A DNA stretch of 64,000 bases from Alkalibacter rhizosphaerae (GTDB taxonomy: Bacteria; Bacillota; Clostridia; Eubacteriales; Alkalibacteraceae), in assembly GCF_017352215.1 (NCBI RefSeq), contig NZ_CP071444.1, positions 1,736,001 to 1,800,000 of the forward strand, given 5' to 3'. Below, one piece after another: positions 1 to 64,000 of this stretch. The translations under genes and the position numbers were made by a program. Every line of letters begins with the position of its first letter. The first letter of the stretch is position 1. The notes beneath the pieces were generated by a model. The model was not told the origin of the DNA, made no database searches, and worked only from the letters and a program-made list of their open reading frames with translations.

Positions 1-58
1 GGCCGATAAGGGCTCCCACCACGTAGGGAGACCACCGTGTCATGGTTAAAAAATTCAT
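1..58 (-). CDS. YeeE/YedE-family sulfur (thiosulfate-type) transporter, N-terminal fragment
   Basis: Only the first 19 codons lie in the window; the gene runs off the left edge. The peptide begins MNFLTMTRWSPYVVGALIG, and the WSPYVVGALIG segment is the typical start of the first membrane helix of YeeE/YedE (DUF395) proteins, which import thiosulfate or other reduced sulfur. The start ATG at 58 follows an AAGGAG site at 65-70. It lies 20 bp downstream of the MBL/rhodanese gene on the same strand, so the two are probably cotranscribed. Family assignment rests on a short piece. Confidence 0.7.
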   Translation of the reverse strand, partial: MNFLTMTRWSPYVVGALIG

Positions 59-78
59 AGGATTCTCCTTCAGTGTCT

Positions 79-1443
79 TTATTTGCCGTGATATGCCTGG
101 TATCCTTTCATGCTTCCTGCAAAATTGAGGACCTTGTCAAATCCGTTTTGCTTCAGGATGCTGATGCCCAAACTGGAACGGACGCCGCTGTTGCAGATGA
201 CCAGGGTAGCTTTGTCTTTGGACAATTCTTGGTGGCGGGTCCGCAGGTCCGGTGCGGGAATGTTGATGGCGCCGTCGATGTGTTTTTCTTCGTAGGCTAA
301 CCGGTCTCGCGCATCTACCAAAACCAGGTTTGGATCGTCTTTGAATGTTTCATACTCTTTCGGGCTGATCTGCTCCACTTTAGATACGGGGGACCCGGAA
401 GCGGCCCAGGCGTGCATGCCGCCTTCCAAAAATCCCATGACGTTGTCCAGGCCGACCCGGTATAGCCACAAGGCTGCCTCTTTTGCAATGTCTGGAGTTT
501 CGGCGACCAGAAGGATGTTTTTATCCGGCGGAAGCACCCAGCCGGCAAAAGTGGGAAGGTTTCCCGTGTGATCCAGGCAGTAAGAATCGGGGATATGAAG
601 ACCGCCGAAAGCGAAATAGCCTCGTACATCCACTACGATGGTATCCTCCCGGGCCATGGCCTCGGAAAACTCTTTTGGATCCATTCTTTGAAGAGGTGCC
701 AATTCGGACAAGGATTTTGGCCCCATGGCATTCAACTTGCTGCCTCGGGAGAAGTGGTCCGGAGCTCCCGGCATGTCTTCCGTCAGCATTTTGATGAATT
801 TATCCACGTCTTTTTCCTGAAGGACCGGATTGTATTTTCGTTCGTAGCCGATGGTGGTGGTATATTTTGCACCCATTGCCTTTCCGCACAGGGAACCGGC
901 CCCGTGGGCAGGATATACTTCGCAGAAATCCGGCAATTTCATCAATTTCTCAAACAGGCTGTTGTACAGTTTTCTGGCCAGTTCATCGGCACGGTTCGGA
1001 AAAAGGTCCGGTCGCCCGGCATCGCCAACAAACAGGGTGTCTCCCACAAAAGCGGCTACCGGTTCGTCGGAAGTTGCGGTATCAGTGACGACGTAGCTGA
1101 TGTGTTCCGGGGTATGACCCGGTGTCTCCAGCACCTGAAATTTCATGTCTTCCAGGTAAAATTCCGTTCCTTCTGCAATCCCCACATGGTCAAATTCCGC
1201 CTTGGCGGAAGCGGGCATGTAGATGTCTGCACCTGTTCTTTTGGCCAACTCCAAATGGCCGGAGATGAAGTCGGCATGAAGGTGGGTCTCCAGAATATGG
1301 GTGATCTTCAAACCCAGCGATTCTGATTCCCGAATGTAGAGGTCCACATCCCTGCTAGGATCCACGACGGCACAGGACTTGTCTCCTGCAACGATGTAGG
1401 AACTGTGTGCGATTTTTTCGATGTAATAGTGTTTTACTCTCAT
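79..1443 (-). CDS. CstB-like MBL-fold / double rhodanese protein (persulfide dioxygenase-sulfurtransferase type)
   Basis: A 454-residue cytoplasmic protein. Residues 1-250 form a metallo-beta-lactamase fold with the metal site THLHADFISGH (His54, His56, Asp58), as in the persulfide dioxygenase/glyoxalase II branch; Phe follows the Asp, as in many rhodanese-fused relatives. Two rhodanese-like domains follow: a first without an active cysteine (LVAETPDIAK at the loop) and a second with Cys417 in ICNSGVRSS. MBL, pseudo-rhodanese, rhodanese is the order known for staphylococcal CstB, which oxidises persulfides and yields thiosulfate. It sits between an SLC13-type transporter and a YeeE-type importer. 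The exact substrate is inferred. Confidence 0.85.
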   Translation of the reverse strand: MRVKHYYIEKIAHSSYIVAGDKSCAVVDPSRDVDLYIRESESLGLKITHILETHLHADFISGHLELAKRTGADIYMPASAKAEFDHVGIAEGTEFYLEDMKFQVLETPGHTPEHISYVVTDTATSDEPVAAFVGDTLFVGDAGRPDLFPNRADELARKLYNSLFEKLMKLPDFCEVYPAHGAGSLCGKAMGAKYTTTIGYERKYNPVLQEKDVDKFIKMLTEDMPGAPDHFSRGSKLNAMGPKSLSELAPLQRMDPKEFSEAMAREDTIVVDVRGYFAFGGLHIPDSYCLDHTGNLPTFAGWVLPPDKNILLVAETPDIAKEAALWLYRVGLDNVMGFLEGGMHAWAASGSPVSKVEQISPKEYETFKDDPNLVLVDARDRLAYEEKHIDGAINIPAPDLRTRHQELSKDKATLVICNSGVRSSLGISILKQNGFDKVLNFAGSMKGYQAYHGK

Positions 1444-1483
1444 GGTATCGTCCTTTCTTTGTTGGAGTGGGATGGTGATCGTG

Positions 1484-3273
1484 TCAAATGTAGAAAAGAT
1501 AGGTCATGAAAACGGCGACGACGAGAAAGAGCAAGGTCATGCCGCTTCCGGCTTTTATGTAATCCTTATTTTTATACCCGCCCGGGGTCAACAGAAACGC
1601 GTTGACTTGATGGGTGGGGAGTATAAAAGAATTGGAGGTGCTGACGGCTACCAGGAGTGCCAGGCCTCTTGGATCCATTTGGAAGGAATCGGCCATGAGG
1701 ACCACCAGGGGTACCAGCAAGACGGCGGCGGCCACGTTGGACATGAAAAGGCTGAAAAGGGTAGCCAACAAGCCGATAACGAACAATACGGGGATGGGGC
1801 CCCATCCGGAAATAGCTCCCATAAGCAGGTCGGCCGTCCATTTTGCAGCTCCGCTTTGATCGAAGGCGGTGCCAAGGGGATCAGGCCGGCAAGGAGAAAG
1901 ACCGTTTTCCAGTCGATGGCCTTGTAGATCTCTTCTTTTGGAATGGCGCCAGTGAGGATCATCAGCATGGAGCCGGTGAAAAAGGCCAGGGAAAGTTGTA
2001 CCCCCAGCATGATCAGGCTCAGGGAGAGGATCAACGCCAGCAAGGCGAATTTTTGCTTGCCCTCCAGCTCTGCTGCATCGGGTCGGGGGATGTCCGTCAC
2101 AACTACCAGATCCCTGTTTTCTTTTAGTTTGACCAGATCCTGCCAACGACCGAACACGATCAATTCGTGACCGGATCGTAGAGGATGGTGAAAGGGGGAG
2201 ACCCGTACACCGTCCCTGCTGACGCAGGCAATGGGTTCTATATTGAAATTTTTCCGAAAGGCCACTTCGGAAAGGTATTTTCCATGGAGGGAAGAGTGGG
2301 GCGGAAGGATGATTTCCGCAAATCCGGCCGTGTCTTCATTTTTGATGGGTTCAAAAACGTCCAGGGAGTTTTTAACGATCAAGCCGGTTTCTTCTGCAAA
2401 AAGTCGGACGTCCTTTTCCGAACCCAATATGGCCAGCACCTGCTGGGAGCGGAAACGGGTCTTGCGCCAGGGCGCATAATCCACGCTGCCATTTTCCGAC
2501 AAGGCAAGAAGATGAAGGCGGTATCGGCTCCAAAGGGGAGATTCATCCAAGGTTTTTTCAAGAAGGGTGCTTTCTGATGTGACCACCGCTTCCCATACCG
2601 TATCGGGAAGGGAATACCGTTCCTTCAGGAATTCCTGGTGGTTTTTGTTGGAAGCGGAGGGAGCTTTGGGGAGGACTTTGGATCCGACGGCGAGAAAGTA
2701 CCCGATGCCGGCAAGGAGCAAGGCCAGGCCGATGGGCGTGACATCAAACAAGCCAAAACGGTCCACTCCATGCTGGGTGAGAAGATCGTTTAGTACGATC
2801 AAAGGTCCGGAAGCAACCATGGTCAAAGTACCGCCCAAAATAGCGGCAAAACCCATAGGCATCAGGAATTTAGACGGATGATATCCGGTTTTTGCGGAAA
2901 TTTTTCGAACAACGGGAAGGAATAGAGCGGCAGCACCGATGTTTTGCATAAAGGCGGACAAAAGTCCCACTGTTGCAGAAACCAACACCAGGATCTTTTT
3001 CTCGCTGTTTCCGGCATACTTGGCGATACCCTGGCTCAAGCGCTTCATCAGTCCGGTCCGATCGATGCCGTATCCCAACAACATGACGCCCATGATGGAG
3101 ACGACGGCGTTGCTGGAAAACCCGGAAAAAGCTTGAGAAACTGGTATGATTTTTGACCAGGCCAACAGGACCATGATCAGGATGGCCACCAGGTCGGAAC
3201 GAAGTTTTTCCGTAGAAAAAAGGACAATGGCGATCAGAAGGATGCCAAAGGTAAGTAGAATGTCGTTTGTCAT
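1484..3273 (-). pseudogene. SLC13/DASS-type anion transporter with TrkA-C regulatory domains, interrupted by one frameshift
   Basis: The first frame (from ATG 3273) encodes membrane helices, the helix-hairpin region near QNIGAAALFLPV, a soluble middle with two TrkA-C-like segments, then more helices. At about 1876-1879 the reading frame is lost inside a GGGG run (CCCC on the coding strand). After adding one base the protein continues in the next frame (GTAFDQSGAAKW... SNVAAAVLLVPL) to a stop at 1484. Members of this family import sulfate or related anions. The gene is the first of three on this strand; ATG 3273 follows GGAG. The break lies in a homopolymer, so it may be a sequencing error rather than decay. 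Confidence 0.75.
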
Positions 3274-3320
3274 GGTTCACACTCCAAAAATTTAGTGGAA
3301 TTATGGGATGGAACGATTTC

Positions 3321-3329
3321 ATTATAACA
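3321..3329 (-). promoter_or_regulatory. Extended -10 promoter of the sulfur operon
   Basis: On the minus strand TG-T-TATAAT (positions 3329 to 3321) lies about 50 bp upstream of the transporter start. The same TGTGTTATAAT string is seen before the NSS transporter and before aroB. No good -35 is visible, as expected for an extended -10 site. Confidence 0.5.
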
Positions 3330-3365
3330 CAAAACATGGAAAACAAGTAAAATTGGTACAATGTA

Positions 3366-3398
3366 CAAAACAGCGTCAACCTTTGGAGTTGACGCTGT
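3366..3398 (-). terminator. Intrinsic terminator of the NYN/LOTUS gene
   Basis: An 11-bp perfect stem (3370-3380 with 3388-3398, seven-base loop) is followed on the minus strand by TTTT. It lies just past the minus-strand stop at 3402. Confidence 0.75.
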
Positions 3399-3401
3399 CT
3401 G

Positions 3402-4163
3402 TCATACCGGTTTATCTGATTTGATTTTTACGAAGTAGTGGTTTATATGAGGATGATTTGACTTTCTTGCCTGAACTTCAAACTGTTTCAGGGAGTTGAT
3501 CAATGGAGTCAGCTTGGCATGACCATAGTTTCTGGTGTCAAAATCCGGATATCGGATATTGAGGCGCTTGCCCACTTCTCCCAGATAGGCCCAGCCGTCT
3601 TCGTCGGAACTCTCCCGGATGATGGTGACCAAAGCATTGACCAATTCTTTTTTGTTGCCCATGTCGTTCTTTTGCTGGCCGGTTTTCACCGTTTTTCCGG
3701 CTGTGGAGTTTCCGTTGCTTCCGCCGGTGCCCGCCAGTACTTCCAGGTATTTGAATTTTTCGCAGGCAGAGATGAATGGCATGGGTGTCTTCTTTTCTCC
3801 CATTCCCACCACATATTTCCCGGCTTCCCGTAGACGGGCGGCCAGACGGGTGAAGTCGCTGTCGCTGGATACGATGCAAAAGCCTTCCACATTGTTGGAG
3901 TAAAGGATGTCCATGGCGTCGATGATCAGTGCTGCATCGGTGGCGTTTTTACCGGTGGTGTAGCTGTATTGTTGAATGGGCGTGATGGAATAGTTCAATA
4001 AAACCGATTTCCAGGATGTGAGGTGAGGGTTGGTCCAATCCCCGTAGATCCGTTTGATGGTAGGGGTCCCATGATTGGACAATTCATCCAGGATGAATTT
4101 TATGTATTTTTCTGATACGTTGTCCGCATCGATGAGGACGGCGATTTTCCGATCGTTTTCCAT
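3402..4163 (-). CDS. NYN (PIN-like) domain protein with C-terminal OST-HTH/LOTUS domain
   Basis: A 253-residue soluble protein. Residues 5-140 are a LabA/NYN-type PIN-like domain, with the acidic metal-binding cluster visible as LIDADN (Asp12, Asp14) and SSDSDF. Residues about 170-248 look like an OST-HTH/LOTUS domain, a small RNA-binding fold (WAYLGEVGKRLNIRYPDF). The family is predicted to be RNA-cleaving or RNA-binding; no specific target is known. It is a single gene, divergent from the small membrane protein at 4329, with its own terminator. Confidence 0.85.
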   Translation of the reverse strand: MENDRKIAVLIDADNVSEKYIKFILDELSNHGTPTIKRIYGDWTNPHLTSWKSVLLNYSITPIQQYSYTTGKNATDAALIIDAMDILYSNNVEGFCIVSSDSDFTRLAARLREAGKYVVGMGEKKTPMPFISACEKFKYLEVLAGTGGSNGNSTAGKTVKTGQQKNDMGNKKELVNALVTIIRESSDEDGWAYLGEVGKRLNIRYPDFDTRNYGHAKLTPLINSLKQFEVQARKSNHPHINHYFVKIKSDKPV

Positions 4164-4328
4164 AGAGCACTCCTTGTTTGTTATTTCTATCTATATGTTT
4201 AAGTATAGACAAAAGAGGCTCCCTATGCAACAGAAAACCAAATCCCTGACGGAAAGAGTGGAATATTCTATCAAAAAAAGGGTATAAGAGGTAAATAGCA
4301 TATTGTTTAGGAAAAGGGGTCATGTGGA

Positions 4329-4733
4329 ATGAAGTTGCCGAAAAAATTCTCGAAATGGTGGTTTTTATTTGCTCTGTTGATTTTTGCCGTTGTGGTTGGG
4401 GCCTTTTTGTATGTGCCCTGGACACTGGGTTCGGAGATCACCATGGAAAATATCCAGGGATTTGCCCTGTTGGGAGGTATTGTAGCATTGGTATTGGCAG
4501 GAGGGGGATTCTTTGGCGGCCGGGTGTTTTTTGTCCTTGGATTGCTGGTGAATCTCTTTGGCTTGGGATACATGATCTACCTTGCCATGGCTCGAACCGC
4601 TCAGGGATGGAGCGATCTGGTCAGCATCATGTCCTATCTGTTCCTGGCGTCCCTGGGGATCCTCTTGGGGATCATCGGACAGCTGATCGCATCCATCCGA
4701 CGGGTGGGGAAAGAACAGAAGATAAAGAAATGA
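4329..4733 (+). CDS. Small four-helix membrane protein, function unknown
   Basis: A 134-residue protein with a basic N-terminus (MKLPKKFSKWW) and four hydrophobic segments at about 10-30, 40-60, 62-82 and 100-120, ending in a short lysine-rich tail. I do not recognise a family. It lies 36 bp before the aldehyde dehydrogenase on the same strand, so cotranscription is possible. An overlapping alternative frame starting at 4322 is less hydrophobic and was not chosen. Confidence 0.6.
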   Translation: MKLPKKFSKWWFLFALLIFAVVVGAFLYVPWTLGSEITMENIQGFALLGGIVALVLAGGGFFGGRVFFVLGLLVNLFGLGYMIYLAMARTAQGWSDLVSIMSYLFLASLGILLGIIGQLIASIRRVGKEQKIKK

Positions 4734-4769
4734 AATTTTGAAATAAATGAAAGAAAGAAGGAATGATCC

Positions 4770-6143
4770 ATGGACATACGAAAAATCGTTGGAGAACAGC
4801 GACGCTTTTTTCTACGGGGACGCACCTTGGATTTGGCGTTTCGTTTGCAATCATTGAACGCCCTGAAAAAATATCTGGAAGTATCGGATCAAGCCGTTTT
4901 TCAGGCATTGAAGCTGGATCTGGGCAAGTCGGAAGCAGAAGCCTACTTGACAGAGTACAGCATCGTCATGGAAGAATTGGACAAAACGATCCGACAGCTT
5001 CCCAAGTGGGTGAAGGACAAGAAGGTGTCCACTCCCTTGGTGCTCCAACCGGCCAAGTCTTTCATCGTACATGAACCCTACGGTGTGGCACTGGTCATGG
5101 CCCCCTGGAATTATCCCTTTCATCTTTCCATCCTCCCCCTTGTAGGTGCCGTTGCTGCGGGGAACTGCGTGGTGTTGAAGCCATCAGCTTACGCACCTCA
5201 TACGTCGTCTTTGCTGGCGGAAGTGGTGAAAAACGTCTTCGATCCTCAACACGTCACTGTGGTGGAAGGTGGTCGGAAAGAAAATACGGATTTGTTGGAT
5301 CAGCGATTCGACAACATTTTCTTTACCGGAAGCACCAATGTGGGAAAGGTGGTCATGGAGGCGGCATCCAGGTATTTGACGCCGGTGACACTGGAACTGG
5401 GCGGAAAAAGTCCCGTCATCGTAGACGATACTGCCGATCTGAATCTGGCGGCCAAGCGGATCGTCTTTGGAAAATTCATCAATGCAGGGCAAACCTGCGT
5501 GGCGCCGGATCATGTGCTGGTCCATGGCAGCGTCCGCAACGAGCTGGTGGAGAGGATCTCCTACTGGATCCGCCGTTATTATCCCATGAAAGAAGAAGGA
5601 ACCATTCCCAACTATCCTTCCATGGTCAACGAAAAACACTTTGACCGGGTGGTGGGGTTGATGGAGGAAGAAAAGATCGTCATCGGCGGCAGCCACAACG
5701 TGGATCGTTTGTTTATTGAACCGACGGTCATGGTGAATGTGGACTTTTCCAGTCCCGTCATGGGGGAAGAGATCTTCGGACCGGTTTTGCCCGTCATCGC
5801 CTATGACAAGTTGGCGGATGTGATCCAGCTGATGGCCCATCAACCAAAGCCTTTGGCCTTGTATTTGTTCAGCAAGAGCAAAAAAGTGCAGCGAAAGATC
5901 CTTCGTCGTGTTTCTTTTGGCGGTGGATGCATCAACGACACCGTCGTTCATCTGGTCAACCCGAATTTGGGATTTGGAGGGGTTGGGGACAGCGGCATGG
6001 GGACTTATCACGGAAAGCATACTTTTGATGTTTTCACTCATGAAAAGAGCATAGTGTCCAAAGGAAGTTTCCTCGATTTTTCCCTGCGGTATCGACCCTA
6101 CACCAAAGGAAAGATGTTTTTCCTGAAAAAATTCCGAGGTTGA
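4770..6143 (+). CDS. NAD(P)-dependent aldehyde dehydrogenase, class 3-like
   Basis: Oxidises aldehydes to acids. The 457-residue length and lack of an N-terminal extension fit the short, class 3 (fatty/aromatic aldehyde) group. The proton-abstracting Glu209 lies in LELGGKSP and the nucleophile Cys243 in NAGQTCVAPD. PWNYP near residue 113 is the usual coenzyme-site motif. The C-terminus ends in basic and hydrophobic residues (KMFFLKKFRG), as in membrane-associated fatty aldehyde dehydrogenases. The substrate cannot be read from the sequence. Confidence 0.9.
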   Translation: MDIRKIVGEQRRFFLRGRTLDLAFRLQSLNALKKYLEVSDQAVFQALKLDLGKSEAEAYLTEYSIVMEELDKTIRQLPKWVKDKKVSTPLVLQPAKSFIVHEPYGVALVMAPWNYPFHLSILPLVGAVAAGNCVVLKPSAYAPHTSSLLAEVVKNVFDPQHVTVVEGGRKENTDLLDQRFDNIFFTGSTNVGKVVMEAASRYLTPVTLELGGKSPVIVDDTADLNLAAKRIVFGKFINAGQTCVAPDHVLVHGSVRNELVERISYWIRRYYPMKEEGTIPNYPSMVNEKHFDRVVGLMEEEKIVIGGSHNVDRLFIEPTVMVNVDFSSPVMGEEIFGPVLPVIAYDKLADVIQLMAHQPKPLALYLFSKSKKVQRKILRRVSFGGGCINDTVVHLVNPNLGFGGVGDSGMGTYHGKHTFDVFTHEKSIVSKGSFLDFSLRYRPYTKGKMFFLKKFRG

Positions 6144-6153
6144 AAGAAGAGGA

Positions 6154-6181
6154 TTGCACAGATCCGATCCTGTGTTATAAT
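6154..6181 (+). promoter_or_regulatory. Sigma-A promoter of the NSS transporter
   Basis: TTGCAC (6154-6159), a 16-bp spacer and TATAAT (6176-6181) with an extended TG at 6173-6174, 35 bp before the transporter start. Confidence 0.65.
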
Positions 6182-6215
6182 GTGTCTTGGCTATAATGGA
6201 AAGGAGACACATTAT

Positions 6216-7565
6216 ATGAACAAACGAAGTGAATTTTCCGGTCGGCTGGGCTTTATTCTGGCTGCTGCCGGTTCGGCTGTGGGGTTGGGAAACATTTGGC
6301 GTTTTCCCTACTTGGCGGCAAAGTATGGTGGAGGACTTTTTGTCCTGATCTACATCTTTTTTATCGTCACATTTGGATATGCCATCATGTCCAGTGAGAT
6401 CGCACTGGGTCGAATGACCCGACTGAGTCCAGTGGGGGCTTACCAGAAGATCGACAAGCGATTTGGATTTGTCGGGGTTATCGCCGTTTTGGTGGCAGCC
6501 TTGATCGTTCCGTATTACAGTGTAATCGGAGGTTGGATTTTCAAATATCTGGTCACTTACGCATCGGGCGGATATTTGGAAGCGGCGTCCGATTCCTTTT
6601 TTGTGGATTTCATCACCGCACCGGCAGAACCGGTGCTTTGGCAGATCGCCTTCGTGTTGATTTCCGCATTTGTGGTATTCAAGGGGGTCAAAAACGGGAT
6701 CGAGAAGATCAATCGGGTCCTGATGCCTGCCTTGATCGTCATATCCTTGGCCATTGCCTTTTATGGTCTTACCCTTCCTGGAGCAATGGATGGATTGGCC
6801 TATTACCTGATCCCCGACTTCAGCCGATTTTCTGTAGAAGGAGTGTTGGCGGCTCTGGGTCAAATGTTTTACTCCCTGTCTTTGGCCATGGGGATCATGA
6901 TCACCTACGGCTCCTACCTGAGCAAGGAAGACAACATCGACAGATCCGTTCGTCATATCGAGATTTTTGATTCCGGGGTGGCCATGCTGGCGGGATTCAT
7001 GATCATTCCTGCAGTTTTCGCCTTTTCCGGAGGGAGCCGGGAGGCCCTTGGCGCCGGACCGGGGTTGATGTTCATCACCTTGCCAAAGGTGTTTGCCGCC
7101 ATGGATTTTTCTTCCCTGGTGGGGTTGGGATTTTTCCTCATGGTTCTATTTGCAGCGGTGACTTCCGCCATTTCCTTGCTGGAGGTGGTGGTTTCCACCC
7201 TGTGCGATCGATTCGGCATCAGCAGGACCAAATCTGTTTTGTGGACCACGGTTTTTGTTATTATTATGGGGATGCCCTCTTCCTTGGGCAACGGAATATG
7301 GTCCCACATCACCATTTTGGATCTGCCCATCCTGGATTTCTTTGATTTTGTCACCAACGCCGTGTTGATGCCACTGGGTGCACTGTTTATGAGCATCATG
7401 CTGGGTCATTTCGTTCCGGAGGAAGAAATGGAGAAAGAGATGGGTTTGGTGAAAAAGGGGAAAAAGATTTTTTACCGGATCATGATCAAGTATGTGGCAC
7501 CGATCTTCATTGTGGTGATCCTCCTCAGCTCCGTATTGAGTACCTTCGGCATCATTACATTGTAA
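6216..7565 (+). CDS. Neurotransmitter:sodium symporter (NSS) family transporter
   Basis: A Na+-coupled importer of amino acids or related amines in the cytoplasmic membrane. The 449-residue protein shows the family N-terminus: GFILAAAGSAVGLGNIWRFP, which contains unwound TM1 and the substrate/Na+ site, followed by about 11 hydrophobic segments. The ATG at 6216 was chosen because AAGGAG at 6201-6206 is correctly spaced; an in-frame ATG at 6180 lies inside the promoter. Bacterial members of this length often have 11 helices. The ligand is unknown. Confidence 0.9.
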   Translation: MNKRSEFSGRLGFILAAAGSAVGLGNIWRFPYLAAKYGGGLFVLIYIFFIVTFGYAIMSSEIALGRMTRLSPVGAYQKIDKRFGFVGVIAVLVAALIVPYYSVIGGWIFKYLVTYASGGYLEAASDSFFVDFITAPAEPVLWQIAFVLISAFVVFKGVKNGIEKINRVLMPALIVISLAIAFYGLTLPGAMDGLAYYLIPDFSRFSVEGVLAALGQMFYSLSLAMGIMITYGSYLSKEDNIDRSVRHIEIFDSGVAMLAGFMIIPAVFAFSGGSREALGAGPGLMFITLPKVFAAMDFSSLVGLGFFLMVLFAAVTSAISLLEVVVSTLCDRFGISRTKSVLWTTVFVIIMGMPSSLGNGIWSHITILDLPILDFFDFVTNAVLMPLGALFMSIMLGHFVPEEEMEKEMGLVKKGKKIFYRIMIKYVAPIFIVVILLSSVLSTFGIITL

Positions 7566-7686
7566 GAAAAATGCATAATCAGTAAAAATATTCAAAATAT
7601 TTTCGGATAATTCTTGCTCTTGCTTATTGGATGTATTAACATGTTTGTAAAAGATGCTATAAATTCAAATTGATTTGGGTGTGTGA

Positions 7687-8952
7687 ATGGTGAGCAAAGA
7701 CAACAACATCGAGGGTTTTCGACCACAAGATTTCAAAGATGGATTCCGCGTATTGACCAACCTACTGGACCGATCCAAGGTAGGTTTCGTTTTGATGGGG
7801 GAAGATTTCAACGTCCTGGATGCCAACGAGTCTTTTGCCGACATGCTTGGATATGAGTTGGAAGAAGTGAAAAAACTCCACCTTTGGGATTGGAATCCGG
7901 AATTCGATGCCGAAGAAATGGAGAGCCTTCGCGAAAACAAGACTTGGTTCAACGCGATCCTGGAACAAAAGAACCGGCGGAAAGACGGCAAGTTGCTGGA
8001 TGTCATGGTGTCTGTGGACGCCAAGATGATCGGCGGGGAGGTCCTGTCCTTTTGCATCATGGTGGACCAGACGGAAAGAAAACGGTTGGAACGGGCCTTG
8101 GAACGCAAGGAAGCGAGGCTGAACAGCTTTGTGGAGAATTCCAAGGACATCCTCTTCGGGCTGGATTCCCAAGGGATCATCTCTTATTTTTCGCCTAATG
8201 TAAAAAAACTCTACCGAATGGATCCCCGGATGTTTTTGGGGAAAAACTATGTGGATTTCATCCTTCCCGAGTATCGGGACGACATTCGAAGCAAAGTGGC
8301 TGCCATTATTGACGGAGAAGTGGAACACGCCTCCGCAGAATACCAGATCTACGGAATGGATGGAAACACCCACTGGGTGGCCACCAGTTTCAGCCTGTCT
8401 ATGAACGACGACGATCGTTTGGAAGTGATCGGCATCTCCCGCCATATCGACGAACAAAAGGCATACGAGGAGCGGTTGACGTATTTGAGCTTCCACGATG
8501 CGCTGACGGGACTATACAACCGGGCTTACTATGAAGACGCCATCGCCCGATTGGAAAAGGGAAGAAGTGCCTATCCCATCACCGTCTTCTCCATGGATAT
8601 TGATGGATTGAAAGCAGTCAACGACACCATAGGCCATCATGAAGGGGACAAGCTGATCATTCGATGTGCCGATTTTCTGCGATCCATATTTCGAACGGAA
8701 GACCTGATCGCCCGACTCGGAGGGGATGAGTTTGTGGTTCTGCTGCCGAGAACCGGGGAAGAATTTGTTCTGGAAGTGGAAAAGCGTCTTTTAAGAGAAC
8801 TGGAGATATTCAACAAAGGAGAAAAAGTTCCCCTGTCCTTGTCCTACGGCTTTGCCACCTCCTACAATATGGACGATCCCATCCATCAAACCTACATCAA
8901 GACGGATGACCTGCTGCTGGATGCCAAACGAAAAAGAATCAACGACATGTAG
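7687..8952 (+). CDS. PAS-PAS-GGDEF diguanylate cyclase
   Basis: A 421-residue cytoplasmic signalling protein. Two PAS domains (about residues 20-135 and 145-255) precede a GGDEF domain (about 270-420) with an intact active site RLGGDEF near residue 345, so synthesis of c-di-GMP is expected. No RxxD inhibitory site and no membrane segments are evident, so the signal is probably cytoplasmic and sensed by PAS. The Shine-Dalgarno site is weak. A strong terminator overlaps the stop codon. Confidence 0.9.
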   Translation: MVSKDNNIEGFRPQDFKDGFRVLTNLLDRSKVGFVLMGEDFNVLDANESFADMLGYELEEVKKLHLWDWNPEFDAEEMESLRENKTWFNAILEQKNRRKDGKLLDVMVSVDAKMIGGEVLSFCIMVDQTERKRLERALERKEARLNSFVENSKDILFGLDSQGIISYFSPNVKKLYRMDPRMFLGKNYVDFILPEYRDDIRSKVAAIIDGEVEHASAEYQIYGMDGNTHWVATSFSLSMNDDDRLEVIGISRHIDEQKAYEERLTYLSFHDALTGLYNRAYYEDAIARLEKGRSAYPITVFSMDIDGLKAVNDTIGHHEGDKLIIRCADFLRSIFRTEDLIARLGGDEFVVLLPRTGEEFVLEVEKRLLRELEIFNKGEKVPLSLSYGFATSYNMDDPIHQTYIKTDDLLLDAKRKRINDM

Positions 8953-8974
8953 CCTCCCAAGTGGAGGCTTTTTT
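8951..8974 (+). terminator. Intrinsic terminator after the GGDEF gene
   Basis: AGCCTCC / GGAGGCT, 7 bp with a five-base loop, followed by six T. It overlaps the TAG stop. Confidence 0.85.
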
Positions 8975-9070
8975 CATGTTCCGTTGATTTTGGATGTTCA
9001 TTTGCAAGGAGTTGGTGTATAATCGTATGGTTGATTAGTCAAACATAAGGAACGAAGGACGGATGTCATA

Positions 9071-10285
9071 ATGAAAAGAGAAACCATTTGGACGAAAAAT
9101 TATATGCTGCTTTTTGGCGTCAACATGTTGATGTCGCTGGGTGTGCAATTCTTGCTTCCCACCCTGCCCCTCTATGCGACCCAGGCTCTGGGAGGACAGC
9201 AATCTCAAATAGGCTATTTGATGGGGGCCTATTCCCTGGCGGCACTGGTGATCCGGCCTTTTGCCGGATATGCCTATGACGTCTTTGATCGCAAAAAAGT
9301 CTATTTGTTCTCCTTGACGTTTTTTGCACTGATCACCTATGGATATCCCATGCTGTCCAGCTTCTTTTTTCTGGTGCTTTTTCGTTTTCTTCACGGCATC
9401 AGCTTCGGCAGCACTTCCAGCGGCGGAGGGACCATCGTTGGAGACATCGTTCCCGAATCCCGAAGGGGGGAAGGCGTTGGGCTCATGGGCATGGCCAACA
9501 CCCTGTCCATGGCCCTGGGGCCGGCTGTAGGACTGATGATCATGGGGCGAAACAATTTCACCGCCTTGTTTTATTCTTCTGCATTGCTCATAACAACGGC
9601 GCTGGTTCTGGCCTTTTTCTTGAAACTGCCCAAAGTGAAGCGCGTAAAAAGAACGCTCTCCGTGGATGCGTTCATTGAAAAAAGGGTCTTTCCCATTGCA
9701 GGGATCCTCCTGTTTTCCGCAATAGCCAACGGGGGCATTCTTTCCTTTATCGTTATTTTCGCCGGGGACATCGGCGTTTCCAACGGAGGCGTCTACTTTA
9801 TGGCCAACTCCGTCGGCGTCGTTTTGACCCGGTTGTTCTCCGGAAGGATCATGGACCGGAAAGGGCCCTGGATCCCCTTGTTGATGGGATATCTCTCCCT
9901 CATTTCCGGATACCTGCTGCTGTCTGCAGCAGAAGGGTTGCTGCTTTTCGTCTTGTCCGGATTCATCGTCGGCCTTGGAAACGGCATGGTGATCCCCACG
10001 CTACAAACCATGACCATCAACTCGGTGGAAGCCAGTGCCAGGGGCGTCGCCACATCCACCTATTTTTCCGCCATGGACATCGGAATCGGCGGCGGATCCA
10101 TCATGGTGGGCTGGCTGGTGGGGATCTTCTCTCTGCGGACCGTTTTTGTGATCAACGGGATCCTCTGCACTTTGTCCTTGATTTTAGCCAGGCTCTTCGT
10201 CATCCCAACCTACGAAAGAAAATATCGTGCAGTCATGGAGCTCAAGCACAAGGTGGTCAAAAAACATACCGAGAACCGTTCCTGA
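9071..10285 (+). CDS. Major facilitator superfamily transporter
   Basis: A 404-residue integral membrane protein with about 12 helices. The loop after TM2 carries RPFAGYAYDVFDRKKV, a variant of MFS motif A, and RFLHGISFG in TM4 is typical of the drug/sugar efflux group (DHA1-like). The substrate is unknown. It ends in TGA directly against the stop of the convergent hydantoinase gene, with no space for a terminator between them. Confidence 0.88.
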   Translation: MKRETIWTKNYMLLFGVNMLMSLGVQFLLPTLPLYATQALGGQQSQIGYLMGAYSLAALVIRPFAGYAYDVFDRKKVYLFSLTFFALITYGYPMLSSFFFLVLFRFLHGISFGSTSSGGGTIVGDIVPESRRGEGVGLMGMANTLSMALGPAVGLMIMGRNNFTALFYSSALLITTALVLAFFLKLPKVKRVKRTLSVDAFIEKRVFPIAGILLFSAIANGGILSFIVIFAGDIGVSNGGVYFMANSVGVVLTRLFSGRIMDRKGPWIPLLMGYLSLISGYLLLSAAEGLLLFVLSGFIVGLGNGMVIPTLQTMTINSVEASARGVATSTYFSAMDIGIGGGSIMVGWLVGIFSLRTVFVINGILCTLSLILARLFVIPTYERKYRAVMELKHKVVKKHTENRS

Positions 10286-12289
10286 TCAAAGGACCACCCG
10301 GCCGATGGCCGTTGCAGAGATGACGGTGCTTAAAAACATGCCTACGGGCATTTGTTTTGCCAGGGCTTCGTTGTAATCCCTTTTGGTGCTCACGGAGATG
10401 TCTCCGGAAGCGCCTCTTTTTTTGGCTTCCTCCAGGGCTGCTTTTCTGGCTTCCTCTGTAGCAATCTCCAGTGCTTCATCGTAATCGTGGGTATAGGTGT
10501 TTTCTTCTTTTCCGAAGACGATATAACCGCCTTCCGGGTCCGGCTTCACGGTGATCTCTACCGTGGCGGACACGTTTCCTACAATGGCACCTACGGCGTT
10601 GGCCACGCCGGCATTTTCGGGAATGACGGCTTTGGTTCCCAAAGCGGCGGCAACATCCGGCAAGAACAGGTGGATAGGGGCGCCCACCCCTACCAGGGAA
10701 GCAGGCATTTTAAAGGATAGCTGCAGAAAATCCCTTTTGTCCGGCGTTTTCCAATGCTTCCAGCTGTCGTGGATCAACCGTTCCATGTGAAAGTCCAATC
10801 CTTCCCGTTTGTAATCGGGGTATTTGTCTTCCAGCATCATGCGGATGATGTTGAAGTAAAGCCGTTCTTTCACCAGATCGTAGACGGTTTCCGCCAGATC
10901 TGCCGGAACCTGTTCCAAACGGTTGGAGAGGTACTCCAGTGCCAATTGGGAAGCCTCCCCGTCGAAAAGGTCAAAGTCGCCTTTCACGTGCATCATGTCC
11001 GTTGGCGTCAATCCGCATCGCATGATGATCCCTTCCCGCTCCAATCGGTTGATGCGGCTGGAAAAGAATTTTTTGCCCAGTACATCCGCCGCTTCCGAGT
11101 AGATCAGGGGGCCCTTTTCTTTCAAGGCGGTGCAGATCCGTTGCTCGTCGGCATCATAGCGGTGGTTGCTTTCGATGTCTTTTACCAGGAAGAAAAATTC
11201 GTGCTGGGGTTCGTGGGTGATCCTTGGCGTGCGGGCCAACCGTTTCAGTTTTCCCTTCATCTCCGGATTTCTGGCGGCTGCAATGCATAAGGGGATGACC
11301 CGTTCCGTTCCCAGGGAAAGTGAGCCGGTGTTTTCGATGAGAACACGGCTGTCTCCACCCAGTCCGAAAGTATCGATGTAGACCGCCTTGACGAACGTCT
11401 GCCATTTGCCGACTTTTACTCCGTCGTGAGCCTTCACCGGTACGGCGTCTTTTACGATGGCGATGTCGGTGGTGGTTCCACCCATGTCTACGATGAGGCA
11501 ATCCTCTTCGCCGGTCAGCTCAATGCCACCCATGACGCTGGCGGCGGGACCGCACAGGAGGGTCTCCACCGGGCGGATAGTGGTAAATGTTTCGCTCATC
11601 AAACTGCCATCGCTACGGACGATGACCACAGGGGCGTGGATGCCCCGCTGTCGAAGAGAACTTTTGATGGCATCGAGGAATTCTTTGATGACAGGGATCA
11701 ACCGGGCGTTGAGCAAGGTGCTGGCCCCCCGTTTGATGTAGTTCAGATCGGAAAACAACTCGTAGCCGCATATGGTATTTAGTCCGTACACGGAGGTGAT
11801 CAATTCTTTGGCCTTTTGTTCCGTAGAGGAGTTTCGAACTCCCAGCTGCTGGACGACGGCAACGGCGTCTGCGTCGGAGATCCATTTCTTGCTGTCTTCC
11901 ACAAAGGCTTCCCAGTCCGGTTCCTTGGTCACCTCTCCCCGATAATCCACTTCTCCGTCGAGAAAGAAGATCTCGCTGTTGTCCGGCAAGCCGTAGCTTT
12001 GGCCGGTTCGCAGGATCACGTCTTCGTCTCCACCGATAAACACCAATTTTCCCCGTCCGCCCTTTTCTTCCACGCAGGCGTTGGTGGCCAACGTGGTGGA
12101 CAGGGAAACGATTTCAGCCTGTCGCATCAAATCGTCGGGAAGCTTGTCCAAGGCACCTCCGATGCCTACAGCCAAATCGTCTTTTGTCGTCAATGATTTG
12201 GCGGAATGAAGGATGGTCTTGCTTTCAAAATCGTACAGCACTGCATCCGTATAAGTGCCGCCGGTGTCGATTCCTATACCCAGTCTCAT
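10286..12289 (-). CDS. Hydantoinase/oxoprolinase family protein (HyuA-like)
   Basis: A 667-residue ASKHA-type ATPase homologue. The N-terminal Hydant_A_N signature is IDTGGTYTDAVLYD and the second phosphate-binding motif is MGGTTTDIAIV near residue 270. Related enzymes hydrolyse 5-oxoproline, hydantoins or carboxylate acetone using ATP. No HyuB-type subunit gene adjoins it, so it acts alone or with distant partners. The C-terminal 80 residues are charged and alanine-rich. The substrate is unassigned. Confidence 0.85.
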   Translation of the reverse strand: MRLGIGIDTGGTYTDAVLYDFESKTILHSAKSLTTKDDLAVGIGGALDKLPDDLMRQAEIVSLSTTLATNACVEEKGGRGKLVFIGGDEDVILRTGQSYGLPDNSEIFFLDGEVDYRGEVTKEPDWEAFVEDSKKWISDADAVAVVQQLGVRNSSTEQKAKELITSVYGLNTICGYELFSDLNYIKRGASTLLNARLIPVIKEFLDAIKSSLRQRGIHAPVVIVRSDGSLMSETFTTIRPVETLLCGPAASVMGGIELTGEEDCLIVDMGGTTTDIAIVKDAVPVKAHDGVKVGKWQTFVKAVYIDTFGLGGDSRVLIENTGSLSLGTERVIPLCIAAARNPEMKGKLKRLARTPRITHEPQHEFFFLVKDIESNHRYDADEQRICTALKEKGPLIYSEAADVLGKKFFSSRINRLEREGIIMRCGLTPTDMMHVKGDFDLFDGEASQLALEYLSNRLEQVPADLAETVYDLVKERLYFNIIRMMLEDKYPDYKREGLDFHMERLIHDSWKHWKTPDKRDFLQLSFKMPASLVGVGAPIHLFLPDVAAALGTKAVIPENAGVANAVGAIVGNVSATVEITVKPDPEGGYIVFGKEENTYTHDYDEALEIATEEARKAALEEAKKRGASGDISVSTKRDYNEALAKQMPVGMFLSTVISATAIGRVVL

Positions 12290-12445
12290 GTTGTGATTCG
12301 CCTCTTTTCTTCATGTTTGATTCCCAGTCGTTCCATATGAAAAGATTATATCATAGAAGCTTCGTGAATTTTTTGTTTTTGAAAAGGCTTCATGATTAGT
12401 ACTTCAGAATTGTGGTATCATTATTTAGACGAGGGGAGCGGGATT

Positions 12446-13720
12446 ATGGACTACAGCGCTGAAAACGTAAAAAGGATCGCAGCATACATAAAAAGTGGTG
12501 AAAAAAAGCCGGGACAATGTTCCATCGGCATGGAATTCGAACACATATTGGTCTACAGGGATACGCTCAAAAGCGTGACCTACGACGATGCAAAGGGCAT
12601 GGAATCGATTTTTTTGGGGTTGGAGAAAAAAGGATGGGACCTGACCAGGGAAAACAATCGGATCTTGGGAGCCGTCCGGGATGGGGATGCCATCACCCTG
12701 GAACCGGGAGGTCAGGTAGAGGTCAGTGTAAAACACACCCTGGACCTGGGAGAGACAGAACGACGATACCTTCTTTTTTTGGAGGACATCAAACCCATAC
12801 TGGACAACAACGGACAAGGGTTGATCGCACTGGGGTATCATCCGGCCAGCGTCATCGAAGAGATCCCATTCATTCCGAAACGCAGGTATGTTTTCATGTC
12901 GAAGTACCTGGGAGAAAAAGACACCCATGGCCATCATATGATGAAGGGCAGCGCGTCGGCCCAGGTTGTCATCGATTATGCCAATGAAGAGGACTTCATC
13001 AAAAAATTCCGGGTGGCCAACAGTCTGACGGTGGTGTTGTCTTACTTGTTCGACAACACTCCTGTTTTTGAAGGAAAACCTTGGGAACACCATATGGCCC
13101 GCACCAACATATGGAACCATGTGGACAAGGATCGAAGCGGTGTCATGAAAGGATCGTTGGACCAGATCTTCGGATACGACGAATATGCCGCTTACGTTTG
13201 GAACAAACCAGTGGTCATCGGCCTTCTGGATGGCGCATATGAATTTGCAGGGGAACAGACTACGGCAGAAGTATATCGGGACCGATTGATGAGCGAGGTG
13301 GAGATCGAACACGTTCTTTCCATGTTTTTTCCCGACGTGCGGGCGAAAAGATACATTGAAATTCGAATGTGCGACAGTGTGCCACACCCGTGGAACGTGT
13401 CCCTGGCCGCATTGGTCAAGGGGATCTTCTACGACCCGGACAATCTGGAGTTTTTTTATCAGACATCCAAAGAGGTCACGGAAGCAATGGTTCAAGACTG
13501 GAAAGATGCCATGATCAGCGGCGACGATCGTCTTGAAGAAGTGAAGGCCCAGGGAGAACTCCTGTTGAACAAGGCCATGGAAGGACTGGATGCGGAGGGT
13601 CAAAGGTTTCTTGAGCCCCTTCTGGAATTGTTTCACGCCCAGGGAAATATGGCCACTTTGTTGAAAAAATCCATAGAAAAAGGCGACCCGGATCCCTTTG
13701 GAAGGGTGTTTGCCACTTGA
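12446..13720 (+). CDS. Glutamate-cysteine ligase-like (GCS2 family) enzyme
   Basis: A 424-residue member of the carboxylate-amine ligase GCS2 group, which joins glutamate to cysteine (or another amine) with ATP. Support includes SIGMEFEHIL near the N-terminus (the catalytic Glu pair), the RYVFMSKYL region, and the RYIEIRMCDSVP segment that binds substrate in plant/EgtA-type enzymes. ATG 12446 follows GAGGGGAG; an upstream in-frame ATG at 12392 has no ribosome site. Whether it makes gamma-glutamylcysteine or another dipeptide is not shown. Confidence 0.85.
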   Translation: MDYSAENVKRIAAYIKSGEKKPGQCSIGMEFEHILVYRDTLKSVTYDDAKGMESIFLGLEKKGWDLTRENNRILGAVRDGDAITLEPGGQVEVSVKHTLDLGETERRYLLFLEDIKPILDNNGQGLIALGYHPASVIEEIPFIPKRRYVFMSKYLGEKDTHGHHMMKGSASAQVVIDYANEEDFIKKFRVANSLTVVLSYLFDNTPVFEGKPWEHHMARTNIWNHVDKDRSGVMKGSLDQIFGYDEYAAYVWNKPVVIGLLDGAYEFAGEQTTAEVYRDRLMSEVEIEHVLSMFFPDVRAKRYIEIRMCDSVPHPWNVSLAALVKGIFYDPDNLEFFYQTSKEVTEAMVQDWKDAMISGDDRLEEVKAQGELLLNKAMEGLDAEGQRFLEPLLELFHAQGNMATLLKKSIEKGDPDPFGRVFAT

Positions 13721-13728
13721 ACAAAATG

Positions 13729-13753
13729 AACTTCGCTGCGGCGGAGTTTTTTT
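13729..13753 (+). terminator. Intrinsic terminator after the GCS2 gene
   Basis: Eight-bp stem (13729-13736 with 13741-13748, including one G-T pair), four-base loop, followed by a run of T. Confidence 0.75.
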
Positions 13754-13778
13754 ATGCAATGGAATTTGCTAAAAAGGA

Positions 13779-13807
13779 TTGATATGGCGGGGCAAAAGAA
13801 ATATAAT
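13779..13807 (+). promoter_or_regulatory. Sigma-A promoter of the nucleoside transporter operon
   Basis: TTGATA (13779-13784), exactly 17 bp, then TATAAT (13802-13807). It is 43 bp upstream of the riboswitch P1 stem. Confidence 0.8.
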
Positions 13808-13849
13808 GTAAATGTCGAATATTCATGCTTGAAAATTCAAAAATGTACG

Positions 13850-13916
13850 TCCGTATAAGTTTGGCGATAAGGGCCGAGCGTTTCTACTGGATCGCCGAAA
13901 ACGATCCTGCTACGGG
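13850..13916 (+). promoter_or_regulatory. Purine riboswitch aptamer (variant J3/1)
   Basis: P1 is TCCGTA (13850-13855) with TACGGG (13911-13916). P2 is GTTTGGC with GCCGAGC (7 bp) closing loop GATAAGG. J2/3 is the invariant GTTTCTAC (13880-13887). P3 is GGATCG with CGATCC closing loop CCGAAAA. The GG of L2 and CC of L3 can form the family's kissing pairs. The key specificity base equivalent to C74 is C (13910), which points to guanine/hypoxanthine-type ligands rather than adenine. Unusual: an extra T follows J2/3 and TG replaces the usual A before C74. No clear terminator follows, so control may act on translation. Confidence 0.85.
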
Positions 13917-13982
13917 ATGGTTGAAACGTCAACAAGGGATGGTTTTTTGTCTTTTGAGCAAAAAACGATTAGGGGGAAGGAA

Positions 13983-15113
13983 ATGAAGAAAATCGCAGCA
14001 ATTTTATTGGTTTTGGCCATGGTACTGAGTATGGCGATCGGTTGTTCTTCCGATAACGGAGACAATGGAGACAACGGAGATAATGGAGACAACGGCGCAG
14101 CAGAACCGGTCGTCGTCGGATTTATCTATGTTGGACCCACCAACGACGGCGGATACACCACCGCTCATGACAACGGACGTTTGTTCATGGTCGATGAACT
14201 TGGCGACAAGGTCACCACCATTTACAAGGAGAACGTACCGGAAGACAAGGGAGAAGTGGTCAAGGTCATTCGAGAAATGGTGGACCAGGGAGCTTCCGTC
14301 ATCTTTGCAACCAGCTTCGGCCATATGGATGGACTTATTGAAGCTGCAGGAGAATTTCCGGAAGTGACATTCGCTCATTGTTCCGGATACCAGACGGCAG
14401 ACAACGCCACCAACTATTTCGGAAGAATGTATCAAGCCAGATACCTTTCCGGGATCGTCGCCGGCATGAAGACGGAAAGCAACAAGATCGCTTATGTGGC
14501 AGCATTCCCGATCCCGGAAGTAATTCGTGGGATCAATGCATTCACTTTGGGCGTACGATCCGTCAATCCCGACGCGGAAGTCCATGTTCGATGGACCAAC
14601 ACCTGGTATGATCCGGCCAGCGAAAAAGCGGCAGCAGAAGCATTGTTGGATGAAGGCTGTGACGTAACAGCCCAGCATCAGGACTCTACCGCAACCATGG
14701 TAGCGGCAGAAGAAGCAGGTGCATTTTCCATCGGTTACAATGTCAGCTCCAAAGACGCTGTTCCGAAAGCCTATATGACAGCACCACTGTGGAACTGGGG
14801 CGAGTACTATCTGCGTGCAGTCCAGGACGTATTGGATGGAACCTGGACGAATACTCCTTACTGGGGCGGCATGGACGAAGGCATCATTCTTATGGATGAG
14901 TTGACGGATCTGGCACCGGAAGGCGCAGCAGCAGCCATCGCCGAAAAAGAAACATTGATCAAATCCGGCGAATGGGACGTATTTGACGGACCGATCTTGA
15001 ACCAAGACGGGGAAGAAGTAGTCAAAGATGGAGAAAGCCTCAGCGACGGCGATAAACTTTCCATGAACTGGTTCGTAGATGGAGTCGTTGGAACCATTCC
15101 GGCTGGAAACTAA
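13983..15113 (+). CDS. BMP family lipoprotein, nucleoside ABC transporter substrate-binding protein
   Basis: Extracellular lipid-anchored receptor for purine nucleosides (PnrA/BmpA family). A signal peptide of about 21 residues ends in the lipobox AIGC. A linker of tandem Gly-Asp-Asn repeats, encoded by 9-bp repeats at 14053-14094, leads to the periplasmic-binding fold starting VVVGFIYVGPTNDGG. ATG 13983 follows GGGGGAAGG; an upstream frame extension crosses the leader. It is first in the BMP, ATPase, permease, permease operon and is controlled by the riboswitch. Confidence 0.92.
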   Translation: MKKIAAILLVLAMVLSMAIGCSSDNGDNGDNGDNGDNGAAEPVVVGFIYVGPTNDGGYTTAHDNGRLFMVDELGDKVTTIYKENVPEDKGEVVKVIREMVDQGASVIFATSFGHMDGLIEAAGEFPEVTFAHCSGYQTADNATNYFGRMYQARYLSGIVAGMKTESNKIAYVAAFPIPEVIRGINAFTLGVRSVNPDAEVHVRWTNTWYDPASEKAAAEALLDEGCDVTAQHQDSTATMVAAEEAGAFSIGYNVSSKDAVPKAYMTAPLWNWGEYYLRAVQDVLDGTWTNTPYWGGMDEGIILMDELTDLAPEGAAAAIAEKETLIKSGEWDVFDGPILNQDGEEVVKDGESLSDGDKLSMNWFVDGVVGTIPAGN

Positions 15114-15143
15114 GACTGGAATCAGAACGTAGAGGAAATAAGC

Positions 15144-15170
15144 AAGGGACAAGGTCAACCTTGTCCCTTT
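15144..15170 (+). terminator. Intercistronic hairpin after the BMP gene
   Basis: Perfect 11-bp stem (15144-15154 with 15159-15169), loop TCAA, followed by only a short T stretch. It likely causes partial termination or 3' protection, so that the binding protein is made in excess over the membrane subunits. Confidence 0.6.
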
Positions 15171-15189
15171 CATTGATAAAGGTGATCTT

Positions 15190-16710
15190 ATGGAAAATAC
15201 ATTGGTGCACATGGAATCCATCTCCAAGGTATTCGGCAGTGTCCAGGCCCTGGAGAAGGCACATCTGACGTTGAAAAAAGGGGAAGTCCATTCCCTGTTG
15301 GGAGAAAACGGCGCGGGAAAAAGCACGTTGATGAATATATTGGCCGGACTATATACCCCCGATGAAGGGACTATTTCCGTAAGGAACCGGATCGCGGACA
15401 TATCCTCTCCCAAGGCTGCCATCGACTTGGGCATCGGCATGATCCACCAGCATTTTAAACTGGTGGACGTATTGACGGCGAAAGAAAATATTGTGGCAGG
15501 ATACGACCGGGATATTTTTTTGAAGGAGGCCCATCTGACAAAAAAAATCAGGGAAGTCTCCATAAAGTACGGATTGGAGATCGATCCGGACAAGAAGATC
15601 TACGACATGTCCGTTGCGGAAAAGCAGCGAGTGGAAATTCTAAAAGTTCTTTATCGTGGAGCGGAGATCCTTATTTTGGATGAACCAACGGCGGTTCTGA
15701 CGCCTCAGGAAACAGAGAAGCTGTTCCAGATCATACGTAATATGACCCAGTTGGGATGTGCCGTGGTCATCATCACCCACAAACTCAATGAAGTCATGGA
15801 GATCAGTGATGTGGTCACTGTTTTACGAAAGGGCAAATACATAGCGACCGTGGAAAAAAGCAAGACCAACACCATGGAGCTGACCAAGATGATGGTCGGC
15901 AAAGCAATAGATCTGTCCATCCATCGACCACCGGTGGGGGAAAGAAAAACCGTGCTGGAAGTCAAGGGCATTTCCGCATTGAAAAGCGACAAGACCAAAG
16001 CGCTGGATAGCATCACTTTCAATTTGTTCAGCGGAGAGATCCTGGGGATCGCCGGGATTGCCGGCAGCGGGCAAAAAGAATTGTGCGAAGCATTGGCCGG
16101 ATTGTATCCCTTGACGGATGGAGATGTGTTGTTTCACGGAGAAAGCATCATCGGGAAAAACCCCAGGGACATCATCAAGATGGGCATCAGCATGAGCTTT
16201 GTACCGGAAGACCGGTTGGGGATGGGCCTGGTGGCCTCCATGAATATCGTGGACAACATCCTGCTCAAGGAATATCAAAAACAGGCAGGCCTGATCATAA
16301 CGAGAAAACCTTCCAGAGAAAAGGCGACCCGCATTGTGGACAAGCTGAATATTTCCACACCCAGCACAGACGCACATCCGGTGCGGCTGCTCTCCGGCGG
16401 GAATATCCAAAAGGTGTTGCTGGGACGGGAGATCGAATCCAATCCCCACGTGATCATCACCGCCTATCCGACAAGGGGTCTGGACATCGGGTCTTCCTAT
16501 CTGATCTATGACCTGCTGAACCAGCAAAAGCAACAGGACGTGGCCTTGCTGTATGTGGGAGAAGATCTGGATGTACTCATGGAGCTGTGCGACCGGATCC
16601 TGGTGTTGTATAATGGGACCATAACGGGGATCGTGGACGCTGAAAGGACCAATCGGGAGCAGATCGGACTAATGATGTCCGGTGTTCCCCAAGAGGAGGT
16701 GCTTTCTTGA
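15190..16710 (+). CDS. Nucleoside ABC transporter ATP-binding protein (NupO/YufO type, double ABC)
   Basis: A 506-residue protein with two fused ATP-binding cassettes. The first has Walker A GENGAGKST near residue 38 and Walker B LILDEPTAVL near 160. The second has a degenerate Walker A-like loop GIAGSGQKE near 294 and signature LLSGGNIQKVLLGRE near 400. This arrangement is typical of the BMP/simple-sugar group. It energises uptake by the two permeases that follow. Confidence 0.92.
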   Translation: MENTLVHMESISKVFGSVQALEKAHLTLKKGEVHSLLGENGAGKSTLMNILAGLYTPDEGTISVRNRIADISSPKAAIDLGIGMIHQHFKLVDVLTAKENIVAGYDRDIFLKEAHLTKKIREVSIKYGLEIDPDKKIYDMSVAEKQRVEILKVLYRGAEILILDEPTAVLTPQETEKLFQIIRNMTQLGCAVVIITHKLNEVMEISDVVTVLRKGKYIATVEKSKTNTMELTKMMVGKAIDLSIHRPPVGERKTVLEVKGISALKSDKTKALDSITFNLFSGEILGIAGIAGSGQKELCEALAGLYPLTDGDVLFHGESIIGKNPRDIIKMGISMSFVPEDRLGMGLVASMNIVDNILLKEYQKQAGLIITRKPSREKATRIVDKLNISTPSTDAHPVRLLSGGNIQKVLLGREIESNPHVIITAYPTRGLDIGSSYLIYDLLNQQKQQDVALLYVGEDLDVLMELCDRILVLYNGTITGIVDAERTNREQIGLMMSGVPQEEVLS

Positions 16711-17774
16711 GAATCGCAAAAAGAAAAGAATTGGACGGACGACAGATTTTTCTGGTTCGGATCGCAGCTGTGACGGGAGCACTGATTTTTGGTGGGATCT
16801 TTCTTTTGCTGCTGGGAGAAAATCCGCTGGACATCTACATATCCATGGTCAAAGGAGGCCTTGGAACTTTTTTCCGATTCCGGGAAACGGTCAATTTGGC
16901 CATACCTTTGCTGATCACTTCCCTGGGAGTCATGATCGCTTTTAAAATGAGGTTTTGGAACATCGGTGCGGAAGGGCAGATCTTTATGGGAGCCTTTGCC
17001 GCCACCTACTTTGCACTTAATTTTGATTATTTGCCAAAACCCCTTTTGCTGTTGATCATGGCAGGAGCGGCCATGGTCATGGGAGGGGTCTGGTTGATCA
17101 TCCCGGCCTGGTTCAAGGCCAGGTTTGGAACCAATGAGACCTTGTTTACCTTGATGCTCAACTACATCGCCCTTCGATGGGTCACCTACCTGCAGTACAG
17201 CTTGTGGAAAGACCCTTCGGGAATGGGCTTTCCCAAGATCGCCAGTTTTGGACCCAATGCCACCTTGCCCCAGGTCTTCGGCATCCATATCGGCTGGATC
17301 CTGGCTTTGCTGCTGATCTATTTGATCTACATCTACTTGAATCATACAAAAACCGGCTATGAAATTGCCGTCATCGGAGAAAGCGAAGATACGGCAAGAT
17401 ATGCCGGGATCGACATCAAGCGGGTCGTATTGAAAACCATGTTTTTAAGCGGCGCTGTCTGCGGACTGGTGGGCATGATCCAAGCAGCAGGGATCAGCGG
17501 GACCCTTTCCGTGGACCTGACGGGTGGCGTAGGATTTACTGCCATCATCACCGCCTGGTTGTCCGGGCTCAACCCTATCATGGTGGGTGTGGTATCTTTT
17601 CTTTTTGCCATGCTTCGCCAGGGAGGGTCCTTCATCCAAACGGCATATCAGATCCCTGCTTCTGCGGCAGAGATCCTCCAGGCCTTGATCTTGTTTTTCG
17701 TATTGGCCAGTGAGTTCTTCGTTCGCTACAAATTCATGAGGACCGGGAAAAAACAGACAGGAGGTGCCCAATGA
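16707..17774 (+). CDS. Nucleoside ABC transporter permease (NupP/YufP type)
   Basis: A 355-residue inner-membrane subunit of the branched-chain amino acid/ribose-type permease superfamily, with 8-10 helices; the NIGAEGQIFMGAF segment near residue 80 is characteristic of BMP-linked permeases. The start is TTG at 16707, in a TTGA overlap with the preceding stop and preceded by GAGGAGGTG. Translation is therefore probably coupled to the ATPase gene. Confidence 0.9.
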   Translation: MRIAKRKELDGRQIFLVRIAAVTGALIFGGIFLLLLGENPLDIYISMVKGGLGTFFRFRETVNLAIPLLITSLGVMIAFKMRFWNIGAEGQIFMGAFAATYFALNFDYLPKPLLLLIMAGAAMVMGGVWLIIPAWFKARFGTNETLFTLMLNYIALRWVTYLQYSLWKDPSGMGFPKIASFGPNATLPQVFGIHIGWILALLLIYLIYIYLNHTKTGYEIAVIGESEDTARYAGIDIKRVVLKTMFLSGAVCGLVGMIQAAGISGTLSVDLTGGVGFTAIITAWLSGLNPIMVGVVSFLFAMLRQGGSFIQTAYQIPASAAEILQALILFFVLASEFFVRYKFMRTGKKQTGGAQ

Positions 17775-18703
17775 ACGTTATTTCATTTTTGAGCGCCATG
17801 GTGCAGGCAGGTACGCCCTTGCTGTTCGCTACTCTTGGAGAAATATTCACCCAGAAGGTGGGTCATTTGAACTTGGGGTTGGAAGGGATGATGCTCATGG
17901 GAGCCGTTACCGGTTTTGCCATCGGGTATAATACGGGAAGCCCCGTGCTTGCGGTCCTGGCTGCCATGCTTGCAGGAATGATCGGTGCCCTGATCTATGC
18001 TGTCATCACAGTAACACTGAAAGGGAATCATGAAGTGACGGGGCTGACCCTGACCATTTTCGGCGTGGGCTTTGCCAGCTTTGTGGGCAATTCCCTGGTA
18101 GGCTACAAGTTGCCGGATTCCGTCAGTCAGGTCTTTGCAGAAAAACCGATCCCATTGTTGGCGGACATACCGGCCATAGGAGAGATCTTTTTCAGCCAGA
18201 GCGTGTTGGTCTATGTTTCCTATGTTTTGGTCGTGGTTTTGGGCATTCTGCTGTACAAGACAAAATACGGATTGAATCTTCGCATGGTGGGTGAAAATCC
18301 AGGGGCGGCGGATGCCAGCGGCATCAACGTCACCCGGTACAAGTATTTTTACATCCTCATGGGAGGCGCTTTATCCGGCTTGGGCGGAGCATTTCTGTCT
18401 CTGGCATACATTCCGGTATGGCAGGAAAACATCACCGCCGGCAAGGGTTGGATCGCCGTGGCCTTGGTCATTTTTGCCACATGGAATCCTTATCGTGCCG
18501 TTCTGGGAGCCTACTTCTTCGGAGGTCTTGACATCATTGGATTTCGGCTTCAGAAGTTTGCATTGCCCGTGCCCATCTACATCATCAACATGTTGCCTTA
18601 TGTGGCCACGGTGATCGTATTGATCTTGATGTCCATCAAGAAAAGCAAGGAAAACAAGTCGCCGGCTTCCGTTGGAAAGCCGTACTTTCGGGAGGAAAGA
18701 TAG
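17771..18703 (+). CDS. Nucleoside ABC transporter permease (NupQ/YufQ type)
   Basis: A 310-residue second permease with the partner signature NLGLEGMMLMGAV near residue 35. It overlaps the preceding gene by ATGA (17771-17774). The protein has about eight to nine hydrophobic segments and a short basic C-terminal tail. Together with the preceding three genes it completes a purine nucleoside importer. Confidence 0.9.
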   Translation: MNVISFLSAMVQAGTPLLFATLGEIFTQKVGHLNLGLEGMMLMGAVTGFAIGYNTGSPVLAVLAAMLAGMIGALIYAVITVTLKGNHEVTGLTLTIFGVGFASFVGNSLVGYKLPDSVSQVFAEKPIPLLADIPAIGEIFFSQSVLVYVSYVLVVVLGILLYKTKYGLNLRMVGENPGAADASGINVTRYKYFYILMGGALSGLGGAFLSLAYIPVWQENITAGKGWIAVALVIFATWNPYRAVLGAYFFGGLDIIGFRLQKFALPVPIYIINMLPYVATVIVLILMSIKKSKENKSPASVGKPYFREER

Positions 18704-18732
18704 CAATAGGGTTTCTGGAGGAAACCCTATTG
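18704..18732 (+). terminator. Strong inverted repeat between the nucleoside operon and aroB
   Basis: Perfect 12-bp arms (18704-18715 and 18721-18732) with a five-base loop, directly after the permease stop. No T-run follows, and the aroB -10 begins three bases further on. It may therefore end the upstream transcript weakly, act as an operator, or both. Confidence 0.5.
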
Positions 18733-18741
18733 TGTTATAAT
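18733..18741 (+). promoter_or_regulatory. Extended -10 promoter of the aro operon
   Basis: TG-T-TATAAT at 18733-18741, 30 bp before aroB. The -35 region would lie inside the preceding inverted repeat and is not consensus. Confidence 0.55.
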
Positions 18742-18770
18742 TGATAAAAACTAGGCAGGGAGGCGTTTTT

Positions 18771-19835
18771 ATGGGAAACATTATGGTGGATATCCATCGG
18801 GATTATAAATATGCCATAGAAGTGGAGAACGGATTGCTGGACGATCTGGACCGGTACCGGAATTTGTTTTTTCGGTACGAAAAAGCCGTTCTGATCACCG
18901 ATGAAAACGTGGCTCCCCACTATTTGAGACAAGTGGAAAAGCAGATCGACAAGGCCGGTTGCAAGACCCATGCCATCATCCTTCCGGCTGGAGAGGGGAC
19001 AAAATCTCTGGAGAAAGCGGAAGAGATCTATCATCATTTCTCCGAGTACAATCTTTCCAGGGGAGACCTGGTGGTGGCTTTGGGTGGTGGAGTCGTAGGA
19101 GATCTGACCGGTTTTTGCGCATCCACCTATCTTCGGGGAGTGGATTTCATTCAGATCCCCACCACACTATTGGCCCAGGTGGACAGCAGTGTGGGAGGAA
19201 AAGTCGGCGTCAACCTGAGCAAGGGAAAGAATCTGGTAGGCAGTTTCTACCAGCCAAAGGCGGTCATTGTAGATCCCTTGACCCTGAAGACACTGAACAA
19301 GCGGGTGTTCTGCGACGGCATGGCGGAAGTCATCAAGTACGGTTGCATTCAGGACAAGGGCCTATTCGATCGTTTGATGATGGGATCCGTCCAGGCACCG
19401 CCGGAAGAGATCGATGAGATCATCGAATCTTGTTGCACCATCAAACGAAATGTCATCCAGGAGGATGAACGGGAAACCGGATTGCGACGGATCCTTAATT
19501 TTGGTCATACCCTGGGGCATGTACTGGAGACGTATTTCAACTACCAAAAATACTCCCATGGAGAAGCCGTAGCCATCGGGATGTATCATATCACCACCAA
19601 GAGCGAAAGCAGAGGCATCACAAAAGAGGGAACGTCAGAGAAATTGAAAGAACTGTTGTTGGCGTACGATCTGCCTGTCACCATGCCTTATCTGGAGCAG
19701 GAACGGGTGGAGGAGATCCTGTTTCGCGACAAAAAATTCAGCGGAAACAAGATCACACTGATTCTTCTCAAGGACATCGGGGAAGCGGTCATGGTCAGCA
19801 TGGATAAAAACCAACTGGTGGAATTTATCGTTTAG
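18771..19835 (+). CDS. aroB: 3-dehydroquinate synthase
   Basis: Second step of the shikimate pathway: DAHP to 3-dehydroquinate, NAD+ and divalent metal dependent. The 354-residue protein shows GGGVVGDLTGF near residue 105 (NAD binding), QVDSSVGGKVGVN, and metal ligands in the LNFGHTLGH motif. ATG 18771 follows GGGAGG; an upstream TTG in frame has no ribosome site. First gene of aroB-aroA-aroC-chorismate mutase; aroA starts 15 bp later. Confidence 0.95.
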   Translation: MGNIMVDIHRDYKYAIEVENGLLDDLDRYRNLFFRYEKAVLITDENVAPHYLRQVEKQIDKAGCKTHAIILPAGEGTKSLEKAEEIYHHFSEYNLSRGDLVVALGGGVVGDLTGFCASTYLRGVDFIQIPTTLLAQVDSSVGGKVGVNLSKGKNLVGSFYQPKAVIVDPLTLKTLNKRVFCDGMAEVIKYGCIQDKGLFDRLMMGSVQAPPEEIDEIIESCCTIKRNVIQEDERETGLRRILNFGHTLGHVLETYFNYQKYSHGEAVAIGMYHITTKSESRGITKEGTSEKLKELLLAYDLPVTMPYLEQERVEEILFRDKKFSGNKITLILLKDIGEAVMVSMDKNQLVEFIV

Positions 19836-19849
19836 AGGAGGGCACCGTA

Positions 19850-21149
19850 ATGAAGAGAGTGGAGATCACACCAACGACCTTAAGGGGTACCGTCAACATT
19901 CCCCCGTCAAAAAGCATGAGCCATCGGAGCATCTTTTGCGCCGCTTTGAGCGATGGGATCAGCAATATCCACAACGTGCTGATGTCGGAGGATATTCGGG
20001 CGACCTGCGAGGCCATGGAAACCATTGGTGCAAAAATCAAGTATAAACCCACCGATGAAAAAAAAGACCTGTATCATCTGAGGATCCAGGGTATTCCCAG
20101 GCCGCGGCAAAAACGGGAAAAAATCGATTGCGGAGAATCCGGATCTACCATTCGGTTCATTTTGCCCTTGTTGGCCACCATGGATGAAACCATGACAGTG
20201 ACAGGGCGGGGGCGTCTGGTGAGCCGGCCTTTGGATGCCTATTATGAAATTTTCGACAAGCACAAGGTATATTATACGAATAAATACGGAGAACTCCCCT
20301 TGACGTTGAAGGGCCAGTTGTCTTCCGGCACTTATGAAGTAAAGGGAGATGTCAGCTCCCAGTTCATTACCGGCCTACTTTTTGCATTGCCTCTTTTGCC
20401 CGGGGATTCGGTCATTCGACTGACCACCCCCTTGGAGAGCAAACCCTATGTGGACATGACCATGGAGATCATGAAGCGTTTTGGCATTACTGTCGTCAAC
20501 GAAAACGACGAAGCTTTTCATATCCCCGGATCCCAAAGATATCAGGCAGCCGATTACGTGGTGGAGGGAGACTACTCCCAATCTGCATTTTGGTTGAGCG
20601 CCGGCGTTTTGGGGGAGAGATCTACAGCAACGACTTGAAGCTGGATTCCCTTCAGGGAGACAAGGTCATCGTGGACATCATTCGAAAAATGGGGGGAACA
20701 TCGAAAAACTCCTGTTGGGATATAAAACCACCCGATCCGACCTCCATGGGACCACTGTGGATGCTTCCCAGTGTCCGGATCTGGTGCCCATCGTCAGCGT
20801 GCTGGCTTGTCTGGGAAGCGGCATGACGGAGATCATCAATGCCAAGCGACTCCGCATCAAGGAATCGGACCGGCTGGACGCCATTACTACCGTGATGTCG
20901 GCCCTGGGGGCGGACATTGCCCAGTATACGGACGGACTGATCATCAAAGGTCGGGAAAACCTGAAAGGCGGAGTGGTGGACAGCTTCAACGACCACCGCA
21001 TCGCCATGGCGGCAGCCGTCGCTTCCATTCGATGCGAAGAGAAAGTCATCGTCAACAACGCCCAGAGCGTGAACAAGTCCTATCCAAAATTTTGGGAAGA
21101 CTTTGTGAGTTTGGGAGGGATCATCCATGAGTTCGACGTGGGGGAATAA
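19850..21149 (+). pseudogene. aroA: 3-phosphoshikimate 1-carboxyvinyltransferase (EPSP synthase), two frameshifts
   Basis: The N-terminal half is intact and well conserved: PPSKSMSHR (phosphate/PEP site) and CGESGSTIRF. The frame breaks at a GGGGG run near 20610 and again at a G run near 20692-20697. Restoring one G at each site gives a continuous enzyme through SNDLKLDSLQGD, then ACLGSGMTEI, RIKESDR and FNDHRIAMA to the stop at 21149, about 433 residues. Both breaks are single-base losses in poly-G and the rest of the operon is intact, so sequencing error is the likelier cause. The start follows GAGGAGGG. Confidence 0.85.
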
Positions 21150-22182
21150 AATTCGTTTCAGCATTTTTGGAGAGTCCCATGGTCCGGCCATCGGAGGAGT
21201 TCTGGATGGACTGCCCCCGGGAATGGAACTGGACATGGACTTTATTCAACAGCAGATGGATCGAAGAAAGCCGGGACAAGACCGGTTTTCCACCAAACGG
21301 AAGGAAACGGACCAGGTGGAGATCCTCAGTGGATTTTTTGAAGGGAAAACCACCGGCACGCCCCTTGCTTTCATCATTCGAAACGAAGACAACCGGTCAA
21401 GGGATTACGCGGCTTTAAAAAGCAAGATGCGGCCCGGACATGCGGACTGGACCGGCCATCTGCGATACCAAGGATACAACGACTACCGAGGCGGAGGACA
21501 TTTTTCCGGACGGATCACAGCGCCTTTTGTGTTTTACGGTGCAGTGGCAAAACAATATTTGTTGGAGAACTACGGCATCCAGATCGTTTCCCGGATCGCA
21601 TCCATTGGAAACGTGGAAGACGAAGTGCTGGATCATTTGTCTGCAGATCCCCTGGAGCTCTTGAAAAAACTCAAGAATCAGCCCTTTCCGGTCATGGAGG
21701 AAGCCGCAGGAACGTCCATGAAACAGGTCATCGACGACGCCAGAAACCAGCAGGATTCCGTGGGCGGAGTGGTGGAATGCATGGGTTTCCACATTCCGGC
21801 AGGTGTCGGGAGCCCTTTTTTTGACTCCCTGGAAAGCACCATATCCCATTTGATCTTTTCCGTGCCTGCAACCAAGGCAGCGCTAAAGGGTTCCCAGGCC
21901 AACGACGTTTTTTATTATGATGAAGAAGGTCGCATGCAGGCGAAAACCAACCACAACGGAGGGATCCAGGGAGGGATCTCCAACGGCTTGCCTCTGGTTT
22001 TCCGAGTGGCTTTCAAACCGACGCCATCCATTTCCAAAGAACAGGAGACGGTGGACATTGAAAATAAGGAAAATGTTGCCCTTTCCATCCAGGGCCGACA
22101 CGATCCATGTATCGTTCCCAGGGCGCTGCCGGTAGTGGAAAGCTGCATGGCCATTGCCCTGCTGGAAGAATTGGTCATTTAA
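21127..22182 (+). CDS. aroC: Chorismate synthase
   Basis: Converts EPSP to chorismate with reduced FMN. The 351-residue protein carries the family signatures GESHGPAIGGVLDG near the N-terminus, the RPGHADWTG segment and RGGGHFSGR near residue 120. It overlaps the end of aroA by 23 bp, indicating tight coupling. Nothing is missing compared with typical 350-390-residue enzymes. Confidence 0.95.
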   Translation: MSSTWGNKIRFSIFGESHGPAIGGVLDGLPPGMELDMDFIQQQMDRRKPGQDRFSTKRKETDQVEILSGFFEGKTTGTPLAFIIRNEDNRSRDYAALKSKMRPGHADWTGHLRYQGYNDYRGGGHFSGRITAPFVFYGAVAKQYLLENYGIQIVSRIASIGNVEDEVLDHLSADPLELLKKLKNQPFPVMEEAAGTSMKQVIDDARNQQDSVGGVVECMGFHIPAGVGSPFFDSLESTISHLIFSVPATKAALKGSQANDVFYYDEEGRMQAKTNHNGGIQGGISNGLPLVFRVAFKPTPSISKEQETVDIENKENVALSIQGRHDPCIVPRALPVVESCMAIALLEELVI

Positions 22183-22192
22183 GGAGGTCGCC

Positions 22193-22474
22193 ATGCGAAA
22201 CTTGGAAGAAGTACGAAAGGACATCGATGCCATAAACCAGGAGATGGTCCGTCTATTTTTGAGGCGGATGGAGCTCTCGGAAGAAGTGGTTCGCTATAAA
22301 ATGGAACACCAGCTGCCCATTTACGACAAGGAACGGGAACAGGCCATTGTGGAGGCCATGGTCAAGACCGGGGATCCCGGTCATTTGGAAGCATATCTTC
22401 GGGATTTTCTAAAAGCCCTCATGGAGATCAGCAAGGACTATCAGCAAGAGGTGCTGGACGGAGAAGGACCATGA
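22193..22474 (+). CDS. Chorismate mutase, AroQ class
   Basis: A 93-residue all-helical enzyme converting chorismate to prephenate for Phe/Tyr synthesis. The AroQ pattern is visible: LEEVRKDIDAINQEMVRLFLRRM with later Lys/Arg and Glu contacts (YKMEHQLPIYDKERE). It stands alone, not fused to prephenate dehydratase or DAHP synthase. ATG 22193 follows AAGGAGG; an in-frame ATG at 22154 lies inside aroC. Confidence 0.9.
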   Translation: MRNLEEVRKDIDAINQEMVRLFLRRMELSEEVVRYKMEHQLPIYDKEREQAIVEAMVKTGDPGHLEAYLRDFLKALMEISKDYQQEVLDGEGP

Positions 22475-22638
22475 AATATTATATCATCGTTGCAGTGATC
22501 CTTCTGATCGGATACTTCTGGGTCCGGCGGTTGGCCGATCTGATCTACAACAACGAGAAGTATACAAAAGGGTTGGATCGGAAATTCAACTACGACGAGG
22601 TTCTTCCGGAAAACGAAAAAAAAGAGACAGAAGAATGA
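22471..22638 (+). CDS. Small single-pass membrane protein (55 aa)
   Basis: An ATGA overlap (22471-22474) with the chorismate mutase stop opens a 55-codon frame: a hydrophobic segment from residues 3-18 (YYIIVAVILLIGYFWV), then a polar, charged tail ending in acidic residues (EKKETEE). Coupled position, good topology and codon use support a real gene. I recognise no family. It closes the aro operon; pyruvate carboxylase follows after 67 bp. Confidence 0.6.
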   Translation: MKYYIIVAVILLIGYFWVRRLADLIYNNEKYTKGLDRKFNYDEVLPENEKKETEE

Positions 22639-22705
22639 AAGATTGTTCTTTTTGAATTGTGAAAATTCTGATAAAATAGTCAAAATACCTAAAAGGAGGT
22701 CCAGC

Positions 22706-25700
22706 ATGAAGAAGTTTAAAAAGGTGTTGATCGCCAATCGCGGGGAAATCGCCATTCGGATCATACGTGCCTGCCAGGAACTTGGAATTTCCACGGTAGC
22801 CATATATGCCGAAGAGGACAAGTTGTCCCTGTTTCGCAGAAAAGCGGACGAAGCTTATTTGATTGAAGACCACCGGGGACCGGTGGATGCGTATTTGAAT
22901 ATAGATAAGATCATCAATCTGGCCATCAAAAAAGAGGTGGACGCCATTCATCCGGGATACGGATTCCTATCGGAAAATCCGGAATTTGCCCGTCGGGTGG
23001 AAGCGGAAGGCATCACTTTTATCGGACCGGATCATTGGATGATGCGCCAATTGGGAGACAAGATCCAATCCAAGATCCAGGCCAACAAGGTGGATGTTCC
23101 CACCATTCCCGGCGTGGAAAAGCCCATTGAAAGCGACGAAGAGGCCATGGAATTTGCACGGATCGCAGGATACCCCATCATGCTCAAGGCAGCAGCCGGT
23201 GGCGGAGGACGGGGGATGCGGATCGTCAAGGAAGAAAAAAACCTCCTTCGGGAGTTTCACTCCGCACGAAGCGAGGCATTCAAGGCGTTCGGCAGCGGAG
23301 ACATCTTCATTGAAAAATATTTGGAGAATCCAAAGCACATCGAAGTCCAGGTATTGGGGGACAACTATGGAAACATTGTTCATCTCTTTGAACGGGATTG
23401 TTCCATCCAGCGACGACATCAAAAATTGATCGAGTTTACCCCATCCCAGAGCATCAACGATGTCCAGCGGCAGCACATTTGCGAAGATGCCATCAAATTG
23501 GCCAAATCCGTAAACTATCGAAATGCAGGGACCGTGGAATTTTTGGTAGACGGAAATGGAGACCATTACTTTATCGAAATGAATCCCAGGATCCAGGTGG
23601 AACACACGGTGACAGAGATCGTGACGGGCATCGACATCGTCCAGGCACAGATCTTGATCGCCCAGGGCCATGCCCTCACATCGGATGCCATCGACATTGC
23701 CGATCAGGACAGCATCACCATGCGGGGTGCGGCCATCCAGTGCCGGATCACCACGGAAGATCCCCAAAACAACTTCATGCCCGACACGGGGAAACTGGAA
23801 GTCTACCGTACCGGTTCCGGAAACGGCGTCCGACTGGATGGCGGCAACGGATTTACCGGTGCCATGATCTCCCCTTACTACGACAGCCTTTTGGTGAAGA
23901 CGACGGCTTTCGGCCGTACCTTTGAAGAAGCCCGAAGAAAAGCGGTTCGGGTGGTCAAGGAACACGAGATCGAAGGAGTCAAGACCAACAAGGATTTCAT
24001 CATCAATGTGTTGGAACACCCTACGTTTATTGAAGGAGTCTGCGACACCAAATTTATCGACAATCACCCGGAACTTTTCAACGTGGACGGCAACTCCTCC
24101 AGCGATGAGGTCCGCCTGCTCCGATTCATTGGAAACAAGGTGGTCAACGAGACCCTGGGCAACAAGCGTGAATTCGACAATCCGGTGATTCCCCCTTACG
24201 ACGACAGCAAAAAACTCTACGGAACGAAGCAGATCCTGGACGAAAAAGGTCCTGATGGCCTGGTCCAGTGGATCAAGGATCAAAAACAGCTTCTCTTTAC
24301 GGACACCACCATGCGGGATGCCCATCAGTCCTTGTTGGCGACCAGGGTGCGAAGCAGGGACATGATCAAAGTAGCCAAGTCGACGGCCCATTTGGGGTCC
24401 GACCTTTTCTCCCTGGAAATGTGGGGAGGAGCGACTTTTGATGTCAGCTATCGATATTTGAAGGAATCCCCCTGGAAGCGTCTGGAGGAGTTGCGGGAAA
24501 GGATCCCCAACATTTTGTTCCAAATGCTGTTTCGAGGATCCAATGCCGTTGGATACAAAAACTATCCGGACAACCTGATCCGAGACTTTGTGAAGGAAGC
24601 GTCTCAAAGCGGCATCGACGTCTTCCGCATCTTCGACTCCTTAAACTGGTTGGAAGCCATGAAAGTATCCGTGGATGAGGTACTCAAGCAGGGCAAAGTA
24701 GCAGAAGTGAGCATTTGCTACACGGGTGACATCCTGGATGAGTCCAGAACGAAATACAATCTGGATTACTACGTCCGAAAGGCCAAAGAAGTGGAGAACA
24801 TGGGCGCCCATATCCTGGCGATCAAAGACATGGCCGCTTTGCTGAAACCGGCGGCAGCCCATAAACTGATCACTGCACTGAAACAGGAAGTAAAGATCCC
24901 CATCCATCTCCATACCCACGACACTTCCGGAAACGGAGTGGCCACCCTTTTGATGGCCACTATGGCCGGAGTGGATATCGTGGATACGGCCATAACGGGA
25001 ATGAGCGGACAAACCAGCCATCCGTCCCTCAACTCCATCGTGGCGGCTGTAGAAAATACGGATCGACAGAGCACTTTGGATCTGGACAAGCTGCAGCAAT
25101 TGTCCGAGTACTGGACTTCTGTACGGGACGTCTATTATGAGTTCGAATCCGGTCTCAATTCCGGAACCACGGAGATCTACAAGTACGAGATCCCGGGTGG
25201 GCAATACTCCAACTTGAAAGCCCAGGTGGAAAGCTTTGGCTTGGGGCAAAAATTCAAGGATGTCAAAGAAAAATACATTGAAGCCAACGAGTTGTTCGGC
25301 GACATCGTAAAGGTGACACCTTCCTCAAAAGTGGTTGGAGACATGGCCATCTTCATGGTGCAAAACGAACTGGACAAGGAAAACATCTATGAAAAAGGCA
25401 AGGATATGGCCTATCCGGATTCCGTACGGGACTTTTTCCGGGGAATGATCGGCCAGCCGGAAGGCGGCTTCAACGAAGACCTTTCCAAGATCGTCCTCAA
25501 GGGGGAAAAACCCATCAGCGTGCGACCGGGGACCTTGCTGGAAGATATCGACTATCAAGAAATATTTGATGAATACAAGAAAAGCTTCAACCTGGAACTG
25601 GATCAAAAAGACATGCTGGCGGCAGCCCTCTATCCAAAAGTGTTTCGGGAATATGTAGAGTATATGTGCGTCAACGACGAATACATGCGCATGGAAAGCG

Positions 25701-26137
25701 ACGTTTTCTTCCATGGACTGAGGATCGGCGAGATCTCCCAGATCGAGTTGTCATCCGGGAAAAGCTTTATGGTGAAGTTGGTGGACATCGGCAAGATCAA
25801 CGATCAGGGTCTGCGTTCCGTCGTATTCGAAGTGGACGGTTTCCGTCGCGAGATCTTTGTAGAGGATACCAAATCCTTCCTTGCCCAATCCAAGGATGTC
25901 CACAAGCAAGTGGACAAGGACGACCCGTATCAGGTGGGATCCAGCATCCCGGGTACGGTGGTCAATGTTTTGGTCCAGGAGGGGGACGACGTGAAAGTGA
26001 ACCAACCCTTGATGATCATCGAAGCCATGAAAATGGAAACGGAGATCGTAAGCAGTGTGGACGGCGTCGTGGAAACCATCTACGCCCAAAAGGGACAATC
26101 CGTAAAAACAGGCGAATTGGTCATCCAGTTGGCCTAG
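22706..26137 (+). CDS. pyc: Pyruvate carboxylase
   Basis: Carboxylates pyruvate to oxaloacetate with biotin and ATP (anaplerosis). The 1143-residue single chain has, in order, biotin carboxylase (about 1-450; ATP loop AAAGGGGRGMR), carboxyltransferase of the DRE-TIM type (about 530-800; DTTMRDAHQSLLATR), a tetramerisation region and a C-terminal biotinyl domain with EAMKMETE, biotinylated at Lys1109. ATG 22706 follows AAAAGGAGG. Full length for the family; biotin would be attached by the birA product at 42968. Confidence 0.97.
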   Translation: MKKFKKVLIANRGEIAIRIIRACQELGISTVAIYAEEDKLSLFRRKADEAYLIEDHRGPVDAYLNIDKIINLAIKKEVDAIHPGYGFLSENPEFARRVEAEGITFIGPDHWMMRQLGDKIQSKIQANKVDVPTIPGVEKPIESDEEAMEFARIAGYPIMLKAAAGGGGRGMRIVKEEKNLLREFHSARSEAFKAFGSGDIFIEKYLENPKHIEVQVLGDNYGNIVHLFERDCSIQRRHQKLIEFTPSQSINDVQRQHICEDAIKLAKSVNYRNAGTVEFLVDGNGDHYFIEMNPRIQVEHTVTEIVTGIDIVQAQILIAQGHALTSDAIDIADQDSITMRGAAIQCRITTEDPQNNFMPDTGKLEVYRTGSGNGVRLDGGNGFTGAMISPYYDSLLVKTTAFGRTFEEARRKAVRVVKEHEIEGVKTNKDFIINVLEHPTFIEGVCDTKFIDNHPELFNVDGNSSSDEVRLLRFIGNKVVNETLGNKREFDNPVIPPYDDSKKLYGTKQILDEKGPDGLVQWIKDQKQLLFTDTTMRDAHQSLLATRVRSRDMIKVAKSTAHLGSDLFSLEMWGGATFDVSYRYLKESPWKRLEELRERIPNILFQMLFRGSNAVGYKNYPDNLIRDFVKEASQSGIDVFRIFDSLNWLEAMKVSVDEVLKQGKVAEVSICYTGDILDESRTKYNLDYYVRKAKEVENMGAHILAIKDMAALLKPAAAHKLITALKQEVKIPIHLHTHDTSGNGVATLLMATMAGVDIVDTAITGMSGQTSHPSLNSIVAAVENTDRQSTLDLDKLQQLSEYWTSVRDVYYEFESGLNSGTTEIYKYEIPGGQYSNLKAQVESFGLGQKFKDVKEKYIEANELFGDIVKVTPSSKVVGDMAIFMVQNELDKENIYEKGKDMAYPDSVRDFFRGMIGQPEGGFNEDLSKIVLKGEKPISVRPGTLLEDIDYQEIFDEYKKSFNLELDQKDMLAAALYPKVFREYVEYMCVNDEYMRMESDVFFHGLRIGEISQIELSSGKSFMVKLVDIGKINDQGLRSVVFEVDGFRREIFVEDTKSFLAQSKDVHKQVDKDDPYQVGSSIPGTVVNVLVQEGDDVKVNQPLMIIEAMKMETEIVSSVDGVVETIYAQKGQSVKTGELVIQLA

Positions 26138-26140
26138 GGA

Positions 26141-26167
26141 AAAGAACCGGCACACGCCGGTTCTTTC
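26141..26167 (+). terminator. Intrinsic terminator after pyc
   Basis: Eleven-bp perfect stem (26141-26151 with 26156-26166), loop ACAC; the T tract is part of the 3' arm. Confidence 0.7.
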
Positions 26168-26232
26168 TATATCCACAGTGTGTAAAAATGTGCTATAGTT
26201 AAAAGAGAAACTCTGGTAAGGATGTGACACGA

Positions 26233-27090
26233 TTGAATCAAATTCAGGATCTGCTGCTGAATTTATCCCTGTTGGTAAAACCCTCCAACATCATAGACAT
26301 ACTCATCGTTGCTTTTGTCGTGTACAAAATCATCGGTTGGATCACCGATACCCAGGCGGAGCAGGTGGCAAAAGGCGTGGTCATTTTGCTGTTGGCCACC
26401 CAGCTGAGCGAGTGGTTCCGTTTGTATACGGTGAATTTTCTGTTGCGCAATTTGATGACCGTCGGGTTTATTGCCCTGGTCATCGTTTTTCAACCGGAAT
26501 TGCGGCGGGCTCTGGAACACATTGGCCGCACCAGCTTTTTTAAAACCAAGTGGATGGAAAATGTGAACGAAACGAAGCGGACCATCGAGGAGATCGTGGA
26601 AGCCGTCCAGCAGATGAGCAACAGCAAAACCGGTGCCTTGATCGCATTGGAAAAGGATACGGGTTTGGAAGACATCATTTCTACAGGGACCCGGTTGGAT
26701 TCTGCCGTCAGTTCGGAATTGTTGTTGAACATCTTTACACCGAATACTCCGCTCCACGATGGAGCAGTGATCATCAGCATTCGGGAAAACAAATTAAAGG
26801 CGGCATCCTGCCTGTTGCCGCTGACGGAGAATAAAAATGTCAGCAAAACGCTGGGTACCAGACACCGGGCAGCCATGGGCATGTCAGAAAACTCCGATGC
26901 CATCATTTTGATCGTTTCGGAAGAATCGGGGGTCATATCCTACGCCAATACCGGGAAGATCTACCGGTATCTGGATGCCAACGCTCTCCAGGAGTTTTTA
27001 ACGGAAGAATTTATTGTGAAGGATGAAAAATCCATCAAGATCAAGTTTTGGGGGACACAAAACAATGAAAAAAACAAGCAGGGGGAGTAA
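26233..27090 (+). CDS. cdaA: Diadenylate cyclase CdaA
   Basis: Makes c-di-AMP at the membrane. About 285 residues: three N-terminal membrane helices (to about residue 80), then the DAC domain with both catalytic motifs, LHDGAVII and GTRHRAAMG. The start is uncertain. GTG 26224 lies only one base after the AAGGA site, so TTG 26233, ten bases away, is preferred. It overlaps cdaR by 26 bp, the usual cdaA-cdaR pairing. Confidence 0.93.
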   Translation: MNQIQDLLLNLSLLVKPSNIIDILIVAFVVYKIIGWITDTQAEQVAKGVVILLLATQLSEWFRLYTVNFLLRNLMTVGFIALVIVFQPELRRALEHIGRTSFFKTKWMENVNETKRTIEEIVEAVQQMSNSKTGALIALEKDTGLEDIISTGTRLDSAVSSELLLNIFTPNTPLHDGAVIISIRENKLKAASCLLPLTENKNVSKTLGTRHRAAMGMSENSDAIILIVSEESGVISYANTGKIYRYLDANALQEFLTEEFIVKDEKSIKIKFWGTQNNEKNKQGE

Positions 27091-28303
27091 CACGGTCAAC
27101 GTAAAAATCATCATATCCTTAATTGTGGCTTTTGTGATGTGGATCTATGTCATTGGAGACCAAGACCCCAAAAACAGTCAACGCTATAACAACATCGACG
27201 TGAAAATACGAAACGAGCAAGTATTGGAAGACAAGGGTCTGGTATTGGCCAACGTGCTGGAAACATCCGTGGACATCACCATCAGTGGGAGGACCAGTGT
27301 ATTATACAATCTTCCCTGGAGGAATTTTTCCGCATACGTGGACTTGAGTTCTGTTACGGAGAAAGGATCCTACGAACTGTCTGTAGCCATACAAGGCATA
27401 CCTGATACTGTGGATCTGGAGAATGTGAGTCCGGCAACCATTACGGTGGAAATCGACCGGATCACCCAGCAAAATCGTGAGATCCAAGTTGATTTTGTGG
27501 GAGAATTGCCCCAAGGACTGCAATTGACGGATCATACCGTTAACCCGGGCACCGTGGTGGTGGAAGGCGGGGAAAACGTGCTGGCCAGGATACAGAAGGT
27601 CGGCGGTACCATAGACATGTCCGAGAGGGAAGAAGGATTCAGTGAAGTTCTGACACTGAGGGCATATGACGACCAAGGCCAGGAAGTAACAGGGATCACC
27701 CTGGATCCGGCAGAAGTGACCGTCACGGCAGCCATCGGAAACAATTATCTGTTGCCGGTAGAAGCCATTGTCACGGGAACTCCTGCAGAAGGATTCCAGA
27801 TCAAGGAGATCCAAATGACGCCGGCCAATGTTGCCATTATCAGCCAGGGTCCTACACCAGTGGAAAAAATAGAGACGGAACCCATCAACATTGAAGGGAT
27901 CCAGGAGGATGCGGAAGTCACCGCCAAGCTGATCATACCCAACGGTTTGATCTCTGCTTCGGACTTGGAGACGGTCCAGATCAAGATCCTGGTCGAACCC
28001 ATTGAAACCAGAGAATTTTCCGTTTCCACCCTGGAATACCGAAACCGTCCGGAAGGATTGGAAGTGGCAAGCAGTCAGGGGGAACAAAACGTGGTGGTTC
28101 AACTCTCCGGCGGAAAAAGCATCATACAAGCTCTGGGTCAAAACCAGATCCAGCTTTATGTGGATCTGACCGATGCAGTGGTTGGTGAAAATCAAGTGAC
28201 GCTGCAGATGGACGAATTGGAAGGGATCACTTTGGAAGAGCTGGAACCGACCCAATGGAGAGTGGTCCTGGAAGAAGCCCCGGAAGAGGTCGAAGAAGAA
28301 TGA
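27065..28303 (+). CDS. cdaR: YbbR-domain protein, CdaA regulator
   Basis: A 412-residue extracytoplasmic regulator of CdaA. One N-terminal membrane anchor (IIISLIVAFVMWIYVI) is followed by about four YbbR repeats, all beta-rich, and an acidic C-terminal tail (EEAPEEVEEE). ATG 27065 lies inside the end of cdaA and follows GGGGG. The usual third gene glmM is absent here; a FAD oxidoreductase overlaps the stop instead. Confidence 0.9.
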   Translation: MKKTSRGSNTVNVKIIISLIVAFVMWIYVIGDQDPKNSQRYNNIDVKIRNEQVLEDKGLVLANVLETSVDITISGRTSVLYNLPWRNFSAYVDLSSVTEKGSYELSVAIQGIPDTVDLENVSPATITVEIDRITQQNREIQVDFVGELPQGLQLTDHTVNPGTVVVEGGENVLARIQKVGGTIDMSEREEGFSEVLTLRAYDDQGQEVTGITLDPAEVTVTAAIGNNYLLPVEAIVTGTPAEGFQIKEIQMTPANVAIISQGPTPVEKIETEPINIEGIQEDAEVTAKLIIPNGLISASDLETVQIKILVEPIETREFSVSTLEYRNRPEGLEVASSQGEQNVVVQLSGGKSIIQALGQNQIQLYVDLTDAVVGENQVTLQMDELEGITLEELEPTQWRVVLEEAPEEVEEE

Positions 28304-29904
28304 GTCGTTATACATATACCGTGCGAGACGTTAAGATCCACGTAGACGAGCATCCGGAAGAACTGGGCGGTTACCTGCCCGGTCTTTTCCGTTTGGAGGA
28401 AGAAGATCTGGTGGACTGGACCATTGTATCCAAATCCGTGGATGCCAGAAAAAAGAATTCCGAAGGTGTTTATTTGGTATACAGTTTTCAAGTGACCTTG
28501 AAAAGACCCTGGGCTAAGAAAAAAATGAAGGGGTTTCGGGTGGAAAGATCCGATCCCAAGGAAGGGGTCCTGCCTTCCTTGGCGTCCATACCAGGGGAAC
28601 ATCCACCCCTGATCATCGGTTTCGGACCTGCCGGAATTTTTGCCGCAATGGTATTGGCCAAAGCCGGACTAAAACCAGTGGTGTTGGAGCGGGGAAAACC
28701 CATGGAACACCGGGTCGCCGATGTGGATGACTTTTGGAACCGGGGAGATCTCCGCGAAGAAAGCAACGTTCATTTTGGCGAAGGCGGTGCCGGGACGTTT
28801 TCCGACGGGAAGCTCACCACCCGTGTCAACAGCCCGTACAACCAGCAGATCCTTCAGTGGTTTTACGAACACGGAGCACCGGAAGAGATCTTGTATCTAA
28901 ACAAGCCCCATATCGGGACGGACCGGCTTCGGGAAGTGATCCGTGGATTGCGGGAACGCATCTGCTCCCTGGGGGGAAAAGTGCTTTTTGAATCGAAAGT
29001 GGAAGAAATGGTTCTCCAGGAGGACGGATCCTGGATCGTCACCATCCAGAACGGATCGACTCTACTTGGAAGCGATGTGATTCTGGCAACGGGACACAGC
29101 GCCACCGATGTATACCGCATGTTGGATCGAAAGAACATCATCATGGAACCGAAAGCCTTTGCCATCGGGCTTAGGATCGAGCATCCGGCCAGGCAGATCA
29201 ATGAAAGCCAATACGGCATCTATCATGACCGAAGCATTCTTGGGGCGGCATCCTACCAGCTGACCTACCGGGATCAAAGCGGACGGGGCGTATACACTTT
29301 CTGCATGTGTCCCGGGGGGCTGGTGGTTGCCTCCTCTTCCGAAAAGGAGACCGTGGTGGTCAACGGCATGAGTTACCATGCCAGGAATGGAAGCAACTCC
29401 AACAGTGCCGTGGTGGTGACCATCCATCCGGAAGATTATGGCAACACTACAGCAGGTGCCCTTTCCTATCTTCACAAATGGGAACATCAGGCTTTTTTAG
29501 AGGGGGGTGGAGGCTACGCCGCTCCCGTGCAGACGGTGGGGGACTTCTTGAAAGGACGTCCCAGCAAAGCATCAGGCAAAGTAAAACCCACCTACGAACC
29601 GGGAGTGACGTGGGGAGATCTTGATCGATGTCTGCCGACCTACGTCACCGATCCCATACGCCACGCTCTTTTGGATTTTGATCGAAAGATCCAGGGATTT
29701 GCCGACAACCATGCGGTTTTGACCGGCGTAGAGACCCGAACGTCGGCACCGGTGCGGATCCTTCGAAATCCGGAGACCCTGGAAGCCATCGGCAAAAGGA
29801 ATCTCTATCCCTGCGGGGAGGGAGCCGGTTATGCCGGAGGGATCATGAGTGCAGCGGTGGATGGGTTGAAAGTCGGATCAAAAATCGCGGAGAAATACCG
29901 ATGA
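28300..29904 (+). CDS. NAD(P)/FAD-dependent oxidoreductase, COG2509 type
   Basis: A 534-residue flavoprotein of unknown substrate. After an N-terminal domain of about 90 residues comes a dinucleotide-binding motif PLIIGFGPAGIFAAM, then VHFGEGGAGTFSDGKLTTR, which is diagnostic for the COG2509 group, and a C-terminal FAD contact GEGAGYAGGIMSAA. It starts in an ATGA overlap with cdaR, so it is translated with the c-di-AMP genes. The functional link is inferred from position only. Confidence 0.88.
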   Translation: MSRYTYTVRDVKIHVDEHPEELGGYLPGLFRLEEEDLVDWTIVSKSVDARKKNSEGVYLVYSFQVTLKRPWAKKKMKGFRVERSDPKEGVLPSLASIPGEHPPLIIGFGPAGIFAAMVLAKAGLKPVVLERGKPMEHRVADVDDFWNRGDLREESNVHFGEGGAGTFSDGKLTTRVNSPYNQQILQWFYEHGAPEEILYLNKPHIGTDRLREVIRGLRERICSLGGKVLFESKVEEMVLQEDGSWIVTIQNGSTLLGSDVILATGHSATDVYRMLDRKNIIMEPKAFAIGLRIEHPARQINESQYGIYHDRSILGAASYQLTYRDQSGRGVYTFCMCPGGLVVASSSEKETVVVNGMSYHARNGSNSNSAVVVTIHPEDYGNTTAGALSYLHKWEHQAFLEGGGGYAAPVQTVGDFLKGRPSKASGKVKPTYEPGVTWGDLDRCLPTYVTDPIRHALLDFDRKIQGFADNHAVLTGVETRTSAPVRILRNPETLEAIGKRNLYPCGEGAGYAGGIMSAAVDGLKVGSKIAEKYR

Positions 29905-29919
29905 ATGGAAAATTGTTCC

Positions 29920-29949
29920 TTGTTAGAAAAGCCTTTTATACGATATAAT
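29920..29949 (+). promoter_or_regulatory. Promoter of the branched-chain aminotransferase gene
   Basis: TTGTTA (29920-29925), 18-bp spacer, TATAAT (29944-29949), 48 bp before the start codon. Confidence 0.55.
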
Positions 29950-29996
29950 AGGAAAAATAAATTAGAATGAGAAACATTCAGAAAGTGGGATGCAGC

Positions 29997-31058
29997 ATGG
30001 AAATTCGAATCACGAAGAACGACGCTCCGAAGCAAAAACCGGATGAAAACAATCTGGGGTTTGGCAATTACTTTACGGACCACATGTTTGTCATGGATTA
30101 TGACTTGGAAAAAGGATGGCACGATCCAAGGATCGAACCCTATGGTCCATTGTCTTTGGATCCATCAGCCATGGTTTTTCACTACGGCCAGGAAACTTTT
30201 GAGGGGTTGAAAGCCTATAGAAACGACCAGGGGAACATTCAATTGTTCCGCGTCATGGACAATTTGAATCGGCTCAATCAATCCAATGAACGGATGTGCA
30301 TACCGACCCTGGATGTAGAAGCCATGTTCCAGGGCATCAAGGAATTGATCCTGTTGGACGGAGACTGGGTCCCTTCCCAACCGGGAACTTCCTTGTACGT
30401 GCGTCCCTTTGTGATCGCTACGGATCCTTTCCTGGGGGTTCGACCAGCCTCCACTTACAAATTTCTCGTCATTCTGTCACCCGTTGGCGCCTATTACAAG
30501 GGTGGTCTCAATCCGACCCGGATCTATGTGGAAGAGTATTATGTTCGGGCTGTTGCCGGAGGGACCGGTTTTGCAAAGACCGGAGGGAACTATGCAGCCA
30601 GTCTGAAAGCCCAGGTGGAAGCCAATGAAAAAGGGTACAACCAGGTGTTGTGGCTGGACGGAAAAGAACACAAGTACATCGAAGAAGTTGGCACCAGCAA
30701 TGCCTTTTTCAAGATCGACGGGAAAGTCTACACAGCACCTCTGGAGGGGAGCATCCTGTCCGGGATCACCAGAAATTCCACCATCACCTTGTTGAAAGAC
30801 TGGGGTTTGGAAGTGGTGGAAGAGAAGATGACCATCCAGCAGCTGGCAGAGCATCACAAGGCAGGTCGGTTGGAAGAAGCATTTGCAACCGGTACTGCTG
30901 CCGTCATCTCCCCCATCGGAGTACTGGGATGGCAGGGTGAAGACTTAGTGATCAACGACAACCAGATCGGCGAGGTCTCTCAAAAACTTTACGATACCAT
31001 GACAGCCATCCAATATGGAAAAGTGGAAGACGAATTCGGCTGGGTGATACAACTGTAA
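29997..31058 (+). CDS. ilvE: Branched-chain amino acid aminotransferase
   Basis: PLP enzyme exchanging amino groups between Leu/Ile/Val and 2-oxoglutarate. The 353-residue length and motifs match the large BCAT group: FGNYFTDHMFVMDY, HYGQETFEGLKAY, RPFVIATDPFLGVRP, and the PLP lysine in TGGNYAASLKAQ. ATG 29997 was chosen because the family starts MEIRITKND; an earlier in-frame ATG (29967) has no spaced ribosome site. Monocistronic, with its own promoter and terminator. Confidence 0.93.
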   Translation: MEIRITKNDAPKQKPDENNLGFGNYFTDHMFVMDYDLEKGWHDPRIEPYGPLSLDPSAMVFHYGQETFEGLKAYRNDQGNIQLFRVMDNLNRLNQSNERMCIPTLDVEAMFQGIKELILLDGDWVPSQPGTSLYVRPFVIATDPFLGVRPASTYKFLVILSPVGAYYKGGLNPTRIYVEEYYVRAVAGGTGFAKTGGNYAASLKAQVEANEKGYNQVLWLDGKEHKYIEEVGTSNAFFKIDGKVYTAPLEGSILSGITRNSTITLLKDWGLEVVEEKMTIQQLAEHHKAGRLEEAFATGTAAVISPIGVLGWQGEDLVINDNQIGEVSQKLYDTMTAIQYGKVEDEFGWVIQL

Positions 31059-31101
31059 TAAACATGCGTCCTTTATTGGGCGCATGTTTATCTTTTTTTT
31101 T
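31059..31101 (+). terminator. Intrinsic terminator after ilvE
   Basis: Ten-bp perfect stem (31059-31068 with 31081-31090), 12-base loop, then a T-rich run ending in nine T. Confidence 0.88.
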
Positions 31102-31204
31102 GGAAACCTTTACATCATTCCTTCCTGTGGCATATTAAAAAGACATGTGATAAAATGATAAAAACTTGGATTATATGTGAAATTGTTTTTAGGGAGGGTT
31201 TTTT

Positions 31205-32941
31205 ATGATGAAAAACGGTATTGGAGCATCACCGGGGATCGCTATCGCAAAAGCATTTGTTCTCAAACACGAGGAAATCATCATACAGACGGAACCAGCG
31301 GAAAGTACAGCAGCGGAGATGGAAAGATTGGATAAAGCATTGGTCCAGTCGAAAGAACAACTTGGGAAAATATATGAAAAGGCGGCCCAGGAGCTGGGAG
31401 AAGAGGAAGCCAGGATCTTTACGGCTCATTTGATGGTCTTGGACGATCCGGAGTTTGTGGGTCAGATCCGGGAAGTCATTGAAGGACAATCTCTTGCCGC
31501 CGACAACGCCACCAAGCAGGTGACCGACATGTTCGTGGGCATCTTCGACGCCATGGAAGATGAATACATGAAGGAAAGAGCCGCCGACATTCGGGATGTA
31601 GGGGGACGACTGATCCGCAACATCCTTGGGATCAAGGATCCGGATCTGAGCACGATCCAGGACGAAGTGATCATCATTGCTTACGACTTGACGCCGTCGG
31701 ATACGGCATTGATGAACAAGGAAAAGGTCCTTGGTTTTGCTACGGACATTGGTGGACGAACATCCCATACGGCCATCATGGCAAGAAGTCTGGAGATCCC
31801 GGCAGTTTTGGGTCTGAAGGACATCACGACAGGGGCCAAGGATGGGGATCTGGTCATCGTGGATGGCAACAGTGGAGAGGTGCTGGTCGATCCGGATGAA
31901 GAAACCCGAAAAGCCTATGAGAAAAAACAGGAAGAGTATCTGGCCTTTGTGGAAGAGCTGGCCCAGCTGAAAGAACTGCCGGCTAAGACCCTGGACGGTA
32001 CGGAAGTGGAACTGGTGGGAAACATCGGCACACCCAAGGACGTAGAAGGCATCCTGCGAAACGGCGGAACTGGAGTAGGCTTGTATCGAACCGAGTTTTT
32101 GTACATGGACAGCGATAAAATGCCCGATGAGGAAAAACAATACAAAGCCTACAAGGAAGTGTTGGAAAGCATGGGGGAACACCCGGTGATCATCCGAACT
32201 CTGGACATCGGTGGAGATAAAAAGCTCCCCTATTTGAAACTGGAAGATGAAATGAATCCATTTTTGGGCTTGCGGGCCGTTCGGTTGTGCTTCGTGGAAG
32301 AGGAACTCTTCAAGACTCAACTGCGGGCCATACTCCGAGCAGGTGTCTACGGCAATGCCCACATCATGTTTCCCATGATCTCCAACGTCCAGGAGGTGCG
32401 CCAGGCCAAGGCGATCCTGGAGGAGTGCAAGGAAGAGCTGAAAAAAGAAGGAATTTCTTTTGACGAAAATATAAAAGTTGGTATAATGGTAGAGATTCCA
32501 TCTGCAGCAGTTACGGCGGACATCATCGCAAAAGAAGTTGATTTTTTCAGCATAGGAACCAACGATCTGTGCCAGTATGCCCTGGCAGTGGATCGGATGA
32601 ACGAAACCGTAAGTTATCTGTACCAGCCTTTGTCTCCCGCGATCCTTCGGTTGGTCAAAATGGTCATCGAGGCTTCCCACCAAGGGAAAGCAGCCAAGTT
32701 TACCGGAATGTGTGGGGAACTGGCAGGAGATCCAAGAGCGGCATTGATCTTGCTGGGATTGGGGTTGGATGAATTCAGCATGAGCGGATCATCCATTCCG
32801 CAGATCAAAAAGATCATCCGCAGCGTGAGCATGGAACAGGCAAAAGAAATTGCAGAAAAAGCGCTGACGCTGGATACGGAAGAAGCAGTCGTAGCCATGG
32901 TGGAAGAGGAATTGAAAAATCTTGATATTACATTGATGTAG
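31205..32941 (+). CDS. ptsI: Phosphoenolpyruvate-protein phosphotransferase (enzyme I)
   Basis: Starts the PTS phosphorelay by moving phosphate from PEP to HPr. 578 residues: N-terminal HPr-binding helices, swivelling domain with active His188 in GGRTSHTAIMARS, and the C-terminal PEP-binding barrel with FLYMDSDKMP and GTNDLCQYALAVDR. ATG 31205 follows AGGGAGGG. ptsH follows after 10 bp, so the order is ptsI-ptsH, the reverse of most Bacillota. Confidence 0.96.
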   Translation: MMKNGIGASPGIAIAKAFVLKHEEIIIQTEPAESTAAEMERLDKALVQSKEQLGKIYEKAAQELGEEEARIFTAHLMVLDDPEFVGQIREVIEGQSLAADNATKQVTDMFVGIFDAMEDEYMKERAADIRDVGGRLIRNILGIKDPDLSTIQDEVIIIAYDLTPSDTALMNKEKVLGFATDIGGRTSHTAIMARSLEIPAVLGLKDITTGAKDGDLVIVDGNSGEVLVDPDEETRKAYEKKQEEYLAFVEELAQLKELPAKTLDGTEVELVGNIGTPKDVEGILRNGGTGVGLYRTEFLYMDSDKMPDEEKQYKAYKEVLESMGEHPVIIRTLDIGGDKKLPYLKLEDEMNPFLGLRAVRLCFVEEELFKTQLRAILRAGVYGNAHIMFPMISNVQEVRQAKAILEECKEELKKEGISFDENIKVGIMVEIPSAAVTADIIAKEVDFFSIGTNDLCQYALAVDRMNETVSYLYQPLSPAILRLVKMVIEASHQGKAAKFTGMCGELAGDPRAALILLGLGLDEFSMSGSSIPQIKKIIRSVSMEQAKEIAEKALTLDTEEAVVAMVEEELKNLDITLM

Positions 32942-32951
32942 GAGGAATAAC

Positions 32952-33218
32952 ATGTTTAGTAAGGAAATCACCATTATGAACGCAACAGGGTTGCATGCCA
33001 GACCGGCTTCCATGTTTGTACAGGAAGCAGGCAAGTACAAATCAGACATCCACGTTGTAAAGGACGGGAAAAAGATCAATGCAAAGAGCATCATGGGGAT
33101 CATGGCCGGCGGGATCGCCAAAGGCACCCAAGTCGTCATCGAAGCGGAAGGCGAAGATGAAGAAACAGCGGTAGAGGCATTGGTTGCCTTGATCGAAAGC
33201 AAATTCGGCGAAGAATAA
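32952..33218 (+). CDS. ptsH: Phosphocarrier protein HPr
   Basis: An 88-residue PTS phosphocarrier. His15 in GLHARPAS accepts phosphate from enzyme I. Ser46 in NAKSIMGIM is the site used by HPr kinase in Gram-positive carbon catabolite control, so CcpA-type regulation is expected. GGAGG precedes the start; a terminator follows. Confidence 0.96.
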   Translation: MFSKEITIMNATGLHARPASMFVQEAGKYKSDIHVVKDGKKINAKSIMGIMAGGIAKGTQVVIEAEGEDEETAVEALVALIESKFGEE

Positions 33219-33232
33219 AAAAATGCGAAAAA

Positions 33233-33255
33233 GACCTGCGAGAGCGGGTTTTTTT
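33233..33255 (+). terminator. Intrinsic terminator after ptsH
   Basis: Six-bp stem (33234-33239 with 33244-33249), GAGA loop and seven T. Confidence 0.8.
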
Positions 33256-33340
33256 CATAGAATCGACTCCCGATTTGTTTAATGAAAAGTGATATGGGTA
33301 TCAATCAAAGACATAAGAGTAAAACGAAGGAGGAATTTGT

Positions 33341-33724
33341 ATGTCAAAAAGCACCAATTTTCTTAGTGGGGTTTTAATAGGTACGGTGATCGGAGGTTTG
33401 GCCGGAATTTTGCTGGCTCCGGAGTCTGGTAAGGACACAGTGAAGAAGTTGAAAGACCTGGGTGAAGACTTTGCCGACAACGTAAAGGATTTCAGTTCGG
33501 AAGCCTTGGAACAAGGAAAAGAGTATAAAGGAAATTTTGAGAAAAAAGTTGGGGATCTGTCGGAAAAAGTAGGCGAAAAAATATCCGTTTACAAAGACAG
33601 CATCGATGAGAAACTGGCGGAAGTTCGCGGATCCATTGAAGAAGCAATGGATGAACTGGAAGACGAAGTAGATGTAGTAAAAGAAGAAGTAGAAGAGAAA
33701 ATAGACGCCGGCACAGAGGTGTAA
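33341..33724 (+). CDS. YtxH domain protein
   Basis: A 127-residue protein. The N-terminal glycine-rich membrane segment FLSGVLIGTVIGGLAGILLAP is followed by ESGKDT, the YtxH family hallmark, then a long charged helix likely to form a coiled coil. Related proteins are induced under general stress in bacilli. It is followed by a DUF948-like protein and an RsbV/RsbW/sigma module, an arrangement consistent with envelope stress. ATG follows GGAGG. Confidence 0.85.
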   Translation: MSKSTNFLSGVLIGTVIGGLAGILLAPESGKDTVKKLKDLGEDFADNVKDFSSEALEQGKEYKGNFEKKVGDLSEKVGEKISVYKDSIDEKLAEVRGSIEEAMDELEDEVDVVKEEVEEKIDAGTEV

Positions 33725-33748
33725 AGACAAACGACAAGGGTGATATCT

Positions 33749-34120
33749 ATGTTTCAAAATGCAAATCTGTGGGAAGCGGGCATTCTGTTGATCGGAGTGG
33801 CGTTTGTCATTGGAGCGATCTATCTGGCAATGGTACTCAAGAAGTTATCGAAGACCCTGGAGGATGCCAATGCCATCATCGTAGACAATCGAAAAGCCAT
33901 TGAATTGATCATGAATGAAGTGGAGACCATAACGAGAAATTCCTCCATGGTCGTGGAAGATGTGCAGGAGACAGTGGGCTCTTTGAAAAAGTCCGTTGTA
34001 GACGTGGAAAAAACGGTAAAAACATCAAAAAACTATGTCCTGTCTCCGATCCTGAAATCGGTCACATACGCCCAAGCCGCCATGAGAGTGTTCGGAAGAA
34101 AATCGAAAAAGAAGAAATAA
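33749..34120 (+). CDS. DUF948-like membrane-anchored coiled-coil protein
   Basis: A 123-residue protein with an N-terminal membrane helix (about residues 7-29) and a long amphipathic helical region, ending in a strongly basic tail (GRKSKKKK). This resembles DUF948 (YtxG-like) proteins, which commonly accompany YtxH. ATG 33749 is correctly spaced from AAGGGTG at 33736-33742; the in-frame GTG 33740 overlaps that site. Function is unknown. Confidence 0.7.
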   Translation: MFQNANLWEAGILLIGVAFVIGAIYLAMVLKKLSKTLEDANAIIVDNRKAIELIMNEVETITRNSSMVVEDVQETVGSLKKSVVDVEKTVKTSKNYVLSPILKSVTYAQAAMRVFGRKSKKKK

Positions 34121-34122
34121 TG

Positions 34123-34159
34123 AGTTGATGACGAGGAAACCTCTGGTTTCCTCTCAACT
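34123..34159 (+). other. Intergenic hairpin before the anti-anti-sigma gene
   Basis: A 9-bp perfect stem (34133-34141 with 34145-34153, loop TCT) extended by AGTTGA/TCAACT after a four-base bulge. No T-run follows. It could be a weak terminator separating the YtxH/DUF948 genes from the sigma module, or an operator. Confidence 0.55.
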
Positions 34160-34182
34160 TGTGTAAGGGGGAAATGAAACGC

Positions 34183-34482
34183 ATGCTGACGATTAACATG
34201 CTGGAAGAAACGGAACGTTGGACCGTAGCTTTGAATGGAGAAGTGGATATTTATACAGTAGACATGCTCAAGGAAAAGTTGGAAGCGGTCAAAGATGTAG
34301 AAGGAAAAGAGATCGTATTTGATCTGAAGAAGCTGGACTATATCGACAGTACGGGCTTAGGCGCCATCATTGGCGTAAAGGGAAAGAATCCTAAAGCATC
34401 CATCCGGGTGATCAACATGAAGTCCAATGTGGCACGATTGTTTGAGATTACTGGATTGGACAAGATTTTTGCAACAGAGTAA
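34183..34482 (+). CDS. STAS-domain anti-sigma factor antagonist (RsbV/SpoIIAA type)
   Basis: A 99-residue single STAS domain. Phosphorylatable serine in DYIDSTGLGAI (about residue 57) is the family regulatory site: when dephosphorylated, the protein sequesters the anti-sigma kinase. ATG 34183 is well spaced from AAGGGGG; ATG 34174 is too close. It is followed by the RsbW-like kinase and sigma factor, forming a complete partner-switching module. Confidence 0.9.
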   Translation: MLTINMLEETERWTVALNGEVDIYTVDMLKEKLEAVKDVEGKEIVFDLKKLDYIDSTGLGAIIGVKGKNPKASIRVINMKSNVARLFEITGLDKIFATE

Positions 34483-34499
34483 CCAGTGGAGGGAAATAT

Positions 34500-34928
34500 A
34501 TGGAAATGCAAAAAATGGAAGAACAAGTGAAAATTTCATTAACGTTGCCTGGGGTACCGGAATATGTCAGCGTTGCCCGTTTGACACTGTCCGGCGTTGC
34601 CAGCCGCATGGGGTTCAACGTGGATGCCATCGAAGATTTGAAAGTCGCAGTCAGTGAAGCCTGCACCAATGCCATGAAGCATGGCTGCCTGGTGCCTAAG
34701 GATCAATACCATGTTGATTACATTGTATCTGACAAGACGTTGATCATCGATGTATGCGACAAGGGGCGAGGTTTCATGGTTTCGGACATCGGGGAACCGG
34801 ATCTGGGAAATCCCAGGGAAAACGGATTGGGGTTGTACATCATCCGCACCTTGATGGATGAAGTGGAAGTCACCAGCTCCAACGAAAAAGGCACCGTTGT
34901 TCGCATGATCAAACAGTTAGAGGAGTAA
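34500..34928 (+). CDS. Anti-sigma factor serine kinase (RsbW/SpoIIAB type)
   Basis: A 142-residue GHKL ATPase. The N-box is seen as SEACTNAMKHG, the G1 box as DKGRGF and the G2 region as ENGLGLYIIRTL. It binds and inhibits the adjacent sigma factor and phosphorylates the STAS partner. The order antagonist-kinase-sigma with 17- and 3-bp gaps indicates one operon. Confidence 0.9.
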   Translation: MEMQKMEEQVKISLTLPGVPEYVSVARLTLSGVASRMGFNVDAIEDLKVAVSEACTNAMKHGCLVPKDQYHVDYIVSDKTLIIDVCDKGRGFMVSDIGEPDLGNPRENGLGLYIIRTLMDEVEVTSSNEKGTVVRMIKQLEE

Positions 34929-34931
34929 TCT

Positions 34932-35714
34932 ATGGGCAAGGACGTTACGACAAAAAACGACGAAAAGAAGCTACTAAAGAAAAAATACACCGAAGGATTG
35001 TTTGAACGATACATTGCCACGAAAGACGTCGAGATTCGAAATGAAATATTCAAAGAATTCATGTACATTCCCGAGATCCTATCAAAAAAGTATATCAACA
35101 AGGGAGTGGACTATGAAGATATTTTTCAAGTGGCCAGTTTAGGACTTATTTACGCCATTGAGCGGTACGATCCCTCAAAAGGGTATGAGTTTTCCAGTTT
35201 TGCCACACCGACCATATTGGGGGAGATCAAGAAATATTTTAGGGACAAGGAGTGGATCATCAAAGTACCAAGAAGGATCCAGGAGCTTTCCCGTAAAATA
35301 AACATGTCCAAAGACCATCTTCAACACAAATTGATGCGGCCGCCGACCATACGGGACATCGCAGAATACCTGGAGGTTTCGGAAGAAGAAGTGATCGAAG
35401 CCATGGAAGGAAGCTACGCATATTCTCCAACGTCTCTCGATGTTCGAATCAGCAATTCCAAAGATGAAAACGATCTGTCTCTCTTTGAAGTGTTGGGTAT
35501 GGAAGACCAGAACATTTCCGAAGTGGAAGACAAGGACCTGATCAAAAATATATTTGCGGAAATGGACGAATACGACCGCAAGATCATCATCGACCGATAC
35601 TACAACAACAAAAGCCAAAGTGATATTGCCAGCGAGCTGGGGGTTTCTCAAATGACCATATCCCGTCTGGAAAAGAAAATCATCAAAAAATTGCGGGATC
35701 GCATCAGTTATTGA
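34932..35714 (+). CDS. SigB/SigF/SigG-family RNA polymerase sigma factor, SigB-like
   Basis: A 260-residue group 3 sigma factor. Region 2 contains DYEDIFQVASLGLIYAIERYD and FSSFATPTILGEIKKYFRDK; region 4 has an HTH with QSDIASELGVSQMTISRLEKK. FLRDK-type and VPRRIQEL motifs resemble SigB more than SigF. With the upstream RsbV/RsbW pair it should direct a stress or developmental regulon. There is no RsbX or RsbU gene here, so the input signal is encoded elsewhere. Confidence 0.9.
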   Translation: MGKDVTTKNDEKKLLKKKYTEGLFERYIATKDVEIRNEIFKEFMYIPEILSKKYINKGVDYEDIFQVASLGLIYAIERYDPSKGYEFSSFATPTILGEIKKYFRDKEWIIKVPRRIQELSRKINMSKDHLQHKLMRPPTIRDIAEYLEVSEEEVIEAMEGSYAYSPTSLDVRISNSKDENDLSLFEVLGMEDQNISEVEDKDLIKNIFAEMDEYDRKIIIDRYYNNKSQSDIASELGVSQMTISRLEKKIIKKLRDRISY

Positions 35715-35838
35715 CGGACCTTCTTGTTTTTGTGTGGAAAAAACGCTGAAAATATTATAAAATAGTCCTATCAAACGATTTTCTGTGCAATTGTATGGAT
35801 ATGTATACAAAAATTACAATGAGCGAGGGGGAGCAACA

Positions 35839-37920
35839 ATGAAAACGTATCCAACCGGCAGTATCAGAAACGTAGCAATCCTGGGGCATAGCGGCAGTGG
35901 AAAGACCACGTTGACGGAAGCCATGGCCTTTAACGCAGGGATCATTGACCGTATGGGAAAGGTGGAAGACGGATCGACCATTTCCGATTACGACAATGAG
36001 GAAATCAAACGAATGATCTCCATCAATGCCACTACCGTACCCATGGAATATGGCGGACACAAAATCAACGTGCTGGATGTTCCCGGCTATTTTGACTTTT
36101 TTGGAGAAGCAGTGAGTACCCTTCGGGTCAGCGATGCTGCTGTGCTGGTTTTGGATGCCTTGTCTGGAATTGAAGTGGGAACGGAAAAAGACTGGGAAAT
36201 GATCGAAAACGAAAACATCCCTGCCATTCTGGTCATCAACAAGATGGACCGGGAAAATGTACGATTTGAAAAAATCATGAACGACCTGAAAGAAAAGTTT
36301 GGCAACAAGGTGGTTCCTTTTGAGTTGCCTTTTGGAGAAGGACTGGACTTTAATGGCGTCATCAATGTTGTGGACATGAAAGGGCGAGAACGACGGGGAG
36401 ACCGATGCTTCGACATGGCGGTACCGGATGAATTGCAAGCGGAATTGGAGCCCTACCGGGAAATGATCATGGAGTCCGTGGCCCAAACCGATGAAGACCT
36501 GATGGAGAAATATTTTGCCGGGGAAGAATTGACCAATGCAGAGATCCATGCCGGTTTGCGCAAAGGTGTTTTAGAAGGAGAACTCATCCCCGTGTTGTGT
36601 AGTTCCGGAAGCAAAAACATCGGAGTGGAAACGCTGATGAGCATGATCATCGAATACTTCCCGTCTCCGGCGGACCTGCTGGGAGAACCCTTTACCCGAC
36701 CAAACGGAGGAGATTCCGATGTACGAAAATACGACAGCGCGGCACCAGTGGCCCTTCAGGTATTCAAGACCATTGCAGACCCCTACGTGGGCCGATTGTC
36801 CCTGTTCAAAGTCATATCCGGAACGTTAACGACAGGCATGGAATTATTGAATACAACGAAAAATAAAAAAGAAAAGATCAATCATATTTATTTGCTTCGG
36901 GGCAAAAAACAGGTGGAAGTGGAGAACCTGCAGGCAGGCGATATCGGTGCCCTGTCCAAGTTGTCCGACACCACCACGGGAGATACCCTGTGCGATCCGA
37001 AGGATCCCTTGGAGTTTCGACCGCTGGTTTTCCCGAAACCGGTCATCGCCATGGGCGTGGAACCAAAATCCAAAGGGGACGAGGACAAGATCGGAAATGG
37101 TTTTGCCAGACTCCAGGAAGAAGACCAGACCCTGCATGTTGAGCGAAATTCGGAAACGAAGCAGACCCTGATCTCCGGCTTGGGCGAGATGCACATCGAG
37201 ATCATGTGCGAAAAGCTGAAAAGCAAGTTCGGCATCGAAGTCATGCTGGAAGAACCCAAGATTCCTTATCGGGAAACCATCAAGAAAAAAGCAACGGCAG
37301 AAGGAAAACACAAGAAGCAATCCGGTGGTAGAGGCCAGTTCGGTCACGTGCACATCGATTTTGAACCCGTCGGCGACCCAAATGTGGATTTTGAGTTTGT
37401 GGACAAGGTGGTAGGCGGCGCCGTTCCAAGAAACTTTATTCCTGCAGTTGAAAAAGGGTTGCAGGATTGCATCAAGGAGGGCGTTCTGGCAAAATATCCG
37501 GTGGTTGGACTCAGGGCCACCCTGTTTGACGGATCCTTCCATGCTGTGGATTCTGACGAAATGTCCTTTAGAATGGCGGCCAATCTTGCCTACAAAAAAG
37601 GAATGAAGGAAGCCAACCCTGTTATCCTGGAACCCATTTACAAAGTGGAGATCGTGGTGCCGGAAGATTACATGGGAGACATCATGGGAGATTTGAACAA
37701 GAAGCGGGGACGCATCTTGGGAATGGAGCCCATGGAAGGCGGAAAGCAAAAGATCCTGGCGGAAGCTCCTTTTGCCGAAATGTTCAAGTATGCAACGGAA
37801 CTAAGGTCCATGACCCAGGCCAGGGGAGATTTTTCCATGGAGTTTGCCCGCTATGAAGAATTGCCTGGATCCTTGGCGGAAAAAGTGATCGCAAAAGCGG
37901 AAGAAGAGAACAATCACTAA
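35839..37920 (+). CDS. Elongation factor G-like GTPase (EF-G paralogue)
   Basis: A 693-residue protein with all EF-G domains. G1 is GHSGSGKTTLTEA rather than GHIDAGKTT; G3 is DVPGYFDF, so Tyr84 stands where canonical EF-G has the catalytic switch II His; G4 is NKMDREN. These features define the EF-G-like group, distinct from housekeeping fusA and from Tet(M). GTP hydrolysis may be slow or differently triggered. It is transcribed separately from the sigma genes; ATG 35839 follows GAGGGGGAG. The role is unknown. Confidence 0.88.
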   Translation: MKTYPTGSIRNVAILGHSGSGKTTLTEAMAFNAGIIDRMGKVEDGSTISDYDNEEIKRMISINATTVPMEYGGHKINVLDVPGYFDFFGEAVSTLRVSDAAVLVLDALSGIEVGTEKDWEMIENENIPAILVINKMDRENVRFEKIMNDLKEKFGNKVVPFELPFGEGLDFNGVINVVDMKGRERRGDRCFDMAVPDELQAELEPYREMIMESVAQTDEDLMEKYFAGEELTNAEIHAGLRKGVLEGELIPVLCSSGSKNIGVETLMSMIIEYFPSPADLLGEPFTRPNGGDSDVRKYDSAAPVALQVFKTIADPYVGRLSLFKVISGTLTTGMELLNTTKNKKEKINHIYLLRGKKQVEVENLQAGDIGALSKLSDTTTGDTLCDPKDPLEFRPLVFPKPVIAMGVEPKSKGDEDKIGNGFARLQEEDQTLHVERNSETKQTLISGLGEMHIEIMCEKLKSKFGIEVMLEEPKIPYRETIKKKATAEGKHKKQSGGRGQFGHVHIDFEPVGDPNVDFEFVDKVVGGAVPRNFIPAVEKGLQDCIKEGVLAKYPVVGLRATLFDGSFHAVDSDEMSFRMAANLAYKKGMKEANPVILEPIYKVEIVVPEDYMGDIMGDLNKKRGRILGMEPMEGGKQKILAEAPFAEMFKYATELRSMTQARGDFSMEFARYEELPGSLAEKVIAKAEEENNH

Positions 37921-37927
37921 GGAGCCG

Positions 37928-37967
37928 AACACCCTGACGGACATACCTCGCCCGCCAGGGTGTTTTT
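37928..37967 (+). terminator. Intrinsic terminator after the EF-G-like gene
   Basis: ACACCCTG pairs with CAGGGTGT, extended inward with one mismatch; T-run at 37963-37967. Confidence 0.75.
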
Positions 37968-37986
37968 GTACAAATCATGAACGATG

Positions 37987-38016
37987 GCCGCATCTCCAAC
38001 AGGATGCGGTCTTTTT
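37987..38016 (+). terminator. Second terminator hairpin upstream of the RAYT-like gene
   Basis: GCCGCATC pairs with GATGCGGT around an eight-base loop; CTTTTT follows. It insulates the next operon from the EF-G-like gene. Confidence 0.7.
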
Positions 38017-38050
38017 GCTTTACTTTTTTGGGGGATGTGATACAATGAAG

Positions 38051-38078
38051 TTGACAAAAAGAACCGTCCCTATTGACA
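38051..38078 (+). repeat. REP-like half element upstream of the RAYT-like gene
   Basis: Contains GAACCGTCCC between two TTGACA copies (38051-38056, 38073-38078). Its ACCGTCCC core is shared with the long palindrome at 51678-51723. No matching second arm is seen nearby. It may be a decayed REP/RAYT-type repeat. Confidence 0.4.
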
Positions 38079-38103
38079 ATTTGAGCGGAAAGGGTTGTGT
38101 TGC

Positions 38104-38913
38104 ATGGCGAGAATTCCGAGAAAAGAATGCAAAAGTAGATATTATCACATCCTGGTGGAAGGCCGAACGGACAAGGATATTTTTGCGGATCCCAGCGACA
38201 AGGAAAAAATGCTGGAGATCATGGAGCGGGTATTGGAAGAAAGCAACGTATCCGTATATGCCTACTGCATCATGGACAACCATGCCCACTTTATTGTTCA
38301 GGAAGGGGAAGGGGACATTTCCCGATTCATGAAGAGGATCAACGGATCTTATGCAGTATATTACAATCGCAAGTACGGAGAGCGAGGACAGGTTTTTTAC
38401 GACCGGTTCAAAAGCGAAAACATCCGGGACATGGAACATCTTATGCGGGTGATGCGTTTCATCCACAACAATCCGGTCAACAGCGGTTCTGTCCCCAAGC
38501 AACGGGATTATCCATGGAGCAGCTACCGGCAGTATGTATTGTCGATCCAACGATCGTCCCTATTGAAGAAAGAACATATTCTGGTCTGGTTTTCCCGGGA
38601 TCAGAAGGTGGCCATGGACAAATTCGTGGTATTCATGCAGGAGAAGAGCAACGACATCTATTTGGACCTGGAAGAAAGCATTGAAAAGACGGTACAAGGC
38701 ATGATTCGAAAATACTTGACAAAAAACCATCTTCAGTTGGAGGAACTTGGGTATAAAGAAAATGTATTGCATCGAGATCGATTGATCCAACTGGTCAGGG
38801 AGGTCGGCGGGTTTTCCATCCGGAAGATCGCTGATTTGCTGCAACTGAATCGAGGTACGGTGTACAACGTGTTGTCCCGGTCCAACAAACCGGGGGAGGA
38901 AAGGAATGATTGA
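38104..38913 (+). CDS. RAYT-like Y1 transposase homologue, probably domesticated
   Basis: A 269-residue Y1_Tnp (REP-associated tyrosine transposase) homologue with C-terminal HTH. The HUH metal motif is intact (His60 and His62 in MDNHAHFIV), as are the NNPVNSG and YPWSSY motifs. The nucleophilic tyrosine, normally in R-Y-I-H-x-N-P-V, is Phe119 (MRFIHNNPV), so strand transfer chemistry should be lost. The C-terminus holds IRKIADLLQLNRGTVYNVL, a helix-turn-helix. The gene heads mcsA-mcsB-clpC in the place usual for ctsR and overlaps mcsA by 8 bp. ATG 38104 follows GGAAAGGG. A regulatory role is an inference. Confidence 0.8.
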   Translation: MARIPRKECKSRYYHILVEGRTDKDIFADPSDKEKMLEIMERVLEESNVSVYAYCIMDNHAHFIVQEGEGDISRFMKRINGSYAVYYNRKYGERGQVFYDRFKSENIRDMEHLMRVMRFIHNNPVNSGSVPKQRDYPWSSYRQYVLSIQRSSLLKKEHILVWFSRDQKVAMDKFVVFMQEKSNDIYLDLEESIEKTVQGMIRKYLTKNHLQLEELGYKENVLHRDRLIQLVREVGGFSIRKIADLLQLNRGTVYNVLSRSNKPGEERND

Positions 38914-39421
38914 AGTGCTGTGCGACAACTGCAAAGAACGACAAGCCACCATTCATATCACCAAAATAATCAACGGACAAAAAAAAGAACATCATTTGTG
39001 CGACCAATGCACTTCTTTGGATAAATTGGGGAAGGAAGCATTTGATTATACAGGGTTCATTTCCGATGTTGCAAACGACGGCAAAAGAAATCCGTCCAAA
39101 GAGCAACCGGGGGAACGGACATGCAGTCGATGCGGAATGACCTATGAATTTTTTCGAAAGCATGGAAAATTTGGTTGTGGAGAGTGCTACGACGCCTTTG
39201 AACCAATGATCGTTCCCATGATCCGACGGATGCACGGCAAAGACCGGCATATCGGCAAAGTGATCAAAAACGGCGATCGAATGTTCCAGCGAAAGCGGGA
39301 ACTGGAAGTCCTTCAGGCAAAATTGGACGAGGCAGTGGAAAAGGAAGAATATGAAATGGCGGCCCAATATCGGGACCAGATCAAAGCACTGGTCAGCCAG
39401 ACGGAAGAAGTAGAGGACTGA
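38906..39421 (+). CDS. mcsA: McsA, activator of the protein arginine kinase
   Basis: A 171-residue zinc protein with CxxC pairs (CDNCKE, CDQC, CSRCG, CGEC) and a C-terminal UVR motif (LQAKLDEAVEKEEYEMAAQYRDQI split across the tail). It stimulates McsB and helps target regulators to ClpCP. It starts inside the end of the RAYT-like gene with GGGGGAGG upstream, so translation is coupled to that gene. Confidence 0.92.
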   Translation: MIEVLCDNCKERQATIHITKIINGQKKEHHLCDQCTSLDKLGKEAFDYTGFISDVANDGKRNPSKEQPGERTCSRCGMTYEFFRKHGKFGCGECYDAFEPMIVPMIRRMHGKDRHIGKVIKNGDRMFQRKRELEVLQAKLDEAVEKEEYEMAAQYRDQIKALVSQTEEVED

Positions 39422-39437
39422 GAAGGAGGACGAGACC

Positions 39438-40469
39438 ATGGGATCATGGAAGAATGAGGACAAGGAGCGGGACATCGTCATCAGCAGCAGGGTGCGGCTC
39501 GCTCGAAACATCAAAGACATGCCTTTTCCGGTATTGCTTCCGGAAAACCGGGCCCGACATTTGACCAAGACCATCGAGGAATGTTTGAATTCCAACGAAG
39601 GGTTGGCAACGACTTTCAAGAAATTTGACCTGTCGGAGCTGAAAAACAATGAAAAGCGGGTCTTGGTGGAAAAACACCTGATCAGCCGGGAATTGGGGAC
39701 CCACTGGGGAGCTGCCGTATTTATCAACGACGGGGAAGATTTGAGCATCATGGTCAACGAAGAAGATCATATTCGGATCCAGTGCATTTTGGACGGGTTT
39801 CAATTATACAACACCTATGAGCAGGCAGACAAAATGGACGACGTCCTGGAAGGATGCATGGAATTTTCCTTTCACGAGCGATTTGGTTATCTGACTTCCT
39901 GTCCCACCAATGCAGGAACGGGAATGCGGGCTTCCGTCATGCTCCACTTGCCGTCCATGACACTGAACAACCAGATCCACTCCATGATGATGACATTATC
40001 CAAATTTGGATTGACCATTCGAGGGATCCATGGAGAGGGTACCCAGGCCTTGGGTGATCTTTATCAGATCTCCAATCAAAACACCATGGGAGTTACAGAG
40101 CATGAGATCATCGATACCCTTCATGATGTAGCCAGGGAGATCATTAAAAAAGAAAGAGATCTGCGTTATGACATCTTGCAAAACAATCGGATCTATTTGG
40201 AAGACAAGATTTATCGGGCCTACGGGATCTTATCCAATGCCAGGTCCATCAATTCGGAAGAGAGCATGAAGCTTTTGTCTTTGGTACGTCTGGGAGCAGA
40301 TCTGGAACTGTTGGATCAAAAGCTGTCGGTGATCAATCGGCTCTTGCTGGACATCCAGCCGGGGATCTTGGCCAGTACCTATGGAGAAGCCATGAACGAC
40401 ATGGAAAGAGACCGGGTGCGGGCGGAACACATACGAAGAGAGTTAATGGAAAAAACAATAGAAGAATAG
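39438..40469 (+). CDS. mcsB: Protein arginine kinase McsB
   Basis: A 343-residue guanido-kinase-like enzyme that phosphorylates arginine in misfolded or regulatory proteins, marking them for ClpCP. Phosphagen-kinase features are visible: [18 protein letters not shown] at the N-terminus, the catalytic loop [19 protein letters not shown] and the C-terminal pArg-binding region. Together with mcsA and clpC it forms the class III heat-shock operon; normally CtsR is its repressor and target. Confidence 0.95.
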
Positions 40470-40480
40470 GAGGAAGTGAC

Positions 40481-42916
40481 ATGGCCATATTTGGACGATT
40501 TACAGAAAAGGCACAAAAGGTATTGATGCTCTCCCAAGAGGAGGCCAAAAAACTAAACCACAATTATATCGGTTCGGAACATTTGCTGCTGGGTCTGATC
40601 CAGGAAGGAGAAGGTATTGCAGCTGTTGCTCTGAAGAACCTGGGAGTCCAATACGAGAAAGCATCCATGCAGATCGAGACCCTTTTGGGACGTGGCGAAG
40701 ATCAGGTAGAGGAGATCATAGGATACACCCCGCGCACCAAGAAGATTTTGGAGTTAAGTCTGATGGAGGCTAGGGCCCTCAATCAAAGCTATATCGGAAC
40801 GGAGCATATCCTACTGGGATTGGTTCGGGAAGGGGAAGGGATCGGTGCAAAAATACTCAGCGATCTGGGATTGGATTTTGAAAAGATCCGGGAAGAGATC
40901 GTGAAGCTGATGAACACATCCAGCAACCAGGCCCCCAAAGCCCAACAGGCAAAAAACAGCAACACGAAAAATTTGGACAAATACGGAAGAGATTTGACCG
41001 CCATGGCCGATGAAGGTCGACTGGACCCGGTCATCGGACGAGACAAGGAGATCCAGAGGGTGATCCAAATCTTGAGCAGGCGGACAAAAAACAATCCGGT
41101 CCTCATAGGGGAACCCGGCGTTGGTAAAACTGCGGTGGCGGAAGGCTTGGCTCAAAAGATCGCTTCGGGAGACATACCGGAAAATCTGAAAGACAAAAGA
41201 GTGGTCTCCCTGGATCTGTCATCCATGGTCGCCGGGGCAAAATATCGGGGAGAATTTGAAGATCGCCTGAAAAACACTATGGAAGAGATTCTGGAGGACG
41301 GCAACATCCTTTTGTTCATCGACGAAATGCATACCATCATCGGTGCAGGAGCTGCAGAAGGGGCCATCGATGCATCCAATATCATGAAACCGGCTTTGGC
41401 CAGGGGAGAATTGCAGGCTATAGGAGCCACCACCCTGGATGAATACCGAAAACACGTGGAAAAGGATGCAGCCTTGGAACGGCGTTTTCAGCCGGTGGAC
41501 GTTGGTGAACCCACCAAGGAAGAAGCGGTGGAGATCCTTCGAGGTCTACGGGATCGATACGAAGCCCATCACAAAGTGACCATCACCGACGAAGCCCTGG
41601 AGGCGGCGGTGGAATTATCGGATCGCTACATCAACGACCGATATTTGCCGGACAAGGCCATCGATCTTATCGATGAAGCGGCATCCAGGATCCGCCTCAA
41701 CATGTTGACGGCTCCGCCGGACATCAAGGAATTGGAAGAGCAGATCGAGAGATACCAGCAGGAAAAGGAAGAAGCGGTAGCAGCTCAGGATTATGAAAAA
41801 GCCGCCCAGATCCGGGATTTGGAAAACAAGGCGAAAAACAAGCTGGAAGAAGTGACCATGAATTGGAAAAATAAAAACAACATAGGGGCTGCAGGAGAAG
41901 TTGTCGCAGACGACATCGCACAAATCGTATCCATTTGGACCGGAGTTCCGGTGAAAAAACTGGCCCAGGAAGAATCGGAAAAACTGTTGAACATGGAGGA
42001 GGTCCTCCACAAGCGGGTCGTAGGGCAGGATGAAGCGGTGAAAGCCGTGTCTAAAGCCATCAGAAGGGCCAGAGTAGGGTTGAAAGACCCCAAGAGGCCC
42101 ATAGGTTCCTTCGTGTTCTTGGGACCGACTGGTGTAGGAAAAACTGAGCTGAGCAAGGCTCTGGCGCAAATCATGTTTGGCGATGAAGACAACATGATCC
42201 GCATCGACATGTCGGAATATATGGAAAAACATGCCGTGTCCCGTCTGATTGGATCCCCTCCGGGATATGTGGGGTATGATGAAGGCGGACAATTGACGGA
42301 AAAGGTGAGACGAAAGCCCTACTCGGTCATTTTACTGGATGAGATCGAGAAAGCGCACCCGGACGTATTCAATATTTTGCTGCAGATCCTGGAAGACGGT
42401 CGATTGACCGACGGCAAAGGGAGAACGGTGGATTTTAAAAATACCGTCGTCATCATGACATCCAATGTAGGGGCTCATACCATCAAAAAAGGAAAGACAT
42501 TGGGCTTTTCCGCATCACAGACCCAGAATCAGGATGAATACGACAAAATGAAAGAAAACATTTTAGAGGAATTGCGACGAACCTTCCGTCCGGAGTTCAT
42601 CAACCGGTTGGATGAAGTGATCGTATTCCACCAGCTGGACGACAAGCATATCGGGGACATCATTGAGATCCTTTTGGAACAGTTGTCCAAACGATTGAAA
42701 GATTTGGAGATCGACTTGTCATTCACCGATGAAGTCAAGCATTATTTGGCTGAAAAAGGAACCAATTTGGAATATGGGGCAAGACCCTTGCGCCGTACCA
42801 TCCAGAAGGAAGTAGAAGACCGATTGTCCGAGGAATTGCTTCTGGGCACGGTCATCAAAGGTCAATCCATCGAAGTGGCACTTGAAGATGGGAAGCTGAC
42901 GTTTTATAATAAGTAG
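40481..42916 (+). CDS. clpC: ATP-dependent Clp protease ATP-binding subunit ClpC
   Basis: An 811-residue Hsp100 unfoldase. Order: double Clp_N repeat (1-145), AAA1 with Walker [14 protein letters not shown], middle domain with a UVR-like helix (about 420-460), AAA2 with Walker [15 protein letters not shown], and C-terminal D2-small domain. It partners ClpP and is activated by McsB or adaptors. It is the last gene of the operon; a strong terminator follows. Confidence 0.97.
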
Positions 42917-42922
42917 TAGACA

Positions 42923-42955
42923 ACGGCTCCGGTTGTACCGGAGCCGTATTTTTTT
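42923..42955 (+). terminator. Intrinsic terminator after clpC
   Basis: Ten-bp perfect GC-rich stem (42923-42932 with 42938-42947), five-base loop, then seven T. Confidence 0.9.
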
Positions 42956-42967
42956 AGGAGGGATCTC

Positions 42968-43972
42968 ATGTCCACCAAGGACCGCATCGCATCGATTTTA
43001 GAACAAGATCCGGGGAAAGTGATCTCCGGCGCTGCATTGGCGAGAGAATTGAAGATCAGCAGGACGGCTGTCTGGAAACACATGCAGGTCTTGATGGAGG
43101 AAGGTTATCCCGTCAAGGCTGTTCCCAATAAAGGGTATGTGTTGGAAGAGACCACAGATCGCCTGTCGGAGGCCTTGATCCGAAATCGTCTGAAGTGTCC
43201 GTCCTTTTCCAGGATCGTCCACGTTCATAAAAGCCTGGACTCCACCAACGAGACGGGAAAGATGCTGGCCAGGGACGGGGAAGCTCATGGTACCTTGGTG
43301 GTGGCGGACGAGCAGGTCCAGGGTAAGGGACGTCGGGGGAAAACCTTTTTTTCTCCTTCCGGCAAAGGGATCTATATGAGTATCCTGCTTCGGCCGGATA
43401 TTGTGCCGGAAGAAGCCCTTCATTTGACCATACAGGCAGCCGTTGCCGTAACCGATGTACTGGAGGAGCTGTTTCCGGCAGACGAGAGGTCTGCCATACA
43501 AATAAAGTGGGTCAACGATGTGTACATACATGAACGGAAAGTGGCGGGGATCTTGACGGAGGCGGCCATGGAAATGGAAAGCGGCAAGATGGACTATGTT
43601 GTCGTCGGCATTGGCGTCAATGTGGTGGGTGAGATCTCGGACCTGCCGGAATCCATTCGTTCCACGGCAGGTTTCCTGTCTGAGCATCTCCGCAAGGTTC
43701 CCTCCAGAAATGAATTGATCGCAGCCATCGCCAATCGACTGGAGGAGCTGATCACCAATGAAGAATTCACAAGGACCATCCAGCGTTATGCGGCAAAAAG
43801 CTATCTGACGGGGAAAACCGTCCAACTCATGCAAAACGGTGGGATCCGCAGGGGAATTGTTGCCGGTATCGATGAAAAGGGCCGGTTGGTGATGAATTAT
43901 GAAGACGGGTCCAGAGGGGTGGTACACTCCGGTGAGGTGGAACTGCTCAAAGATGGAAAAGTCAACAAGTAA
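42968..43972 (+). CDS. birA: Bifunctional biotin-protein ligase / biotin operon repressor
   Basis: A 334-residue protein. N-terminal winged helix (about 1-65; ISGAALARELKISRTAVWKH) for DNA binding, then the catalytic domain with the biotin loop GKGRRGKTFFSP and the lysine in IKWVNDVYI, and a C-terminal SH3-like domain. It biotinylates pyruvate carboxylase in this window and, by family knowledge, represses biotin uptake or synthesis genes. Confidence 0.94.
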   Translation: MSTKDRIASILEQDPGKVISGAALARELKISRTAVWKHMQVLMEEGYPVKAVPNKGYVLEETTDRLSEALIRNRLKCPSFSRIVHVHKSLDSTNETGKMLARDGEAHGTLVVADEQVQGKGRRGKTFFSPSGKGIYMSILLRPDIVPEEALHLTIQAAVAVTDVLEELFPADERSAIQIKWVNDVYIHERKVAGILTEAAMEMESGKMDYVVVGIGVNVVGEISDLPESIRSTAGFLSEHLRKVPSRNELIAAIANRLEELITNEEFTRTIQRYAAKSYLTGKTVQLMQNGGIRRGIVAGIDEKGRLVMNYEDGSRGVVHSGEVELLKDGKVNK

Positions 43973-44059
43973 ACTTTAGGTAAACATTGCGGATTTTGGT
44001 TGAAGAGAGATCCCAAAATGGTTAGAATGATATAAACGCTACAACAAGGGAGTTTGACC

Positions 44060-45205
44060 ATGCAAGCTGGATTGATTTTATTGATGGCATCGCCGTATAC
44101 GGCCTATTTGCCGCTGATCTACATGAGCCTTCAGTGGTGGAAGGATCGTAAAGAAGGACCATGGAGCGGGATCCATAAAAGTCTCGCTCTTTTATGCGTG
44201 TTTTCTTTTTTGGCCGCCGCCATCAACCAAAGCTTGCCTTCTTTTATAGGAAGCCTGGGGCTCTTGTTTTTAGTGGGAGCCTCATGGCGCGTCCAGCAAA
44301 CCATTCAGGATGAAAACAGAGCCCATGAGGTACTGGTAGCCATCTGGCAGGTCGGAATGGTCACCGGCATACTGGGGTTGGTGGAAAAAGCCTTGTCCTA
44401 TATGGTGGACATGACATGGGTGGGAAGCTGGTTTTGGAGTCCCAACTTCATCCCCAGTGCGGAAAACTACCGCATCTATGCAACCTATGGAAATCCCAAT
44501 GTGACCGGTATGGTGTTTGGTTGGCTCCTGCTGGTCTCCGTTTACCTTTGGGATACGGAACTGGGAAAAAAAAGTCGATATTTGTTGGGAATCATGGTTT
44601 TTGGCACCGCCGTCATTGCAACAGGATCAAAAGGAGCCACCGTGGCCATGCTGGCTGCATTGGTGGTTTATGGCATTTTATCGAAGAACAAGACCCTTCG
44701 GCGGATCTTGCTGCTGTCTTTTGCCGCCGTTGTCGTGTTGGCCCTCCTCAGTCCGGAGATCAACCACAAGGTCCACAGCAAAAGGGTGGACTGGTGGATC
44801 GAAAGCTTTGCATTTATTTTTCAGCGTCCATGGACCGGTTGGGGCATATGGGGAGCCATGGATCACTTGGGCAACATTCATAGCCACAATGCTTGGATCT
44901 CTCTGCTTTTTTTCTTCGGGATCCCGGGATTTGTCGCCTATCTTTGGTGGAAAGGTCTCTTGTATCGAAGGCTGCTCCTCTTTTTTAAAGGAGGTTCTCG
45001 TCTGGCCATTTTACTGATCGCATCCCAGGCCTTTTTCGTTGTTCAAGGAATCGTTGATTTCACATGGATGACACCCCAAGGTGGAGCGTTGTTTTTTGGA
45101 TTGTGCGGAATAACGGCCGGATTGACGGAGAATCAAGGGACGTCTGGAAAAGTGTCAAAAACGAGGGCACAAAAACGTTCTGGAAAAAAGATAAGAATCG
45201 GATGA
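44060..45205 (+). CDS. O-antigen ligase-like (Wzy_C) membrane protein
   Basis: A 381-residue polytopic protein with about ten hydrophobic segments and the large extracytoplasmic loop typical of the O-antigen ligase/polymerase group (ATYGNPNVTGMVFGW and GWGIWGAMDHLGNIHSHNAW, the latter matching the conserved H-N motif). Such enzymes transfer or polymerise surface glycans. No glycan cluster adjoins it. ATG 44060 is well spaced from AAGGGAG; the TTG at 44054 is too close. Basic C-terminal tail. Confidence 0.75.
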   Translation: MQAGLILLMASPYTAYLPLIYMSLQWWKDRKEGPWSGIHKSLALLCVFSFLAAAINQSLPSFIGSLGLLFLVGASWRVQQTIQDENRAHEVLVAIWQVGMVTGILGLVEKALSYMVDMTWVGSWFWSPNFIPSAENYRIYATYGNPNVTGMVFGWLLLVSVYLWDTELGKKSRYLLGIMVFGTAVIATGSKGATVAMLAALVVYGILSKNKTLRRILLLSFAAVVVLALLSPEINHKVHSKRVDWWIESFAFIFQRPWTGWGIWGAMDHLGNIHSHNAWISLLFFFGIPGFVAYLWWKGLLYRRLLLFFKGGSRLAILLIASQAFFVVQGIVDFTWMTPQGGALFFGLCGITAGLTENQGTSGKVSKTRAQKRSGKKIRIG

Positions 45206-45235
45206 AGTTATTTCATGGGATACTTCCACATGTTC

Positions 45236-45273
45236 AAGGCCTGCCTTTCATAATGAAAGGCAGGCCTTTGTTT
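45236..45273. terminator. Bidirectional terminator between convergent genes
   Basis: Fourteen-bp stem AAGGCCTG.../...CAGGCCTT (45236-45249 with 45255-45268), five-base loop, TTTGTTT after it on the plus strand. Confidence 0.85.
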
Positions 45274-45883
45274 AAAATTTTGTGTATGCGTTTAGCATTT
45301 CCGCAGATTCCAACTCGTTGAATAATTGAGCGGATATTGTCTTTTGATGCCGGGTCATTCGGTAATCACCCAGACGACCGCTGTAAACCAGTTTCAGGGA
45401 TGTAGCAGTCATAAAATCTCCGGGAGTAACAAAAACGCAAGGTTTTGCAAATAAAGGGATCCCGCTATATTCGAAAATGGAAGCGACAAACTGGGAACAG
45501 AAGAAAGCGTCGTTTCGCTCGATGTTCACATGAAACATCACTCCCAACAATCCCAAAAGGTTGTAGCGATAATTTTCCTGGTTGAGTTCAAATTTGCGGA
45601 TGTATTCCCTCACCCGCCAATAGGCCATGATATCGGAGCAATCCAACTCGTAAATGGCGCAGTTGGCATTGCGAAAAAGCATGTGATCGATATTTTCCCG
45701 CACAAACCCACCGATAATTGGATTGTTCATCTTCTTTCGGCCGAAACTGAACACTTCATTCAATTCTGGATCAAAAGCGATGGAAACATGGTTGTAGGGA
45801 TCCTTGGTGTACATCTTGATCAATCGGTTTAAAACAGTACCTGTATCTGTCAATAAAATGTAGAGTTTATCATTGGTTTTCAT
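45272..45883 (-). CDS. Permuted NlpC/P60-superfamily (YiiX-like) protein
   Basis: A 203-residue protein without signal peptide. The papain-like motifs occur in permuted order: His in DPYNHVSIAFD near residue 30 and the nucleophile Cys in FFCSQFVASIFE near residue 130, as in YiiX/YaeF (DUF830-like) hydrolases. Family members are predicted peptidases or amidases, often on lipids or peptidoglycan fragments. The gene is alone; SD GAGG precedes ATG 45883. Confidence 0.7.
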   Translation of the reverse strand: MKTNDKLYILLTDTGTVLNRLIKMYTKDPYNHVSIAFDPELNEVFSFGRKKMNNPIIGGFVRENIDHMLFRNANCAIYELDCSDIMAYWRVREYIRKFELNQENYRYNLLGLLGVMFHVNIERNDAFFCSQFVASIFEYSGIPLFAKPCVFVTPGDFMTATSLKLVYSGRLGDYRMTRHQKTISAQLFNELESAEMLNAYTKF

Positions 45884-46074
45884 GTTGACCTCTTTTTATT
45901 TAGCATTAGTGGAATTATTATATCAAAAACCATAGGATTGGTAAAGAAAAACACGCAGGAAGGTATTCTTAACAATTTCTGAAGGATCTGCTTCAATTCA
46001 AGGAAACCGGGTTTGCAGATCGCAAAAATCGGGTACCTAATGAAGAAGAAAGACTTGTGAGAGGAGCTGAACCA

Positions 46075-46911
46075 TTGGAAAGAAAAATCAAGGAGATCAT
46101 GGAGGGTCGAGACAGCACAGACGGAGCAGGTGTACACTTGCGCAGAGTGTTTTCTCACGGAGAAGTAGCGCATCTGGATCCCTTTTTGTTGTTGGATTCT
46201 TTTGACAGTACCGATCCCAAAGACTATATCAAAGGTTTTCCGTGGCATCCTCATCGGGGGATCGAAACGGTGACCTATCTTATCGAAGGCACCATTGACC
46301 ATGGAGACAGCTTGGGCAATCAGGGTTCCATCGATGAAGGATGCTGTCAATGGATGAGTGCCGGAAACGGGATCATCCACCAGGAAATGCCGCAAGCAAG
46401 CAATAGGATGTTGGGCGTCCAGTTGTGGGTCAATTTACCGGCATCCCAAAAGATGTCAGAGCCTGCATACCGAGATGTACGAAAAGAAGATGTGAAATTG
46501 GCGAGAGACGACGCAACGGCCCAAGTCCGGGTCATTGCAGGATCCTATAATGGTGTTCGGGGACCTGTAGGTGATATTGCCGTAGCACCCTTGTTTCTGG
46601 ATGTACTGGTGAAACCGGGAAAGACCTTCGATTTGGAAACACCTGCAGAACATACGGTGTTTGTTTTTTTGATCGATGGCAAGGGAGAATTCGACGGGCA
46701 GGTGTATCCGAAAAGAACCGGTTTTTTGTATGAGGATGGAGACATGATCACCATCGGGGCACCGGAAGAAGCGGCAAGAGTCTTGATCTTTGCCGGAAAA
46801 AAGCTAAAGGAACCCGTAGCCTGGGGAGGACCCATCGTCATGAATACCCAGGAGGAATTGCAGCAGGCATTTCGAGAGCTGGATGAGGGAACGTTTATAC
46901 GACACAAGTAA
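46075..46911 (+). CDS. Pirin family protein
   Basis: A 278-residue bicupin. The N-terminal pirin metal site is HPHRGIETVTYLIEG (two His) with the later HQE in GNGIIHQEMP; the C-terminal cupin follows from about residue 170. Some bacterial pirins oxidise quercetin or bind metabolic enzymes. The start appears to be TTG 46075, eight bases after AGAGGAG; an in-frame GTG at 46057 lacks a site. Confidence 0.9.
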   Translation: MERKIKEIMEGRDSTDGAGVHLRRVFSHGEVAHLDPFLLLDSFDSTDPKDYIKGFPWHPHRGIETVTYLIEGTIDHGDSLGNQGSIDEGCCQWMSAGNGIIHQEMPQASNRMLGVQLWVNLPASQKMSEPAYRDVRKEDVKLARDDATAQVRVIAGSYNGVRGPVGDIAVAPLFLDVLVKPGKTFDLETPAEHTVFVFLIDGKGEFDGQVYPKRTGFLYEDGDMITIGAPEEAARVLIFAGKKLKEPVAWGGPIVMNTQEELQQAFRELDEGTFIRHK

Positions 46912-46948
46912 AATATTCCAAACAAATATGCTGATGGGAGTGGATCAT

Positions 46949-47878
46949 ATGGATCAAGGGCCACTGGTATTGAAGGAAAAACCCATAGTGGGCATTAGTG
47001 CTTGCTGTATGGGCAGTCCAGTGCGATACAATGGAAAAGGATGGAATCTTCTGGAGAGCATTGGGAGAGAAAAAGGGGACTTTATCTGGGTCCCTGTATG
47101 TACGGAGGTGCTTTCCGGCATGGGGGTCCCGAGAGATCCCATCCACATTGCCGGAGACAGCGGTAAGGATGTTTGGGAAGGGGATGCCCGGGTCATCAGC
47201 AGAGGCAGACGGGATTTGACCCAGGACATTCTGGAAGGATGCCGGATGGGGGCGAAAGTGTTGGAGAAAGCCAATGTGAAAGCCTATGTATATCTGGACG
47301 GCAGTCCTTCATGCGGTGTGTATCGTACCAGCTTGAAAAACAAACGGTTGGGAAAACCACCTGGAGTTTTTGGATCCTATCTCTATGATCACGGATATTT
47401 TTTGATCCCTGTCTTGGATTTGCAAAGTCCCTTGCGGTGGTGGGATTGGAAACGGAGACTTTTGGCGTATCTTTGGTTGGAGCAGGCATCCATCACAAAT
47501 AAAAAGGACATTTATGATGTCTGGTACCGGTACAAATTCATCTGTCAGGAACTGGACGAACCCTGGGCTAGGGAAAAGGGCCACGAATTGGCCAATCTGA
47601 AAAAAGATCCGGACGAAGAGTACATTCATTTCTTCAAAAAAGAGATTTTGGATCTGTTGCGCAGACCATCCAAATCCAACAAAATCATCAACAGCTTGTG
47701 GAAAAACTACAGCTTTTACAGAAGGAAAACGGGAGAGACCATTGAAGGCATCCTGGAACCGGATACCAAACGCAACATCACCACGGTGGCTAAGGAGTTG
47801 TCCATGATGGAAAGAGCCGCTTTTGACAAGGGCGTATTTTTTGGCACCTCCCCTGTGGTGTATCGTGGGAATCGATAG
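46949..47878 (+). CDS. DUF523 protein with an unrecognised C-terminal extension
   Basis: A 309-residue protein. Residues 10-150 match DUF523: ISACCMGSPVRYNGK, VCTEVLSGMGVPRDP and SPSCGVY. Its conserved cysteines suggest metal or sulfur chemistry. The remaining 160 residues are rich in Trp, Lys and Tyr and I do not recognise them; they do not look like the DUF1722 domain sometimes fused here. ATG 46949 is eight bases after GGGAG. It lies between pirin and a DsrE-like gene. Confidence 0.7.
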   Translation: MDQGPLVLKEKPIVGISACCMGSPVRYNGKGWNLLESIGREKGDFIWVPVCTEVLSGMGVPRDPIHIAGDSGKDVWEGDARVISRGRRDLTQDILEGCRMGAKVLEKANVKAYVYLDGSPSCGVYRTSLKNKRLGKPPGVFGSYLYDHGYFLIPVLDLQSPLRWWDWKRRLLAYLWLEQASITNKKDIYDVWYRYKFICQELDEPWAREKGHELANLKKDPDEEYIHFFKKEILDLLRRPSKSNKIINSLWKNYSFYRRKTGETIEGILEPDTKRNITTVAKELSMMERAAFDKGVFFGTSPVVYRGNR

Positions 47879-47896
47879 GAAAGGAGTAGTGAAATC

Positions 47897-48235
47897 ATGA
47901 AAAAGATCGTATTTTTTGCATTCAAAGGAGAAGAAATGTGTTTTGTTCATCTGTTGCTTAATGCATTGGATCTGGATGAGAAGGGTCACAAGGCCAAGAT
48001 CGTCATGGAAGGGGAGGCCGTCACCTTGTTGAAAGGCCTGGAGGAAAAAAAGAACCCCTTGTACATAAAAGCAAAGGACAAGGGATTGATCGACTGCATC
48101 TGCAAAGCATGTTCCGCCAGCATGGGTGTGCTGGAGTTCAACCAGACCCTGGGGATTCCCATGGGAGAGGACATGAAGGGGCATCCCAGCATGGAACAGT
48201 ACCTGTCGCAAGGCTTTGATGTGATCACTCTTTAA
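47897..48235 (+). CDS. DsrE/DsrF-like family protein
   Basis: A 112-residue alpha/beta protein of the DsrE fold. Features are IVFFAFKGEEMCFVHLLLNA, a central CICKACSASMG with three cysteines, and a short C-terminus. DsrE-fold proteins carry sulfur or are of unknown role; here the Cys cluster suggests thiol chemistry. It follows the DUF523 gene by 18 bp and is followed by a terminator. Confidence 0.8.
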   Translation: MKKIVFFAFKGEEMCFVHLLLNALDLDEKGHKAKIVMEGEAVTLLKGLEEKKNPLYIKAKDKGLIDCICKACSASMGVLEFNQTLGIPMGEDMKGHPSMEQYLSQGFDVITL

Positions 48236-48262
48236 GAGTGGGGGATGGAAAAATGATCGGAT

Positions 48263-48294
48263 CGATGAATAGACGGTAAAACCGTCTATTTTTC
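48263..48294 (+). terminator. Intrinsic terminator after the DsrE-like gene
   Basis: Ten-bp stem (48268-48277 with 48281-48290), loop AAA, T-run within and after the 3' arm. Confidence 0.8.
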
Positions 48295-48378
48295 ATCGTT
48301 CATTTCCGGTGGATGACTTTTCAGCGGTTCCCATGTACAATAAAGGATAGAACATGATCGCTATAAGGAGATGTGGAC

Positions 48379-49338
48379 ATGACGGGTAAAAAGAAAGTTG
48401 GAATATTGCTGCTGCTGACAGCAGTGTTGATGTTATATGGATGTGCCGATTCGTCGGAAAAACGGGATCCGCTGGAAGATGACCGAAGGACGGTTGCAGT
48501 GTCCATCCTTCCCCAGCAGACTTTTGTAGAAAAAGTGGCGGGAGATCGGGTGGATGTGGTGACCATGGTCCCGCCGGGAAACAATCCGGAAAACTATCAG
48601 GTAAAGCCACAAGACATGGTGGCACTGAGCAACGCCTCCGTTTACTTTGCCATGGGTGTAGAGGCGGAGAAGGCAGGTCTGCTGGACCGAGTTGCTGATT
48701 TGAATCCGGAGATGATCATTGTCCGTCAAGATGAGATCGTGGACCAGGCTTATCCCCATATCGATTATGATTTTCATGATATCCCGGGGGTCCGTGAGGA
48801 AGGCTCCGACTTGGAGCTTGACCATGAGGAGGAAGACGACCATACCCACGAAGGCAGAGACACCCATATTTGGCTGTCTCCGAAACGGGTCCAGGTGATG
48901 GTGGAAAACATCCGGGATCGATTGTCGGAGTTGGATCCGGAAAACAAAGAGTTTTATGAAACCAACGCAGAGTCCTACCTTCAGGAACTGAGGACCTTGG
49001 ATGAAGAGATCCGAATGGCCATGGAAGAGCTGCCCTACAAGACGTTCTTGATCTATCACCCATCCATGGGATATTTTGCCCAGGATTACGGGCTGACCAT
49101 GGTCCCCATCGAATCGGAGGGAAAAGATGCCACCGCATCCCGACTTCGGAGCATCATTGATTTTGCCAGAGAAGAAGATGTCAAAGTGGTTTTTTATCAG
49201 TTGGAGCATGACAAGAACCAGGCGGAGACCATCGCCCAGGAGCTGGGTGGAACTGTCATGGAGTTGGCGCCGTTGGACCCGGATTACCTGGAGAATATGC
49301 GGCGGATCAAGGATGTATTTGTTCAAGTACTGAAGTAG
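48379..49338 (+). CDS. Zinc/manganese-type ABC transporter substrate-binding lipoprotein (ZnuA-like)
   Basis: A 319-residue cluster A-I metal receptor. The signal peptide ends in lipobox LYGC. A His/Asp/Glu-rich loop (HEEEDDHTHEG) near residue 155, preceding THIWLSPK, is typical of zinc-binding ZnuA proteins; other ligands lie at YHPSMGYFA. ATG 48379 is eight bases after AAGGAG. It leads the receptor, ATPase, permease operon. Zinc preference is inferred from the loop. Confidence 0.9.
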   Translation: MTGKKKVGILLLLTAVLMLYGCADSSEKRDPLEDDRRTVAVSILPQQTFVEKVAGDRVDVVTMVPPGNNPENYQVKPQDMVALSNASVYFAMGVEAEKAGLLDRVADLNPEMIIVRQDEIVDQAYPHIDYDFHDIPGVREEGSDLELDHEEEDDHTHEGRDTHIWLSPKRVQVMVENIRDRLSELDPENKEFYETNAESYLQELRTLDEEIRMAMEELPYKTFLIYHPSMGYFAQDYGLTMVPIESEGKDATASRLRSIIDFAREEDVKVVFYQLEHDKNQAETIAQELGGTVMELAPLDPDYLENMRRIKDVFVQVLK

Positions 49339-49346
49339 GAGCGTTT

Positions 49347-50042
49347 ATGGATAATATATTGGAATTGAAGGATGTTTATGTACAATACAACGGGAACCAC
49401 GTGTTGGAGGAGATTTCACTGACCTTGGAAGACGGAGAATTCCTCAGCATCATCGGTCCCAACGGAGGCGGAAAGACGACGCTGATCAAAGCGATTTTGG
49501 GATTGGTCAAACCCTGCGGAGGCCAGATCCGGCTGAGAGACGACCTGATCATCGGATATGTGCCCCAGCACACAAAATTCGATCGCCAGTTTCCCATTCA
49601 TGTCTTTGACGTGGTTCTGACAGGTCGTCTTGGGAATCGGTTGCGTCTGTTCAAACGATATGGGGAAGAGGATCGCCAAAAGGTGACGGAGATCCTGAAA
49701 GCCATGGGTTTGTCCCATTTGGCAAAACGCCAGATCGGCATGCTTTCCGGAGGACAGCTCCAGAAGGTCCTGATTGCCAGGGCCTTGGTGGCCCAGCCGG
49801 ATCTGTTGATCCTGGATGAACCGACCGCCAATTTGGACAGCGAAAATCGGAGAGATATTTACGACATTCTTCACCGATTCAATGAAAAAAAGGCCGTCAT
49901 ACTGGTGACCCATGACTTGGAGTATATTGAAGACAACAAGAGACAAGTAGTGTTGTTGAACCGAAAGATCATATACCGGGGAGATGCCAAAACTCGGGAG
50001 AAGACCCAAATCCACGACCACGGAGGTACACATCATGCTTGA
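49347..50042 (+). CDS. Metal ABC transporter ATP-binding protein (ZnuC-like)
   Basis: A 231-residue ABC ATPase with Walker A GPNGGGKTT, Q-loop VPQHTKFD, signature MLSGGQLQKVLIARAL and Walker B LLILDEPTA. The GPNGGGKTT form and VPQ loop are typical of the Zn/Mn family. The His-rich end (HDHGGTHHA) is notable for a zinc system. Overlaps the permease by 8 bp. Confidence 0.92.
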   Translation: MDNILELKDVYVQYNGNHVLEEISLTLEDGEFLSIIGPNGGGKTTLIKAILGLVKPCGGQIRLRDDLIIGYVPQHTKFDRQFPIHVFDVVLTGRLGNRLRLFKRYGEEDRQKVTEILKAMGLSHLAKRQIGMLSGGQLQKVLIARALVAQPDLLILDEPTANLDSENRRDIYDILHRFNEKKAVILVTHDLEYIEDNKRQVVLLNRKIIYRGDAKTREKTQIHDHGGTHHA

Positions 50043-50850
50043 GCTTCTTCAATATCAGTTTATGAAAAACGGACTTGCCAGTGCCATCCTGGCCAGCATA
50101 TTATGCGGCATCATCGGGACCATCATCGTGGAGAAAAAATTGGTGAGCATGAGCGGTGGTATTGCCCATACGTCCTACGGCGGCATCGGATTGGGGTTTT
50201 TGCTGGGCATCGAACCGCTGATCAGCGGCATCGGATTTGCATTGGCGGCTGCTTTCGGCATTTCGGCCATACAGCGAAGGACCACTGCTGGAGCAGACAC
50301 CCTCATCGGCATGTTTTGGGCCGTGGGCATGGGGCTGGGCGTGGTTTTTATCGCCATGACACCAGGATATCCTCCCGATATGACCACCTATCTGTTTGGC
50401 GATATCTTGACCGTATCGTCCGGGTTTGTAACATTGATGACGGCCTGGACCACCTTCACCCTGATGTTTACTGCAGCACTGTATCCTTATTTGAAAGCGT
50501 ATCTTTTTGATGAGGAGTATTCCGAGATCTTAGGGGTGCAGACCAGGTTGTTGGAGTATCTTCTGTATGGAATGATTGCACTGAGTATCGTTTTTTTGAT
50601 CAAAGTGGTAGGGATCGTCCTGGCCATCGCCATGCTGACAATACCACCGGCCACTGCTAAAATTTTTTCCTATGAACTGTTGCGGATTATGATATACTCA
50701 GTCTTGATAGGGAGCATCACCAGTATTGGCGGCATGTTGATCTCTTACGTCTACAACATTCCTTCCGGTGCGACGATCATTTTATTGTCCATTATGGTGT
50801 ATGGCTTGGTATTTCCTGTGAAAAAATATTTTCAAAGACAAAGGGTGTGA
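50035..50850 (+). CDS. Metal ABC transporter permease (ZnuB-like)
   Basis: A 271-residue ABC-3 family permease with about eight helices. GGIAHTSYGGIGLGF near residue 42 is the family's conserved loop. ATG 50035 follows GGAGG inside the end of the ATPase gene. It completes the zinc-type importer. Confidence 0.92.
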   Translation: MLELLQYQFMKNGLASAILASILCGIIGTIIVEKKLVSMSGGIAHTSYGGIGLGFLLGIEPLISGIGFALAAAFGISAIQRRTTAGADTLIGMFWAVGMGLGVVFIAMTPGYPPDMTTYLFGDILTVSSGFVTLMTAWTTFTLMFTAALYPYLKAYLFDEEYSEILGVQTRLLEYLLYGMIALSIVFLIKVVGIVLAIAMLTIPPATAKIFSYELLRIMIYSVLIGSITSIGGMLISYVYNIPSGATIILLSIMVYGLVFPVKKYFQRQRV

Positions 50851-50854
50851 GAAG

Positions 50855-51655
50855 GTGTTTAATGACCGCTTGGTACCGTTACCGCTGAAAGTAGCAAATA
50901 CGCTGGGGTTGATTTTGGTATTGGCAGCCAATGCATTGGCAAATATTTTACCGATCAACGGGTTGAATACCGGGGAGGTTTCCGACTTTTATCCCAACCT
51001 GTTCACTCCGGCGGGAGTGACCTTTTCCATTTGGGGCATCATCTACTTTTTTTTGATTTTATTCGTCGTCTACAATTATAATGTGGTCGGAAAAAAATCC
51101 GACAAAAAAATTGTGGAAAGCATCGGATGGTACTTTTTTATTTCATGTATTTTAAATGTGGCATGGCTGTTGCTTTGGCACTACTTGTATATCGGCTATT
51201 CATTGATCGTCATGGTATTGTTGCTTCTGATATTGTTGCGGATCTATTTTACGGTCCATGGAAACATGTACTCTGATCCAAACAACAGAATTTTTGTGCG
51301 TATCCCTTTTTCCATCTATGCCGGATGGATCACCGTTGCAACCATTACCAATGTGACGGCATTTTTGGTCCATTTGCAATGGAGCGGCTGGGGCCTGCCA
51401 CCCCAGATATGGACCTTGATCATGATGGCTGTTGCGACAGCGATCATGTCGTTGGTCGTCTACCGGTTTCACGATGCGGTTTATGGCTTGGTGTTGATAT
51501 GGACCTTGGCGGGGATCGGTTGGAAACATTTAGAAGTATTTGCCATGGAGTATCCCTTTGTCGTATATGGGTCTGTGCTGTTCGGACTTCTGATGATCGG
51601 GACGATCATTGCGTCGGAGTGGACCCGTCGAAAACGAGAGCGCAGGCTGTTTTAA
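50855..51655 (+). CDS. TspO/MBR-related (tryptophan-rich sensory) membrane protein
   Basis: A 266-residue protein with seven or so hydrophobic helices. FTPAGVTFSIWGIIYFFL resembles the PxGxxFxxxW motif in the first helices of TspO-like proteins of this longer class; Trp is frequent. The ligand is unknown (porphyrins or lipids in relatives). The GTG start at 50855 follows AAGGGTG. It is only 4 bp after the permease stop and so is probably cotranscribed with the metal importer. Confidence 0.75.
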   Translation: MFNDRLVPLPLKVANTLGLILVLAANALANILPINGLNTGEVSDFYPNLFTPAGVTFSIWGIIYFFLILFVVYNYNVVGKKSDKKIVESIGWYFFISCILNVAWLLLWHYLYIGYSLIVMVLLLLILLRIYFTVHGNMYSDPNNRIFVRIPFSIYAGWITVATITNVTAFLVHLQWSGWGLPPQIWTLIMMAVATAIMSLVVYRFHDAVYGLVLIWTLAGIGWKHLEVFAMEYPFVVYGSVLFGLLMIGTIIASEWTRRKRERRLF

Positions 51656-51661
51656 AAAATA

Positions 51662-51723
51662 AAAAATGGGGACGGAAAAATGGGGACGGTGACTTTTTTT
51701 GAAAAAAGTCACCGTCCCCATTT
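51662..51723. repeat. REP-like palindromic element with tandem repeat
   Basis: Two 14-bp copies of AAAAATGGGGACGG (51662-51675, 51676-51689) run into a perfect 22-bp inverted repeat (51678-51699 with 51702-51723, two-base centre). The palindrome is centred on T-rich/A-rich arms and lies between convergent genes, the usual position of REP elements. It could also terminate transcription in both directions. Its GGGACGGT core recurs at 38063-38070. Confidence 0.8.
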
Positions 51724-51735
51724 AAACATTCACAA

Positions 51736-52056
51736 TTATCCCATGGTTGATGGTGCGGGAGCTTTCAATACAAAGATTTCCGTCAGGTCGCAGGTGTCGT
51801 TGAAAACGTTCATTTTCGTTTTGAAAGGGATGTTGACGATGCTTCCCGTTTCATACGTGTGGTTTTCCTGATCATCCAATTGGAGCGTGATGTTGCCTTT
51901 TGTCACCAGCATGTATACGTTGGAGTTGGAATAGTGTTCCGGCAATCCTTCGCCACGGGGTAAGATCATGTGGTTGATGTCGACATTTTCGTCGCTTACG
52001 ATCTTTTCAATGGTCTTGGCATCGGTCTTGGCATAGTTGTACAGTTTTTCCAGCAT
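51736..52056 (-). CDS. Small cupin-domain protein
   Basis: A 106-residue single cupin. Conserved turns GEGLPEHYSNSNVYMLVTKG and HTYETGSIVNIPF match cupin motifs 1 and 2, with metal ligands reduced to one or two His. It lies 32 bp after the ferredoxin gene on the same strand. Small cupins of this type often accompany Fe-S and Crp/Fnr genes; the role is unknown. Confidence 0.85.
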   Translation of the reverse strand: MLEKLYNYAKTDAKTIEKIVSDENVDINHMILPRGEGLPEHYSNSNVYMLVTKGNITLQLDDQENHTYETGSIVNIPFKTKMNVFNDTCDLTEIFVLKAPAPSTMG

Positions 52057-52088
52057 GGTTCATTCCTCCTTCAAATTTTTTCTATTAA

Positions 52089-52766
52089 TTAAACTTCTTT
52101 GATACTACCATCAACATCGATGGTCACGACTTGCCATGGGATCATGACATCTGCGTTCCTCATGGCGGTGGTAACGGCGTGGGTCATGCCTCCACAGCAG
52201 GGTACGGTCATTCGAAGTACGGTGATGCTTTTGATATTGTTTTGTTGCAGGATCTCCGTCAAGCGTTCTGAATAGTCTGCCGAGTCCAATTTTGGACAGC
52301 CAATGACGGTCACCTTGTTTTTCATAAAATCCTCATGGACGTTGGCGTAGGCAAATGCCGTACAGTCTGCCGCCACCAGCAGGTGGGATCCTTCCAGATA
52401 GGGCGCATTTGGCGGTACCAGTTGGATCTGGATGGGCCATTGCCGCAATTGGGATACGGGACGTTGGAATTGGGTCGTTTCCTGCAGGCTGCTGGCCTGG
52501 GATACTTCTTGCACGGCAGTTCCGGCACAACCGGATTGTTCTTCTCGCGGGGCGGGACCTTCAAATCCTTTGGCTTCCCGTTCTTCCAGGGTCATGGCGC
52601 CGGTGGGACATTTAGGCAGGCATTTCCCCAGTCCGTCGCAGTAGCTGTCCGAAACCAGACGGGCTTTTCCGTCGATCAACTGAAGAGCATCCTGGTGGCA
52701 GGCACTAATGCACAAACCGCATCCTACACATTTTTCTTCATCTATTTGAATGACTGTTCTTTTCAT
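52089..52766 (-). CDS. Two-cluster ferredoxin-type iron-sulfur protein
   Basis: A 225-residue protein. The N-terminal 60 residues hold two 4Fe-4S motifs, CVGCGLCISACHQ and CDGLGKCLPKCPTG. The C-terminal half contains CTAFAYANVHEDFM, a GCPKLD motif and VPCCGGM, typical of the redox proteins found beside Crp/Fnr regulators in clostridia. It is divergent from such a regulator, which likely controls it. The electron partner is unknown. Confidence 0.85.
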   Translation of the reverse strand: MKRTVIQIDEEKCVGCGLCISACHQDALQLIDGKARLVSDSYCDGLGKCLPKCPTGAMTLEEREAKGFEGPAPREEQSGCAGTAVQEVSQASSLQETTQFQRPVSQLRQWPIQIQLVPPNAPYLEGSHLLVAADCTAFAYANVHEDFMKNKVTVIGCPKLDSADYSERLTEILQQNNIKSITVLRMTVPCCGGMTHAVTTAMRNADVMIPWQVVTIDVDGSIKEV

Positions 52767-52787
52767 ATAAAATCTCCTTTATAAATT

Positions 52788-52823
52788 ATTATACTATGTT
52801 TTCTATGTTTAGTGTATTATAAT
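52788..52823. promoter_or_regulatory. Divergent -10 elements of ferredoxin and Crp/Fnr genes
   Basis: TATAAT occurs on the minus strand at 52793-52788 (ferredoxin) and on the plus strand at 52818-52823 (Crp/Fnr). No clear -35 hexamers are seen, which would fit activator-dependent promoters. Confidence 0.5.
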
Positions 52824-52837
52824 AGGAGTAATAAATC

Positions 52838-52853
52838 TGTATCTGCAGATACA
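52838..52853. promoter_or_regulatory. Perfect 16-bp palindrome, candidate Crp/Fnr operator
   Basis: TGTATC-TGCA-GATACA, fully symmetric, 15 bases after the Crp/Fnr gene -10 and 20 bp before its start. The half-site-N4-half-site form fits Crp/Fnr dimers, so autoregulation is likely. Confidence 0.6.
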
Positions 52854-52873
52854 AAATTAAAAAAGGAGTATCC

Positions 52874-53566
52874 ATGTTAAAACAATATTATCCCACTTTG
52901 GAAAACAATCCGTTGTTTGCTGACATCGACGATTACAGCATCGATCAGTTGCTGTCCTGTCTGCAACCAAAAGTTAGAAGGTACGAAAAAAATGAATTCA
53001 TCGCCATTGCAGGGGATCCCTTTACGTCCATCGGCATAGTTCTGGAAGGACAGGTCAGCGTCATCAAGGAAAGCGCTACAGGCAACCGGATCATGATCTC
53101 CCAGTTGGAGCCGGGGGAAATGTACGGAGAGATGATCGCTTTTTCCAATCAGGAATTTTATCCGGTGACGGTGGAGGCCATCAAAGATACTACGGTCATG
53201 GAATTGGAGCGAAACGCCATCATCGGTCAATGTCCCAGGATGTGCTCCTGGCACAAGACATTGATCCAAAACATGCTCAAGATCGTATCGAATCGGGCGC
53301 TGATGCTCAATAAAAAAGTGGAATACCTTTCCATCAAAAGCATGAGGGGAAAACTGAGCGCCTTCTTTTTGGATGAGTACAAGCGATTCAACAAGGAAAC
53401 CTTTCAGTTGAACATGAACCGCAATCAGCTGGCGGACTATTTGAATGTGTCCCGACCGTCCATGTCCCGGGAGATGGCAAAGTTGCGGGATGAAGGGGTC
53501 ATCGATTTCAAAAAGAACAAGATCCGAATCGCCGATTTGGAAGCATTGAGTGAAATGGCGGAATAG
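52874..53566 (+). CDS. Crp/Fnr family transcriptional regulator
   Basis: A 230-residue regulator with cyclic-nucleotide-binding-like domain (about 20-130; PGEMYGEMIAF) and C-terminal winged helix with recognition region NQLADYLNVSRPSMSREMAKL. No N-terminal Fnr-type cysteine cluster is seen; a CPRMC pair lies mid-chain. It is divergent from the ferredoxin-cupin pair and followed within 14 bp by a methyltransferase. Likely senses redox or nitrosative signals, but the effector is not evident. Confidence 0.9.
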   Translation: MLKQYYPTLENNPLFADIDDYSIDQLLSCLQPKVRRYEKNEFIAIAGDPFTSIGIVLEGQVSVIKESATGNRIMISQLEPGEMYGEMIAFSNQEFYPVTVEAIKDTTVMELERNAIIGQCPRMCSWHKTLIQNMLKIVSNRALMLNKKVEYLSIKSMRGKLSAFFLDEYKRFNKETFQLNMNRNQLADYLNVSRPSMSREMAKLRDEGVIDFKKNKIRIADLEALSEMAE

Positions 53567-53580
53567 AAAGGATGTTGACG

Positions 53581-54384
53581 ATGAAAATCGATGAATTTAT
53601 CGATGCTTGGGAAAAGATCCCTACCGATGAAAGTCTGGAAAACACCAGGATCTATTGGAACATGAGAGCTTCCGAATTCAACGAACAAAACAGGGACAAC
53701 TGTGGGGAGATCCAGGACCTGCTGGATCAGCAAAATTACAAGGTAGAAGGAAAAAGCATGCTGGACATCGGATGTGGACCGGGGAAATGTGCGGTTCGGT
53801 TTTCCCGTGATTTCAAATACGTCACCGGGGTGGATATCTCGGATCAAATGATTGCCTATGCTAAAGAAAATGCCGAGGAAGAAAGTAGAAAAAATGTGGA
53901 ATTTCACGCAATGGCGTGGGAAAAGGCGGACCTGGAAGCCTTGAACTGGGAGGATCGTTTTGATGTTGTGGTCGGATCCATGACACCGGCCATCAGCAAT
54001 GTAAACGCATTAAAGAAAATGTGCAGGGCTTCAAAAGATCTTTGCATGCTCAGTTCCTTTGTTCACCGCAGGGACTTGAAAGTGGAACTGGAGGAACATT
54101 TGGGATTGTCCAAGCCGGGTCAAGAATATCGAAATAAAGTATACTTGGTGTTCAACATTTTGTGGCTTATGGGGTATCACCCCCAAGTGTGGTACACCGA
54201 TGTGGGCATCCGGCGGGAATATACTTTAGAAAAAGCTCATAGACTCTACAGCCAACAGCTGGAACTGAACCAAACACAAAAGAAAAAGGCAAAAACATTT
54301 TTGGAAAGCAGGGCGGTAGACGATATTCTTCATCAGGAATACACGGCAAAAATCGGTTGGCTTGTATGGAGTGTAAAAAAATAG
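53581..54384 (+). CDS. Class I SAM-dependent methyltransferase
   Basis: A 267-residue Rossmann methyltransferase. SAM-binding motif I is LDIGCGPGKCAVRFS near residue 60 and the acidic strand-2 residue is in VTGVDISDQM. ATG 53581 is eight bases after AAAGGA; the ATG at 53572 overlaps the site. It follows the Crp/Fnr gene in the same operon. The substrate is unknown. Confidence 0.85.
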   Translation: MKIDEFIDAWEKIPTDESLENTRIYWNMRASEFNEQNRDNCGEIQDLLDQQNYKVEGKSMLDIGCGPGKCAVRFSRDFKYVTGVDISDQMIAYAKENAEEESRKNVEFHAMAWEKADLEALNWEDRFDVVVGSMTPAISNVNALKKMCRASKDLCMLSSFVHRRDLKVELEEHLGLSKPGQEYRNKVYLVFNILWLMGYHPQVWYTDVGIRREYTLEKAHRLYSQQLELNQTQKKKAKTFLESRAVDDILHQEYTAKIGWLVWSVKK

Positions 54385-54405
54385 CCCGGTTTCCCGGGCT
54401 TTTCT
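54383..54405 (+). terminator. Intrinsic terminator after the methyltransferase
   Basis: Seven-bp GC-rich stem (54383-54389 with 54394-54400), TTTC loop, T-rich tail. It overlaps the end of the convergent mltG. Confidence 0.75.
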
Positions 54406-55442
54406 TATCTCAATAGTTCATTTTGCAATTGCAGGTGTTGCTCATAGGTCTCTGAATAATACGTTTTGCTGTCGTTGTAGATATCGGACAGGAAATAGAA
54501 ATAATTGTGGGATTCCGGATTCAAGGCAGCTTTTATGGAGGGTTCTCCCGGGCTGTTTCCCGGTCCGATGGGCAGTCCGTCCACCAAATAGGTATTATAC
54601 GGTGAATTTACCGCCATGTCCTGGGAGTTGTAAATGGGCTTGTGGATCCCCAGGGCCATTTGCAGGGTCGCACAGCTTTGCAGCCGCATGTTGTTTTCCA
54701 AGCGGTTGTAGAAGACGCCGGCAACGATGGGGCGGTCCTCGTCGAAGATCGCTTCGTATTCCACGATGGAAGCCATGGTAAGGATCTCGTGAACGGTCCA
54801 TTCCGAGGAATCGATCTGGTCCTTGTATTTGGTCAACACCTTGTCCATCTCCTGGAGGAGCCGATGGGCTGCCGCTTCAGGAGTGACGTTCTCGTTCTCA
54901 AAGTTATACGTGTTTGGAAAAAGGTAACCGTTCAACGCGAATTTTAGATCTGGATTCAAGACTTCCTCTGTAATGAACCAATAATTGTCGATGGCGCTTT
55001 GTATAAAATCTTCTCCGTCCCAAACGGCCAGGATCTCTTCTTGAGTGTGGCTGGTTTTTTCGGCGAGAATAGCTGCCATGTCGTCCAGGGTCTTTCCTTC
55101 CGGGAAGGTGACGGTGATGGTGTCGGGGAAGATGACATCACCGGAAAAAATGGTGCTGGCAATTGCCCGCATATCCATGCCCGGTTTGATCTGATAATGG
55201 CCGGCCTGGAGATTGGAAAAGTTCTGGATCCGCGCATACACTTTAAATGCCAGGGCATTTCGGATCAGTTCTTCTTCTTCCAGCATTTCCGCCATGCCGT
55301 TGATGGTGGTTCCCGGGGGAACTTCAAAAACCACCGGTTCCTTATGGACGCCAGTGTCACCGATTTGATTGTTGAACCACAGCATGGCAGTTGCGCCAGC
55401 TGCCACTACAAGTACAAGCAAGCCAAGGATGATTTTTTTCAT
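54405..55442 (-). CDS. mltG: Endolytic peptidoglycan transglycosylase MltG
   Basis: Cleaves nascent glycan strands, setting their length. 345 residues: one N-terminal membrane helix (IILGLLVLVVAAGATAML), LysM-like domain, then the YceG catalytic domain with the glutamate in MASIVEYEA and the later LPIGPGNSPGEPSIKAAL motif. ATG 55442 follows GAGAGGTG; the in-frame GTG at 55454 overlaps that site. Monocistronic. Confidence 0.92.
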   Translation of the reverse strand: MKKIILGLLVLVVAAGATAMLWFNNQIGDTGVHKEPVVFEVPPGTTINGMAEMLEEEELIRNALAFKVYARIQNFSNLQAGHYQIKPGMDMRAIASTIFSGDVIFPDTITVTFPEGKTLDDMAAILAEKTSHTQEEILAVWDGEDFIQSAIDNYWFITEEVLNPDLKFALNGYLFPNTYNFENENVTPEAAAHRLLQEMDKVLTKYKDQIDSSEWTVHEILTMASIVEYEAIFDEDRPIVAGVFYNRLENNMRLQSCATLQMALGIHKPIYNSQDMAVNSPYNTYLVDGLPIGPGNSPGEPSIKAALNPESHNYFYFLSDIYNDSKTYYSETYEQHLQLQNELLR

Positions 55443-55569
55443 ATGTGTGGTCACCTCTCATTCTAGGACAAATTATACGATAACAGATTTGTTTTTACAA
55501 TACCTGTAGGACGATCATGGCGAAGCTTTTTGGAATATCTTTTATTCAGCGCAAAAAAATAAATAAATA

Positions 55570-55578
55570 TGGTATAAT
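55570..55578 (+). promoter_or_regulatory. Extended -10 promoter of the MarR gene
   Basis: TG-G-TATAAT, 35 bp before the start codon; no -35. Confidence 0.5.
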
Positions 55579-55612
55579 GTGGTTAAATTGAAATTTAAAC
55601 AAGGAGCCTTTC

Positions 55613-56041
55613 ATGAAAGAAATCGACCGTTACACCGCCTATAAAGCCTTTAGCGAGGCCATACGAAAGCACTATAAGCGTCTCCATGTTCTTTTGGAAG
55701 AGATCCACGTGTACCCGGGGCAACCACCCTTGCTGTTTTTATTGGATCGGGAAGGCGGACTCAGCCAAAAACTGTTGGCGGAAAAAATCAACATAAAGCC
55801 GTCGACACTGACCACCATGCTTAAATGCATGGAAGCAAACGGTTTGGTGGAGAAGGTGCAAGATCAGGAAGACAAACGGGTCCTCCGGGTATTTTTGACC
55901 ACGGCTGGTCAAAAGACGGTTGCTGCTGCCAAAAAGATCATGAATAGACTCAGCGATGAAATGCTGGCGGATTTTGATGGGGAAGAAGTGGAATTGTTTT
56001 ACAATATGATGGAAAAAGTGAAGGGGAACCTTCACATATAA
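55613..56041 (+). CDS. MarR family transcriptional regulator
   Basis: A 142-residue winged-helix repressor. The HTH is LSQKLLAEKINIKPSTLTTMLKCME and the wing contains DKRVLRVFLTTAG, as in MarR proteins. It senses small phenolic or oxidant ligands in relatives. Nearest neighbours are mltG (divergent) and rubrerythrin (convergent); no target is evident. Confidence 0.9.
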   Translation: MKEIDRYTAYKAFSEAIRKHYKRLHVLLEEIHVYPGQPPLLFLLDREGGLSQKLLAEKINIKPSTLTTMLKCMEANGLVEKVQDQEDKRVLRVFLTTAGQKTVAAAKKIMNRLSDEMLADFDGEEVELFYNMMEKVKGNLHI

Positions 56042-56046
56042 AAAAT

Positions 56047-56070
56047 AAAAAAGCGCCTGGGCGCTTTTTT
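56047..56070. terminator. Bidirectional terminator between MarR and rubrerythrin genes
   Basis: AAAAAAGCGC with GCGCTTTTTT around CTGG; serves both convergent genes. Confidence 0.85.
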
Positions 56071-56074
56071 AGGT

Positions 56075-56611
56075 TCAATAGTTAGTGCATCGAAGTTCAA
56101 AGTGAGCTTGTGGGTGGTCGCATACAGGACATTCATCCGGTGCATTGCTTCCCGTGTGGACATGACCGCAGTTTCTGCATACCCAGACTTGTTCCGTAGA
56201 CTTGGCAAAAACCGTATTGGTTTTTACATTTTCCAATAATTTTAAATAACGTTCTTCGTGAAGGGCTTCCACTTTGGCAACACCTTCAAATTTATCGGCC
56301 AACTCATCGAAGCCTTCTGCTCTTGCCGTCTCGGCAAAGCCTTTGTACATGTCGGACCATTCATAGTTTTCCCCTTCAGCAGCTGCCTTCAGGTTGTCTG
56401 CCGTGTTGGAAATGCCGTTCAAGTACTTGAACCATAGTTTTGCATGTTCTTTCTCGTTGAGAGCCGTTTCTTCAAAAACTCCCTTGATCTGCTCATACCC
56501 TTCTTTTTTTGCCGCACTGGCAAAATAATCATACTTGTTTCGAGCCTGGGATTCACCTGCAAATGCAGTCCACAAGTTTTTTTCTGTTTGGGTTCCTTTT
56601 AGATCTTTCAT
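56075..56611 (-). CDS. Rubrerythrin
   Basis: Peroxide reductase of anaerobes. 178 residues: four-helix diiron domain with the Glu ligands in [20 protein letters not shown] and EALHEERY, then a C-terminal rubredoxin-type Fe(SCys)4 site, CRNCGHVH and CPVCDH. ATG 56611 is spaced five bases from AGGAGG; the ATG at 56614 is too close. A glutaredoxin gene lies just upstream on the same strand. Confidence 0.95.
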
Positions 56612-56671
56612 CATGACCTCCTGTATTGTATTGTTTTTAATTTTGTGACTATTGCAAATAGAATTATACCA

Positions 56672-56926
56672 CTACAGCACCATTTTTTCCAGTGCATTCT
56701 GGTCTTCCAGTGCTTTGAGTTCATCGTATCCGCCGATGAATTCATCCTCTATGAAGATGAAAGGTACGCTGCGCTGTCCGGTTTTTGCGGCAAGCTTTTC
56801 AAAGGCATCCGGATCCCCGTCGATCCCAATTTCCGTAAAAGCCAGATTCTTGTGTTTTAAAAGAGCTGTTGCCCGTTTGCAATAAGGACAATAACTCCAT
56901 GTGTATAACTTGATTTTTTTCTTCAT
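56672..56926 (-). CDS. Glutaredoxin (CPYC type)
   Basis: An 84-residue thioredoxin-fold protein with active site WSYCPYCKRA and the cis-proline segment RSVPFIFI. It reduces mixed disulfides. ATG 56926 gives the usual length; the upstream ATG 56953 lacks a ribosome site. The rubrerythrin gene follows 60 bp downstream, forming an oxidative-stress pair. With the GCS2 enzyme at 12446 it hints at low-molecular-weight thiol use. Confidence 0.9.
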   Translation of the reverse strand: MKKKIKLYTWSYCPYCKRATALLKHKNLAFTEIGIDGDPDAFEKLAAKTGQRSVPFIFIEDEFIGGYDELKALEDQNALEKMVL

Positions 56927-57064
56927 GGGATCACAACCTTCAAAAGTTTTCATAAGGTGGTATTTACCCCAAATTTATCTCGTAAAACTAAAAAGTAGGA
57001 GGAGAAGATCTTCCTTGAAAAGAAAAGTTCCATGGGATACTATGGTAGGGACGGAGGGATATTT

Positions 57065-57694
57065 ATGAAGGATGATCGACAGGGGCGCATTCCCTATGAA
57101 CATGCGAAGGCCTTGTATCAAAAACAGCAACCGGAAGAGATCCAACAGCGGATCAACATTCCCTTTAACGAAGAAGCCGGCGTTTTCACCTTTCGGCTGT
57201 TGGGGGAGGATCATGGACTTTCCTGGCCTGAGGGTGTATTGACCAACAGCAGGTCGGAGGTGGTGACTTCCTATGTCATCGGCATTTTGGTATTGCGATA
57301 TTTTGCCCTGGGGTCCTTTGCCACACCTACTGGCCGCAAAGTGACCTACAAAGATATTCCCGATGGTTCCATCTATTACCCCAATTTCAAAAAAAGGACC
57401 ATCGACCGCCTGGCCAAAACGTTTGACAGGGATCCAAATTTGTTGGATCAAGACGGAAAAGACCCCGGATTGGGAGATCGATCCCTGGAGGTGGAACTGA
57501 TCGACCATGTTCCCGTCACGTATGTCTGCTGGGAAGGAGACGATGAGTTTGCCGCTTCTGCGAATATATTGTTCGATGAAAGCATCAAACATTATTTCAA
57601 TGCGGAGGATCTTGCGGTCCTGCCGGACTTGGGGATCGTCTGGTTGGAGGAGAAGGGAAACCTCCCCTTGGATCTGGGCATGTACGGCGGCTGA
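57065..57694 (+). CDS. DUF3786-type protein
   Basis: A 209-residue soluble protein of unknown function. Residues such as TFRLLGEDHGLSWPEG and TSYVIGILVLRYF near the middle match the DUF3786 pattern found in anaerobes; a metabolic or cofactor-related role is possible but unproven. ATG 57065 follows GGAGGGA. It ends just before a strong promoter, so it may be monocistronic. Confidence 0.7.
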   Translation: MKDDRQGRIPYEHAKALYQKQQPEEIQQRINIPFNEEAGVFTFRLLGEDHGLSWPEGVLTNSRSEVVTSYVIGILVLRYFALGSFATPTGRKVTYKDIPDGSIYYPNFKKRTIDRLAKTFDRDPNLLDQDGKDPGLGDRSLEVELIDHVPVTYVCWEGDDEFAASANILFDESIKHYFNAEDLAVLPDLGIVWLEEKGNLPLDLGMYGG

Positions 57695-57703
57695 ATCTGC
57701 GGA

Positions 57704-57732
57704 TTGACAAAAATCCTGCTCCGTGATATATT
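57704..57732 (+). promoter_or_regulatory. Consensus promoter with dyad around the -10
   Basis: TTGACA (57704-57709), 17-bp spacer, TATATT (57727-57732) with extended TG at 57724-57725. A perfect dyad, TCCGTGA (57720-57726) and TCACGGA (57737-57743), brackets the -10, marking a likely repressor or activator site. Confidence 0.75.
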
Positions 57733-57738
57733 TTTTTC

Positions 57739-57828
57739 ACGGAATCAACGAAGGGTTTCGTAGGGGAAAAGAAAAGGGAGACGGACTCACAAAGGGGCAA
57801 TATTGTGCAACTTGGTGGGTCTTTGTTA
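57739..57828 (+). ncRNA. Candidate small RNA or structured leader, unidentified
   Basis: Predicted transcript of the promoter above. It contains a small hairpin (ACGAA/TTCGT, 57748-57761), a purine-rich stretch (AGGGGAAAAGAAAAGGGAG) and a 3' stem GACTCAC/GTGGGTC (57784-57790 with 57815-57821) followed by TTTGTT, which could terminate. A second promoter for the next gene lies just beyond. I compared it with riboswitch classes I know and found no match. No convincing coding frame. Confidence 0.4.
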
Positions 57829-57838
57829 TATCCAAATG

Positions 57839-57847
57839 TGGTATAAT
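57839..57847 (+). promoter_or_regulatory. Extended -10 promoter of DUF3842
   Basis: TG-G-TATAAT, 27 bp before the start codon. Confidence 0.5.
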
Positions 57848-57874
57848 GGAAAAAAATAAAGTTGGCGGTGTGAT

Positions 57875-58279
57875 ATGAAGATAGCGGTAATTGACGGCCA
57901 GGGTGGTGGAATCGGCCGTGTTGTCATCGAAAAACTACGGGCGGAATTTGAGCAGAAGGTCCACATCATAGGCTTGGGAACCAACGCATTGGCGACGGCA
58001 GCCATGCTCAAGGCGGGAGCCAATGAAGGCGGTACCGGGGAAAATGCCATCATGGTCAATGCAGCAAAAGCGGATGTGATCGTTGGGAGCATAGCCATTC
58101 TTGTACCGGATGCCTTGACAGGCGAATTGACGACCAACATGGCCTCCGCCATCGCAAGAAGCGATGCCAAAAAAGTATTCGTGCCTATGAACAAGTGCGA
58201 CATTTATATTGCAGGCGTGGCCAATGAGCCGTTGCCACACTATATTGATTATTGCATCAAGATCATAAAAGATTTTTAG
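57875..58279 (+). CDS. DUF3842 family protein
   Basis: A 134-residue Rossmann-like protein. The N-terminus MKIAVIDGQGGGIGRVVIEKL resembles a nucleotide-binding loop; NKCDIYIAGV lies near the C-terminus. The family is restricted to anaerobes, and function is unknown. It is followed within 11 bp by a CooT-like nickel-binding protein, a common pairing, which suggests a link to nickel enzymes. Confidence 0.85.
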   Translation: MKIAVIDGQGGGIGRVVIEKLRAEFEQKVHIIGLGTNALATAAMLKAGANEGGTGENAIMVNAAKADVIVGSIAILVPDALTGELTTNMASAIARSDAKKVFVPMNKCDIYIAGVANEPLPHYIDYCIKIIKDF

Positions 58280-58290
58280 GAGGGATGAAC

Positions 58291-58479
58291 ATGTGTGAAT
58301 CAAACGTTTACCTGGTTGACCAACAAGGGGAGAAGACCCTGGTCATGGAATCTGTGGACAAAGTCATTCCGAAGGAAGGCGATGTGTACCTGGAAAATAT
58401 TTTTGGAGAGCGATTGACAGTAAAAGGGCATATCAAGGAAATGGCTTTAGTGGATCACAGCATTCTGATAGCGGAATAA
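58291..58479 (+). CDS. CooT family nickel-binding protein
   Basis: A 62-residue beta-rich protein starting MCESNVYLV; Cys2 is the conserved nickel ligand of CooT, a helper for nickel insertion into CO dehydrogenase. ATG 58291 follows AGGAGGG. No CODH genes are in this window, so the client is unknown. Confidence 0.85.
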   Translation: MCESNVYLVDQQGEKTLVMESVDKVIPKEGDVYLENIFGERLTVKGHIKEMALVDHSILIAE

Positions 58480-58488
58480 CCAAAAAAT

Positions 58489-58521
58489 AACCCGGGACGA
58501 CGTGCTGTTCTCGGGTTTTTT
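58489..58521 (+). terminator. Intrinsic terminator after the CooT gene
   Basis: Nine-bp stem (58489-58497 with 58509-58517, one G-T pair), 11-base loop, T-run at 58516-58521. Confidence 0.8.
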
Positions 58522-58542
58522 CTTTTCAAATATGTGGTCTGA

Positions 58543-58551
58543 TGGTATAAT
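58543..58551 (+). promoter_or_regulatory. Extended -10 promoter of metA
   Basis: TG-G-TATAAT, 75 bp before metA. No SAM or T-box leader lies between. Confidence 0.5.
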
Positions 58552-58626
58552 ATTTACTAATCCTTAGTTAAATGATATGAATAGCAAGTATTTATAGATG
58601 GGCAACAGAAATAAGGAGTGAAGGAA

Positions 58627-59544
58627 ATGCCAATCAAGATACCCGATAATTTGCCGGCCATCGATGTGCTGGCCCAGGAAAACATCTTCGTCATGGGGGA
58701 AGAAAGAGCGGCCCATCAGGACATTCGACCACTGAAAATCGTCATTTTGAACCTGATGCCGACAAAAATCATAACGGAGACCCAGTTGATGCGCCTGCTT
58801 GGGAACACCCCCCTTCAAGTGGAGGTGGACCTTTTGAAAACACGTTCCTACGTTTCGAAAAACACGTCGGTGGACCATCTGGAAAACTTCTACAAAACCT
58901 TTGATGAAATCAAAGACCGAAAATACGATGGAATGATCATTACCGGAGCTCCGGTGGAAAAACTGGAGTACCAGGAGGTGGAATACTGGGACGAGTTGAA
59001 AGAGATCATGGATTGGAGCAAGCACCATGTCTTTTCCACCCTGCATATTTGTTGGGGAGCCCAAGCCGGGTTGTACCATCATTATGGGATCGACAAATTC
59101 GACCTGGACCACAAGATGTTCGGCATCTTTCCCCACTATGTCACCAATACGACCACCATGTTGTTGCGGGGATTTGACGATGAATTTTACGCTCCTCACT
59201 CCAGACATACGGAAGTGCGAAGGGAAGACATCGAAAAGGTATCGGAATTGGAAATATTGGCAGAGTCCGGGGAAGCTGGGGTCTACCTGATCCGAAGCAG
59301 GGACAACAAGCAGGTCTTCGTCACCGGTCATGCAGAATACGACTGGGACACCTTGAAAAATGAGTATGACCGGGACGAGGCCCTTGGGCTGGATGTGGAG
59401 GTTCCCGTAAATTACTATCCCGGCGACGATCCGACAAAAATGCCGGTGGTTCGTTGGAGAGGTCATGCCAACCTGTTGTTTTGCAACTGGCTCAACTATT
59501 ACGTATATCAGGAAACACCTTTCGACTTGAATGAAATCAAATAA
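58627..59544 (+). CDS. metAA: Homoserine O-acetyltransferase (MetA family)
   Basis: First committed step of methionine synthesis. The 305-residue enzyme has the nucleophile Cys142 in [10 protein letters not shown] and catalytic His in FVTGHAEYD. Residue 111, which sets acyl specificity in MetA, is Glu (GAPVEKLEY), the form known to use acetyl-CoA; succinyl enzymes have Gly. This agrees with the downstream O-acetylhomoserine sulfhydrylase, 17 bp away. ATG 58627 follows GAAGGA; the GTG at 58618 is upstream of that site. Confidence 0.94.
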
Positions 59545-59561
59545 GAACAGGAGTGAAGATC

Positions 59562-60845
59562 ATGAAGGACGCTACCTATCGCTTTGAAACGCTGCAGGTC
59601 CATGGAGGCCAGGAAGTGGATCCCACCACGGGTTCCAGGGCCGTTCCCATCTACCAGACCACATCCTATGTTTTTGAAAATACGGATGCGGCAGCGGATG
59701 TATTTGCCTTGAACAAGGGAGGAAACATTTACACCCGCATCATGAACCCGACAACCGATGTTTTTGAAAAGCGGATGGCCATGCTGGAAGGCGGTGTGGC
59801 GGCATTGGCCGTGGCTTCCGGCTCGTCGGCCATTACCTATGCAGTGTTGAACATCGCAAGATCCGGCGACAACATCGTAGCGGCCAGCACCCTGTACGGT
59901 GGAACCTATACCTTGTTTGCCAATACCTTGCCCAAGTGGGGCGTTCAAGTCAAATTTGTCGATCCCGATGATCCGACTGCATTTGAAAATGCCATTGACG
60001 AGAAAACCAAAGCCGTGTATGTAGAATCCATCGGAAATCCAGGAATCAACCTGGTGGATATGGAAGCTCTTGCCGATGTGGCCCACGGCAAGGGGATCCC
60101 TCTGATCGTAGACAATACCTTTGGCACTCCCTACCTCTTCCGGCCCATAGACCATGGTGCGGACATCGTGGTCCATTCCGCCACGAAATTCATTGGCGGA
60201 CACGGGACCTCCATTGGTGGAGTGATCGTGGATTCGGGAAAATTCGACTGGGCCCAAAACAACAAGTTTGAGGAATTGACCCAACCGGATCCTACCTACA
60301 ACGGCGTTCGGTATACGGAAACTTTTGGCCCGGCGGCCTATATTGTAAAATGCCGGGTCCAGCTGCTTCGGGATACGGGAGCGGCCATCAGTCCATTTAA
60401 TGCCTTTTTGTTGCTTCAGGGATTGGAGACCCTGTCCCTGCGGGTGGAGCGTCACGTGGAAAACACCAGAAAGATCGTGGCATTTTTGAAGGATCACCCC
60501 AAGGTTTCCTGGGTCAACTACCCGGAATTGGAAGAAAACAAATACCATGAACTCTGCACCAGATATTTTTCGAAAGGCGTGGGTTCCATCTTCACCTTCG
60601 GCGTAAAGGGCGGGGTCCGGGAAGGGAAGCGTTTTATTGATTCTTTGAAGATCTTCTCCTTGCTGGCCAATGTGGCGGATGCCAAGTCCCTAGTCATCCA
60701 TCCCGCCAGCACCACTCATGCCCAGCTGACACCGGAGGAGCAGGAGCGGGCCGGTGTGAAAGCGGACATGATCCGCATCTCCATTGGCATTGAAAACGTA
60801 GACGACTTGATCGACGATTTGGATCAAGCCTTGAATAGCATGTGA
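59562..60845 (+). CDS. metY: O-acetylhomoserine aminocarboxypropyltransferase/sulfhydrylase
   Basis: PLP enzyme making homocysteine from O-acetylhomoserine and sulfide. The 427-residue length and motifs match the MetY branch: [35 protein letters not shown], and the PLP lysine in [15 protein letters not shown] 59562 follows CAGGAG. It forms the direct sulfhydrylation route with metA and could use sulfide produced by the sulfur operon at the left edge. Confidence 0.95.
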
Positions 60846-60853
60846 TTTTTTTG

Positions 60854-60879
60854 AGCAGCCCAAAGACCGGGCTGCTTTC
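60854..60879 (+). terminator. Intrinsic terminator after metY
   Basis: Eight-bp stem (60854-60861 with 60869-60876), seven-base loop, short T-run. Confidence 0.7.
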
Positions 60880-60915
60880 CGTTTATCTTTTTTTGGATCG
60901 TAAGGGGGATCGAAC

Positions 60916-63462
60916 ATGGCAAAAGCATACAACAAGGTCAGTACGGGAATCACCGGTTTTGATGAAGCCATCGACATGCTTCGCTTGGGGGACAACGTGG
61001 TCTGGCAGGTGGACAATGTGTTGGATTACAAGGGTTACGTGGCTCCCTTTGTCAAGCGGGCCCGAAAGGAGAAACGGCGGATCGTCTACATGCATTTCGG
61101 ACAGCACGAACCCTTGGTGGACGATCCGGAGATCGTCTGGTATGACCTGGATCCTGATCAGGGTTTTGAAGCTTTCAGCACCAGGGTCTACGACATCATC
61201 ACGGAAGAGGGGAAAGAAGTTTTTTACGTCTTTGACTGTTTGAGCGAGTTGCTGGAATATTGGCACTCCGATTTGATGATCGGAAATTTTTTCCGGATCA
61301 CTTGCCCTTATTTATATGAACTGGATACGGTGACTTATTTTGCCCTTTTAAGAAACCGCCATACCTATGCCACCATTGCCCGGATCCGGGAAACGACACA
61401 GGTCCTTTTCGATCTGTACCACATCAAAAACAATTACTACGTCCATCCTTTGAAGGTTTGGGAGCGGTATTCCTCCACCATGTTCATTCCCCATAAATCC
61501 ACCATGAAGGAATTCACTCCCGTGACGGCCAGTGCGGATCTGGCGGAAATCTTTTCCTTTACCAGTATTCAGGCAGAGAGAAAGGACTATTGGAACCGTC
61601 TCTTTGATGAAGCAAGGGAGCATTTGTACTTAAATGAAGAACAGCAGGAGAAGATGAAGGACCGGATCATTCTTTTGATGATCGGACGCAGCAAGCGGAT
61701 CAACGACATGGTGAAAAAATATTTTTCCCTTGCCGAGTTGATCAATATTCAAAACAGGCAGATCGGCACCGGGTTTATCGGCGGAAAATCCATCGGGATG
61801 CTGTTGGCCAGAAAAATTCTGGAAAGCCAGACAGAAGATCCTTTTGAGGAGATCCTGGAACAACACGATTCCTTTTATCTTGGATCGGACATCTTCTATA
61901 CCTATATTGTTCAAAACGGCTGGTGGAAACTTCGGACCCGGCAAAAGAAAATGGCGGGGTATTTTCCGTTGGCCAAGGAATTGAAAGAAAAAATGCTGGG
62001 TGGTGCTTTCCCTGAAGTGATCCGGGAACAGTTTCAGCAGATGTTGGAATACTTTGGCCAGTCCCCCATCATCGTCCGGAGCAGCTCCTTGCTGGAAGAC
62101 GATTTTGGCAATGCCTTTGCAGGAAAATATGAAAGCGTCTTTTGCGTCAACCAAGGTACACCCGAAGAGCGATACACCGCCTTCGAAACGGCGGTCAAAC
62201 GGATCTATGCCAGCACCATGAACGAAGAAGCGCTGTCCTATCGGCTGAATCGGGGATTGTCCGATAAAGACGAGCAAATGGCCATTCTGGTCCAGCGGGT
62301 CTCTGGAGATTACCACGACGATTTTTTCTTTCCCCATCTGGCTGGAGTGGGCAACTCATCGAACCTGTATGTATGGGACCAAGGAATCGATCGGAATGCC
62401 GGAATGCTGCGGCTGGTGTTTGGACTTGGGACTCGGGCCGTGGACCGGATCCAGGGAGACTACCCCAGGATCGTGTCCTTGGACCGGCCGGAACAGTCCC
62501 CCCTGGTGGACTACCAGGATGAGGCCAAGTTTTCCCAGCGCAATGTGGATCTGCTGGACGTAAAAGCCAACCAGTGGACCGACAGGTCTCTGGAAAAGGT
62601 GCTGTCTCTGGATTTGGGAACGGATCCCTCCATGTTTGCAAAACCGGATCACAAAACCAACCAACGCATGAAAGAATTGGGTTTCAAGGATCGGCGGCAG
62701 TACATCTTGGGATTCGACAGATTGTTGAAGGAAAGTGCATTTCCCGCTTGGATGCGAAAAATGCTGCAGACATTGGAAAGGGTTTATGAATATCCGGTGG
62801 ACATTGAATTTACCGCCAATTTCGATAAGGAAGGGGATTTTCGCGTCAACCTGGTCCAGTGCCGCCCCTTGCAGACCAAGGGACCTGGAGAACCGGTGGC
62901 CATGCCGAAAACGATCGATGAAACGAACTGCCTCTTTCACTTCACAGGGAATTTTATGGGCGGCAATGTGCGATTGCCCTTGGACTATATTATTTATGTG
63001 GATCCCAAAGCCTACATGGAATCGAGCTTGGAAGACAAGTATGCCACGGCGAGGACGATCGGAGCCTTAAACAGCAAACTCAAAGACGACACGGTGATGA
63101 TCATGGGACCGGGTCGGTGGGGGACCACCACTCCTACTCTGGGAGTTCCGGTCAACTTTTCAGAGATCGGCAATGTGGAGGCCATTTGCGAGATGTCTTA
63201 CAACATCGGCGGGTTCATGCCGGAACTTTCCTATGGCAGTCATTTCTTTCAGGACATGGTGGAATCGAACATCTTTTATGCGGCCATCTTTGACGGGTAT
63301 CCCAATGTAGTTTTCCATCCCCAACGACTGTTGGAGCGGGAGAACCTGCTGGTGACCTTGGAACCATCGGCCATACGGTTGTCGGAAATGGTCCGTGTGG
63401 TCCATGCAGATGGCTTGGAGATCTATTCAGACATCATCAGTCAGCGTGTTTTATGCCAATAA
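60916..63462 (+). CDS. PEP/pyruvate-binding (PPDK_N) domain protein with RecA/KaiC-like N-terminus
   Basis: An 848-residue protein. Residues 1-200 resemble a RecA/KaiC-like ATPase (STGITGFDEAIDMLRLGDNVVWQ) but lack a Walker A lysine motif. From about 285 comes the PPDK N-terminal ATP-grasp region: TGFIGGKSIGMLLA and, near 383, SPIIVRSSSLLEDDFGNAFAG. The swivelling His domain and PEP barrel of PEP synthase are absent, so it should not act as one. The C-terminal 200 residues are unassigned. Function is unknown; single gene with its own ribosome site. Confidence 0.75.
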   Translation: MAKAYNKVSTGITGFDEAIDMLRLGDNVVWQVDNVLDYKGYVAPFVKRARKEKRRIVYMHFGQHEPLVDDPEIVWYDLDPDQGFEAFSTRVYDIITEEGKEVFYVFDCLSELLEYWHSDLMIGNFFRITCPYLYELDTVTYFALLRNRHTYATIARIRETTQVLFDLYHIKNNYYVHPLKVWERYSSTMFIPHKSTMKEFTPVTASADLAEIFSFTSIQAERKDYWNRLFDEAREHLYLNEEQQEKMKDRIILLMIGRSKRINDMVKKYFSLAELINIQNRQIGTGFIGGKSIGMLLARKILESQTEDPFEEILEQHDSFYLGSDIFYTYIVQNGWWKLRTRQKKMAGYFPLAKELKEKMLGGAFPEVIREQFQQMLEYFGQSPIIVRSSSLLEDDFGNAFAGKYESVFCVNQGTPEERYTAFETAVKRIYASTMNEEALSYRLNRGLSDKDEQMAILVQRVSGDYHDDFFFPHLAGVGNSSNLYVWDQGIDRNAGMLRLVFGLGTRAVDRIQGDYPRIVSLDRPEQSPLVDYQDEAKFSQRNVDLLDVKANQWTDRSLEKVLSLDLGTDPSMFAKPDHKTNQRMKELGFKDRRQYILGFDRLLKESAFPAWMRKMLQTLERVYEYPVDIEFTANFDKEGDFRVNLVQCRPLQTKGPGEPVAMPKTIDETNCLFHFTGNFMGGNVRLPLDYIIYVDPKAYMESSLEDKYATARTIGALNSKLKDDTVMIMGPGRWGTTTPTLGVPVNFSEIGNVEAICEMSYNIGGFMPELSYGSHFFQDMVESNIFYAAIFDGYPNVVFHPQRLLERENLLVTLEPSAIRLSEMVRVVHADGLEIYSDIISQRVLCQ

Positions 63463-63488
63463 AAAAGGTCCTGCCTCGGCAGGACCTT
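63461..63488 (-). terminator. Intrinsic terminator of gdhA
   Basis: Ten-bp perfect stem (63465-63474 with 63479-63488), four-base loop; six T follow on the minus strand. Confidence 0.85.
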
Positions 63489-63500
63489 CACACATTTCTT

Positions 63501-64000
63501 TTATACGATGCCTTGAGCCATCATGGCTTCGGCGACTTTCATGAAACCGGCGATGTTGGAGCCGGCAACCAGGTTGTATCCCAGTTCGTATTCTTCAGAA
63601 GCTTCTTTGGAAGCAGCATAAATATCGGTCATGATCTGTTTCAATTTTGCATCCACTTCTTCAAAAGTCCAGGAGTATCGCATGCTGTTCTGGCTCATCT
63701 CCAGAGCGGAGCAGGCAACACCACCGGCATTGGCCGCTTTTCCAGGACCAAAGGGCACGCCATTTTCCAGGAAAACATCAATGGCTTCCAAGGTGGACGG
63801 CATGTTGGCCCCTTCTGCCACGGCAATGACTCCGTTGGCTACCAAGGCTCTTGCTGCATCCGCATCCAATTCGCTTTGGGTCGCACAAGGAAGTGCGATA
63901 TCGCATGGGATGGTCCAGATGCCTTTGTATCCTTCGAAATATTGAGCAGTAGGTACCTGATCCACATATTCCTTGATCCGTCCCCGACGAACCAGTTTGA
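63501..64000 (-). CDS. gdhA: NADP-type glutamate dehydrogenase, C-terminal part
   Basis: The gene enters from the right edge; about 166 C-terminal residues are visible. DIALPCATQSELD, VAEGANMPST, GPGKAANAGGVA and EMSQNSMRYSW are hallmark segments of hexameric, NADP-dependent glutamate dehydrogenases. It would convert 2-oxoglutarate and ammonia to glutamate. A terminator follows the stop. Confidence 0.95.
   Translation of the reverse strand, partial: KLVRRGRIKEYVDQVPTAQYFEGYKGIWTIPCDIALPCATQSELDADAARALVANGVIAVAEGANMPSTLEAIDVFLENGVPFGPGKAANAGGVACSALEMSQNSMRYSWTFEEVDAKLKQIMTDIYAASKEASEEYELGYNLVAGSNIAGFMKVAEAMMAQGIV

Follow-up and report, generated by a model that had tools for sequence, protein, structure and literature searches.

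In Bacillota, CtsR is the repressor of the clpC operon, and its repression is relieved by heat or by McsB arginine phosphorylation followed by ClpCP degradation. It has not been settled what REP-associated tyrosine transposases (RAYTs, also TnpA-REP) do for the host cell. TnpA-REP subclass 2.1 equals RAYT group 1 and is probably the same as TIRYT (PMC6006769, PMC3733652), in which a helix-turn-helix (HTH) is combined with terminal inverted repeats; the RAYT grouping is reportedly that of Bertels and colleagues (see PMC6006769). The Y1 fold also occurs in the IS608 and ISDra2 transposases, and a laboratory Tyr-to-Phe mutant of ISDra2 has been crystallised with DNA (2xo6, by its title). A RAYT acting as regulator of a clp operon was not found in the literature searched, which was judged mainly on titles and the beginnings of abstracts.

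Here, a 64,000-nucleotide stretch of Alkalibacter rhizosphaerae DNA (contig NZ_CP071444.1; hereafter the window) was analyzed, in which the gene order on the forward strand is fusA paralogue, RAYT, mcsA, mcsB and clpC. The RAYT-derived gene (38104–38913; ATG at 38104, TGA at 38911–38913) encodes 269 aa, and its product, from the first gene of the operon, is the proposed repressor. It is followed by mcsA (38906–39421) and the protein-arginine kinase gene mcsB (39438–40469), both identified with NCBIfam and Pfam, and by clpC (40481–42916), which was named by reading the sequence, without a family search, and by tblastn synteny. The upstream neighbor, an EF-G-like gene (35785–37920), was also named by reading the sequence. 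A consensus match to a terminator-like hairpin (37986–38011, forward strand) lies between this fusA paralogue and the operon promoter, and no Rfam family matched at gathering score between positions 37000 and 39500.

The locus resembles the CtsR system in that the gene standing first, before mcsA-mcsB-clpC, encodes a putative repressor of its own operon, for which a candidate site lies at the promoter. Unlike CtsR, however, the protein belongs to an unrelated family, its putative site is a 27-bp palindrome instead of tandem heptads, and a single site was found where CtsR has a regulon. With subclass 2.1 and TIRYT the locus shares the Y1 fold, a C-terminal HTH_23 domain and a terminal palindrome with a GGGAC core, whereas its catalytic Tyr is replaced, one repeat stands in place of a flanking pair, only one full copy of the palindrome was found in the genome and the gene is kept in a housekeeping operon. 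The hallmark of an active RAYT, repeats on both flanks and dispersed elsewhere, was absent at the 12 mcsA-linked loci examined, with one full copy per genome in 15/15 genomes. The Y1 fold is common to the IS608 and ISDra2 enzymes and the window protein; those enzymes act in transposition, whereas the window protein carries an HTH and its Phe119, which parallels the ISDra2 mutant, is a natural change.

The window protein matched Pfam Y1_Tnp over residues 12–123 (52.2 bits, cut-off 23, E 8e-14) and HTH_23 over residues 226–266 (29.1 bits, cut-off 24.6, E 8e-7), and scored slightly below the cut-off of NCBIfam REP_Tyr_transpos (79.6 against 80 bits). Its domains comprise Y1 (residues ~1–145) and the HTH (residues ~218–260, encoded at 38755–38883), which has the SIRK-IA-LL-LNRG-VY type motif of the mcsA-linked clade and was modeled by AlphaFold as helices at 218–235, 239–246 and 250–260 (47 sequences, mean pLDDT 92.4). 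The top solved structural match was 4er8 (Z 18.2, rmsd 2.6, 162 residues aligned), titled as a REP-associated tyrosine transposase with a REP hairpin. The same search with the whole model gave no match for the C-terminal part, which was not modeled alone, and this result carries no weight. In a phmmer alignment to 4er8 with an E-value of only 0.012, Phe119 (codon 38458–38460) was aligned with the Tyr counted as Tyr115, and Asn123 with Asn119, the third metal ligand (PMC6006769). The HUH motif, His60-Ala61-His62 (38281–38289), is retained in translation and alignment; by sequence, H60, H62 and N123 thus remain in the window protein and the nucleophile is missing. Overall, it is a RAYT/TnpA-REP homologue, most likely of the subclass 2.1 type (Y1 plus C-terminal HTH), a subclass assignment based on the HTH and the repeats, as the published classification of PMC6006769 was not applied.

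CtsR itself (PF05848) had no match anywhere in the window's genome at E 0.001 and none in the 67 genomes of the order, compared to 172/245 genomes in a sample of the class (Clostridia). This class sample was relied on as the positive control because the control panel was flawed: B. subtilis was included, yet neither CtsR nor McsB was matched there, and B. subtilis has both. Using a CtsR-type heptad pattern and up to three mismatches, 19 matches were found in the window against a shuffle mean of 25.8, no excess over chance, and none of them falls in 37920–38104. The possibility of a ctsR gene or heptad at the locus was rejected on these grounds. In 10/10 loci picked from the 172 CtsR-bearing Clostridia, the CtsR match lies directly before mcsA-mcsB-clpC, and fusA lies upstream of ctsR in three of the ten (two at a distance of 0.3–0.4 kb, one at 1.2 kb), from which we conclude that the RAYT gene occupies the ctsR slot. 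HrcA is present in the window's genome, so that other heat-shock control is not excluded.

Searching 61 genomes identified orthologues directly before mcsA-mcsB in 6/6 genomes of the window's family as well as in two other families of the order. McsB was found in 19/67 genomes of the order, and 15 of these 19 have a RAYT gene before mcsA, including two (G007 and G023) in which the gene is truncated by a contig end. The linked loci with named records belong to Alkalibacter mobilis and Alkalibaculum species, the others being labeled Eubacteriaceae. Among 84,980 species genomes, 111 relatives were found, and 12 of the best 80 are mcsA-linked, all within this group of anaerobic bacteria. The four mcsB genomes without a RAYT in front are the three of family f2 and genome G024. 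In two of the three f2 genomes fusA directly precedes mcsA with gaps of 107 bp and ~310 bp, which are too short for a ctsR or RAYT gene, and in the third only 1 kb of sequence lies ahead of mcsA before the contig stops. The gene preceding mcsA in G024 is divergent and purA-like by reading. These four loci (L149, L150, L151 and L152) carry mcsA-mcsB-clpC without a CtsR match, a RAYT in front or the palindrome, indicating that the operon can do without either. In a further family, f4, McsB and CtsR were unmatched in all 40 genomes.

The 13 full-length linked proteins grouped as one clade (95/92) among 90 RAYTs in a phylogenetic tree, with three subclades corresponding to three families, and a tree of McsB and ClpC placed the RAYT-less f2 as sister to the rest (99/99). 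Given this position of f2, the simplest history is that CtsR was lost in the order and the RAYT gained once, after f2 had diverged, and later lost in G024; a gain before the f2 split followed by two losses remains possible.

Catalytic decay was assessed in an alignment of 96 proteins, 13 of them full-length and mcsA-linked and 83 unlinked, the latter defined by the absence of an mcsA or mcsB match in the stretch examined (some stretches stop at short contigs). The HUH motif is intact in 83/83 unlinked proteins and lost in 3/13 linked ones, and the column of Phe119 holds Tyr in 82/83 unlinked proteins compared to five Phe, seven Tyr and one Ser among the linked. The complete set of four catalytic residues survives in only one of the 13 linked proteins, compared to 81/83 among the unlinked (Fisher 2e-12, with rows that are not independent). 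The losses differ by family, as the Tyr is lost in 5/6 proteins of the window's own family (f1), the Asn in 4/4 of f5, where it is replaced by His, and the HUH in 3/3 of f3, and we infer that the linked families lost catalysis by different routes. Paralogues fetched from five f1 genomes had all four residues in 8/8 cases (24 listed). The one exception among the linked proteins, that of Alkalibaculum sporogenes (G005, locus L036), retains the full set and may represent an early stage of the change. Of the claims made in the initial annotation about this gene, a RAYT-like protein with a C-terminal HTH and an 8-bp overlap with mcsA (mcsA start 38906, gene end 38913) held, the former with the Pfam matches, alignment and fold model now in hand. 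A kept HUH motif held for the window protein, with the loss in three linked orthologues to be added, and Phe119 at the nucleophile position held as well, by the 4er8 alignment and the Tyr of the unlinked relatives, with the amendment that it is not conserved among orthologues. No assay excludes another nucleophile in place of residue 119.

The HTH motif is retained throughout the linked clade. Among linked proteins the identity is 53% in the HTH and 42% in the Y1 domain, compared to 25% and 43% among unlinked ones. Inside f1 alone, however, the HTH (53%) is no better conserved than Y1 (56%), so that constraint on the Y1 domain persists, which speaks against a simple view in which only the HTH matters; H60, H62 and the Y1 domain are retained in this family. 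In the model of an f3 protein that lacks HUH, both the Y1 domain and the C-terminal helices are present (pLDDT 89.6). A dN/dS of 0.055 was obtained from the single usable pair, for which dS was saturated at 3.2.

The initial annotation had overlooked a 27-bp palindrome, TGACAAAAAGAACCGTCCCTATTGACA, at 38052–38078, here the operator candidate. A palindrome whose length is always 27 (TGACA-17-TG(T/A)CA) occurs upstream of the RAYT gene in 13/13 readable linked loci; its distance from the start codon is 25–79 bp at 12 of them and 260 bp in G004. When the 19 mcsB genomes were searched at E 0.01 with a sequence model built from 11 loci, a full-length site was found in the 15 RAYT-bearing genomes, four of which are absent from the model, at one position per genome in 15/15, and no full site was found in the remaining four genomes. 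Only 150 first-look candidates out of 1241–2774 were scored per genome, so weaker extra sites may have been missed; in G002, 17 further partial, core-only matches were seen. In the window's genome, 38052–38078 is the only match with up to three mismatches and the only strong model match. To avoid circularity, a matrix was also made from the other two families alone, with which the window site scored 34.0 and the runner-up in 64 kb 9.8; in the reverse test, the site ranked first in 7/7 f5 and f3 regions containing it. A wider regulon in the window's genome was considered and rejected, as there is one full site and, leaving aside its own match on the opposite strand, the other matches are partial with E 0.09 or worse, those inspected having other arms (left ATCA, not TGACA). 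A REP-type single-strand hairpin was likewise rejected for the window site, the only one folded: as single-stranded DNA it showed no gain in folding over shuffled sequences (z 0.0 and 0.5), a result that fits a duplex operator.

The palindrome lies on or beside predicted promoters, with an operator position relative to the promoter that varies between families. In 7/13 loci the right arm TTGTCA is itself the predicted -35, exactly 17 bp from TATAAT or TACAAT; in four f1 loci, including the window, the palindrome starts 5–11 bp after the predicted -10; and in two f1 loci an 8-bp gap separates its end from a predicted -35 downstream. All of these positions suit control of initiation. In the window, the preferred promoter (38019–38046, forward strand; TTTACT-16 bp-TACAAT with TG before the -10, 9/12 consensus matches) ends 5 bp ahead of the palindrome. 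A rival prediction, TTGACA-18-GACAAT at 38051–38080, spans the palindrome and scores 10/12, but the former is preferred, its layout being shared with G001, G002 and G003.

Similar palindromes were found upstream and, inverted, downstream of the unlinked RAYT genes L066, L080 and L088, in agreement with published descriptions of TIRYTs (PMC6006769, PMC3733652), whereas a second repeat was found at none of 12 linked loci examined, each having the upstream site only, and we infer that the linked lineage retained one repeat. Under a strict test (exact 5-base arms and a GGGAC/GTCCC core within 250 bp), upstream regions scored positive in 8/13 linked and 45/85 unlinked cases compared to 126/1984 random stretches, and a -35 started in or at the edge of the strict palindrome in 4/13 linked and 15/85 unlinked cases. 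At unlinked loci such as L038, L042, L052, L055 and L077, the repeat arm TTGACA coincides with the -35 of the RAYT's own promoter. Self-repression may on this account predate the move to mcsA, and the repeats together with the -35 overlap in unlinked relatives suggest that protein, repeat and promoter layout may have arrived together. It is possible that the terminal repeat persists partly through doubling as a -35.

Taken together, we consider it likely that a catalytically dead transposase came to act, together with a terminal repeat of its own, as an autoregulated pair of repressor and operator succeeding CtsR, although binding, repression, dimerization and the order of events are inferred. 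In this view, ctsR would have been lost before any RAYT arrived, and an element consisting of a subclass 2.1 RAYT gene and terminal palindromes would then have settled between fusA and mcsA in a shared ancestor of three of the order's families. A single palindrome would have persisted ahead of the gene, at or next to the promoter from which the new operon RAYT-mcsA-mcsB-clpC is transcribed, while the protein lost DNA cleavage and kept its fold and HTH. The protein would bind the 27-bp palindrome as double-stranded DNA through the HTH, probably as a dimer, and would block RNA polymerase, repressing its own operon and supplying locally what CtsR supplies elsewhere. By analogy, the release signal may be heat or the action of McsB-ClpC on the protein, as for CtsR.

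The position of the gene, the single clade, the loss of catalytic residues, the one full site found per genome and the proximity to promoters are seen in the sequences. Its sequence places the protein outside the CtsR family, and from the catalytic residues we infer that it is no longer a competent RAYT. That it works like CtsR for one operon is probable, in the absence of binding or expression data. Against this reading stand the intact catalytic set in G005, the f1 HTH that does not exceed Y1 in conservation, the site 260 bp out in G004, the operator place that varies by family, the best-scoring window promoter, which is not the preferred one, the mcsB operons of f2 and G024 that have neither CtsR nor a RAYT nor the site, and the chance that the repeat is kept partly for its use as a -35. 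The remaining claims of the initial annotation can be judged on the same evidence. An absent ctsR was confirmed for the whole genome and all 67 genomes of the order, and the lack of a CtsR-type heptad upstream held for 37920–38104 at up to three mismatches. A survey of related genomes, which it had proposed, has now been run; ctsR in close relatives, or the gene occurring only as an unlinked insertion, would have refuted it, and neither was seen (0/67 for ctsR; 15/19 mcsB genomes with the gene before mcsA). Recruitment as the operon's regulator is supported by this recurrent position, the single clade, the repeated catalytic loss with the HTH kept and the conserved palindrome by the predicted promoter, DNA binding itself being inferred. 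The alternative that the protein is a client of McsB-ClpC gained and lost no support and remains a mere possibility.

Three rival explanations were weighed. An ordinary resident RAYT could have landed before mcsA by chance, its palindrome being a mere terminal repeat without a role in the operon. The protein is indeed a clear RAYT homologue, unlinked RAYTs with such repeats are common (45/85 compared to 126/1984 random stretches) and the G005 copy has all catalytic residues. However, the gene has been retained before mcsA across three families as one clade, at least one catalytic residue is lost in 12/13 linked proteins while 8/8 f1 paralogues are intact, and no second repeat occurs in 12 linked loci, with one full copy per genome, which together render this explanation very unlikely. 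We regard as similarly improbable a regulator at the level of RNA or single-stranded DNA, in which the Y1 domain would bind the palindrome as a hairpin in the mRNA 5' leader or in single-stranded DNA, like RAYTs on REP hairpins. It is favored by the palindrome lying just downstream of the predicted -10, hence within the leader, in G000–G003 (G000 being the window's genome), by the Y1 domain and H60/H62 retained in f1, and by solved relatives that bind hairpins (4er8, by its title). Conversely, the palindrome lies upstream of the predicted start in the other 9/13 loci, the window site shows no folding beyond that of shuffles, and f3 has retained both palindrome and HTH without HUH.

Less remote, though still unlikely, is that the protein acts as an activator instead of a repressor, or mainly as a client or adaptor of McsB-ClpC with the promoter site secondary. 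The site directly upstream of the -35 in G004 and G005, an activator-like position, and the overlap of the RAYT-derived gene with mcsA in the window are in line with this, whereas the overlap of the site with the -35 or the predicted start region in 11/13 loci favors blocking.

The preferred reading, that of a RAYT-derived repressor, can be extended to a bolder one, in which a self-regulated transposase cassette (an HTH-Y1 protein with a terminal repeat that, in some unlinked relatives, would already have provided the -35 of the cassette's promoter) was exapted as a unit to serve as a stress repressor and replaced an already lost CtsR. Catalysis would have been lost via different residues in three families, and the protein may itself be a substrate that McsB marks and ClpCP degrades, which would complete a proteolytic feedback loop. 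With all of these parts taken jointly, we lean slightly against this version. As far as the repressor reading itself holds, the locus would present a natural RAYT without a nucleophile that has kept its DNA-binding part and is tied to one promoter and one operon, and it suggests how an unrelated protein can take over the gene slot of a core stress repressor. The combination of palindrome, HTH and operon makes the repressor claim testable.

Other repeats in the window's genome share the core of the palindrome and differ in their arms. A dispersed hairpin repeat, present in the window at ~51680–51719 and genome-wide (G000:C1), consists of inverted pairs of AAAAGTCACCGTCCCC; its 60 half-site matches in the genome are mostly arranged as such pairs, and it looks like a REP-type family. 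This repeat flanks an intact RAYT paralogue at G000:C1:923.2–924.5 kb, which belongs to the same protein family as the mcsA-linked protein and whose repeats have a CCGTCCC core; unlike the linked protein, the paralogue has H, H, Y and N intact, and its half-sites are spread over the genome. A second RAYT paralogue of the same genome (G000:C1:803111–803884) contains an in-frame stop and resembles a pseudogene.
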